From a virus: a stretch of 38,105 bases of DNA. The translations under genes were made by a program, and so were the position numbers. The notes under the pieces were generated by a model that had not been told where the DNA came from, searched no databases, and was given only the letters and a program-made list of their open reading frames with translations. Location of the stretch: positions 1 through 38,105 of the IMG/VR virus record IMGVR_UViG_3300048903_000270; one strand, given 5' to 3'. Shown piece after piece: positions 1 to 38,105 of this stretch (position 1 is the first letter of the stretch; every line of letters begins with the position of its first letter).

Positions 1-249
1 CAAGAAGTTTTGGCACAACGCGGTAACTCGCATGGCCACATTACTATTCAAGCTGCTTTGTCGCAAGAATTTAAAGCAGCTGCAATGGCTTCTCCTAACT
101 GGGATAAGTTGGAACCGTATCAAAAGGAATGTATTGAGATGATTCTGCATAAAGTGTCTCGAGCATTGACTGGCGACTACAAAGAACCAGACCATTACAA
201 AGACATTGCTGGCTACTCAACTCTTGTTGAACGGGAGCTGACTAAGTGA
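1..249 (+). CDS. DUF6378-like phage protein, 5'-truncated
   Basis: The frame is open from the first base, so the true start lies upstream; the TTG at 10 is only an internal candidate. The visible 82 residues contain the pattern SHGH, NW, KVSRALTGD, DHYKDIAGYSTL, which I recall as the DUF6378 family of small phage proteins whose biochemical role is not known. The gene overlaps the next start by three bases (GTGA at 246-249), which points to translational coupling with the nuclease. The family assignment is from remembered pattern, not a search. Confidence 0.6.
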   Translation, partial: QEVLAQRGNSHGHITIQAALSQEFKAAAMASPNWDKLEPYQKECIEMILHKVSRALTGDYKEPDHYKDIAGYSTLVERELTK

Positions 250-1139
250 CCTATACTGCCACTCAAAAAGCCATCGAGGACTTTCGTGAACTCCACCAGG
301 CAGTCAGCCTCGAAAAGAAAGAGCTCCCTTTCCGCCCCCATCTTGGCCTTAGCGGAATCGGTGCGGAATGCCATCGGAAAATCTGGCTCGACTTTCGATG
401 GGCAACTCGAAAGAAAGTTCCTGCCAATGTTGTCGGTCTCTTTGATCGTGGGCATGGTGAAGAGCCTCGGTTCGTTGAATCACTTCGCGCAATCGGAGTC
501 ACCGTTCAGGACGTGCACCCTGAAACAGGGAAACAATTCAAATGTTCCTATGCAAACGGCCATGTCGGAGGAAGTACTGACGGATTTGGCGTCCATTTTC
601 CAGACTACGCAGAACACTGGGCGCTGCTGGAGTTCAAGACCCACAGCCTGAAGTCTTTCGAGGACCTGTGCAAAAAAGGCGTTCAACTTTCCAAGCCAGT
701 TCATTACGTTCAAGTTCAAACGTACATGAAATCGTTTGGCGTCAAGCGTTGCTTATATATGGCTGTTTGCAAGAATGACGATCGGCTTTACACTGAGTGG
801 ATTGATATCGACGAAGACTACGCCCAGGAAAAGATTGACCTGGCAGTCGACATCGTTTACAACCCAGTCGTGCCTGACCGAATTGCGCTTATGTCTAGCG
901 ACTACCGTTGCCGTAACTGCGACCATCGACCAGTTTGCTGGAATAAAACAGGGTCTGAGCCCGATCGCAACTGCAGGACTTGTACCCATTCCTATCCTAA
1001 CCAAGTTGGGACTTGGGGTTGCAAGTTCAATGGTGTGCAAGAAGACTTGGATTGCTTCAACCCGTGCTCAGCTTACGAAAAGCATGAAGTCTTCATCCCG
1101 TTGAAAGACATCACTATGTCTCTGGAACTTGGTAAATAA
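246..1139 (+). CDS. Cas4/RecB-type PD-(D/E)XK nuclease
   Basis: This 297-residue protein has the PD-(D/E)XK nuclease signature: D112 in GGSTDGF, E129 and K131 in LLEFKTHS, and the helper QVQTY at 156-160. The C-terminal third is cysteine-rich (YRCRNC and RNCRTC pairs), as in Fe-S or zinc-binding Cas4-like and phage exonucleases. It probably processes DNA ends in phage recombination or host DNA breakdown. The start is GTG at 246, preceded by GGGAG and overlapping the upstream stop. The next gene begins one base before its end, so the first genes form one operon. The nuclease fold is fairly certain; substrate polarity is not visible. Confidence 0.8.
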   Translation: MTYTATQKAIEDFRELHQAVSLEKKELPFRPHLGLSGIGAECHRKIWLDFRWATRKKVPANVVGLFDRGHGEEPRFVESLRAIGVTVQDVHPETGKQFKCSYANGHVGGSTDGFGVHFPDYAEHWALLEFKTHSLKSFEDLCKKGVQLSKPVHYVQVQTYMKSFGVKRCLYMAVCKNDDRLYTEWIDIDEDYAQEKIDLAVDIVYNPVVPDRIALMSSDYRCRNCDHRPVCWNKTGSEPDRNCRTCTHSYPNQVGTWGCKFNGVQEDLDCFNPCSAYEKHEVFIPLKDITMSLELGK

Positions 1140-1684
1140 TGGCTGTTGTGAAAACCTGCAAACATTGCGGAAATACAAGTGATAAAGCTCCATGGAAAGT
1201 AAATAATGGAGTAGCAGTTGGGCTTGTATGTCGTAGATGCGCAAGTGACCAAGGAGCCGTTTACGCAGCAAAAATGCGAGCAACTCCTGAAGGAAAAGCT
1301 GCAAGTGATGCTGCAAGCAATAAGTATTATGCGTCTGCCAAAGGCGCAGAAAACTATGCTCGCAAGAAAGCTGCGCCTGACGCTAAAGAACGATTTACAA
1401 AATATTCTTTAGACTGGGCAAAACGCCACCCTGGCAAAGCTCTTGCAAAAGTAAGAAAGCGCGATTTGGCTAAATTACAAAGAGTTCCGCTTTGGGCAAA
1501 TGACGCCGCTATAAAGGAAATATATGTTGATTGTCCACCCGGAATGCAGGTTGACCACATTATTCCATTGCAAGGTGAACTTGTAAGCGGGTTGCACTGT
1601 GAGGCAAATTTACAGTATTTGACAGCAGCAGAAAACGCCTCTAAAGGAAATTCTTTTAACCCTGAAACTTTTGTAGGTCCATAA
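1139..1684 (+). CDS. HNH homing-type endonuclease
   Basis: 181 residues. An N-terminal CxxC...CxxC zinc module (C7, C10, C31, C34) is followed by a lysine- and alanine-rich linker and a C-terminal HNH nuclease (VDHIIPL at 138-144, NLQ at 157-159, then N166, K169, N171). This is the layout of free-standing phage homing endonucleases. Its stop overlaps the helicase start (TAATG at 1682-1686), and the helicase is interrupted only about 120 nt further on. Free-standing homing enzymes often cut the uninterrupted form of the adjacent gene, so the helicase P-loop is its likely target. The third-position composition looks more A/T-rich than in its neighbours, which fits recent acquisition. Confidence 0.85.
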   Translation: MAVVKTCKHCGNTSDKAPWKVNNGVAVGLVCRRCASDQGAVYAAKMRATPEGKAASDAASNKYYASAKGAENYARKKAAPDAKERFTKYSLDWAKRHPGKALAKVRKRDLAKLQRVPLWANDAAIKEIYVDCPPGMQVDHIIPLQGELVSGLHCEANLQYLTAAENASKGNSFNPETFVGP

Positions 1685-1812
1685 TGTCTAAAGCAACTTT
1701 TATTCCTCGCGACTATCAACATGCGGCAATCAATTATCTTTGGCAGGCTTTCGCAGAAAGAAGCGGACATATTAATCCATTGATGGTTTTACCAACGGGG
1801 ACAGGTTCTTGA
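1684..1812 (+). CDS. SF2 helicase, N-terminal exon-like fragment
   Basis: An ATG at 1684 overlaps the HNH stop and opens a 42-codon frame too short for usual ORF callers. It encodes the N-terminus of an SF2 DEAD/DEAH helicase: RDYQ (the Q-tip style motif) then MVLPTGTGS, which is the start of a Walker A box (PTGTGK[ST]) that fails after the second glycine. The codons GGT, TCT are followed at once by TGA (1810-1812), where a Lys and Ser/Thr should be. The rest of the helicase resumes in another frame near 1848-1866. Alone this peptide cannot function. It is either joined to the downstream part by splicing or ribosome bypass, or the gene is broken. Confidence 0.75.
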   Translation: MSKATFIPRDYQHAAINYLWQAFAERSGHINPLMVLPTGTGS

Positions 1813-1858
1813 GCCCCCTTCCATTATAGAAGGGGGCAACGACTAGCAAGGCTAGTCT
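1807..1858 (+). other. Hairpin element interrupting helicase P-loop; group I intron-like relic or bypass gap
   Basis: Between PTGTG and the resumed helicase frame lie about 41-56 nt with two perfect hairpins: GCCCCCTTC (1813-1821) with GAAGGGGGC (1829-1837), 9 bp, and GACTAGC (1841-1847) with GCTAGTC (1851-1857), 7 bp, loop AAG. The TGA stop abuts the first stem. From memory, TTGAGCC, GCAACGACTA and TAGTCTG resemble conserved blocks of phage group IA introns (the P6 to P7 region and the P7 3' strand). P1-P5 and P8 are absent, so this is not a complete intron. All three forward frames are closed: TGA at 1810, TAG at 1827 and TAG at 1844. Edges are approximate. Confidence 0.6.
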
Positions 1859-1865
1859 GCTTGGT

Positions 1866-3443
1866 ATGATATGCCGAGACGTTTATGCAAACTGGCCCGG
1901 AACTGGCCGCATTATTGTGCTGACCCACAGCAAGGAATTGGTCGAGCAAGACGCCAAGTCTATTAAATGGGTATGGTCGAATGCCTCAGTTTCTGTTTAC
2001 TCAGCCGGTCTCAAACAAAAAGATATTACCGGCCGCATTATTGTAGCCGGTATTCAGTCCTTTGCAAATATTGCCCATGAAGTTGATGCCCCGTCAATTG
2101 TACTGATTGACGAGGCGCACATGATTCCAGCCAATGACGAAACATTGTATAATCAGACATTGGCAATTTTGCGTGAGAAAAACCCAAAGCTTGTTTGCAT
2201 TGGGCTAACCGCAACACCTTGGCGAATGAAAGGTGGACACCTGCTTAACTGTGGGCTGTTTAACCATATGGCTTGCGACTTTGGTAGTCGAGAGACTTTT
2301 GTCCGCTTCGTTACTGAAGGCTATTTGGCTCGCCTTATCACCAAGGCAACAGACGCTGGTTTTGACCTGTCGGAAGTTGGTACAGTTGCCGGTGATTATA
2401 ACCAAAAGCAGTTGGGTATTGCTGTTCAAGCAAATGGCGCAACACAGGCCTGCGTCAGGGAGATGATTGAAAAGGGGCAAAGCCGAAAGAAGTGGCTGAT
2501 CTTTGCTGCATCAGTGCAGCATGCCGAACTCATTGCTGAATTGCTAAATGACTCGGGTATTCGGACTGGAGTAGTGCACTCCAAGATGAAAGGTAACCGT
2601 GACGACGTTATCAAGGAATTCAAAACTGGTAACATGCGTGCCCTTGTAAATATGGGTGTTCTCACAACTGGCTTTGACTTTCCACAAATTGACCTAATTG
2701 CATTGATGCGGCCAACCAAGTCCATAAGCCTACACATTCAAATTCTTGGCCGTGGTACTCGCCCAGTTTTTGCGCCTGGTTACGATGTCACAACAATTGC
2801 AGGACGATTGTCAGCTATTGCTGCTGGTAGTAAACCAGATGGCTGTTTGGTACTAGACTTTGCCGCCAACATTATGCGGCTCGGCCCAATCAATGACCCT
2901 ATCCTTCCTGATAAGAAAAAGAAAAGAGGTGGTGATGCTCCTCCAATGAAAGTATGCCCAGATTGCAAAAGTCAATGGGCATCTCGAGTTGCTGTTTGTG
3001 ATGATTGCGGCCATGTCTTTCCACCTCCAGCCCTTGAAATTTCTGCAGGCGCTTCTGAGCAAGCAGCTATTGCCGGTATTGGAGAAGATGCGCCTTCTGC
3101 TTTGGATATTCGAGACCTGGAAGTCACTGCGGTCAACTATGCTCTTTATCAAAAACCTGGAAAACCGCCTTGCATCCGAGCTGTCTACCACTGTGGGTTA
3201 ATTAACTACAACGGTTGGCTTTGCTTTGAGCATAAGGGTTCAGCACAAGGGCTTGCTCGTAAATGGTGGAAGGCCAATGTTGGGAATGATAGCTACCCGC
3301 AGACTTGTGAGGAATTTCTTATCCGAAAAGCTGAGCTTCAAAAGCCTGTAGCCATTCGTGTTTGGATGAAAAAGCCATACCCAGAAATTCTCACTCCACT
3401 TTACCAAGATGATGAGATTAACTTCTATGACTCACAAGCCTAA
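1866..3443 (+). CDS. SF2 DEAH helicase, C-terminal 525 residues lacking Walker A
   Basis: The protein begins at helicase motif Ia: VLTHSKELVEQ at about 18-28. It then has DEAH at 82-85, LTATP (motif III), TGFDFPQ (motif V) and QILGRGTR (motif VI), followed by a C4 zinc module (CPDCKS...CDDCGH) and a C-terminal extension. It would unwind or remodel DNA in replication or repair. The frame is open back to 1830, so KASLLG precedes the ATG. A clean join of GGT (1804-1806) to AAG (1848-1850) would give GTGKAS, close to a Walker A box but with Ala for Ser/Thr. Translation from ATG 1866 alone would give an ATPase-dead protein. Helicase identity is very likely; expression mode is unknown. Confidence 0.85.
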   Translation: MICRDVYANWPGTGRIIVLTHSKELVEQDAKSIKWVWSNASVSVYSAGLKQKDITGRIIVAGIQSFANIAHEVDAPSIVLIDEAHMIPANDETLYNQTLAILREKNPKLVCIGLTATPWRMKGGHLLNCGLFNHMACDFGSRETFVRFVTEGYLARLITKATDAGFDLSEVGTVAGDYNQKQLGIAVQANGATQACVREMIEKGQSRKKWLIFAASVQHAELIAELLNDSGIRTGVVHSKMKGNRDDVIKEFKTGNMRALVNMGVLTTGFDFPQIDLIALMRPTKSISLHIQILGRGTRPVFAPGYDVTTIAGRLSAIAAGSKPDGCLVLDFAANIMRLGPINDPILPDKKKKRGGDAPPMKVCPDCKSQWASRVAVCDDCGHVFPPPALEISAGASEQAAIAGIGEDAPSALDIRDLEVTAVNYALYQKPGKPPCIRAVYHCGLINYNGWLCFEHKGSAQGLARKWWKANVGNDSYPQTCEEFLIRKAELQKPVAIRVWMKKPYPEILTPLYQDDEINFYDSQA

Positions 3444-3444
3444 T

Positions 3445-3621
3445 ATGGAAGCTTTTATCAAACTCACCGATTTGAGAGAGCTAATGAAGACTTCCAAGTC
3501 CTGCTTCAATTGCGTGCACTGCGACTTCGACAACAGTCTTTGTAAGAAGTTTGAGAGTCAACCTCCAATGCGTATTATTCGGGACGGCTGCCCGCACTTT
3601 TCCCAAGACATTCCGTTCTGA
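3445..3621 (+). CDS. small cysteine-rich zinc-finger-like protein
   Basis: 58 residues from ATG 3445, just after the helicase stop (3441-3443); an in-frame ATG at 3427 inside the helicase end is an alternative. Residues CFNCVHCD, LCKKF and GCPHF give a set of five or six cysteines and a His that could hold one zinc ion. No family recognised. It closes the first operon and is followed by a 126-nt gap with a promoter. It may be a small DNA- or RNA-binding accessory protein, but nothing in the sequence fixes its role. Confidence 0.6.
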   Translation: MEAFIKLTDLRELMKTSKSCFNCVHCDFDNSLCKKFESQPPMRIIRDGCPHFSQDIPF

Positions 3622-3653
3622 TAAAATAAGTTAAAAATAATTGCTAAAGCCTA

Positions 3654-3682
3654 TTTACAAGGATGTACTAGGTAGGCATAAT
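3654..3682 (+). promoter_or_regulatory. sigma70-type promoter
   Basis: TTTACA (3654-3659), a 17-bp spacer and CATAAT (3677-3682) lie in the gap upstream of the gene at 3748. This is a close match to the host housekeeping promoter consensus. The downstream gene has a good AAGGA ribosome site. Confidence 0.6.
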
Positions 3683-3747
3683 GGCAACCATACACAGCGC
3701 GTATAGCGCTCAGTAAACCAAAATCCCCGTTTAAAAGGAAAATCGAA

Positions 3748-4227
3748 ATGACCGATCTGCAAGCTCCTGAAGTTTCCCTGCGTCCGCAAAAAGAAAATGT
3801 TCAAGTCGGCGATGCTGTTGTTGCATTTCCTGGCAAAGGCACTGGCGCCCGCTACGTCTGGGACCTGTGCATGCATGCTTCCGAAGTCGGCGAGTCCAGC
3901 ACCTACGTTGTCGAAACTGCTGCTGCCAATACCAGCATGTCGAAACCGTCGATCAACTCGCAAATCACCTACTTCCGCAAAGCCACCGGCATCGAGCTGT
4001 CGCGCCGCGTGAACACCGCGAAGGCCGAAGAAAAAGCGGCCAAAGCTAAAGAACGCGAAGATAAAAAAGCTGAACGTCTGCAAGCCCAAGCTGGCAAGCG
4101 CGAAGAGCTGATTGCCAAGCTGGAAAAGCGCATCGAAGCTGACACTGCCAAACTGGCTGAACTGCGTGCAACTCCTGCTGATGCAGCTGGCAGCGATGCT
4201 GACCATGAAGCCGAAACCGCTGAATAA
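3748..4227 (+). CDS. charged HTH-like protein with coiled-coil C-terminus
   Basis: 159 residues, start supported by AAAAGGAAAATCGAA before ATG. Residues 31-90 contain a compact segment ending INSQITYFRKATGIE (69-83). This resembles the segment IASYATYWRADRGIV (136-150) in the protein at 35533-36150, so the two look paralogous. Residues 92-148 are Lys/Glu/Ala-rich and should form a coiled coil; both proteins end in AETAE. It has its own promoter and terminator and so is a one-gene transcript. It may be an abundant DNA-binding or transcription-modulating protein; this is inference from the HTH-like pattern and charge. Confidence 0.7.
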   Translation: MTDLQAPEVSLRPQKENVQVGDAVVAFPGKGTGARYVWDLCMHASEVGESSTYVVETAAANTSMSKPSINSQITYFRKATGIELSRRVNTAKAEEKAAKAKEREDKKAERLQAQAGKREELIAKLEKRIEADTAKLAELRATPADAAGSDADHEAETAE

Positions 4228-4243
4228 GCCTTCGGTCTGCGCG

Positions 4244-4269
4244 AAAAGCCCTCTTAATTGAGGGCTTTT
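4244..4269 (+). terminator. rho-independent terminator
   Basis: AAAAGCCCTC pairs with GAGGGCTTTT around the loop TTAATT, ending in a T-run, 17 nt after the stop of the gene at 3748-4227. Stem sequence and loop nearly match the terminator at 36167-36192. Confidence 0.8.
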
Positions 4270-4300
4270 CTTTGCTTGTAAGAAAATTTTGGATAAAAAG

Positions 4301-4320
4301 AAACCCTCCGAAGAGGGTTT
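4301..4320 (-). terminator. rho-independent terminator for the reverse gene
   Basis: AAACCCTC (4301-4308), loop CGAA, GAGGGTTT (4313-4320). Read on the minus strand the stem is followed by CTTTTTAT, and it lies 16 nt beyond the stop of the gene at 4337-4591. Confidence 0.75.
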
Positions 4321-4336
4321 AGCTTATTTCAAGCTA

Positions 4337-4591
4337 TTAGATGGAAGCTACAACTTCTTCCAAAGCAGCTACCAAACCTTCAATGTCATTCAAAGCAATA
4401 GTTTTCAATACCTTCTTTGGGGTTGCTTTCATGAAGATGGTAAAGTGGAAAGCAGTATCAAAACCAGCTTTAACAGACTTAGCAGTAGATGGTGCAATCT
4501 TCAAGTAAACACCTTTAGCTTCGAAGGCAATCATTGCTTTAACTTCTTGGTGGATTCTGCAAGCAGTCATGTAGTCTTGGCGAGCGTTCAT
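4337..4591 (-). CDS. lone reverse-strand hypothetical protein
   Basis: 84 residues from the ATG at 4591, chosen because TTAAGGAAATCAAA precedes it on the minus strand. A longer reading from 4660 would overlap the predicted promoter. The sequence starts MNARQDYMTACRIHQEVKAM and is a soluble alpha/beta-looking protein with no recognised family. It is the only minus-strand gene in the early block and has its own promoter (4631-4659) and terminator, like a moron gene. Confidence 0.65.
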   Translation of the reverse strand: MNARQDYMTACRIHQEVKAMIAFEAKGVYLKIAPSTAKSVKAGFDTAFHFTIFMKATPKKVLKTIALNDIEGLVAALEEVVASI

Positions 4592-4630
4592 TTTGATTTC
4601 CTTAAAGGTTGTTTGCTTGTTGATGTGTCT

Positions 4631-4659
4631 ATTATAAAGCCTTTGCCAACAGCTGTACA
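4631..4659 (-). promoter_or_regulatory. promoter for the reverse gene
   Basis: On the minus strand: TGTACA (-35, 4654-4659), 17-bp spacer, perfect TATAAT (-10, 4631-4636), about 40 nt upstream of the start at 4591. It is divergent from the promoter at 4716-4744. Confidence 0.6.
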
Positions 4660-4715
4660 CCTTTATTTTGAAAACCTTATTCTTTTTTAATCTAGCTGCC
4701 TATCCAAAAGGTTAT

Positions 4716-4744
4716 TTCAGCTATTTTCCTAGCAGCCGTATAAT
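4716..4744 (+). promoter_or_regulatory. promoter for nucleotide and replication genes
   Basis: TTCAGC (4716-4721), 17-bp spacer, TATAAT (4739-4744), about 40 nt upstream of the NTP pyrophosphatase start. It probably drives the operon through the DNA polymerase gene at 9206, since the genes in between overlap or are closely spaced. Confidence 0.6.
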
Positions 4745-4785
4745 ATAGCTCTAAACCCCTAAAACCATCAGAGTAATAGCCAACA

Positions 4786-5322
4786 ATGCTTAACTTCAAC
4801 AAGTGCATTTCCGACGTAGCTCAATTCCACAAAAAGTTCGGTATCGATGTAAACCCGCTTGACGACAAGCGCCAATATGATCTTCGTGTCAAGCGCCAGC
4901 AAGAAGAATTCGATGAGCTGCACGATGCCTACGAAAACAATGAAACAGTTTCCGAAGTTGCTGACGCTGTTATCGACATCGTTTACATTGCCGCCGGAAC
5001 TGTCGATCTGCTGGGTGACCGCGATGGTAATAGCCCAACTGATGACTTGTTTGTCCGCAAGTCACATCTCGAGCATTTGTTCGATCAACTGAATACTGCC
5101 TATGCAAGCCGCTTACCACTCCAAGCACTGTGGGATGAAGTTCACAATGCCAACATGCGCAAAGAGCGTGGAACTGAAGCAACTTCCAAGTATGGCAACA
5201 AGTTTGACATTGTTAAGCCAGCTGGTTGGGTTGGCCCTAACATTGCTGGCGTTCTTTCCTCCAATGGCATTGCGCCATTGACTGAAGCCAATACTTGGGC
5301 TGCAGAAGTGGGGTTGAACTAA
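4786..5322 (+). CDS. all-alpha NTP pyrophosphatase (MazG/HisE-like)
   Basis: 178 residues. The N-terminal half has the metal-binding pattern of all-alpha NTP pyrophosphohydrolases: QQEEFDEL (about 38-45), then EVADAVIDIVYIAAGTVDLLGD, the ExxD helix. The C-terminal part (GTEATSKYGNKFDIVKPAGWVGP) resembles phage members of this group. It would hydrolyse a dNTP to dNMP plus pyrophosphate. Its stop overlaps the start of the TS-fold enzyme (TAATG at 5320-5324), so the two are coupled. This pairing resembles T4 dCTPase with dCMP hydroxymethylase, so dCTP or dUTP is a reasonable guess as substrate. Confidence 0.75.
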   Translation: MLNFNKCISDVAQFHKKFGIDVNPLDDKRQYDLRVKRQQEEFDELHDAYENNETVSEVADAVIDIVYIAAGTVDLLGDRDGNSPTDDLFVRKSHLEHLFDQLNTAYASRLPLQALWDEVHNANMRKERGTEATSKYGNKFDIVKPAGWVGPNIAGVLSSNGIAPLTEANTWAAEVGLN

Positions 5323-6200
5323 TGGTTGGTCTCACTAACATCTGCAGCAAGTTTGAGCAGCAGTACATGGACATTATGGCCAGCTTGGTAAAAGATGGAA
5401 CACCTCGCGGTGATCGTACTGGCGTTGGCACTCAGGCCAAGTTTGCAGCTGAATTGCGCCATGACTGGAAAGACGGCTTTCCGCTCATTACCCACAGGAC
5501 TCTGAACCCTACTGCGGCTATGGCAGAAATGTCCTGCTTTATCAAAGGGCTGACTGATATCAGCGAGTTTGTCAAGCGCGGTTGCAAGTGGTGGCTTGCA
5601 AATCTTGACAACTTCAACGAGCGTAATGGTACACCAGAAAATACTGATCTTGGTCCAATTTACGGTAGTCTTTGGCGCGACTTCCACGGTACTGACCAGT
5701 TGAAGTGGCTACTCGAAGAAGCCAAGAACAACCCGACTTCTCGCCGGTTGCTAGTTACAGCATGGGACCCAAGCCAGCAATCCAAAGCTGTTTTGCCTCC
5801 ATGCCACTACAGCTTCCAGATCTTCATTGATGGGGATGAGCTGGATTTGCTGTTTAATATGCGTTCTGTTGATTGGGTACTTGGCTGCCCTAATGATATG
5901 ATTGCCTATGGTTTTCTCCAGCTGGCAATCTGCCGTGAGCTCAATAAAGAACCGCGTGAGCTGATTCTTCATTCGGCTGATACGCATATCTACTCTAACC
6001 ATATTGAAGGCGCTCAGCAGCTTCTTCAGACTTTTGTCCATCGGCGTCTTCCTTCCTGGGCTTGGGCAGATACGCCGTCCTACGAGAGTTGCATGGGCAA
6101 AATGGACGAGGATCTTGGCTTTTTTGAGCTGGAAGCCCAAGATCTTGGCATTGAACAGATCGAGCAAGGTCCGAGCGTAAAGTTCCAAATGGCAGTGTAA
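5322..6200 (+). CDS. thymidylate-synthase-fold enzyme, probable dCMP hydroxymethylase
   Basis: 292 residues with the TS fold: RTGVGT near 32-37, DGFPLIT, GPIYGSLWRDF, SRRLLVTAW, catalytic Cys161 in LPPCH, NMRSVD at 179-184 and DTHIYSNHIEG. The residue equivalent to E. coli ThyA Asn177, which selects dUMP, is Asp192 here (GCPND). T4 dCMP hydroxymethylase gp42 has the same change, NMRSNDVVFGFRND as I recall it. The enzyme therefore probably acts on dCMP with methylene-tetrahydrofolate, giving hydroxymethyl- or methyl-dCMP for modified phage DNA. ATG 5322 is preferred over the start nine codons upstream because it overlaps the upstream stop. Plain thymidylate synthase remains possible. Confidence 0.85.
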   Translation: MVGLTNICSKFEQQYMDIMASLVKDGTPRGDRTGVGTQAKFAAELRHDWKDGFPLITHRTLNPTAAMAEMSCFIKGLTDISEFVKRGCKWWLANLDNFNERNGTPENTDLGPIYGSLWRDFHGTDQLKWLLEEAKNNPTSRRLLVTAWDPSQQSKAVLPPCHYSFQIFIDGDELDLLFNMRSVDWVLGCPNDMIAYGFLQLAICRELNKEPRELILHSADTHIYSNHIEGAQQLLQTFVHRRLPSWAWADTPSYESCMGKMDEDLGFFELEAQDLGIEQIEQGPSVKFQMAV

Positions 6201-6206
6201 CGCCTA

Positions 6207-6228
6207 AGGCCTAGTGCAAGCTAGGCCT
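6207..6228. other. intergenic hairpin
   Basis: AGGCCTAG (6207-6214) and CTAGGCCT (6221-6228) form a perfect 8-bp stem with loop TGCAAG, between the TS-fold gene and the clamp gene. There is no T-run, so it is more likely an RNA-processing or stability element, or a weak attenuator, than a terminator. Confidence 0.5.
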
Positions 6229-6252
6229 GTCCAATTGAGGAAGTAGACATTC

Positions 6253-7215
6253 ATGGCAGTAAAAACTTTTGAGTTGTTGAAGCTCATTAAAATGGTAAGA
6301 CCGATTACTGGTGGCGAAAATGGCATTGCAGCTTTGGCATTCAGCAAAGGCGGAAGGCTATACTCATTCTACAGAAACGTTATGCTCTCGGTACCGGTTC
6401 CCGAAGACTTTCCGGAATTTGTAGTCAAAGGCGATTCGCTTATCAAAGCAGCAACTGACAAGTCGTCGTTGTCCGTCAGCGCAACTCGGTTGACTCTGAC
6501 TTCCGGCAAGCTGAAGACTTGGCTGCAGCTGGACAACGAGTCTATGCTTCCAGAGCCTGTTCCCTCCTCTGACTTCACCCAAGTTCCAGAAGGCTTGGCA
6601 AAGTTGCTCAAAGAAATGGACAAGCTGGTGCCGCAAGAGGCACCCCGACTGTGGGCTACTTCACTTCTGCTTAAGGGCAGTTTTGCTTACGCGACAGACG
6701 GCACCTATATCCTTCGCCGCAAACTTGATGTACAATTGCCGTTTGCATGCGCTTTGCCAAAATCACTTGTCCAGGTTTTGGCAAAGCTCAATAAGCCACT
6801 TGCAACAATGGCTTTTGATGGCAAGAACTTCTACGTGACATTCAATGACGGCTCTCGACTGTCGAGTCCAGTTTACGCTGAGCCTTGGCCGGATGTTACC
6901 AACTTTTTCATGGCTGAGGAAATGCAACCAGCCCACAGTGAGATGCTGGAATTCCTTGACCAAGTCAAGCCTTATGCGGCAGACGGAATTACTGTCAACT
7001 TCGTAAAGCCAAACATGGCAGGCTTTCGAGTTGGTGAGACTGAAGCAACAGCGACTTTTGAGAATAACTGGATTCCTCGTAACTTCACTACGTCGCTAAA
7101 GCATATCCTTGATTTCATTGAGCCAGGCGCGCAAATTGCCTTTGCAGACCGCTACATGACTGTCAAGTACGACGACCGTACAATCATTATTTCAGCCAAG
7201 GAGAAGACATCTTGA
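6253..7215 (+). CDS. sliding-clamp-like DNA polymerase accessory protein
   Basis: 320 residues, start ATG 6253 after TTGAGGAAG. The order of elements is like a beta-clamp: an N-terminal FELLKLIKMV helix and repeated strands, a central SFAYATDGTYILRR followed by CALPKSLVQVLAKL, and a C-terminal ADRYMTVKYDDRTIIISAK like the last strands of DnaN. It is shorter than cellular DnaN (about 366). It would ring DNA and hold the polymerase encoded directly downstream, whose TTG start overlaps its stop by three bases. The call rests on fold-like patterns and context. A database HMM search would settle it. Confidence 0.6.
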   Translation: MAVKTFELLKLIKMVRPITGGENGIAALAFSKGGRLYSFYRNVMLSVPVPEDFPEFVVKGDSLIKAATDKSSLSVSATRLTLTSGKLKTWLQLDNESMLPEPVPSSDFTQVPEGLAKLLKEMDKLVPQEAPRLWATSLLLKGSFAYATDGTYILRRKLDVQLPFACALPKSLVQVLAKLNKPLATMAFDGKNFYVTFNDGSRLSSPVYAEPWPDVTNFFMAEEMQPAHSEMLEFLDQVKPYAADGITVNFVKPNMAGFRVGETEATATFENNWIPRNFTTSLKHILDFIEPGAQIAFADRYMTVKYDDRTIIISAKEKTS

Positions 7216-9206
7216 GTTTGTTTTGGTTGCCAGACGAAAAGGTAATTAAACCTGTCCGACGGCCAATGCCGCCTATTCCAAATACAGGCTGGAAGAACCC
7301 TGAATATTTTCCTGACTTAAGTCAGGCAAAAGCAATTGCATTGGACACGGAAACCAAAGATCCAGAGCTGCTAATTGCCGGACCGGGTTGGGGTCGTGGC
7401 CCAGACAAGGGCCATATTATTGGTATATCCGTAGCAACTGACTGCGGGTATAAAGGCTATTTTCCAATGCGCCATGAGCTTGGCGGCAATATGGATCCAG
7501 GTGCAGTTCTTGCATGGGCACGCAAAGAACTGTCACGACCGCATCAAGTTAAAGTTGGGTTAAACCTGACTTATGATAATGGCTGGTTGAAAAATGAAGG
7601 TGTAGAAGTAGCAGGTCTAAGCTACGACTGTGGCTTCGCAGAAGCGCTTATCGACGAATATGCCCCACAGGACCTTGAGTCGCTCGGCCAAAAATACCTT
7701 GGCATGGGTAAAGAATCCAACCTTATGTACAAATGGTTGGCTGATGCATATGGCGGAAAAGAAAACGGCACACAAAGGGCGAATATGTACCGCTGCCCAG
7801 TTGAGCTTGCTGGCCCCTACGCAGTAAGCGATGCCATTTTACCGTTGCAGATTATCCGCAAGCAATGGGAAATAATGCAACGGGAAGGTTTGCTTGAAGT
7901 CTTCATGATGGAGACTGAACTCATGCCGCTTATGATCGCCATGCGATTTAAAGGTGCACGAGTCGACTTGCCTTACGCCAACAAGCTACGCGACCAGCTT
8001 GAAGAGCAAAGTGGAATTATGCAAGAAGAGCTTCGTGCGCAAGTTGGCTTCCGAGTCAACGTCAACTCAGGCCCAGACTTAGCAAAAGCATTTGATAAAC
8101 TCGGTTATGACTACGAAGTAACAAAAGACGGTAACCCGTCGTTTACAGCCGAGTTCTTAAAAGCACAAACCCATGGGTTGGCAAAGCATGTTATTGCCAC
8201 CCGTGAAGTCATGAAGATGAAGTCAACCTTTGTTGAGGGATATATCCTCAACAAAAATATTAATGGTAGAATCCACTGCCAGTTCAAACAACTTAAAGGT
8301 GCACGAGGCGGAACAGGTAGTGGACGCTTTTCTTCCAGTGATCCTAACCTTCAAAACATTCCAATTCGTACTAAGCTAGGCGCGCAGATTCGAGCAGCAT
8401 TTGTACCTGAGCTTGGCGAGACCTGGAAGTCACTTGACTTGTCTTCCATCGAGTACCGCGTTTTGGCGCATTTCGCTGTGGGTCAAGGATCGGCTGAAGT
8501 TCGAGCGGCGTTTAACGCAGACCCAACAACCGACTTCCACCAGTTGGTTTGCGATATGATTAATGACTTGACTGGCGTTGGCATTAGCCGGAAGTCGACA
8601 AAGACTATTAACTTTGGTCTACTTTATGGAATGGGACTTGACAAGCTTGCTGCTTCGCTTATGCTTCCAGCCGATAAGGCCAAACTGTTGGTAGATTCGT
8701 ATTTTGACGCTTCGCCTTATGTTCGTCAGACGCTGGAGCATTACTCCAATGAAGCAAACCGTCTTGGCTACGTTTCAACCATTATGGGCAGACGCGCTCG
8801 CTTTGATTTCTGGGTTCCTAATAACCGCGGCGGTCGTGACAAAACTCCGCTGAAATGGGATGCTGCAGTTGCTGCTTATGGTCCGCGACTTCAGCGAGTT
8901 GGCCTGCATAAGGCAGTTAACAGAGTGCTCCAAGGTTCCGCAGCTGATGCCATGAAAATGGCAATGCTTAAATACTGGAAATCAGGGCTGTTTGACATCA
9001 TGCCAATGCTACTGACGGTCCATGATGAAACGTCTTTTAGCTTTGATGGTTCCAAGCTGCACCAAGAAGCTTTGCTTGAAGCACGTCATATGATGGAAAA
9101 TCCATTCCCAATGAATATCCCATTGCTTAGCTCTTGCGATAGCGGTCCAAACTGGGGAGAAGTCGAAGAGCTGCCTTATAACGATATCTTCAGAATGGTG
9201 GCATAA
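7212..9206 (+). CDS. family A DNA polymerase with 3'-5' exonuclease
   Basis: 664 residues. Exonuclease motifs: LDTET with D45 and E47 (Exo I), NLTYDNGW (Exo II), PYAVSDAIL (Exo III). Polymerase motifs: SLDLSSIEYRVLAHF (A), RKSTKTINFGLLYGMG (B, with catalytic Lys and the O-helix) and VHDE (C). No 5'-3' exonuclease domain, as in T7-like replicative enzymes. It should be the phage replicase. The start is TTG at 7212, placed by AAGGAG eight bases upstream and by overlap with the clamp stop. The operon appears to end here, before the promoter at 9224. Confidence 0.95.
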   Translation: MSLFWLPDEKVIKPVRRPMPPIPNTGWKNPEYFPDLSQAKAIALDTETKDPELLIAGPGWGRGPDKGHIIGISVATDCGYKGYFPMRHELGGNMDPGAVLAWARKELSRPHQVKVGLNLTYDNGWLKNEGVEVAGLSYDCGFAEALIDEYAPQDLESLGQKYLGMGKESNLMYKWLADAYGGKENGTQRANMYRCPVELAGPYAVSDAILPLQIIRKQWEIMQREGLLEVFMMETELMPLMIAMRFKGARVDLPYANKLRDQLEEQSGIMQEELRAQVGFRVNVNSGPDLAKAFDKLGYDYEVTKDGNPSFTAEFLKAQTHGLAKHVIATREVMKMKSTFVEGYILNKNINGRIHCQFKQLKGARGGTGSGRFSSSDPNLQNIPIRTKLGAQIRAAFVPELGETWKSLDLSSIEYRVLAHFAVGQGSAEVRAAFNADPTTDFHQLVCDMINDLTGVGISRKSTKTINFGLLYGMGLDKLAASLMLPADKAKLLVDSYFDASPYVRQTLEHYSNEANRLGYVSTIMGRRARFDFWVPNNRGGRDKTPLKWDAAVAAYGPRLQRVGLHKAVNRVLQGSAADAMKMAMLKYWKSGLFDIMPMLLTVHDETSFSFDGSKLHQEALLEARHMMENPFPMNIPLLSSCDSGPNWGEVEELPYNDIFRMVA

Positions 9207-9223
9207 ATATAGCTAAATAGCCG

Positions 9224-9252
9224 TATACAAGCTAGGTATGTTCACGTATAAT
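9224..9252 (+). promoter_or_regulatory. sigma70-type promoter
   Basis: TATACA (9224-9229), 17-bp spacer, perfect TATAAT (9247-9252), upstream of the gene at 9286. The 12-mer GTATACAAGCTA (9223-9234) recurs at 12866-12877. Confidence 0.65.
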
Positions 9253-9285
9253 GAATGTATCAACCAAACAAAAGGAATTCAGAAA

Positions 9286-9435
9286 ATGAACCTTTATTGC
9301 GTAAAGTTTTGGAATAGTGCTGGAGAGCTGCTTGCCTCAATTGAGGTACCAGCCAAAAGTCAAAATAAGGCAAAAGTCTTGGCTTGCAAAAGTGTTACTT
9401 GCAGCTGGGTATCACAAACAGCAGAACTTTGCTAA
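9286..9435 (+). CDS. small hypothetical protein
   Basis: 49 residues from ATG 9286, preferred because AAAGGAATTC lies just upstream; an earlier in-frame ATG at 9238 would sit inside the promoter. It starts MNLYCVKFWNSAGELLASIE and looks like a small beta-rich protein; no family recognised. It is the first gene after the promoter at 9224. Confidence 0.55.
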   Translation: MNLYCVKFWNSAGELLASIEVPAKSQNKAKVLACKSVTCSWVSQTAELC

Positions 9436-9451
9436 AAGGAAATAATCTGCT

Positions 9452-9598
9452 ATGCTTCTTCTGCTTTTGAAGAGCTTAGCATTCGTCGTGGTGGACTGGC
9501 CAACAGCAATTGTCCATAAACCACTTGATTGCCGCAAAGCGGCAGTCCGGTTATGGCGGCAGCCATCGGATCATTGGCGAATGAGAAGCTCGGGCTAA
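9452..9598 (+). CDS. possible small membrane peptide (uncertain)
   Basis: An ATG at 9452 opens 48 codons: MLLLLLKSLAFVVVDW, hydrophobic, then a basic tail rich in Arg and Trp. An AAGGA lies 11 nt upstream, a long spacing. It might be a small membrane-active protein, but the same stretch contains strong RNA hairpins (see 9530-9627), so it may instead be non-coding. Confidence 0.3.
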   Translation: MLLLLLKSLAFVVVDWPTAIVHKPLDCRKAAVRLWRQPSDHWRMRSSG

Positions 9599-9627
9599 GG
9601 TTGTTGCTGCAACCGTAAATCCCGCCA
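9530..9627 (+). ncRNA. candidate structured RNA
   Basis: Several perfect hairpins follow each other: TGCCGC/GCGGCA (9530-9544, loop AAA), ATGGC/GCCAT (9553-9566) with flanking CCG/CGG, and GGTTG/CAACC (9599-9614). TGGCGG (9554-9559) can also pair with CCGCCA (9622-9627). A strong terminator follows at 9672-9699. It could be an untranslated or processed RNA, or simply structure within a leader. I recognise no known RNA family and no complete tRNA. Confidence 0.3.
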
Positions 9628-9671
9628 AAAAGTTTAAAACATAATTTATGCTAGTTTGTTGCAAGCAGTAA

Positions 9672-9699
9672 ACAAAGCCCGCCTCGTTGCGGGCTTTGT
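9672..9699 (+). terminator. rho-independent terminator
   Basis: ACAAAGCCCGC (9672-9682) pairs with GCGGGCTTTGT (9689-9699), 11 bp, loop of six bases. It lies between the small genes at 9286-9598 and the next ribosome site. Confidence 0.75.
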
Positions 9700-9728
9700 C
9701 AGTAGAAGTACCTCAAAAGGAATTAATC

Positions 9729-9851
9729 ATGCTACGTAAAAACATTTGCAAGAAATGCGGAGCCATCAATGGTGGTAAAAGCAAACACAAGTGGTTTTTC
9801 AGCGAAAGCAACAAAAAGTGCTGCGGTCATTGTGGCACAGTGGATAAATAA
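9729..9851 (+). CDS. 40-residue zinc-ribbon protein
   Basis: ATG 9729 follows AAAAGGAATTAATC. The product starts MLRKNICKKCGAINGGKSKH and ends CCGHCGTVDK, so two CxxC pairs frame a zinc ribbon of about 30 residues; the protein is strongly basic. It is too short for usual ORF cutoffs but has good signals. It may bind nucleic acid or act as an adaptor; no family recognised. Confidence 0.65.
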   Translation: MLRKNICKKCGAINGGKSKHKWFFSESNKKCCGHCGTVDK

Positions 9852-9863
9852 TCGGAGCAATAC

Positions 9864-10322
9864 ATGACTGAAGCAACTGTTGTAGTTCAAAAAGCCGTAG
9901 ACCAATTGCCAACTCAAGCACCTGAAAGCATTCAGGTGGTAACCGTTGTTTTTGCTGACAAGCTCGGCCAGCAAGAGTACTACTACTTTGCGCCAGCTTC
10001 TGCTCGTGCTGGTCAGTATGCAGCTGTTTACAACCAACCCGCGCACAACAGTGACGCGTTTCCATTCAAGATCGTCAAGATCGTTCGTGACAACGTAATC
10101 GACACCGAAGGCCGCGCCACCAAATCAGTTTGGGGCTCTTTCGATGAGCAGTTTGCTCAGTCAGTACAAAAGCGCACTGAAGAACTGGCCCGTATTCGTT
10201 CTCAGCTGGCGCTTAAGCGTCGGCAGTTCGAAGAAGCCAAAATGTACGAAGTCATGGCAGCAACTGATCCTGAAGTTGCTGCTCTACTTGAAAGCCTCAA
10301 AGGCTTCAACGTAAACGTTTAA
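9864..10322 (+). CDS. hypothetical early protein
   Basis: 152 residues, ATG 9864 after ATCGGAGCAATAC. The N-terminal half looks beta-rich (VVTVVFADKLGQQEYYYFAP, then FPFKIVKIVRDN), the C-terminal half helical and charged (KRTEELARIRSQLALKRRQFEEAK, probably coiled coil). No family recognised. It is followed by a hairpin before the ligase gene. Confidence 0.6.
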   Translation: MTEATVVVQKAVDQLPTQAPESIQVVTVVFADKLGQQEYYYFAPASARAGQYAAVYNQPAHNSDAFPFKIVKIVRDNVIDTEGRATKSVWGSFDEQFAQSVQKRTEELARIRSQLALKRRQFEEAKMYEVMAATDPEVAALLESLKGFNVNV

Positions 10323-10337
10323 CTTCTACAACCCACA

Positions 10338-10365
10338 GCGGGTGCGGCTATTATAGCGCATCCGC
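10338..10365 (+). terminator. probable hairpin terminator or attenuator
   Basis: GCGGGTGCG (10338-10346) can pair with CGCATCCGC (10357-10365), one G-T wobble, followed by TTT. It lies between the gene ending at 10322 and the ligase start. A copy of the CCCACAG motif (10332-10338) abuts its 5' edge. Confidence 0.5.
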
Positions 10366-10382
10366 TTTGCCGTGAGCAAAAT

Positions 10383-11363
10383 ATGGAACTGTTTACCTCG
10401 CCTCCACCATTTGGGCTTAAGCCTAACCTCGCTGCAAAGTACGTAGAAGAGAAGCATAAATTCCCTTGCTACGGTTCTCCAAAAATTGACGGTATCCGAG
10501 CGCTCGGAGTTGCCGGTCAATTGCTTTCCCGTACGCTAAAACCGATTCCTAACCGTTACGTCCAGTCAGTATTTTCCAATTGCTACGGATTGGACGGCGA
10601 ATTGGTAGTAGGACCTTACAACCATCCAAATGTAATGCAAGCCACTACTTCCGGTGTCATGAAAAAATCTGGTGAACCGGACGTTACTTTTTACATTTTT
10701 GACCGATGGGACATGCCACGTCATACTTTCGAAGAGCGGCTTGCTTCGCTTCAAGAAGGCTGGGGCCTAACTCGTGCGGCGCCTCGAATTATTGTTCTTG
10801 AGCAAGTGCTACTTAATAATCAAGAAGAACTTGATGCATTCGAAGCCAAGTGCATCCGCAACAACTTCGAAGGCATTATCACTCGCGATCCGAAGCGCAA
10901 GTATAAGAATGGGCGATCGACAACCAATGAAGGCGGTATGACCAAAGTCAAGCGCTTCAGTCATGGCGAAGGCTTAATCTTTGACTTTGAAGAAATGATG
11001 CATAATGACAATGAAGAGTTTGTCAATGAACTTGGCAATGTCGCTCGCTCATCACACCAGGAAAACATGGTTGGCACTGGAATGCTTGGTGCACTGTGGG
11101 TTAGCAACCCTGAGTTCGACAAGCCATTCAAAATCAGTGCCGGCTCGATGTCTCACCCACAGCGGGTATGGGCCTGGGAAAACCGTGACAAGCTGAAGAA
11201 TGAAATCTGCCGATTCAGTTGGTTTAAGCATGGTACCAAAGATGTTCCACGCCATGGTATTTGGGCTGGTTTCCGCCATATGATGGACCTTGGCATTGAG
11301 CATCCGCTATACAATGAAAAATTCGCGAATATTCCAGTGACCCTAGAGTTTCCTTTGGAGTAA
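10383..11363 (+). CDS. ATP-dependent DNA ligase
   Basis: 326 residues with the nucleotidyltransferase motifs in order: I, SPKIDGIRAL with adenylated Lys34; III, LDGELVV; IIIa, FYIFDRWD; IV, NFEGIITRDP; V, MTKVKRF. A C-terminal OB-like domain follows (LGALWVSN, then KISAGSM). It seals nicks during replication and recombination, using ATP. The size is typical of phage ligases of the T7 kind. The ribosome site is weak (GTGAGCAAAAT). Three bases separate it from the MazG-like gene. Confidence 0.9.
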   Translation: MELFTSPPPFGLKPNLAAKYVEEKHKFPCYGSPKIDGIRALGVAGQLLSRTLKPIPNRYVQSVFSNCYGLDGELVVGPYNHPNVMQATTSGVMKKSGEPDVTFYIFDRWDMPRHTFEERLASLQEGWGLTRAAPRIIVLEQVLLNNQEELDAFEAKCIRNNFEGIITRDPKRKYKNGRSTTNEGGMTKVKRFSHGEGLIFDFEEMMHNDNEEFVNELGNVARSSHQENMVGTGMLGALWVSNPEFDKPFKISAGSMSHPQRVWAWENRDKLKNEICRFSWFKHGTKDVPRHGIWAGFRHMMDLGIEHPLYNEKFANIPVTLEFPLE

Positions 11364-11366
11364 GAC

Positions 11367-11702
11367 ATGAACGTAGTAGAAAATTTGCTTGTAACACTCA
11401 TGGAAGAATGCTCGGAAGTAGCAAAATGCTGCTCCAAGATTTTGCGTGCTGGAACTGAACATATTCCGCCTGGCCGAGAAACAACCAACCTGCAAGAGCT
11501 CAAAGCAGAGCTGACAGATATGCAGGGCACTATTGCCGAGCTGATCCAAAATGATCTGCAGTATCTACTACTTGCAGAAGTGGATATTCGTGGAATGATG
11601 GCTAAGCAGGTAAAGCTTCGGCATTATATCGCGGTGTCGCGTGAACGCGGATGCGTTCAAGGCAAATTGGCTTTTGACGAAGGCAATACTAATGGCAGGT
11701 AG
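11367..11702 (+). CDS. MazG-like nucleotide pyrophosphohydrolase
   Basis: 111 residues, start after TTGGAGTAAGAC. MEECSEVAKCCSKILRAG gives the ExxE helix and NLQELKAELTDMQGTIAEL gives the ExxD helix of the all-alpha NTP pyrophosphatase superfamily; both are as in MazG-like phage proteins. It may clean up non-canonical dNTPs or lower ppGpp-type alarmones. It is the second member of this superfamily in the window, after the gene at 4786. Its last 11 bases overlap the VRR-NUC start. Confidence 0.75.
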   Translation: MNVVENLLVTLMEECSEVAKCCSKILRAGTEHIPPGRETTNLQELKAELTDMQGTIAELIQNDLQYLLLAEVDIRGMMAKQVKLRHYIAVSRERGCVQGKLAFDEGNTNGR

Positions 11703-12189
11703 TCTTACACCCGAGCGAATTGCCAGCGATTCTGAGCACAGCCAGCAAGCTGCGCTGTTTTGCTGGATCCGTCGCAAAGCGCATTATCACCCAGAGTTGG
11801 AATGGGCATTTGCAATTCCCAATGGCGGCCATCGAGACAAGATCACTGCCGGCAAGCTGAAAGCTGAAGGTGTGACTCCTGGTGTCTTCGACCTTTTCAT
11901 CCCAGTCCCGAAAGGCATCCACTGTGGGTTATGGATTGAGATGAAAAAGCCAAGCGGCGGAGTAGTGTCCACTGAGCAAAAAAAGTTTGGCAAAGCTATG
12001 TGCGACCGCGGCTATTACGCGGTAGTATGTTATTCATGGGTAGATGCTGTAGCGACTATTGCAGCCTACCTGGAAATCACAACTGAGTATCCGGCTACGC
12101 TACCACCTGAGTTTTTAGCAAAGCTAAAAGCCGAGCGCGAAGCGAAGCGGGCCAACCCTATTCGGCCGAGTCAGAGGACTAAAAAATGA
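11692..12189 (+). CDS. VRR-NUC domain nuclease
   Basis: 165 residues. SEHSQQAALFCWIRRKAH opens the domain; FAIPNGGHRDKITAGKLKAEG, GVFDLFIPVP and GLWIEMKKPSG give the catalytic set (D in FDLF, E and K in IEMKK), then STEQKKF and an Ala-Tyr-rich helix. This is a stand-alone VRR-NUC endonuclease of the type found beside phage helicases and polymerases; such enzymes can cut branched DNA. ATG 11692 is preferred over GTG 11641 because CGAAGGC precedes it. Confidence 0.85.
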   Translation: MAGSLTPERIASDSEHSQQAALFCWIRRKAHYHPELEWAFAIPNGGHRDKITAGKLKAEGVTPGVFDLFIPVPKGIHCGLWIEMKKPSGGVVSTEQKKFGKAMCDRGYYAVVCYSWVDAVATIAAYLEITTEYPATLPPEFLAKLKAEREAKRANPIRPSQRTKK

Positions 12190-12533
12190 AAGTAAGTATT
12201 GATACTTCTGTAAAACCAGAAAATGTTGCTCAAGCAAATCAGGCTCAATATGCTGCACAAAATGGCAAAGTGCTTATTACGCTCGGCGATACAGGTATCA
12301 TTAAAGCAGTTCCAACTGGCTTTAGTTGGACCAGCTTTTTCTTCGGTGCGCTGGTACCGATGGTCCGTGGTGATTTAGTAGTTGCCATTATTGCAGTGCT
12401 TGCATGCGTCGCAACCGGTGGCATTGCAGCTCCATTCGTGTGGATTTATCTTGCTTGCGCGTATAATGAACGCTATTTGCTGTCTATGCTGGAAAAGGGT
12501 TGGACTATCATTAAACCAGCTGAAAAGGAATAA
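12186..12533 (+). CDS. DUF2628-like membrane protein
   Basis: 115 residues, overlapping the nuclease stop as ATGA. Residues 1-45 are soluble; SWTSFFFGALVPMVRGD and the hydrophobic LVVAIIAVLACVATGGIAAP and FVWIYLACAYN segments follow, then a cytoplasmic tail ending AYNERYLLSMLEKGW. The SWTxFFFG...RGD...N..Y...L..GW pattern recalls DUF2628 membrane proteins, whose role is unknown. It might act in the host inner membrane early in infection. Confidence 0.6.
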   Translation: MKVSIDTSVKPENVAQANQAQYAAQNGKVLITLGDTGIIKAVPTGFSWTSFFFGALVPMVRGDLVVAIIAVLACVATGGIAAPFVWIYLACAYNERYLLSMLEKGWTIIKPAEKE

Positions 12534-12536
12534 GTT

Positions 12537-12848
12537 ATGGCTGGCTGCTCAATGGCGCAGCATATTGCGCGTATTGAAAGTGAAGATGGCAAAAAGTTTA
12601 CTGATATTCTTTTTGAGCTGGCAGCAAGCGGCGAGAGTAAGTCATCATCTGCCGAAATACTTGATATTCCACAGACTACACTATGTAAGTGGCTAAGGAA
12701 TAACCCACAGTGCATTGAGTGGCCAGCCAAAAATTCCAGCAATGGTTTTATGGAAAATGTGAGAAATAGCACGCCCGCAAGGCAGGCTGCAAGACTTATA
12801 AATCTAAAACTATCTTGCAATCATAAGCTAAAAGAAAGCCGACCATAG
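12537..12848 (+). CDS. small HTH DNA-binding protein
   Basis: 103 residues, ATG after AAAAGGAATAAGTT. SSSAEILDIPQTTLCKWLRN at about 37-56 is a clear helix-turn-helix of the transposase or Fis/HTH_7 style, preceded by a helical segment. It lies last in the plus-strand block, right beside an inverted-repeat cluster at 12893-12953, so it could be a phage regulator acting there. The stop codon falls in the loop of the terminator hairpin. Confidence 0.65.
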   Translation: MAGCSMAQHIARIESEDGKKFTDILFELAASGESKSSSAEILDIPQTTLCKWLRNNPQCIEWPAKNSSNGFMENVRNSTPARQAARLINLKLSCNHKLKESRP

Positions 12849-12858
12849 CGTCGGCTTT
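12835..12858 (+). terminator. terminator overlapping the HTH gene end
   Basis: AAAGCCGAC (12835-12843) and GTCGGCTTT (12850-12858) form a perfect 9-bp stem; the TAG stop (12846-12848) is inside the loop. It ends the plus-strand early block. Confidence 0.7.
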
Positions 12859-12866
12859 ACTATCTG

Positions 12867-12895
12867 TATACAAGCTAAATTTACAGGTGTAAGGT
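12867..12895 (+). promoter_or_regulatory. possible promoter in the convergent gap
   Basis: TATACA (12867-12872), 17-bp spacer, TAAGGT (12890-12895). The -35 box lies in GTATACAAGCTA, identical over 12 bp to the promoter at 9223, but the -10 box is poor. It would transcribe into the gap and stop at 13046, producing a short RNA with no clear ORF. Confidence 0.35.
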
Positions 12896-12953
12896 ATTTC
12901 CAGCAGGAAATACCTATCGGAAATTAAAGCAAATTGACAGGAGTTTCCTGCTG
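12893..12953. repeat. inverted-repeat cluster, candidate operator or RNA switch
   Basis: GGTATTTCC (12893-12901) and GGAAATACC (12906-12914) form a perfect 9-bp stem around AGCA. The right part also offers a rival pairing, CAGCAGGAAA (12901-12910) with TTTCCTGCTG (12944-12953), so two structures exclude each other. TATTTCCAGCA plus CCTATCGG with the same spacing recur at 35444-35469. Confidence 0.5.
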
Positions 12954-13021
12954 GACATTAAGAGTTTTTACAGACTTTAGCTCGTACAAGGCCTTTTTAC
13001 TGTACTTTTTGAAACAATGAA

Positions 13022-13046
13022 AAAGCTCCTCTATCCGAGGAGCTTT
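13022..13046. terminator. bidirectional terminator at the convergent junction
   Basis: AAAGCTCCTC (13022-13031), loop TATCC, GAGGAGCTTT (13037-13046): a perfect 10-bp stem flanked by A-rich sequence to its left and TCT to its right. On the minus strand it closes the virion block, 30 nt after the stop at 13076, and is followed by a T-rich run. Confidence 0.75.
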
Positions 13047-13075
13047 CTGGCATTTCCTTATAGTTACTGGGCCGT

Positions 13076-13285
13076 TTATTCCGGATCTACTGGGCGCTCG
13101 CTAAGCTCCCATTCTTGGGTTGCCTCGTTAAACTTACAAATTTGTGTAGCTGGGTCAAATGGCGGTGGCTCAATAAACGTGGCATGTGCCGGGAGCAAGA
13201 ATACACCAGGCTCAAGCGGAGACTCATATGCTTCACCGCTAGTAGTGTATTCAAAAGTAAATTCAGAATAGCCGTAGCAAATCAT
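13076..13285 (-). CDS. tail fibre assembly-like chaperone
   Basis: 69 residues, ATG 13285 after AGAGGGAAACGCT. The pattern FLLPAHATFIEPPPFDPATQICKFN, then EWELSERP, is that of the short C-terminal domain of tail fibre assembly (Tfa) proteins, which help fold and trimerise fibre tips. It lies directly downstream of the fibre gene, as expected for a Tfa. It is the last gene of the virion block. Confidence 0.65.
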   Translation of the reverse strand: MICYGYSEFTFEYTTSGEAYESPLEPGVFLLPAHATFIEPPPFDPATQICKFNEATQEWELSERPVDPE

Positions 13286-13297
13286 AGCGTTTCCCTC

Positions 13298-14623
13298 TTA
13301 GAATCGAATGCACGGAAGTAGTGCAATGTTTTTGACGCGCACTTCTGTACCAGTACCTGCTACGCCTGTACTGGCACCACTCGTAGTGCCTGGTTGAATT
13401 ACGTTGCTACCGGACCCAGCTACGACAGCAGCAAGAGCGCCATACGGGTGACCGTGTGCCGGCATCTGGTCAGCCTGATAGCTACCAAACACCCGAGATG
13501 GGTCGAGGCCTCGAGTGCTATCCCAGCCTCTGAAATCAACACCGCGGCAGTCCGGGAGATTGAAAGTAGTAGACCCGTCACCAACACCAAAAGGACAAAT
13601 TGTGACAGTAGTAGTAGAAGTTGCTGTAGCATTTGCAGATAGCGTAATAGTACTACCGCCAACTGCTGTAACAGTAGTGGCTGCAGGAATACCCGGCCCG
13701 CTGATTGGCATGCCAACCCACATGGAGCTAGGGCTAGCTACGCCTGTAATACTGTTACTGCCGGAGGTAACTGTACCGGCTACCGACGCAGCAATAGTAG
13801 CAAATAGCGCAGCATAGGTCGTTCGTGATACAGCTGTTCCATTCGCCGCCAAATGCGTAGCTGGCGGCGACATAGAGGCAAACCACTCAATTTTTCCTGG
13901 CTGTGCAGCAAATGCAGAAGTGGCCTGCCCAAGCGTCATTAAATGCTGGCTCTTGGTAGCAGTTGCTCCCTGAATAGCTCCACCGCTGCTACTAACAAGG
14001 GCCCAACTTGCGCCAAAGCGCATCAGCATAGTAATTCCGCCGGCAGCAACTTCTCCTCCTTGTAGTGCGATGCCTGCCCCGCCAACTACAGGCAGACTAT
14101 TAAACGTCATAGGACCTGTGTTTGTGGCGATTGGGGAAAACTTGGCGATAGTTCCATCAGTGCTCGGAAGAGCTGGGAAGTATGTTGCAGTTTGGGCGTT
14201 AGCTGTACCAGCACCAACTGCGTAGTTAACTTGTACAGAGATAGGTAGCCAGCCTGCTCCACCAGTGTCCGGGTTGTTCGAGTTACCTGCTGTAGTACAA
14301 ATCCACACCCCACTACCGGATGCCTGTGGGACAATTGCGCCAACTGGGTAACCACCAATAGCAGTTGCCAGCGTAGCGCTAAAAGTAGGAGTACCAATAC
14401 CTGTTTGCATTTCACGCAGGGCAGTAGTAATGTCATTAAGCAGCGAGTTAAACCCTTCTCGAGAAATATTTTTTGCGTTTGGGTCAACACCAAGCTGAAG
14501 CTCATAGTCTGGCCCGTAGCCAGCAGTGTAGCTAACAGAACCATCGATCTGTGAAGCATCTGGAACAGGCGGAGTACGGTCCCCGCTTATCGCAAATGGT
14601 GTAGTAAAAAGTTTAGCCGACAT
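13298..14623 (-). CDS. tail fibre with phage collar domain
   Basis: 441 residues, start after CGGAGTAAAGCA. The N-terminal third (SYTAGYGPDYELQL onward) should attach to the baseplate; the middle is Gly/Ala/Thr-rich and repetitive; the C-terminal third holds a collar domain (IEWFASMSPPATHLAANGTAVSR, GDGSTTFNLPDCRGVDFRGW, QMPAHGHPYG). It should bind the host surface. The 31-residue Ser/Thr/Gly/Val-rich insert in the collar (about VAGTVTSGSNSITG) interrupts the usual order and may be the receptor-binding variable part. Confidence 0.8.
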   Translation of the reverse strand: MSAKLFTTPFAISGDRTPPVPDASQIDGSVSYTAGYGPDYELQLGVDPNAKNISREGFNSLLNDITTALREMQTGIGTPTFSATLATAIGGYPVGAIVPQASGSGVWICTTAGNSNNPDTGGAGWLPISVQVNYAVGAGTANAQTATYFPALPSTDGTIAKFSPIATNTGPMTFNSLPVVGGAGIALQGGEVAAGGITMLMRFGASWALVSSSGGAIQGATATKSQHLMTLGQATSAFAAQPGKIEWFASMSPPATHLAANGTAVSRTTYAALFATIAASVAGTVTSGSNSITGVASPSSMWVGMPISGPGIPAATTVTAVGGSTITLSANATATSTTTVTICPFGVGDGSTTFNLPDCRGVDFRGWDSTRGLDPSRVFGSYQADQMPAHGHPYGALAAVVAGSGSNVIQPGTTSGASTGVAGTGTEVRVKNIALLPCIRF

Positions 14624-14627
14624 TGCT

Positions 14628-15302
14628 TTACTCCGATTGGATAATCGTTTGTACGCCGCTACCTCGCGGCAGATATTCCATCAATGCAGTCTTAAAGTTA
14701 TTAGACAGCGAAAATGTAAAAATGTATTTTTGAGTCATTGGCTTAATATTAATCGCGCCTGGCGCAGCATTAAAGTTGCTTGGCGCAAAAAAGTTATTAT
14801 GGTACTGTCCAAAGCCAAAAGCTGGAACGCCAAGCCCACCCACAGTCTCTTCGATATAGGCCAAGCCACTATCCGCAAATACGTCAGCCAGCATATAGTT
14901 GATATTGCTGACAGTAGTGTTCATTGTCTGCGCGTAGTACCGAATACGCAAAAGCTTTCTTGCTTCTTCAAGCTGTAGTGCAGATGCAGCACTTGAGCCA
15001 TAAAAGTTTGCAGTATCAAAATTACTTCGGTTGGCAAAACCGAATGGCCTTGCGTCTGTTACAACACTGCCATAGACAAGTGATACAGGCACGTCAAGTA
15101 TAAGTGCCCAAACGACTATACCAAACAGATTTGCAGTGCGCAGGTTAAAAACAGAAGATTCCCATCCAGCCCAAAATCCCTTCCACTCTTTATCGTACCA
15201 GTCCTGTTTAGCCTGGGATAAACCGACTAAATTAACAGCGAGATCATACTGCCACGTTATGTTTTGAAGCAAGTCAAGCTCGTAGTTAAGCTCTTTATCC
15301 AT
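14628..15302 (-). CDS. DUF2612-like tail or baseplate protein
   Basis: 224 residues from ATG 15302, which overlaps the stop of the J-like gene as TAATG; a longer in-frame start at 15353 would lie inside that gene. Patterns LFGIVVWALILDVPVSLVYG and LEEARKLLRIRYYAQTMNTTVSNINYMLADVF recall DUF2612, a family found beside baseplate J-like genes and thought to link baseplate and fibres. Gene order here fits that role. Confidence 0.65.
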   Translation of the reverse strand: MDKELNYELDLLQNITWQYDLAVNLVGLSQAKQDWYDKEWKGFWAGWESSVFNLRTANLFGIVVWALILDVPVSLVYGSVVTDARPFGFANRSNFDTANFYGSSAASALQLEEARKLLRIRYYAQTMNTTVSNINYMLADVFADSGLAYIEETVGGLGVPAFGFGQYHNNFFAPSNFNAAPGAINIKPMTQKYIFTFSLSNNFKTALMEYLPRGSGVQTIIQSE

Positions 15303-16519
15303 TAGGACACCACAACTGTAATGTCGCCAGATGCGAGTGTTGCAACTTCCCACAGCGCAATCACAAGTTCATCTGTAGAGTATACTGGAGGGGTAATACC
15401 GTCGTAAAAAGCCACTTCCACTTTTCGAATAAACAAAGATGGCAATTGCGTATTAATTGCCGCAGATATTTCAAATGGACTAATATGTACACCGACTACA
15501 TAGCCAGGTTCATTAGGCAATTGACCATTTGCATACTGCAATACAGCTGTTGGAATTGCAGTAGTGGGATCTATTGAAGATCCAGCTGCCACAGTGATAC
15601 GTACTACACTCCGCTTTTCAATAGGGCGGGTAAAAATAACCGGATATGGTTGGCCGCTGATCGGGTCAACAAGGCTTTGGTTGACGATAGTTCCATTGCT
15701 ACTACCGCCAGTATAAGGAGAACCAGTCTGCTTGCTTGCCAAAAGAGCAAGACCAATATCTGCGTCGATACCGCCTTGAACACAAATCCAAGTGCTAGAC
15801 GCTGGCATTATAACCCCATCAATTGTTGCGCCTATAGAGTTAGGGTTATCCCTGTTTTTTAAAGCCCGAACTCCATCTACTGCAGCCACATTGGAAGCAA
15901 TCGCAGCTGTTTGGCCTTTACCCATCTTGGATAAAAGAGCTACGCGCTTTGCACGAAGCTGCGAATCAGTTTCCTCAAATGAGCCCACAGTGACAGTGGC
16001 AGGGGTTGCGTCTACACCAGTCCAGCCGAAAGTGCCATCTACAATAGTAAAAGACGACAAAGTTGGGCTTAATGGACCGGCATCAATAGCCTGAAAGTCA
16101 CCAATAGCAGATATAGACGGACCAACTTCAGTGTCCATAACTAGCCTGTAATAATTACCATCCGAGTCTGCAATTCGAGAGCCAGATGGCACTACAGTAT
16201 TAAATGAACCTGACATCGCCACGCCATCGAGCACGGTAAAAGTTTCACCTGACGCCCAAATATTGTGCAACCCGCAAATAGCCTTAAGAAAAGTGCCAAC
16301 GCTCACTTGTGGGTTAATCATGTTAGCAGTTTCAGCAGTGAGTCCTACTACACCACTTCGCGCAGTTGTTTCAATATCAATAAGACGGCCTTGCGGTGTG
16401 TCGTCTTCAAGCAGCATAGTTGGGCCAAATTGCGCAATATACTCTGCCTGGACATCAGCCTTAAGCGTGCTAGTGTCAGGGACAACTACCCCTGTTTCTA
16501 CAATGTAGTTATACGGCAT
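15302..16519 (-). CDS. baseplate J-like protein
   Basis: 405 residues. ATG 16519 is chosen because GGAGATTTAT precedes it on the minus strand; the longer frame to 16540 lacks such a site. DTPQGRLIDIETTAR near the N-terminus, GTFLKAICGLHNI, the ESDSQLRAKRVALLSKMGKG-like EETDSQLRAKR, and VAAVDGVRALKNRDN are the usual features of Mu gp47/P2 J baseplate wedge proteins. It forms the baseplate periphery around the hub. Confidence 0.85.
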   Translation of the reverse strand: MPYNYIVETGVVVPDTSTLKADVQAEYIAQFGPTMLLEDDTPQGRLIDIETTARSGVVGLTAETANMINPQVSVGTFLKAICGLHNIWASGETFTVLDGVAMSGSFNTVVPSGSRIADSDGNYYRLVMDTEVGPSISAIGDFQAIDAGPLSPTLSSFTIVDGTFGWTGVDATPATVTVGSFEETDSQLRAKRVALLSKMGKGQTAAIASNVAAVDGVRALKNRDNPNSIGATIDGVIMPASSTWICVQGGIDADIGLALLASKQTGSPYTGGSSNGTIVNQSLVDPISGQPYPVIFTRPIEKRSVVRITVAAGSSIDPTTAIPTAVLQYANGQLPNEPGYVVGVHISPFEISAAINTQLPSLFIRKVEVAFYDGITPPVYSTDELVIALWEVATLASGDITVVVS

Positions 16520-16591
16520 ATAAATCTCCAAGCAGTACACTATTTTAGCATGAGCTGGTGCACCGCGTAAATAAGAACAGTTAGCAACAAC

Positions 16592-17548
16592 TTAACTGGC
16601 GCTAGGCGATGCTGTCCAAGTAGCATACCATCCAGTATCACGAGAAGTTATATCATACTCAACGCCAGTTACAACCCATTGCTGATTGACTGTTGGGTTA
16701 AGAGTTGAAAATAAATTAACTGCTCCTGCAAGTCTGACATTTGTGTCTGCCAGTGTTGTAAATTTGACGCCCCACTGGGTAATACTTGGAATACCAATAA
16801 GCTGGCCGTCTGCAGAATTTGCGTTTACTTCTACAAGTTCACCTTGTAACGCACTACCCCATTCAGTTACAACAAGTGTATCATCATCAACAAAAACACA
16901 AATAGTATTTTTGTGCAAGTTAGCTAATAACCCAACAACGGCTGATAGGCTATATGCCTTCTGTATAATCAAAGCGCTTGTACGAGCAGATACTGCTGGC
17001 AGTGTTGCAGTTACTTCATACCGCAGTGGCATACTGACAAGATTAGCTGCCCACTCACATACTGCCCTAAAGGACGACAATTTTGGTAAAGCATGAACTA
17101 CAAAGCCAGTACTCGATATATTCATATCAATTAGGCTTGTGACGCAATTCAACGTTAAAGATATATCTGGAGGATTGCCCAAACTTGTTTCCAAAATGGC
17201 ACCACGGAAAACAGTAATCAGTTTATCTGGTGCACTTTGCCGCCCAATACGAATATCAACAGGCACAAAAGGTTGGCTGTAGTTACGTGACGCCCATTGT
17301 GTAAAGTAGCCAACAAGATAATTCCGGCGTTCAGCAGTCAAGTTATCAATAGTAATAGTGCAAGTATTTTGCACAGCCAATACAGTTTTCTGAGTACGGC
17401 AAGTTATGTAGAAGTCCTCATTAAACTCTACTACATTGTCACCGTCGCCAATCCGCAGACTAAGCTTGCGGTTATCTACTTTATTGCGCGGAGCAGCTGT
17501 AGCTGGAGCTGCAGCTTTTACTGTGGTAGCTGGTAGTTCTATAGCCAT
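16592..17548 (-). CDS. baseplate hub protein
   Basis: 318 residues. The first 25 residues are Ala/Pro-rich; then a beta-rich body with RNKVDNRKLSLRIGDGDNVV, TCTITIDNLTAERRNYLVGYF, FRGAILETSLGNPPDISLTLNC and a C-terminal WVVTGVEYDITSRDTGWYATW. This is the pattern of hub proteins (T4 gp27/P2 D-like) of such phages. It follows the tape measure gene with a four-base gap, as in many myoviruses. Fold call from pattern and order only. Confidence 0.6.
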   Translation of the reverse strand: MAIELPATTVKAAAPATAAPRNKVDNRKLSLRIGDGDNVVEFNEDFYITCRTQKTVLAVQNTCTITIDNLTAERRNYLVGYFTQWASRNYSQPFVPVDIRIGRQSAPDKLITVFRGAILETSLGNPPDISLTLNCVTSLIDMNISSTGFVVHALPKLSSFRAVCEWAANLVSMPLRYEVTATLPAVSARTSALIIQKAYSLSAVVGLLANLHKNTICVFVDDDTLVVTEWGSALQGELVEVNANSADGQLIGIPSITQWGVKFTTLADTNVRLAGAVNLFSTLNPTVNQQWVVTGVEYDITSRDTGWYATWTASPSAS

Positions 17549-17552
17549 TTTA

Positions 17553-19541
17553 TTAACTCACTACAGGGCTGGCAAATTCCGCAACAGCGTAACGGAGTTC
17601 ATTTTTGAGATGATCGCCAAAGTCTTTTGCAACTCCGCTAACATCAGTAGCATTGCTTGTAACTTCAATCTTATCAATCTTAATATCGCCAACACCACCC
17701 TTGCCGCCTACACCTGTGGGTTTAGACTTATTAATCGCGTCAGCTTGGTTGGACATAGCGCCAACAGCTGCTCGATCCATGCTCATAGTACGCTGAGAAT
17801 TTGGGTTAATAGTTTTTTGCATTTGGCGAACACGAGCCTCGTATGCTCCACTTGTTTCACCGCGATATCCACCAGCAGAAACACCAGAACCTGCACCAAC
17901 GTTTGCAGCCCACAGTGCCATTGCCTGCTCAAGCCCAGTATTTACTAACGCCAAGGTATTGTTTTCAATTTTCTTGGTATATTCGGTTTGGGCCTTTTGG
18001 ACTTTACCTTGCTCGGTCTCTTGGTGTAGCTGATTACTCAAGATAGATTTAATATCATCAAGCGTTTTGACATTTGGGTCATTTTTGATAATTTCTGCTG
18101 TTTTTGCTTGTGCAGCTGCCAGCTTTTCAGCACTGACGTCCCTGCCCTCAAACTTGCCACCAGGGGCTAGTTGTGAAGCTGCTGTACCTACTTGGTTGGA
18201 CATGTCAGTTTGGCGCGCCTTTTCTTCGGCATCAAACTTGGCTGCAGCTTCTTCTTCAGCCTGTTTACGGATTGCTGCCCGCTTCTCAGGCGTCATATAA
18301 ATATTTTCTACCCGGGCAGTAGTCTCTGCAGCATCACCCGCTTTTTTAACGGCATCAGCCTTTTGCTCTTCAAGCGTGCGAGTTTCTGGGCCAAGGCCAA
18401 CCATATGGAGCAGGCCTGTACCAGCTTCTACAATCTTGGTCATACCTTCAATCAAGAAGCTGACAAAAGAGCCCCAGGCATCATGCAGTCCGGAAGTTGC
18501 TTGAGTCCATTCGTCTACTGCTTTGCTAAACTCGATAGTTGCTGGTATAGTCTTAGACCGTACCCGCTCATCATTAGCCTTTTGGTGGTTAGTTAGCTTT
18601 TGCTCAGTAATAGCAAGTGTTTCTGAGGCAGTTTGCAGCGTTCGGCGCCGCTCTGACTCCTGGGCAATAGATAACCCCATATCATCGATCTGCGCCTGAG
18701 TAGTCGACACAACAGCCTTGACATCAGCAAGTGATCGACCAAACAGCTGTACACCTTCAATAAGAGCGCGTTCGCCTTGGTCAGTTTCTTGTAGGGAGCG
18801 AAGATACTTATTCTGCTGCTCAATTTGCTTTTCAAGGCTAGCGTTTACCTCAACACCAGCCTTTTTCCATAGGTTAGCCTGCTTAATCAACGGATTATTA
18901 AAAGCAGAGGCTGGATCACGGGCGGCTTGACGCTGGGCCGCACGAATCTCTTCACCCTTGCTGTTTACACCTTCAGCAGACTGTGCTACCGACTCATCGC
19001 TAAGCCCAATTGCACGGCCGCGGGACTGTAGCCGAATAAGCTCACCCTGCGCGAGTCTTGCCGCATATGCGCGTTCGCCGAGCTCAATGGCTTCTTTAGC
19101 GCCCTCTCGAGCATCGTCAATTGCAGCATTAGCTGTTTTAATTGCACCAATTACTGCACCAATGCCTATAGCAGCAACTGCAGCAGCAGGACCAAGCCCG
19201 ACTATAACTTCACCAAGGCCAGAAGCTGCACCGCGAATAGCTGTAAGCTTATCAGAAGAAGACGCAACTTCGGTTAGCGACTTACCAAAAGCCTTACCAG
19301 CTTTTTCAGTCTTACTAAAGCTTTCAGCTACATCTTTGTTTGACTTGGCTGCTTCTTTGGCATTTTCTTTAGACTTCTTGGCCTGTATATTTACAGCAGC
19401 ATCATCCTTTTTACGCTTAGCCTGCTGCTTATCATGCTTTGCTTCTACCTTGTCTTCCAAGGCAGAAAGTTCTTTAATATTTTTTACAGCTTGGCCAGTA
19501 TCTGCGCGGTAGCGAAGAAAAAAAGTATTAAGCAGTGACAT
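17553..19541 (-). CDS. tail tape measure protein
   Basis: 662 residues: a highly charged coiled-coil N-terminus (KVEAKHDKQQAKRKKDDAA), a hydrophobic GLGPAAAVAAIGIGAVIGAI segment near 115-135 which may enter the host membrane, long heptad-type helices and an alanine-rich C-terminus. Length times about 1.5 angstrom per residue would give a tail near 100 nm. It fixes tail length and is released at infection. It overlaps the chaperone gene upstream by 14 nt. Confidence 0.85.
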   Translation of the reverse strand: MSLLNTFFLRYRADTGQAVKNIKELSALEDKVEAKHDKQQAKRKKDDAAVNIQAKKSKENAKEAAKSNKDVAESFSKTEKAGKAFGKSLTEVASSSDKLTAIRGAASGLGEVIVGLGPAAAVAAIGIGAVIGAIKTANAAIDDAREGAKEAIELGERAYAARLAQGELIRLQSRGRAIGLSDESVAQSAEGVNSKGEEIRAAQRQAARDPASAFNNPLIKQANLWKKAGVEVNASLEKQIEQQNKYLRSLQETDQGERALIEGVQLFGRSLADVKAVVSTTQAQIDDMGLSIAQESERRRTLQTASETLAITEQKLTNHQKANDERVRSKTIPATIEFSKAVDEWTQATSGLHDAWGSFVSFLIEGMTKIVEAGTGLLHMVGLGPETRTLEEQKADAVKKAGDAAETTARVENIYMTPEKRAAIRKQAEEEAAAKFDAEEKARQTDMSNQVGTAASQLAPGGKFEGRDVSAEKLAAAQAKTAEIIKNDPNVKTLDDIKSILSNQLHQETEQGKVQKAQTEYTKKIENNTLALVNTGLEQAMALWAANVGAGSGVSAGGYRGETSGAYEARVRQMQKTINPNSQRTMSMDRAAVGAMSNQADAINKSKPTGVGGKGGVGDIKIDKIEVTSNATDVSGVAKDFGDHLKNELRYAVAEFASPVVS

Positions 19542-19893
19542 TTGCTACCGCCTCCTCAAAGAAATCAATTACACCTTCCCACAGCGCATCCGCTAGCGAG
19601 GGGCTATTTATCAGCTCTCTAGCCTGTGGGCAGTTATATTCCAGGAACTTAATCAAGAGTGCTTGTTGTGCGGCTTTCGGAACATGGTTATCAAGCATTG
19701 CCTCTGTCGAAAGAGGCACCCAAATTTCATCTAAGATATGAACCTGGACATAACCAAAAAACTTAAGCCGATATTCTATCGGCTGGTCAAGTAGGCCAGT
19801 AATACCAAGTCCTTTAGTAAACAGCTCTCGGCCTACTATGGGCGGTAACTTCGGCAGTTTAAACTTTTTACCGCCGCCATCAATAATTTTCAT
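19528..19893 (-). CDS. tail assembly chaperone-like protein
   Basis: 121 residues, directly before the tape measure gene, the normal place for a tape-measure chaperone. FKLPKLPPIVGRELFTKGL and the later LSTEAMLDNHVPKAAQQALLIKFLEYNC share a pattern with the proteins at 21771-22241 and 21373-21774, so the three look related. It likely coats the tape measure during assembly. I saw no convincing slippery site in the 14-nt overlap, so no programmed frameshift is claimed. Confidence 0.55.
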   Translation of the reverse strand: MKIIDGGGKKFKLPKLPPIVGRELFTKGLGITGLLDQPIEYRLKFFGYVQVHILDEIWVPLSTEAMLDNHVPKAAQQALLIKFLEYNCPQARELINSPSLADALWEGVIDFFEEAVANVTA

Positions 19894-20387
19894 AATATTG
19901 CCCCACGAGCTGCGTTAACTACTGTATTAACAATACTTGCAGTAGACAAGGAATATTGGTCGCCAAATGCAAAGGTATAAATGTTGCCTGGCATACGGCC
20001 CTCTGCTGTAGCGGAAGACGACGCAACGCCGGAAATAATTCTGCCCTTTACAAAAGTTCGTATGCCGCCATTTGGAAAGCTAATTACAACGCTAATACTG
20101 TCATGTGCAAGTTTTGATGTAACAGCTGCACGGTTAGCGTTATAGAGCACAGCCAGAATTTGGTCTTCAGCAGAGTTAGCAATTACTGCAAAACTTACTG
20201 TAAGTGGCACAGCAGATGCATAGCTTACAATTCTGCCATTAAGGTCTAGTACTGCCGTACCTGTCTGCGCCTCATGAATTTGAATGCTATCAGCATCGTC
20301 CGCAAATTGGCTGATCTTAAAACCAACAGGCATGGTCTTGCTTGCAATCATGTAAGCGTAAAGGCCGCTTGTTCCTACATTGTTCAT
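19890..20387 (-). CDS. second tail-tube-like protein
   Basis: 165 residues, ATG 20387 after GGAGCATAAA. It aligns along its length with the tube protein at 23336-23797: GFKISQFADDADS against GFTINMFADDQAP, EDQILAVLYNANRAA against DDQNLSILHEANRIS, and GRIISGVASSSATAEGRM against GMIISGPATPSGSQDGRM. So it is a paralogue of the tail tube. Its place among baseplate genes suggests a tube-initiator or baseplate-proximal ring role, an inference. Confidence 0.65.
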   Translation of the reverse strand: MNNVGTSGLYAYMIASKTMPVGFKISQFADDADSIQIHEAQTGTAVLDLNGRIVSYASAVPLTVSFAVIANSAEDQILAVLYNANRAAVTSKLAHDSISVVISFPNGGIRTFVKGRIISGVASSSATAEGRMPGNIYTFAFGDQYSLSTASIVNTVVNAARGAIL

Positions 20388-20388
20388 T

Positions 20389-21015
20389 TTATGCTCCAGG
20401 AACTGTCATTCGCGCCTTAACGCTAATCTCATCAGCGCCAGAAACTGTTTGCGGCCGTTGTAGACCTGCTTTTTGCCGATCGGCATAACGAGCAAGTTCG
20501 ACATTAGACGGATCTGACATTTTAGAAGTGGCTGCAGTCTTTTGGATATACTCATGAAAGCCGAGCGTAATCTGCAGCGCATCATAAATGCCTGGGTCAC
20601 GCTGAATAGGCAGGCTAGACAGCAGCATATCTGGGTACATGATATCGTCTACTTGCAGCATCACCAGCGTGTTACTGTAGTAGAGCTGTCCAAGCTCAGA
20701 ATAAAACTGTGACAAAAGGCCGGACTCAACAAGCAGTATTACGCTAGCCGTTCTCGGCTCAAATACAACGTTGTCCTGTAGTGACTTGTTAGTTTCCAGC
20801 GGGTGGCTTGCTACAGCTTTTGTCAGTTGGACTTCAATGTCCATAATACCGACGCCGTTGAAAATAGACGACACTGCGCGGTTTAGGTAAATGCCATGGC
20901 GTGGCGCTGTAGAAAAGAAATCTTCGATTGCGCCAGTTACACTATCGAATATTCCCTTTGCAGTTGCCGCCAGGCCCTTAGCAGCCGAAGTAATACCCGA
21001 AACAAACTCAAACAT
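20389..21015 (-). CDS. baseplate or tail hub-associated protein
   Basis: 208 residues, overlapping the upstream gene by eight bases. The N-terminus has an amphipathic GITSAAKGLAATAKGIFDSVTGAIEDF helix; the body (EVQLTKAVASHPLETNKSLQDNVV, RDPGIYDALQITLGFHEYIQ) resembles Dit-like distal tail domains, in which a V..HP...G...TDH-type strand is usual. It probably joins tube and baseplate. The family is uncertain. Confidence 0.5.
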   Translation of the reverse strand: MFEFVSGITSAAKGLAATAKGIFDSVTGAIEDFFSTAPRHGIYLNRAVSSIFNGVGIMDIEVQLTKAVASHPLETNKSLQDNVVFEPRTASVILLVESGLLSQFYSELGQLYYSNTLVMLQVDDIMYPDMLLSSLPIQRDPGIYDALQITLGFHEYIQKTAATSKMSDPSNVELARYADRQKAGLQRPQTVSGADEISVKARMTVPGA

Positions 21016-21376
21016 TTTGGTTGTTCCCTGTTATAACAATGCCATACTCAGTCACGGTGCCGGTAACAAAACTGAGCTCGCCTTCTGTGGGTATACTCAT
21101 TTTAATACCGGCAACAGATACAACTCCGGTAGAGTTTGTCAATGCGTCTTGCATGGCATAAGTCAGTGGCGCAATGCCCTCAATACCGGATTGAAAAACA
21201 GTTGTCATATACGGAAGGCCATGAGCCTTGTCATAACGGCATTCGCCAACTAGCGTTGAAAGTCGTTGAGTCAAAAAGTCCGACATCGCATCTTGGTCGG
21301 TCTTAACAGTGAGAGACCCTTGGCGGTCAAGGAACAGGTCTCGGCTTCCATTTACGCCTAGGGTCAATACGCTCAT
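21008..21376 (-). CDS. gp25-like baseplate wedge protein
   Basis: 122 residues. FLTQRLSTLVGECRYDKAHGLPYMTTVF is the typical pattern of gp25/P2 W-like baseplate proteins (an arginine-rich helix, a glutamate, then GxPW-like turn), followed by a small beta domain. It would form the inner wedge and nucleate the sheath. Gene overlaps on both sides suggest coupled translation. Confidence 0.65.
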   Translation of the reverse strand: MSVLTLGVNGSRDLFLDRQGSLTVKTDQDAMSDFLTQRLSTLVGECRYDKAHGLPYMTTVFQSGIEGIAPLTYAMQDALTNSTGVVSVAGIKMSIPTEGELSFVTGTVTEYGIVITGNNQNV

Positions 21377-21774
21377 TGCTTAATTCGCTCCAAGTGGTCT
21401 TCGATGATATAGCGAAGTTGTTCCTGCAAACCAGATTTAATGGCGTCAAGCAGGCCAACTTTTTCCAGAAAAGAACAGTTGTGTCGTAGGCAAGCATACT
21501 CCAACTGGACCATAGTCCACCAGTCTGGAATATGCTGGTTGATAAGCTCATTGCTGTTAAGGTGTACTGCGTCCTCGCCTTCACCCACAGAGACGTAGGC
21601 CATCAGCTTCAGAGCGGCTTGCTCGTTGGCTTTGTAGGTAAACTCTTTGTTGAGGATAGACAGCGGATAACCGGCGACAATAGACCGGCCATCAAGCGGG
21701 CTAAACTTATGAACGGTATACTCAAGAACAGTAGTGCCGTCGGCAGTAGGGATTTTAACTTGTGCAATGCTCAT
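21373..21774 (-). CDS. tail assembly chaperone-like or baseplate accessory protein
   Basis: 133 residues. The second half, HLNSNELINQHIPDWWTMVQLEYACLRHNCSFL, shares its IPxW...E...C...FL pattern with the neighbouring 21771-22241 protein and, more weakly, with 19528-19893. The first half is beta-like (VKIPTADGTTVLEYTVHKFS). No named family. Related proteins in this position suggest assembly helpers rather than virion parts. Confidence 0.45.
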   Translation of the reverse strand: MSIAQVKIPTADGTTVLEYTVHKFSPLDGRSIVAGYPLSILNKEFTYKANEQAALKLMAYVSVGEGEDAVHLNSNELINQHIPDWWTMVQLEYACLRHNCSFLEKVGLLDAIKSGLQEQLRYIIEDHLERIKQ

Positions 21775-22241
21775 TGGTTATTTGCCGCCTTTTGTGAACG
21801 ATATTCATTGATTCTTTTTACTGTTAGAATGTCCAACAGCTTAAACATTTCTTCAAGTGACAGACTATCGCGAAGTTCCAAGTAAGTTGCCATGCCGTTG
21901 GAAACGAGGGCTGACACAGAGGGGTCAACATTCTTGGACTCAGCTACAATATATTTTGTTGCTTTCATTTCCTCTGGAACGTGGTGCGGCTGCCAAGTAG
22001 CAAGGAATCCAAAATTTAGCTCATATGATTCTTGTTCAGCCAGCGACAATACTTCCCAGCTTGGAACATACATTTCTACAAGCTTGTCGCCACCAAGCTC
22101 TACCCATCTACCATCAACATCTACAGCAATATACGGACGAAGTTTCGATAGGTCGCCTTCCATTTTTGCAAGTAGTTCACGTGCCGCAATAGCTGGAATA
22201 AGCTTGAATTTGAATTGCATGCCTTGGATTGATTTAATCAT
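21771..22241 (-). CDS. tail assembly chaperone-like or baseplate accessory protein
   Basis: 156 residues. QFKFKLIPAIAARELLAKMEGDL aligns with FKLPKLPPIVGRELFTKG of the protein before the tape measure; GGDKLVEMYVPSWEVLSLAEQESYELNFGFL matches the paralogue at 21373. The C-terminal helix LSLEEMFKLLDILTVKRINEYR is typical of tail chaperone adaptors. The role is inferred. Confidence 0.45.
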   Translation of the reverse strand: MIKSIQGMQFKFKLIPAIAARELLAKMEGDLSKLRPYIAVDVDGRWVELGGDKLVEMYVPSWEVLSLAEQESYELNFGFLATWQPHHVPEEMKATKYIVAESKNVDPSVSALVSNGMATYLELRDSLSLEEMFKLLDILTVKRINEYRSQKAANNQ

Positions 22242-22933
22242 TGGAAAGGAGGCACCTGTCCATTATGTGTATGTCCGTAAACAACTGCTCCACCCACAGT
22301 GGTAGCCTGCGGCAGTGTGGTAACTGGCCCGGTAACAATAAGATTTTTATCCACTTTCAGATTGCCTGTTATCTCAGTGTCAGGAGCATCAATTGTAACC
22401 TTAGTTGGAGCAGTCAGCTTAATTGCTGTGGGCTGAATGCTAATCCGAGTTGCGCCGTCTGTTGACTGAATAACTAACGCTTCTGCGTCTTCTTCATTTA
22501 TGGTATAATTGCGCATAACATCCGGTATGAAGATAGCATCACAAAATTTATGAGATGCTCCATCTGAACCAGCCGGCTGATCTTGCAGCGTTTGTAGGAA
22601 CAACGTGATATCACGATCGCAGGCATATATCCAACCAAGATCTCCAGGCTTAATTGGGAAATTGATATGGAAGTTACCTGCACCCATGCTCAGCACTTGA
22701 ATGTCAGGAATTGCTTTACGGTTTTGCCGAAGCAAGTCCCCACCAGTTGTCGGCCGTACGGTTGACATAATAGCAGGGCGGACAGTTGCAGTATTTGCCA
22801 CTCTGTCATACGACTCAACAATAGCTGGTAAGCAGCATTCAATATCCATGCTGATGGCACTTTGGATAAAGCGCAGCGTTGAGCTAACTGTTTTTGAGTC
22901 TTCTGGCTGAGTAACTAATGGTCCGTTAAGCAT
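22238..22933 (-). CDS. baseplate spike protein (gpV/Gp138-like)
   Basis: 231 residues from ATG 22933, which overlaps the plug gene stop by eight bases and follows GGTGGGGCG; a 31-codon longer frame exists. An OB-type N-terminal domain (LPAIVESYDRVANTATVRPAI, PIKPGDLGWIYACDRD) is followed by a repetitive beta-helix (TRISIQPTAIKLTAPTKVTI, TEITGNLKVDKNLIV) and ends with GHTHNGQVPPF, whose HxH can bind metal at a spike tip. It should puncture the host outer membrane. Confidence 0.75.
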   Translation of the reverse strand: MLNGPLVTQPEDSKTVSSTLRFIQSAISMDIECCLPAIVESYDRVANTATVRPAIMSTVRPTTGGDLLRQNRKAIPDIQVLSMGAGNFHINFPIKPGDLGWIYACDRDITLFLQTLQDQPAGSDGASHKFCDAIFIPDVMRNYTINEEDAEALVIQSTDGATRISIQPTAIKLTAPTKVTIDAPDTEITGNLKVDKNLIVTGPVTTLPQATTVGGAVVYGHTHNGQVPPFQ

Positions 22934-23231
22934 CGCCCCACCAATACAATTTGTGCAGTCCATTGGCAAAGTTTTGATAAGTAGGGTAACTTGCCCCGTC
23001 TTCGCAAAGCCAGCCAATATTGCCAAACCGCTTATTCTGCGGAGCAGGCATCATGGAAGTGTTAGCGGCAGATAAATGCCCAGAAATTACAGATGTTCCG
23101 TCTACAGTAACTGTTAACAATGTACTGTTAGACGGGCCCAGCTGAACAGTTATGCCAAACAGCCTTCCACCAAGCAAACAAGCTAGCTCTTGGTTGGGAA
23201 CAGCTTGTAGCTGGATTAGATTCATCGTCAT
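22926..23231 (-). CDS. baseplate plug-like protein
   Basis: 101 residues, ATG 23231 after CGAGGTAAGTTAA. The pattern of an N-terminal beta sandwich (GGRLFGITVQLGPSNSTLLTVTVDGTSVISG) and the later NIGWLCEDG resembles DUF6983 plug proteins that sit between spike and hub in small myoviruses. Its coupling to the spike gene supports this. Confidence 0.5.
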   Translation of the reverse strand: MTMNLIQLQAVPNQELACLLGGRLFGITVQLGPSNSTLLTVTVDGTSVISGHLSAANTSMMPAPQNKRFGNIGWLCEDGASYPTYQNFANGLHKLYWWGDA

Positions 23232-23335
23232 TTAACTTACCTCGTAAGGCATTATAACGCGAGGCGGACTGGCCAGTAAATAACCAGCAAATAGGAAAGC
23301 CCAGGAAAGCCTGGGCTAAAATGTAGCAACTGCTG

Positions 23336-23797
23336 TTACACGCCCTGGTTGTTGTCGTTACGGTCTTCGAACACGAAGCCAAAGGCTCGCGAGTTCATGC
23401 GGCCATCCTGAGAACCAGACGGTGTAGCTGGACCACTGATAATCATACCGCTAGTGAGCGTAACAGTACGGCCGCTTGGGAACGTTTCAACGATGGTAAT
23501 AACGTCCATTGGGCGAGCACCTTTCTTCTTGCTAATGCGGTTGGCTTCATGCAAGATCGACAGGTTTTGGTCATCAATAGAGCCAGGAACAACTGCGTAC
23601 TTGGTAGTAACAACAGCTGGTTTGCTCCATACAACAAGATCACCGTTAGGGCCCATACCATATGCGGCAGTTTCCAGGTCACCGCTTTCAATAGGCGCCT
23701 GGTCATCCGCGAACATGTTGATAGTGAAACCCTGTGGGAAAGTTACGCTTGCGGTAATCCGTACCGACAAGCCAAACAGGGAAATATTTGTGCTCAT
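23336..23797 (-). CDS. tail tube protein (DUF3277-like)
   Basis: 153 residues, start after CAGGAGAGCTTTAC. It lies directly downstream of the sheath, the standard place for the tail tube. GFTINMFADDQAP near the N-terminus and GRMNSRAFGFVFED at the C-terminus are features I associate with DUF3277. It stacks as hexamers to form the DNA channel within the sheath. It has a paralogue at 19890-20387. Confidence 0.75.
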   Translation of the reverse strand: MSTNISLFGLSVRITASVTFPQGFTINMFADDQAPIESGDLETAAYGMGPNGDLVVWSKPAVVTTKYAVVPGSIDDQNLSILHEANRISKKKGARPMDVITIVETFPSGRTVTLTSGMIISGPATPSGSQDGRMNSRAFGFVFEDRNDNNQGV

Positions 23798-23815
23798 GTA
23801 AAGCTCTCCTGAGAA

Positions 23816-23838
23816 GGTGACCCACAGCGTAGGCCACC
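23816..23838. other. intergenic hairpin carrying a CCCACAG motif
   Basis: GGTGACC (23816-23822) and GGCCACC (23832-23838) pair with one A-C mismatch; CCCACAG starts at 23821. It lies between the sheath stop and the tube start and closely resembles the hairpin at 31200-31223. It may adjust sheath and tube transcript levels. Confidence 0.45.
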
Positions 23839-23851
23839 AACTTGTTGGTTG

Positions 23852-25447
23852 TTAGATCAGGACATCGCGGCCGGTGATCTTGCGGATTTGGTCGTTTTTG
23901 CCGTAGACCAACAGATAGTTGATGTAGTACTTGGTCACGCCGTTGACAACCTCGCTTTCAACCGAGGCATCTACCCAGTAGCCCTTATCTTCTACCTGCC
24001 GCCATGCGGTAGAGTTGCCGGTGATTTGGGTGATGTAAGCGCGCTGGAGGTTATTCAACGTTTTGCCAACGGAAATAACACCGTTCTCCAGGCCACTGTC
24101 GATCGGGCCCTGGATCAGACCAAGTACAGTAGTGCGGCCTTCACGGTTTGCAGGAATGGTTGGCAAAGCCAGAAGGCCATTCATGCAAACAGTCAGGATG
24201 GAGTCCTTCAGCCAGATTTCACCAGTGTAGGTAGTCAGGTCTACTGCAGCAGTAGAACCACCCATCAGGACGCCTTCCTGGTAGAACGCGATTTTCTGGC
24301 CAGATTTCTGTGTACGACCAATGTAGTTAGTGCGAGCTGCATCCATTACATCTGCACCGGTGTTATCGGTAATGGCTGGCCGGCGGTTGTCGAACTGGTA
24401 AAACATGAAGTTCTGCGAAGCAGCTGGTTGGGTGAAATCAATGGCACCAAAGATTTCTGCAGGCGAAAATTCTTGGTACACATCATTAACGTTCAATGGA
24501 GTGGCAGAACGAATCTGTAGGCAAGTACCACTGTAGCCCTTCAGCGCGTTGTAGTAGGTAAGCGCGTCTGCCTGGGTATTAACACCGACGCAGTACACAA
24601 ACTTGTTGTTTTGCGCATGGTTCCAGGCGGCAACACTTTCAACATCTGCCAAAGTCAAGGCATTTGCAGTATTATTGCTGATGTAGCCAAACGAACCAAA
24701 GTTGTCGTTCTCTGCAGCATCTGCAGTTACAGTGTCAAGCGGCGCTGTAGTGGAGGCTGGGAAAGATGGAACAGCAGTAGCAGTTGCTTCATTGATTCCG
24801 AAAGCAGTGCTGAGAACCAGCGCGCTGGTGCCGTCTGCCCCTGTAAACTGGAAAGACTGGAACACGTCCGGTAGTGCAGAGTTGCCTGGCGCAGTAATGA
24901 CAAAAGCGTCTTTGTTGATGTCGTAGGTCACTACCGCAGCAGCAAAAGGCGTGTACTCTTCAGACGAGTAGGTAATGGCCGGAGACGCACGCAGCTGGGT
25001 TTGCAGCATGGCAGCAAGGTCATTTTTGGTAGTGCCAGTAGCAGTCAGACCAGTGATGTTTGCAACAACAGTTGGGTCCGCGAAGGACGCAGTAAGCTGA
25101 TTGTTAGTTGCAAGCAAAGCAGTAATGTCTGCAAACGACGAAGACAAAGTACCATAAACAGCAGCAGGAGAACCAGCCGCGTCACGACGGCGAACAAACG
25201 AAATCGAGCGTGGCGAACTGATGGTTTTTGACACAAAGCCCAGATAGTTGGTTGCAACTTTGAACTCTACCGAGGCATTACCAAAGTAGTTACCTACGTC
25301 AGTTGGATCGGTAAAAGAAGCAACAACATTGCCCGGCAATGCAGCATTGTCAGTATACGCGCGGAGATTGAAGTCGCGCAGGGCAACAACTGCAGCTCCG
25401 CCTACACCGGAAACGATGTCAACGTAGCGGGTAATAGAAATAGACAT
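23852..25447 (-). CDS. tail sheath protein (DUF3383-like)
   Basis: 531 residues with a very strong ribosome site (AAGGAGGGG). The N-terminus SITRYVDIVSGVGGAAVVALRDFNLRAYT and SFTDPTDVGNYFG, and the C-terminus AWRQVEDKGYWVDASVE...VNGVTKYYINYLLVYGKNDQIRKI, fit the DUF3383 sheath family found in mid-size myoviruses. It forms the contractile sheath; contraction drives the tube into the host. High expression is expected. Confidence 0.85.
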   Translation of the reverse strand: MSISITRYVDIVSGVGGAAVVALRDFNLRAYTDNAALPGNVVASFTDPTDVGNYFGNASVEFKVATNYLGFVSKTISSPRSISFVRRRDAAGSPAAVYGTLSSSFADITALLATNNQLTASFADPTVVANITGLTATGTTKNDLAAMLQTQLRASPAITYSSEEYTPFAAAVVTYDINKDAFVITAPGNSALPDVFQSFQFTGADGTSALVLSTAFGINEATATAVPSFPASTTAPLDTVTADAAENDNFGSFGYISNNTANALTLADVESVAAWNHAQNNKFVYCVGVNTQADALTYYNALKGYSGTCLQIRSATPLNVNDVYQEFSPAEIFGAIDFTQPAASQNFMFYQFDNRRPAITDNTGADVMDAARTNYIGRTQKSGQKIAFYQEGVLMGGSTAAVDLTTYTGEIWLKDSILTVCMNGLLALPTIPANREGRTTVLGLIQGPIDSGLENGVISVGKTLNNLQRAYITQITGNSTAWRQVEDKGYWVDASVESEVVNGVTKYYINYLLVYGKNDQIRKITGRDVLI

Positions 25448-25461
25448 GTGGTTTCCCCTCC

Positions 25462-26034
25462 TTAAGGGATAACTTCAATGTTACCCGTAATCTTGCTAAC
25501 TACAGGAACTGCAGCAACAAGCGTTACGCGAGTGTATGTTACAACAATATCCAGCGAAGGACTTGCCTCTGGACGGTCTTGATCGTCAGGGAGGTATCCG
25601 TTTGAAAGGTTGCTGACTACGCGGAACGCACCAACCCCCTCTAATTGTAAAGCATCAACTGTAGCCACAGACTGCAAAAAGCCAGCTGCTGTGCTCAGTA
25701 AGTCAGAGGCTGTTGGGATGTAGACATCCGGAAATTGCATCGACCTGGCAGACAGCTGAAAGGTTGAAACGTAAACTTGATTTTCCCATTCATTTAGGAA
25801 AGTTGAATCTGCATTGAGTCTGTACTCTGGTTTTGCAAAGCCGTGTCGCCTGTCAAATAGCTTTTCCAGAAAAAGTGCAGGACCAGCTGGGATACCTTCC
25901 TTAGTTGGCTGGTTCTTCTGCAGTACTGGGAAAGCTTGGGTGTAGCCAGGAACTTGGTTAGCAGCTTGTAGTGCAAACCCGGTATTAAGAATGCTGAGTA
26001 GCTTTGCGATCAGCTGGTTATCTGTAGTAATCAT
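25462..26034 (-). CDS. tail terminator or neck protein (gp12-like)
   Basis: 190 residues from ATG 26034, which overlaps the upstream stop as ATGA; a longer frame from 26070 exists. KNQPTKEGIPAGPALFLEKLFDRRHGFAKP then NQVYVSTFQLSAR and DIVVTYTRV resemble phage neck terminator proteins, which cap the tube and sheath next to the head. It sits between the neck cluster and the sheath. Confidence 0.55.
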   Translation of the reverse strand: MITTDNQLIAKLLSILNTGFALQAANQVPGYTQAFPVLQKNQPTKEGIPAGPALFLEKLFDRRHGFAKPEYRLNADSTFLNEWENQVYVSTFQLSARSMQFPDVYIPTASDLLSTAAGFLQSVATVDALQLEGVGAFRVVSNLSNGYLPDDQDRPEASPSLDIVVTYTRVTLVAAVPVVSKITGNIEVIP

Positions 26035-26417
26035 TGCGTCACCGGAGTAGGAATAGTCAGCATTACGCAAAGAACGCCCTTCCAGCCGTCGAATTCAAAC
26101 CAGTCAAGGTCGCTATGAACCTCATACTGCTTGGAACCAACAATGATCTTGTCCCCTGCCATATCCCGACCAAAAATACCCATGTCATCAGACAGGTAAA
26201 CGTTTATATACTTCTTATTGAAGTCGAGACCAAGCTGAACATAAGAGTTCAATGAAACAGCCTGGCAGCTTGCCTCGATTACTTCCGGCTCTTCCGCATA
26301 GCCAGGCACAAGAATGCCGATTGAGTTAGCTGTCCGACCTAGATACCTATAAACATTAACAGGATAAGTGTCAATATTTAGGAAGGCATCATCAAGGAGA
26401 TTAGAACCGGGTGTCAT
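26031..26417 (-). CDS. neck or head-tail connector protein
   Basis: 128 residues: VNVYRYLGRTANSIGILVPGYAEEPEVIEASCQAV, LGLDFNKKYINVYLSDDMGIFGRDMAGDKIIVGSKQYEVH, WFEFDGWKGVLCVML. A compact beta protein of the collar type seen between gp10-like and terminator genes. The family name is uncertain; its place and size point to the neck. Confidence 0.5.
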   Translation of the reverse strand: MTPGSNLLDDAFLNIDTYPVNVYRYLGRTANSIGILVPGYAEEPEVIEASCQAVSLNSYVQLGLDFNKKYINVYLSDDMGIFGRDMAGDKIIVGSKQYEVHSDLDWFEFDGWKGVLCVMLTIPTPVTQ

Positions 26418-26866
26418 TTTGTCTCCCTGTGGGTAATAGTTTGCCCAAGAATTCCATCGCGTACAAGCGGCTTGTCAAAACCTTTTTGAGCAATAGTCGA
26501 ATCAGCGTTACCCTGGAAGTCTCCTTCTTTAAGGGTTTCTTGAATAGTGGCTACCAGCGCTTCGCCTAGCTTTTTCTTGTATGCCTCTACTGTAAGCGTA
26601 CCATCCAAAATTTCTGCCGATCGTCGCTCGATATAACCAGGTAACTTGGCATCGATTTTTGCTGCCGACTGCCGGAGAAGTGGACGGGCAGGTATACCCT
26701 TGTGGCCCGTCTCTGGATTTGGTGTTGTACCAAATTCGTTGGCAATCATTACAGCGGCAACACTTTGGCCTGTTGGGTACGTAGCGTTTTCAAACCAGCC
26801 AGCATCAACATTTGAGCCGTCTAGCTGCCTGAGTACGGCTGCGTGCTGGTCAAGTTTTTTGCTCAA
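26414..26866 (-). CDS. HK97 gp10-like or minor tail Z-like neck protein
   Basis: 150 residues: DAGWFENATYPTGQSVAAVMIANEFGTT then KGIPARPLLRQ, the pattern (GxFE..YP.G..VA..A..NEFG....IP.RPF) of virion morphogenesis proteins near the head-tail joint. It overlaps both neighbours by four bases in a tightly coupled neck operon. Confidence 0.65.
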   Translation of the reverse strand: MSKKLDQHAAVLRQLDGSNVDAGWFENATYPTGQSVAAVMIANEFGTTPNPETGHKGIPARPLLRQSAAKIDAKLPGYIERRSAEILDGTLTVEAYKKKLGEALVATIQETLKEGDFQGNADSTIAQKGFDKPLVRDGILGQTITHRETK

Positions 26867-27306
26867 TGGAAAGTCCCGCCAACTTTTCGAAATGCTGCGC
26901 GCTCAGGCAGACCACCAATGGAGAATCCACCCACAGTGTCAATCTGCAGCATTGTCAGCAGTTGCTGTCCATATGGAGTTTGACCAAGCCACCACTCAAA
27001 CATATCAGCAGCAGGTGGAGCAACTCGCGATACCGATACTTTATCAACAGTTGAGCTATTAACAAAACCACCTTGCTTACCTTTTGTGATAGTGGTGGTA
27101 TGAATCCTCAATAGGTGTGCGAGCAGCAATTCCATATGCAGCTCAGCACATTCACCACAACCAACTCCGCCACAATCGCCTTCCTCGATCATGCAGACAA
27201 CTTGGCGCCAGTACAGATTAAGCAAAGAATCCGGATATTTGGTTTCATTGGCAAACTCTGTAAAGTTTGCGCGGAAGTCATCAATGTTGAGAACAGGCGT
27301 GGCCAT
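26863..27306 (-). CDS. head-tail adaptor (DUF4054-like)
   Basis: 147 residues. IDDFRANFTEFANETKYPDSLLNLYWRQVVCMI, then CGECAELHMELLLAHLLRI, and APPAADMFEWWLGQTPYGQQLLTML give the DUF4054 pattern of helical adaptor proteins under the portal. An unusual cysteine group (EGDCGGVGCGECAEL) in the loop may bind metal or form disulphides. Confidence 0.65.
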   Translation of the reverse strand: MATPVLNIDDFRANFTEFANETKYPDSLLNLYWRQVVCMIEEGDCGGVGCGECAELHMELLLAHLLRIHTTTITKGKQGGFVNSSTVDKVSVSRVAPPAADMFEWWLGQTPYGQQLLTMLQIDTVGGFSIGGLPERAAFRKVGGTFH

Positions 27307-27308
27307 TG

Positions 27309-27746
27309 TTAGTCGTCCTCGTTTTCAGCGAGTTTGGTGGTGACTTTAACTTCGGACTGCAGAGTCTCCGAATTAAGCGGAGCACTGCCATCACGTTTGG
27401 TCATGTCGCCGTCAACAGCGTCGGCAACTTTCTTGTGGCTGTCGCCGAAGTCTTCATCCATGATTTTGTAGAAGCCGCGCTTGACAGCTGCTTGGAAACC
27501 AATGTGCCCCTCCAGCGCCTCAGCGTCAGCATCACTGATTTTAGTGACAACACCATGCGGGGTCCACAACGGTTTGCCATCTTCGGTGTTGGTCAGCTCA
27601 CCAAAACCGCTGGTCAAACTTGGGGAGTTGGCACCGCCTTTGATAAGGACGGTATGCTCAACCACGTTCACGCCGCCGTTTTGGCCTTGACGGTAGAACA
27701 CAAATTTTTGGTGGCAAGTCGCAGTTGACAAAACAAACTTGGACAT
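27309..27746 (-). CDS. hypothetical head or neck protein
   Basis: 145 residues, start after CAAGGTACCCAAAC. It opens with KFVLSTATCHQKFVFYRQGQNGG and has SDADAEALEGHIGFQAAVKRGFYKIM in the middle; the acidic C-terminus ends AENEDD. No family recognised. It is the first gene after the promoter at 27786-27815 and leads the neck and tail operon. Confidence 0.5.
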   Translation of the reverse strand: MSKFVLSTATCHQKFVFYRQGQNGGVNVVEHTVLIKGGANSPSLTSGFGELTNTEDGKPLWTPHGVVTKISDADAEALEGHIGFQAAVKRGFYKIMDEDFGDSHKKVADAVDGDMTKRDGSAPLNSETLQSEVKVTTKLAENEDD

Positions 27747-27785
27747 GTTTGGGTACCTTGTTATTCGGGGGAAGAAAACAGGCTA

Positions 27786-27815
27786 ATTATAAGCCAGACC
27801 TGTTTTAACCGTAAA
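27786..27815 (-). promoter_or_regulatory. promoter for neck and tail genes
   Basis: On the minus strand: TTTACG (-35, 27810-27815), 18-bp spacer, perfect TATAAT (-10, 27786-27791), about 40 nt upstream of the start at 27746. It follows the terminator after the capsid gene, so tail genes get their own promoter. Confidence 0.6.
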
Positions 27816-27875
27816 CCGATAGGGGTAGTTTATAGAAGCTTTTTATTTACAAAGCTCCCAATTGTGCGGCATAAT

Positions 27876-27903
27876 AAAAAAGGGGAATAACTTCCCCTTT
27901 TTT
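27876..27903 (-). terminator. terminator after the capsid gene
   Basis: AAAAAAGGGGAA (27876-27887), loop TAAC, TTCCCCTTTTTT (27892-27903), a perfect 12-bp stem with terminal A/T run on either strand. It lies 22 nt past the capsid stop and separates head and tail transcripts. Confidence 0.85.
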
Positions 27904-27925
27904 AATTTACTGCTTAGCGCCAGTA

Positions 27926-29023
27926 TTAGATACCGGAATAGCGGACCACAGCGTAAGGGCGGGTGCACATTACACCAGCAGTGGCGTTTGCAAAGTCTTC
28001 GATGTAGCGCTTTGCCTTCTTCTCGACACCGACAGTCAGGAACTTGCTGACTACCAGTTGCTTGAAGACCATACCGCCGTCAGTCGAACCGTCGATCGAG
28101 CTGTCAACTTCTTCAGCATACAGGTAGAACACGTTCGCGCCAGTAGCTGCAGCGTTCAGCTCTGGAGCCGATTCGATGCGGATACGTTTGTAAGTCTGGG
28201 TCAGCCAGTCGCGAACAGAGATACCCTGCACGGTAACGGTGCTCAGGAAGTCTACCGAACTGGTTGCGATCAGCAGAACCAGGTCGACATTTTCCGGATC
28301 GATGTTGTCCTGCGACTGGGTACGCAGAGCAGCAATTGCAGTCCGGATATCAGACATGATCGCCAAAGCGTCCTTGGTCGACCAGGTGCCACCAGCAACG
28401 GAAACGTAGGCAGGCAGGTTCGGGTCATTCAGCAGACCGAAGGTGCGGTTTGAACCGTTGTACCAGCCGTTGAAGCCGATAGCGTTACGCATGATTTCCA
28501 GGCCGATTGCAGCAGCTTGGCGCTTATGCTCGCCGACGTTCAGGTTCATGGCAGCAGCACGTTGCTCTTCCAGCATGGCGACGGACATACCGTGCTCACC
28601 ACGAACGATGGTGCGACGCTCGAAGTTGGTGTTCAGGCCAGCCAGAGGGATACGGTTGTAGTCGCCATATTCAGTAGCAGAGCTGGCAGGTTCAACAACG
28701 CCCTGCACAACTTCTTGGTCCTTGAACTCGCCCACAGTGGTGACGCCGATGCACTTGTCGATCTTGCGAGCTGCGGTCAGGATCTGGACGAAACCAGGCA
28801 ACCACGCCTGCAGGAACTGGATCGGTGTAGCGATCGAGCCGGTAGTTACCGCAGGGGTGAACGAGGCGTCACCAACTGCCAGAGCACGGACTTGGCGGTG
28901 TACAACACCCGGGTCAATGTTGATGCCGATGCGGCGCAGGGCTTGGACAGCCTGGTCACCGACAACCGTCATGTTGAATGGGCGAACATCACGCGCCCGG
29001 ATGTGACTGTGAATTACAGACAT
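27926..29023 (-). CDS. major capsid protein (DUF2184-like)
   Basis: 365 residues, start after AAGGAGAAATAA. Features: GVVHRQVRALAVGDASFTPAV, ATPIQFLQAWLPGFVQILTAARKIDK, IPLAGLNTNFERRTIVRGEHGMSVAMLEEQRAAAMN, GLLNDPNLP, ENVDLVLLIATSSVDFLSTV and C-terminal RPYAVVRYSGI. This is the DUF2184 branch of HK97-fold capsids. It is preceded by the decoration protein and protease, in the usual order, and followed by a strong terminator that allows high expression. Confidence 0.85.
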   Translation of the reverse strand: MSVIHSHIRARDVRPFNMTVVGDQAVQALRRIGINIDPGVVHRQVRALAVGDASFTPAVTTGSIATPIQFLQAWLPGFVQILTAARKIDKCIGVTTVGEFKDQEVVQGVVEPASSATEYGDYNRIPLAGLNTNFERRTIVRGEHGMSVAMLEEQRAAAMNLNVGEHKRQAAAIGLEIMRNAIGFNGWYNGSNRTFGLLNDPNLPAYVSVAGGTWSTKDALAIMSDIRTAIAALRTQSQDNIDPENVDLVLLIATSSVDFLSTVTVQGISVRDWLTQTYKRIRIESAPELNAAATGANVFYLYAEEVDSSIDGSTDGGMVFKQLVVSKFLTVGVEKKAKRYIEDFANATAGVMCTRPYAVVRYSGI

Positions 29024-29070
29024 TTATTTCTCCTTGAGCTGGGCGTAAACGCCCAGCAGACGGTTGAGGA

Positions 29071-29583
29071 TTAGTACAGCTCGATCAGAGCAGGACCAGC
29101 GCCGGTAGTAGTTGTCAGAACGCGACCGTTCAGTGCAGTTGCACCAGAGGTCGAGGCAAGCTCGATAGCGCCAGTTGCTGGGTCAAAGCCGATGGCAGCG
29201 CCGTAGGTAACAGCGGTACTGAATGGAACAACACACTGACCTTTGGTCATGAGCTGTGCGCGTTCCAGCGGGGCCAGAGCCAGGGTTGGGGCCAAAGTGC
29301 CACCTGCCGAAGTGCCGTACAAGGCAAATTCTTGCGGGTTGACCAGGATACCGGCAAAGGCAGTGGTACCACCGACGACAGCGATGTTCTCGTTGTTGGC
29401 CGAACCGTGAGCTGGAGCGCCGTTGACCGTGTCGCTCGAGTAGGTGTAAGCGTAACCGAAGTTGTTCGGCAGCGCAGACTGGTTATTCAGGCGCCACGAA
29501 GTGATGACGTGAGGAACTTCAGTGATGACTTGGCCGACAAAACCCTGAGTGTAGGTGAAGCCGACAGCAGATTGGAACGACAT
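29071..29583 (-). CDS. capsid decoration or cement-like structural protein
   Basis: 170 residues, start after AAGGAGAACGCCA. It is rich in Gly, Ala and Thr with short strands; FAGILVNPQEFALYGTS and a C-terminal GRVLTTTTGAGPALIELY match the kind of beta-tulip cement proteins (DUF2190-like) next to capsid genes. Stabilisation of the head is inferred. Confidence 0.6.
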   Translation of the reverse strand: MSFQSAVGFTYTQGFVGQVITEVPHVITSWRLNNQSALPNNFGYAYTYSSDTVNGAPAHGSANNENIAVVGGTTAFAGILVNPQEFALYGTSAGGTLAPTLALAPLERAQLMTKGQCVVPFSTAVTYGAAIGFDPATGAIELASTSGATALNGRVLTTTTGAGPALIELY

Positions 29584-29594
29584 TGGCGTTCTCC

Positions 29595-30932
29595 TTACTT
29601 CTGTGGGTTGAGGTATGCGTCCAGCTCAGAGCTCGACGGAGCGGCACTGTCGCCGACACGTTGTTGTTTTACCGAAGCAACAGCTTTGGCAGTGGCTTTT
29701 TCAACGCCGTCCATATAGGCAGTCAGCGCAACAGCCGAGTCGCCCACGGCACACTTGATGCCCAGCTTTTTGACAGCGTACTCAGCAACTTTGCCGGCAG
29801 TCATGGAAGCGTGATCGAAAGCGCCGGTATGCTTGGATACACGGCTGTAAAGGGCGTCGCGTTCGGCAACGGCCTGGAACATGGAGTCCATGGTCACGGT
29901 CGATTTCTCCGAGTTGGCAATTTGCTCATCATTGTCATTGCCGTCACCGGCCTTGACGTCGGCATTAGTGCCGTCAGTGGAAGCGTCGGTAGATGCGTCA
30001 GTTTCTTCGTCACCGGTAGCAGCAGTGCTACCGCCAAGAACAGCAATCAGCTGTTTCAGCAGAGCAGTGACCTGGTCGTCAGCCGTGCCACCATCGGTTT
30101 CTTCATCGCCGGCTTTTTCTTCCTGGTTTTCACTTTTTCCTGCAGCAGCTGCAGCTTCGGCAGCTTCACGAGCAGCTTTGGCTTCGTCAGTTTCCGCTTC
30201 GCCCCCAGCTTCTGCTTCGCCACCTTCCTGGTGTTCAGGCTCTTTGGCTTCTTCCGCGAGGAATTGCTGGAGCACAGGGATTAGCTCGCGCAGTTTATCA
30301 ACTGCACCGTCGCCAATACGTTTCTTTTTCATCTGATCTTCCTCAGAGGTTTGTTGGGAAAAGGCGCTATCTAGCACACGTGCGCCAGGAACTCGTGCCT
30401 TGCCGACAAGAGCGAGGTGATTCCCGCGCATGTCAACTTGTTCTGCCGCAACTTCACCGCCCTCTGTGGGAATGAAGTCACAGACAAAGCCGAGCGAAAG
30501 TTCAACTTTCTTCCCGGACATAATCAAACGAATCATTGTTCGGGAGTAAACAACCAGGTCGGCAACACACCAGCCTGTCTCTTCGTCAAAACGAAGGTTT
30601 ACCATTACACCACAGACGCCCTTCTTGTCCGGGTCTACACCCTCATCGACATCAGGCAGTCCATCACCATCCTGGGTAATGCCTTCAATATAGGTATGGT
30701 CGTCAATAAGTGGAAGGTTTTGGCAAGAGGTAAGGAAAGTCTCATTGCTGATAACCTCCTTAGCCCGCAAAACTTTGACAATCTCGTTTGGATCACCTGG
30801 AAGTTGTGCTTCGCTACGGGCGTAGTCGAAAATGCCGAAAGAGGTAATTGGGCACCCTGTTACATGCAGGAACCCATTCTCGTCAATACGACGAGCGCTT
30901 TTCGTTGAAGCCGCGTCAAAAACAATACGCAT
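29595..30932 (-). CDS. DUF2213 prohead protease with scaffold-like tail
   Basis: 445 residues. The N-terminal half (ITSFGIFDYARSEAQLPGDPNEIVKVLR, LIDDHTYI, GVMVNLRFDEETGWCVADLVVYSRTMIRLI, KKVELSLGFVCDF, GNHLALVGKARVPGARV) is the DUF2213 protease domain, with a Ser in ELSLGF and His in GNHLAL as likely catalytic residues. Residues about 190-330 are very acidic (Glu/Ala/Asp-rich), then a globular end. The fused acidic part is likely the internal scaffold, cleaved during head maturation. Confidence 0.75.
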   Translation of the reverse strand: MRIVFDAASTKSARRIDENGFLHVTGCPITSFGIFDYARSEAQLPGDPNEIVKVLRAKEVISNETFLTSCQNLPLIDDHTYIEGITQDGDGLPDVDEGVDPDKKGVCGVMVNLRFDEETGWCVADLVVYSRTMIRLIMSGKKVELSLGFVCDFIPTEGGEVAAEQVDMRGNHLALVGKARVPGARVLDSAFSQQTSEEDQMKKKRIGDGAVDKLRELIPVLQQFLAEEAKEPEHQEGGEAEAGGEAETDEAKAAREAAEAAAAAGKSENQEEKAGDEETDGGTADDQVTALLKQLIAVLGGSTAATGDEETDASTDASTDGTNADVKAGDGNDNDEQIANSEKSTVTMDSMFQAVAERDALYSRVSKHTGAFDHASMTAGKVAEYAVKKLGIKCAVGDSAVALTAYMDGVEKATAKAVASVKQQRVGDSAAPSSSELDAYLNPQK

Positions 30933-30981
30933 CGGAGCATTACCTTAAAAGTTGAGCCCATTCTAAGACAATCGACCGGTC

Positions 30982-31009
30982 ATTGTAAATATTTAGGGAT
31001 TAAACTCAA
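30982..31009 (-). promoter_or_regulatory. possible promoter for head genes; AT-rich gap
   Basis: On the minus strand: TTGAGT (-35, 31004-31009), 16-bp spacer, TACAAT (-10, 30982-30987), about 50 nt upstream of the protease start. The gap 30933-31229 also holds two copies of the palindrome AAATATTT (30987-30994, 31015-31022) and the palindrome GACCGGTC next to the -10 box, which could be protein-binding sites. No gene is seen in this gap. Confidence 0.45.
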
Positions 31010-31199
31010 TCAATAAATATTTCTAATGGTCAGTTAATTGACTGGAGCCAGTTTACCATTTGCCTTTTAGCGTTGTGATAAAAACAGTTTCTATCCGATT
31101 TGTTACTGCTGCTGGCTGACATTGCGCCAAAGACAGGCATATCACAAGTGTAAATGCTCTACGAAACATGTGAGTTACCACTTGACCTGGGGGTTAAGC

Positions 31200-31223
31200 G
31201 GTGACCCACAGGCGCAGGTCACC
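31200..31223. terminator. hairpin after endolysin gene, CCCACAG in its loop
   Basis: GGTGACC (31200-31206) and GGTCACC (31217-31223) form a perfect 7-bp stem around CACAGGCGCA; the repeat CCCACAG covers 31205-31211. It begins 7 nt past the endolysin stop on the minus strand. No clear T-run, so terminator function is uncertain. It matches the hairpin at 23816-23838. Confidence 0.4.
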
Positions 31224-31229
31224 AAACTA

Positions 31230-31772
31230 TTAAGCAAGAAATTTCAGCGCTAATTTATAGCGTTCTTTCCGGTCGTCAAGGCCATTAGCGCCGCCATTGA
31301 TAACTTTGGAGGTTGCAGTAAACTGGTCAACATCTGCCAGTTTGTTGAGGCTATTCTTTTTCCAGAACCAACCAGCTGACATTGCGGCATATTCCGGTTG
31401 TTCTAGCAGTTCTGGACTGTCAAGCAGACGCTCATCACCAAAAAGAGCCAAGCTACAGTCCTTGTAGTTCTTGCGACCAGTAACTTGGATAAAGCCTCGG
31501 CCCATAAACTTTTTGCCGTCGCCCGGTACGATATTACCAAGATCAGCACGGCCTTCATACCGTAGCTGTGCGGTAGTTGGGCCCCAGATTTCACGTGGGT
31601 AGATCAGCGAGCCAGACTCATGGCCAATTTGCGCCAAGAAGTTGGCCGCAGCAAGCCGTGTGGAGATAGCCGCATACAGCATTGCAGCATTGATACCATT
31701 CATGTACTTTTCAGCACGAGCAGACGGGATATTCATTGCACTTGCGAGAGTAGCAGCAGTTAGCTGATACAT
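31230..31772 (-). CDS. GH19 chitinase-like endolysin
   Basis: 180 residues, ATG 31772 chosen over GTG 31778 because GAGG abuts the latter. FLAQIGHESGSLIYPREIW gives the catalytic Glu of GH19 enzymes; LRYEGRADLGN, GKKFMGRGFIQVTGRKNYKDCSLALFGD, YAAMSAGWFW and SKVINGGANGLDDRKERY complete the family pattern. It would cut peptidoglycan glycan strands. No signal peptide, so it needs the holin encoded upstream. Confidence 0.85.
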   Translation of the reverse strand: MYQLTAATLASAMNIPSARAEKYMNGINAAMLYAAISTRLAAANFLAQIGHESGSLIYPREIWGPTTAQLRYEGRADLGNIVPGDGKKFMGRGFIQVTGRKNYKDCSLALFGDERLLDSPELLEQPEYAAMSAGWFWKKNSLNKLADVDQFTATSKVINGGANGLDDRKERYKLALKFLA

Positions 31773-31779
31773 AAACACC

Positions 31780-32100
31780 TCAGTTTTTGTGGTGCCCTTT
31801 ACTGAGAATATTCAGTATAATGAGGCAGATTGAAGAGCTAAACAGGTCGTAGAGTTGCCGTAGTTGACTGTAGCTTTCACCAAGTGCAGCTTGACCAACC
31901 AGCTGGCTGTCTACAAAGTTATCAGAGGATAATCGCACTAGCAGGAGTAGGAGCATAATTACCGCCCCAAGCCCAGCTAGAACAGCAAAAGTGCGGGAGC
32001 ACTCGCCCCCGTGAGTTGTTGTGAGCCACGTGCTGTATACAACCGTAGCAGTACAAACGACGCCAGTCGCCAAGACAGGAAGGGGCAATGTTGTGAGCAT
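31780..32100 (-). CDS. small membrane protein, lysis cassette
   Basis: 106 residues from ATG 32100 (TGATG overlap with the upstream stop); a TTG one codon earlier is possible. Three hydrophobic stretches: about 5-25 (LPVLATGVVCTATVVYSTWL), 38-60 (TFAVLAGLGAVIMLLLLLV) and a C-terminal SSSICLIILNIL, then a basic KGHHKN end. It lies between a holin-like gene and the endolysin, so it may be a holin, antiholin or spanin part; which one is not decidable here. Confidence 0.55.
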   Translation of the reverse strand: MLTTLPLPVLATGVVCTATVVYSTWLTTTHGGECSRTFAVLAGLGAVIMLLLLLVRLSSDNFVDSQLVGQAALGESYSQLRQLYDLFSSSICLIILNILSKGHHKN

Positions 32101-32495
32101 CAATTTTTATCCAACTCCCTGCTAACACGCGCAAGGAGACGCGCCTCTATCGCACGGACAAGTTCACTCCCTGACCAAGCAGCAATCCCGATAACACCAT
32201 CACGATATTCAAAGGTAATTGGTGTTACAGAACCTGCGAGGAAAGCAGCAAATATTGCCACCATGAACAGAGCAAGAAACATAGAGAACTTAAACGGAGT
32301 ACCGTTAAGCGTTTGGTATGAAATTTTTGCACATGCAGCAAGCAGCGCAATTAGGCACAAATGCGCTAACTCGAGCAGACGCTCCAGATAGTTATCCACT
32401 CGATTCTCCAGACTGTTGGCAGAACTGCGCAGTCGTGTAGCGCAACTGCGCGCGAATCTAGCTCCAGTACGAATACAGGCCAGAATTTTGCCCAT
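32100..32495 (-). CDS. holin-like membrane protein
   Basis: 131 residues from ATG 32495 after CGGAGTATAATC; a longer frame to 32585 overlaps the head gene. A basic N-terminus (ACIRTGARFARSCATRLR) is followed by LAHLCLIALLAACAKI and FSMFLALFMVAIFAAFLAGSVTPI membrane segments, then EYRDGVIGIAAWSGSELVRAIEARLL. This layout is common in phage holins encoded before endolysins. It would permeabilise the inner membrane. Confidence 0.6.
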   Translation of the reverse strand: MGKILACIRTGARFARSCATRLRSSANSLENRVDNYLERLLELAHLCLIALLAACAKISYQTLNGTPFKFSMFLALFMVAIFAAFLAGSVTPITFEYRDGVIGIAAWSGSELVRAIEARLLARVSRELDKN

Positions 32496-32542
32496 GATTA
32501 TACTCCGATCGGTCTGGTTAGTAAGTAACCGAGGATTGATTT

Positions 32543-33343
32543 TTAGTCGTCCAAAGAAGCTTTTGGACGCATTCGACACCTGCAATTAATAGCATAACCT
32601 GGTTTTCCAAGATCGCCCTTTTTTGCGTTAAACGCTTGGTTAGCATCAGAGCCGTCTGGCCACTTTAATTCTTCTGGTCCGCCTTCAAGGGAGAACTCAT
32701 GACCATTGCGAAGCTCATGACACTTACGCGGTGTTTTACCTGCAGAAGAATGGTCCCAAATAAAAGTTTTAATACCGGAATCGAGCATCCGTGCAGTATT
32801 GAGACTTGTAAACAGTTTAGAGTTTTGGTCTCGAGCAATTAGCTTAGCGCGATTGCCAAGCATTTCCTGAAGCTCTGGATAAATTTTGGCCTGGTCCGGG
32901 CCGTACTTTGTGTAGAGAGCAGTGATCTTGTCAGACGTTTCTTTTGCAAGGTTGGTAATAAGCCCAACATTAGCCTCAACTTGCTGCGCCAACAACCCTT
33001 CAACTGCTGGAGCTAAACCCACAGTAAGGTGCTGCTTGCCCAGCTCCTCGATTGCGTCCCAAGTCGTTTTTGCCGAGTGCCGGTTTACCTTCGAGACAAA
33101 CTTCTTGGCAATGCTAAACGCTTTTTTACGGAGCAGGTCAAGTCCAGCAAGAGTGATACGGTCTCCAACAAAACCTTTTTTCCGAAGTCCGGGAGCAACT
33201 ACTTCTTCAATGATAAGTTGATGGATTTCACGCTGATACTCAATGGCAACGCCAATCTGTGGGTTGAGCTGCTTGCCAATAATAAAAGTTGGCTTCGGCT
33301 TTCGCTCTCGAGTCTTACGCGCAATAAAGGGCTTTTTGGCCAT
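32543..33343 (-). CDS. Mu gpF-like head morphogenesis protein
   Basis: 266 residues. LIARDQNSKLFTSLNTARMLDSGIKTFIWDHSSAGKTPRKCHELRNGHEF and the end GKPGYAINCRCRMRP are the conserved Mu F/SPP1 gp7 domain, found after portal genes. It is thought to be a minor head protein that acts in assembly or DNA delivery. The N-terminal 130 residues are helical and lineage-specific. The lysis genes follow directly, an unusual place. Confidence 0.8.
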   Translation of the reverse strand: MAKKPFIARKTRERKPKPTFIIGKQLNPQIGVAIEYQREIHQLIIEEVVAPGLRKKGFVGDRITLAGLDLLRKKAFSIAKKFVSKVNRHSAKTTWDAIEELGKQHLTVGLAPAVEGLLAQQVEANVGLITNLAKETSDKITALYTKYGPDQAKIYPELQEMLGNRAKLIARDQNSKLFTSLNTARMLDSGIKTFIWDHSSAGKTPRKCHELRNGHEFSLEGGPEELKWPDGSDANQAFNAKKGDLGKPGYAINCRCRMRPKASLDD

Positions 33344-33412
33344 GGGCTTCTTCTGTTAGGCGACCGACCACCGAGAGCATAACCCCCGAAATACAAACGG
33401 GGCCGGTCTAGT

Positions 33413-35272
33413 TTATTTGGCCAAATGGGCTGGCGGAGTAGGGAGAGGCTTTACGCCAGGCTCAATACCTGTTACGCCCTTAACAGATGCAGTTACAGTT
33501 GCGTAAGTCTGCTCTTGCTTTGTAGCTTGACGAGATTGAAGAGCCTCGACCAGCTTGGCAACAATATCCAAGACAAGTGCTTCGTCTACCTGACCCACAG
33601 GTGCATCGTCGCCCTGGATCAGCGAGTTGATCCGCTCGTCTTCCTCGTTTTCAAGGTTCTCGGAGTCGATACTTTCGCCACCATCATCGAGAACATCCCC
33701 ATCACCATTGCCGTCGCCATTATCTGGGCCAGTTGGTTCTGGTTCAGGTACCGGTGGAAGTGGAGCATCGACATCCGCAGCAAGCGCGTAACCGGATTCC
33801 TTGTCCATGCGGATTCGAGAACGCTCTTCATCAGGGGAGATAACACCGGCATCAATATAAACCGCTGCAGTATCTGCCTTGACTTTTTGAATGTCGGCTG
33901 CGTCTTTCGCGCCAATAACGTCAACTGGCTCCCAGGTGTGGGAAATCTCGATACCATCCATGTACGAGTGTGAAACCAGCAGATAATGCCGTTCAAGGAA
34001 TTGGTCAAACCAAGTAGACTGGATAGACTCCAGATATTCATGGTAAGACTTCATTTCATGCTCGCCAGTAGCATTGAAGCCCTTTGGAGAAGTACCAAGC
34101 AATTTGGTTGCTGGCACTTGCGCAATTGCTGCTACAATTTGATACTGCGTCATAATGACGGTATCAAGGTCAGCAAGAGAAGTGTCAATCTGGGACACAT
34201 CCTCATCCTTGCCAACTACCCGAACTTGCGAGTTGTCACGGAAGCTGACCCACTCTTGCATCCGAGCAACAAACGCGCCAAGTTTCATCTTGGCCTTGAC
34301 CAGGTCTACCTTGAGAACTGTAGTTCGCTTGGCCATTGCGAGAAGCGGAGCTTCGTTGGCAGTTCGCTCTGCAGCATATACTCGTTCAGCAATTCGCTGG
34401 GTAAGCGGCAGACCGCCAAATAGGTAGGAGGGTTTGAGAACGTCTGCTACTTCTTCGGTACGAAGAATAACAAGGTGCGATCGGTGGTAAGTCACCCCAC
34501 CTGCCTGCCAGAAAGTCGGTTCGTAGAATTCTGGACTGGCTGGGTTAGATGCGCCAACAGAGCTTAGCAGTGGATAGATCCACTGTGGGTCGATCTGTAC
34601 CCAGCCGCGGAAAGAGCCAGGGGTAATACCATCAATATTGAACTTTTTCTTGTAGTAGTCCGGATCAGTGGAGTCGACAAGAGGAATAAGAATTCGAATG
34701 CCAAAGACGTTGGCAAACTTGGCCGCTTCCATCATTACGCGGTCAAGACCCATTCGCTCGTCAATTGCTTTGAGCTTCAGGTCAAGCTCTTCAATTTTGT
34801 CAGAATCTTCAACGTCTTTGAAGTCGGTAGTCCAGCCGTTACGAATGGCGTCCTCGGCCGGCATTGCGCAGGCTTTACTGACCAACCAGTTTTGTGCAAT
34901 GATTGCACACATCTGGTGACCGATAAACCCTTGAGAAGAATACCAACCTGCAAGTGCTGGAGAAATAGCTTGGGTATTGGCAAACCCGCCAGTCATCAGC
35001 GTTCCACCATTGCAGCTATCACCCACAGCAACGGCCGAGTCGCCAGCAAACTCGTCGACAACAGCAAAGTCCTCTACTGTTCTGGTAATGGACTTACTGA
35101 CAATAGAGTCGAGAGTTGGGGACGTATTGTCATCGAGCCGGTCTGGCCAATATTCTTTTGGGCTGTAGCCTGCCTTGGAAGTCAAGTCCAGCACGTCAGT
35201 GACTGCAGACTTGCTTACCTCGGTGGAGACGGTCGGCTCTTTACGTCCGCGCAATTTGTCAAAGAGTTTCAT
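33413..35272 (-). CDS. portal protein (DUF1073-like)
   Basis: 619 residues. Features: SSQGFIGHQMCAIIAQNWLVSKACAMPAEDAIRNGW, LKAIDERMGLDRVMMEAAKFANVFGIRILIPLVD, YGITPGSF-type GITPGSFRGWVQIDPQWIYP, SHLVILRTEEV, ATKLLGTSPKGFNATGEHEMKSYHEYLESIQ. These match DUF1073 portals. A long Pro/Asp/Gly-rich acidic region (about 505-560) precedes the end. The dodecameric portal is the DNA entry and exit ring. It is separated from the terminase by a plus-strand gene island. Confidence 0.85.
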   Translation of the reverse strand: MKLFDKLRGRKEPTVSTEVSKSAVTDVLDLTSKAGYSPKEYWPDRLDDNTSPTLDSIVSKSITRTVEDFAVVDEFAGDSAVAVGDSCNGGTLMTGGFANTQAISPALAGWYSSQGFIGHQMCAIIAQNWLVSKACAMPAEDAIRNGWTTDFKDVEDSDKIEELDLKLKAIDERMGLDRVMMEAAKFANVFGIRILIPLVDSTDPDYYKKKFNIDGITPGSFRGWVQIDPQWIYPLLSSVGASNPASPEFYEPTFWQAGGVTYHRSHLVILRTEEVADVLKPSYLFGGLPLTQRIAERVYAAERTANEAPLLAMAKRTTVLKVDLVKAKMKLGAFVARMQEWVSFRDNSQVRVVGKDEDVSQIDTSLADLDTVIMTQYQIVAAIAQVPATKLLGTSPKGFNATGEHEMKSYHEYLESIQSTWFDQFLERHYLLVSHSYMDGIEISHTWEPVDVIGAKDAADIQKVKADTAAVYIDAGVISPDEERSRIRMDKESGYALAADVDAPLPPVPEPEPTGPDNGDGNGDGDVLDDGGESIDSENLENEEDERINSLIQGDDAPVGQVDEALVLDIVAKLVEALQSRQATKQEQTYATVTASVKGVTGIEPGVKPLPTPPAHLAK

Positions 35273-35443
35273 GCTGATCCGATTCGTAGGTCAAGTTAGC
35301 ACGGATTTTAGGCTAAGCCTGTCGGAGAAGTAAACGGACAGCAGTTCTTCTATTAATACGCGTGGCACACGCGAATATCGTAGTTGACTGCATTTGTACA
35401 GAGTTATTAAGCTATAAGAAATACCTTCAATATGCTAAAATAG

Positions 35444-35475
35444 TATTTCCAACATTGGAGCCCTATCGGCATAAT
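35444..35475 (+). promoter_or_regulatory. promoter and operator-like element upstream of the plus-strand island
   Basis: TTTCCA (35446-35451) and CATAAT (35470-35475) sit 18 bp apart. The stretch TATTTCCAACA, seven bases, CCTATCGG (35444-35469) matches 12895-12920 with the same spacing. GAAATAC (35418-35424) and GTATTTC (35443-35449) form an inverted repeat over it. It probably drives and regulates the gene at 35533. Confidence 0.5.
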
Positions 35476-35532
35476 AACTACATCAGCGAGCAACAATGAC
35501 TTGCTGCAAACCAAGCTACATTACTGAGGATT

Positions 35533-36150
35533 ATGGAAATGACTACTGAAACCAAACTTACTGCTAAGCAAAAGCTCATCAACAATGTTCTGGGCATGTC
35601 AAACAACACCTACAGCGCCAACGACCTGAATGAAATGAAGGTTGCTGAAATCAAAGAGCTGTTGGCTGACATGAAAAAAGAGCTGCTGACCCCTGACGCT
35701 GAAGTCGGTGAAAATGGTGAGTTTGTTGCTCCGGTCCTCACTGACGAGCAAAAAGCAGCTATTGCTTACGTGGATGCTGCTTCAACTAAAGATCCAAAAG
35801 AGCCAAAAGCGCCAAAAGCAGATAAGGGCCCAAGCAAGCGTGAAACTCTGTATGCAATCTTCGACAAAGCGCATGCCGAAGGCGTGAAGCTGAAAGATGC
35901 TGCAAAGGCCGCATTGCCAGAAACTTCGGATGGCGTAATTGCTTCGTACGCCACCTACTGGCGTGCCGATCGTGGCATCGTTGCTGAACGTAAGTTCGGT
36001 AATACTGCCCCAAAAGCTACCAAAGCTGAAAAAGCGTTGGCTGCTCTGCGCAAAATCTACGGTGAAGAGTTCAACTTCGAGCAAATTGTAATCGAAGTCA
36101 GTGTAGCAATGGATGAAGAGCGTACCGCACAAGCTGAAACTGCTGAATAA
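35533..36150 (+). CDS. HTH-like charged protein, paralogue of the 3748 gene
   Basis: 205 residues; GAGGATT precedes ATG 35533, and ATG 35539 is an alternative. A helical N-terminus, a Lys/Pro/Glu linker (STKDPKEPKAPKADKGP), then RETLYAIFDKAHAEGVKLKDAAKAALPETSDGVIASYATYWRADRG at about 103-148. The last part looks like a winged or simple HTH and resembles the protein at 3748. It ends AETAE. It is transcribed against its neighbours from its own promoter; the role may be DNA binding, but no family was recognised. Confidence 0.7.
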   Translation: MEMTTETKLTAKQKLINNVLGMSNNTYSANDLNEMKVAEIKELLADMKKELLTPDAEVGENGEFVAPVLTDEQKAAIAYVDAASTKDPKEPKAPKADKGPSKRETLYAIFDKAHAEGVKLKDAAKAALPETSDGVIASYATYWRADRGIVAERKFGNTAPKATKAEKALAALRKIYGEEFNFEQIVIEVSVAMDEERTAQAETAE

Positions 36151-36166
36151 CTCAGCAGCAAGAAAA

Positions 36167-36192
36167 CAAAACCCTCTTAAGTGAGGGTTTTG
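36167..36192 (+). terminator. rho-independent terminator
   Basis: CAAAACCCTC (36167-36176), loop TTAAGT, GAGGGTTTTG (36183-36192), 10-bp stem. It separates the gene at 35533 from that at 36206 and nearly matches the terminator at 4244-4269. Confidence 0.75.
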
Positions 36193-36205
36193 TCGTAGGA
36201 GAAAT

Positions 36206-36577
36206 ATGGCGTTTAACAGCATTTTACGCGGCATTAATTGCCGCTGTGCAGTAATTCCAATTTATGAAGGAGAACTTGCAATGGGTGATGAAGCTGACCG
36301 CCTTATTGACAGACAAATGATGTATCTGCCATGCCTTGACAAACGAGTTGCGCATCGTGCTTCCAACAAAGACATGGCGATGGTACTTGACATGGCAGAA
36401 AAAGCTGAAGCTGAGGGCCCTCGTGAGCCTTCAACAAGAACCACTTGCAACCGCTGTGGGACAACTCGCCTTCACTGGACTGGTGACAAGCAAGCAGGAA
36501 CGCTTGTAATGCGGGATGAGCACGGTTTTGTGCACAAGTGTCCTGACTACGGTGTCAAGTTGAATCTTACCCTTTGA
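36206..36577 (+). CDS. small zinc-finger protein with two start sites
   Basis: 123 residues from ATG 36206 (GTAGGAGAAAT upstream). An in-frame ATG at 36281 has its own strong site (GAAGGAGAACTTGCA), giving a 98-residue form. The C-terminal part has CNRCGTTRLHW and HKCPDY, a CxxC...C set for zinc. No family recognised. It converges with the terminase gene and is followed by a bidirectional terminator; the CCCACAG motif begins right after its stop codon. Confidence 0.65.
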   Translation: MAFNSILRGINCRCAVIPIYEGELAMGDEADRLIDRQMMYLPCLDKRVAHRASNKDMAMVLDMAEKAEAEGPREPSTRTTCNRCGTTRLHWTGDKQAGTLVMRDEHGFVHKCPDYGVKLNLTL

Positions 36578-36590
36578 CCCACAGTGTAAC

Positions 36591-36612
36591 AAGCCGGCCG
36601 CGAAGCCGGCTT
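36591..36612. terminator. bidirectional terminator between convergent genes
   Basis: AAGCCGGC (36591-36598), loop CGCGAA, GCCGGCTT (36605-36612), then TCTT on the plus strand. It serves the plus-strand gene ending at 36577 and the terminase gene ending at 36615. Confidence 0.7.
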
Positions 36613-36614
36613 TC

Positions 36615-38015
36615 TTATAAGTCGAAGAAGCCTGCACCTGTTTGATCGCGATAAAGGGCAATAACTGCGGCGTCTGCCAAGTTGGGAGATGCAATATTAC
36701 GCTTCTTCAAGTCTGCTTTCTTCTCCACTCGCACACGACCTGCCTCGTCAATCTGCTTTCTTGGAGTAGATAGCTCAAAGAACAGTTTCTCCAAGCTGTC
36801 AATCTCACTACTGAAAGACAACAGCTCGTTGTCATCAAACTGTGGAAGATCAGCAGCTTCAGTTCCGCGCTCAATCGCAGACACAAGTACAAAAGTGTTA
36901 CGAGCCCTGTCCGCAAGGGTGCCCCAAGCCTCGGCTTTTAGGTTGGAAAAGTACTCCTCGCAAGTAGTGTCCAGCATATAAGCTGCAGTGCTTGGTGAAT
37001 GACCTGCATGGAATTTCCCGTATTCCAGCTGTGGGAGACCCTTCAGCATCCGTTCTTCGTTCATTTCATTTATTTTCGGAACAGCAGAGGCGCCAATACC
37101 GATCACATCCGGAACCAGAATAGCATCAGCTTCCAGCGCTTTAAAGAAAGCGTACTTCACCGATTCCAGCAACTGGTCTTCAGTAGACGCCCATTCCTCA
37201 AGCGAGCGTAGCAGGTTTCCCTTCGCATTGGCAAGTGCCGAGGTGTCGTCACCGGCATCTGCAATATCGAAGCCCATCCGATTGTCGCCATACGCAATTC
37301 CCGGCCGGTTCAAAACAATGTGAGAATCGACGCAAGCCCGAAGCCAAGACGGTTTGATAAAGCTAAGTTGGTCGTCAGTGCGCGGAACGCCTAGGTAGAT
37401 ATGGGCAAATTCCTCAGGCGGCAAGCGTTTCTTTGCGTCCCGAATAGACCGGATCATGGTCTCGCTCAAGAACGGGTTCTGATCGTAGTTGATCTTACGA
37501 ACAATGCTATCCGCTGGAGGGTTGAGCACCATTGACCACATAAAGTCAGTAGCTAAGTCAGGGTTCCAGATTATCCAAACTTCAGACTGGTTTTTACGTA
37601 TAGTAGGCTCAATAGTCGCCCATTGCTCCTTGGTTAGTTTACCGGCTTCCTCAATAATCAGGATGTCTACACCGTTGAGAGACTTAATCTCCTGCAGGTT
37701 TCGCGCAATGCCATAATAGAGGTACTGCGTGCCAGTTTCAAGGTCCCAAGTAGTAGTGTTCTGAAAATCGTACTGGTCAGCAAGACCCATTTCTTCAATG
37801 CGATTTTCAATCAATGATTTGCAAGACTGGGCAATAGAGTTTTGAAACTGACGAGCCACTACTACGCGCAACTGTAATTGCGAACCCATATATGCAATTG
37901 CAGTGGCAAAATCGTAGGACTTAGAACTCGATCGGCCGCCATAAACAAATTTGAAACGGGCTGGGTTAAACCAAACATCTGCCAGCGCTGGATTCATGAA
38001 TACGCCATCGCTCAC
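36615..38015 (-). CDS. terminase large subunit
   Basis: 466 residues. Walker A-like GGRSSSKS at 26-33, Walker B VDILIIEE at about 115-122 with catalytic Glu, then the nuclease domain: GFDIADAGDDTSAL (first Asp) and ILVPDVIGIGAS (second Asp), with late acidic residues. It packages DNA into the prohead and cuts concatemers. The start is GTG at 38015 after GAGGACTTCCT and it overlaps the upstream stop as GTGA. Confidence 0.9.
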   Translation of the reverse strand: MSDGVFMNPALADVWFNPARFKFVYGGRSSSKSYDFATAIAYMGSQLQLRVVVARQFQNSIAQSCKSLIENRIEEMGLADQYDFQNTTTWDLETGTQYLYYGIARNLQEIKSLNGVDILIIEEAGKLTKEQWATIEPTIRKNQSEVWIIWNPDLATDFMWSMVLNPPADSIVRKINYDQNPFLSETMIRSIRDAKKRLPPEEFAHIYLGVPRTDDQLSFIKPSWLRACVDSHIVLNRPGIAYGDNRMGFDIADAGDDTSALANAKGNLLRSLEEWASTEDQLLESVKYAFFKALEADAILVPDVIGIGASAVPKINEMNEERMLKGLPQLEYGKFHAGHSPSTAAYMLDTTCEEYFSNLKAEAWGTLADRARNTFVLVSAIERGTEAADLPQFDDNELLSFSSEIDSLEKLFFELSTPRKQIDEAGRVRVEKKADLKKRNIASPNLADAAVIALYRDQTGAGFFDL

Positions 38016-38105
38016 AGGAAGTCCTCATCGTCATCTTCGTTCTTAGGCTCAGCTGTAGGCGTAGGTGTAAATACCGGAACACTGTCATTTTCCTGCCGTT
38101 CGCTC
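38012..38105 (-). CDS. probable terminase small subunit, C-terminal end only
   Basis: Only 30 codons lie in the window. The C-terminus is Pro/Thr-rich then acidic: it reads SERQENDSVPVFTPTPTAE and ends NEDDDEDFL. The stop overlaps the large-subunit start. Acidic tails and this place are usual for small terminase subunits; the fold itself is outside the window. Confidence 0.5.
   Translation of the reverse strand, partial: SERQENDSVPVFTPTPTAEPKNEDDDEDFL

Follow-up and report, generated by a model that had tools for sequence, protein, structure and literature searches.

Among bacteriophage genes, T4 gene 60 is, to our knowledge, nearly unique in having a gap that is bypassed. The mobA gene of T4 is located upstream of gene 60, and gene 60 has a 50-nt gap after Gly 46; reviews describe relatives of T4 that are without both mobA and the gap and raise the possibility of the gap being a degenerate intron that protects against the nuclease (PMC3014915, PMC5009743). 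A further system is the collaborative homing of cyanophage S-PM2, in which the free-standing nuclease F-CphI is paired with a group I intron in psbA; the F-CphI (DHHRN) motif consists of DHDH flanked by CXXC pairs together with a conserved Arg (PMC6083498).

We analyzed a phage locus that shares properties with both systems. The window, the whole stretch of DNA studied, comprises 38,105 nt (positions 1 to 38,105 of IMG/VR record IMGVR_UViG_3300048903_000270), and the features of the locus are listed in Table 1. As for T4 mobA and gene 60, an HNH gene is located upstream, an insert of similar size follows a Gly near codon 41 to 46, a stop codon and a hairpin are present, and the arrangement is absent in relatives. 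Unlike in T4, the interrupted sequence encodes the P-loop of a helicase, the stop is positioned one codon later, and the HNH motif is intact, whereas MobA is annotated as defective. As for F-CphI and the psbA intron, a free-standing nuclease is found beside a gene interrupted at the presumed cut site, the insert carries no nuclease of its own, and PHROGs assigns the nuclease to an "endonuclease VII" type; in contrast to the psbA intron, the insert here is only 41 nt and is not an intron.

Table 1. Features of the exonuclease, nuclease, and helicase region, in window coordinates.
Feature	Position	Strand	Basis or remark
Cas4-domain exonuclease gene	246..1139	+	phrog_1990, E 3e-82; helicase comes directly next in relatives
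Putative free-standing HNH nuclease gene, 181 aa	1139..1684	+	PHROG endonuclease VII, E 3e-8; conserved motif; predicted fold
Helicase 5' part, 41 native codons to LPTGTG (GGT 1804-1806), then TCT and TGA 1810-1812	1684..1812	+	frames; L002 match
41-nt insert at the boundary of the P-loop Gly and Lys codons	1807..1847	+	not in L002, L003, L005
Hairpin 1, 9-bp stem 1813-1821/1829-1837, loop CATTATA	1813..1837	+	starts on the base right after TGA
AACGACTA block	1838..1845	+	also R (P7 5') in all three group I introns of T4
Hairpin 2, 7-bp stem 1841-1847/1851-1857, loop AAG 1848-1850	1841..1857	+	end of insert pairs with resumed coding sequence
Helicase 3' part, KASLLGMICRDV... to stop	1848..3443	+	L002 identity; phrog_16, E 9e-75; Helicase_C, E 2e-17

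The split helicase gene and its insert

Profile matches place the helicase in the phrog_16 family. Its frame 1 reads ...MVLPTGTGS and ends at the TGA, the other two forward frames are closed by TAG at 1827-1829 and TAG at 1844-1846, and no frame spans the gap. The helicase picks up again in the frame of 1830 (KGATTSKASLLGMICRDV), and the first internal ATG of the 3' part is at 1866. Three IMG/VR relatives (L002, L003, and L005), with helicases that are 97% (over 525 aa of the 3' part), 76%, and 78% identical in protein sequence, respectively, encode GTGKASLLGM without a break, which fixes the insert as exactly 41 nt. An earlier reading of the sequence alone (hereafter the sequence-only reading) had described LPTGTG followed by Ser, TGA, and resumption in another frame with all three frames closed, and the frame analysis bears this out. 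Its join of GGT to AAG at 1848, giving GTGKAS, agrees with the three relatives, and the alignment to uninterrupted homologues that it had proposed places the junction between these two codons. The stop directly against a 9-bp stem and the two hairpins that it had noted are likewise present, with the stem beginning on the first base after TGA. The Walker A motif of this helicase clade (window 1848-1856 and L002, L003, and L005) is GKA, where other members of the phrog_16-type family have GKS/T; a full GKS/T therefore is not rebuildable at the junction.

The insert is GC-rich and forms two perfect hairpins. The region 1795-1875 folds at -32.4 kcal/mol (z -3.0), and 0 of 200 shuffles were equally stable. 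When the insert letters were shuffled 200,000 times with composition kept and the real exon behind, a stem of at least 9 bp arose in 0.11% of cases and both hairpins never did.

The same interrupted allele is present in contig G001/L001, with 100% identity to the window in all stretches compared. G001 is 65,012 nt long and is probably circular and complete because its ends overlap by 127 nt. The window sequence continues straight across the cut point of G001 and passes through this overlap, so two assemblies with different ends agree, with the proviso that they may derive from related samples of one phage population. Only one genotype is known to carry the interrupted allele: a second insert allele, sought by the 3' end or the hairpin in viral contigs and phage records, was found in the same phage only, and among 118 viral contigs matching the pattern of GTG then TTGAGCC none was recognized as this helicase P-loop. 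An origin from an insertion sequence is unlikely, the junctions having no visible target-site duplication.

The search of 80 related helicase loci for a short P-loop insert found none, and one intein was encountered. This apparent intein lies inside the P-loop of a related helicase (L167:1825-4446, IMGVR 3300031162_001305, MPTG^CHEAG...HHN^SGKS), a position that indicates use of the P-loop spot by homing elements. Both loci thus have the same motif occupied by a mobile element, in helicases of one family, but the L167 element is an in-frame intein that is removed at the protein level. Another related helicase, that of Vibrio phage vB_VpaS_BP15 (L150, 1363-3081), is annotated in separate pieces.

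The upstream HNH gene

TAATG overlaps join the HNH gene to the exonuclease gene on its 5' side and to the helicase gene on its 3' side. An alignment of 28 HNH relatives revealed an invariant VDH...G...N...N..K motif, with D139, H140, N157, and N166 invariant in all 28 sequences. The predicted model has a beta-beta-alpha end (strands 136-140 and 158-162, helix 163-169). Foldseek returned weak matches to solved HNH domains in the PDB (E 0.3-1) and better ones to predicted phage proteins, several of them named HNH (E down to about 7e-7 to 2e-8); a Pfam search gave no family match. The conserved motif and the predicted fold together mark the 1139-1684 product as a putative HNH nuclease with an intact motif. 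The F-CphI (DHHRN) family pattern is absent, as the nuclease reads VDHIIPLQGELVSGLHC and VDHIIPL...GLHCEANLQ with no DHDH and no Arg there.

Relatives of the HNH gene are common in phages (75 records), where the gene just downstream can be DpdA, DNA polymerase, or another helicase. Members of the same family in phages renfri, FritzHoffmann, PaMx25, and Vi II-E1 also lie upstream of DNA-metabolism genes, but in these phages the neighboring gene is annotated as one intact ORF with no insert. In Salmonella phage renfri, a relative of the HNH gene takes up the identical place ahead of an intact helicase that belongs to the phrog_16-type family as well, from which we conclude that protection does not generally require an insert; in Erwinia phage SOI901 this place is empty. 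A survey of 80 viral HNH relatives for split genes yielded no convincing small insert; a 219-nt gap at L313 was rejected as an in-frame extra stretch in a structural-type protein with no Rfam match. Among 102 viral and genome HNH loci, with renfri as the positive control, no adjacent phrog_16-type helicase was found except for two marginal matches. The phage studied here also encodes a paralogue of the same HNH family (L008:3099-3662, 45% identical) upstream of a Sak4-like P-loop ATPase; this Sak4-linked paralogue is missing from G002, and a tRNA-Met (CAT) gene is located downstream of the Sak4-like gene at L008:4488-4565.

Comparison with relatives

The HNH gene and the insert occur together in the window and in G001. 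Both are absent from G002 and G003, L002 has the exonuclease followed by the helicase with nothing between, and the L005 helicase is also uninterrupted. Nucleotide differences from L002 amount to 67 of 491 positions in the exonuclease gene, 34 of 123 in the helicase 5' part, 4 of 60 just after the insert, and 234 of 1596 over the whole helicase 3' part. The 5' part is thus more diverged than either flank (Fisher p about 4e-4), by about twofold. Beyond the insert, three differences fall at 1856-1859 and the next is at 1898; the identical stretch of 1860-1897 fits the edge of a conversion tract. The 5' part differs from residues 1 to 41 of L002 by 24 synonymous and 5 nonsynonymous changes (four of the five at codons 2 to 5), and the corresponding counts for the 3' part are 210 and 14. 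Nearly every change in the 5' part is silent, so the helicase of the donor was under selection. This pattern, with the border of divergence at the insert, indicates that the nuclease gene, the 5' coding part, and the insert probably came in as one block. The likeness to the T4 mobA and gene 60 cassette claimed in the sequence-only reading is upheld by these comparisons, namely by relatives that are without both elements, by the divergence of the block itself, and by its border at the insert. Neither helicase part has decayed, which would be equally expected for a recent, disabling insertion and would also allow a tolerated one.

Fate of the helicase product

We consider the chance about even that the helicase is inactivated and yields no normal full-length product, the insert being either a scar left by repair or a selfish element that protects; this estimate includes the variants in which the phage can do without the helicase or, in mixed infection, is complemented. 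Such a reading is consistent with the failure of every known decoding route to yield the native protein and with the uninterrupted genes of the nearest relatives, and a recent event would be expected to leave both parts undecayed. A GC-rich insert with two perfect hairpins placed exactly at a codon boundary would nevertheless be an odd scar, and the same allele is found in two assemblies with no loss of either coding part. The suggestion of a dead gene in the sequence-only reading survives, as undecayed parts permit a recent or a tolerated insertion. We regard as doubtful, but as a genuine candidate, the production of full helicase by exact skipping or excision of the 41 nt between the Gly and Lys codons without the signals of T4 gene 60, which would make the locus either a second bypass cassette found in nature, one that follows other rules, or a very small element that is excised from the RNA and is carried with the HNH gene. 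In its bypass form, the ribosome would halt at the Gly codon GGT, slide over the hairpins, and resume at AAG to give intact GTGKASLL. The position of the insert after Gly codon 41 (Gly 46 in T4; PMC3014915), its length of 41 nt compared with 50, the hairpin just 3' of the stop, the HNH gene just upstream, a run rich in G (1832-1836) ahead of the resume site, and the absence of decay in either coding part all speak for this reading, yet we judge it unlikely. A stem-loop is present at the take-off site as in T4-type bypass, but the stop is not next to the take-off codon, with one sense codon intervening (GGT TCT TGA). The exact product requires that tRNA-Gly land on AGC, a first-base mismatch to GGT; the only cognate 41-nt hop, ACA to ACT, keeps the length but gives PTGTSKAS, with Ser in place of the Gly before Lys, and a hop from GGT to GGT at 1863 loses the Lys. 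The nascent peptide is also unchanged, in that 36 of the 41 residues before the gap match uninterrupted L002, with four of the five changes at the extreme N terminus, so there is no sign that a special nascent peptide has evolved. The T4-type form of bypass put forward earlier is weakened by the late stop, the lack of a cognate landing that would give the native protein, and a peptide that is essentially the same as in gap-free relatives.

Removal of the insert at the RNA level is, taken overall, quite improbable. Splicing by a group I intron that is reduced or assisted in trans, which we rate as extremely unlikely, has in its favor that AACGACTA, which is able to pair with TAGTC, is identical to the R element in each of the three T4 introns, that the helicase 5' coding part ends in T, and that the 50-nt gap of T4 has itself been put forward as a degenerate group I intron (PMC5009743). 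Set against this, P3, P4-P6, and P8 cannot fit in 41 nt, and the insert ends in C rather than in a terminal G, with a shift of the 3' site to a G failing to restore the protein. An Rfam group I search gave no match in the region (E up to 5), nor did RF00028 match the complete phage genome at E up to 1, whereas the same search recovered the T4 introns at E 2e-29, 5e-10, and 1e-8. A working group I intron, as entertained earlier, is ruled out by the 41-nt length and the absence of an Rfam match. Of the group IA core blocks listed in the sequence-only reading, AACGACTA stands out, with a chance of about 6e-4 in a random 41-mer (not corrected for the choice of motif), and it leaves a relic intron origin possible; TTGAGCC and TAGTCTG do not stand out, occurring 11 and 7 times in the window, and the TAGTCTG at the insert is helicase coding sequence. 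Unconventional splicing of the XBP1/HAC1 type, with an endonuclease cutting at the hairpins and the phage RtcB ligase joining the ends, is very unlikely. The phage does encode RtcB (E 1e-130), and hairpin 2 has the 3' junction at the base of its loop, but no candidate RNA endonuclease was identified and no strong loop holds the 5' junction. The ligase gene is at G001:C1:21699-22844 (minus strand); G002 and G003 encode one too, and RtcB does not track the insert because it is equally present in these insert-free relatives. An assembly error or a collapsed longer insert is conceivable for a metagenome assembly and is nonetheless highly unlikely, given that two assemblies with different ends are identical letter for letter and that, aligned to L002, the flanks meet exactly at a codon boundary. 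Other or unknown routes to the helicase outcome are, together, improbable.

Discussion

We favor, as somewhat probable, the explanation that the locus is a homing cassette in which an HNH gene stands beside its presumed target helicase and the 41-nt insert occupies the presumed cut site. The comparison of nucleotide sequences with relatives makes this explanation well supported. It is also favored by the relatives of the HNH gene that precede DNA-metabolism genes, by the slot that is filled in renfri and empty in SOI901, by the Sak4-linked paralogue, and by the intein in the P-loop of L167. The HNH nuclease would cut insert-free helicase alleles in the P-loop region, and repair of the break would then copy in the nuclease gene, the helicase 5' coding part, and the insert together. 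By analogy with T4 and F-CphI, the insert may prevent the phage from cutting its own DNA, and we propose that the cassette operates in the manner of T4 mobA and gene 60 and of F-CphI collaborative homing. Against the homing cassette, the 181-aa nuclease gene and the 41-nt insert have been found together once and could in principle represent two independent events. The intact helicase beside a nuclease of this type in renfri, the restriction of the allele to a single genotype, and the failure to find a further insert around 80 viral HNH relatives also count against it.

The locus probably represents the second example of an arrangement that is very rare. As far as we know, a single case underlies the view that the gene 60 gap originated as the partner of a homing nuclease. 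A second combination of nuclease and small insert, in another gene and another phage lineage, would mean that such cassettes recur, and it would offer a clean test of the signals needed for bypass. If instead the helicase is dead, the locus would show how far a homing element can damage a constrained replication gene and yet spread.
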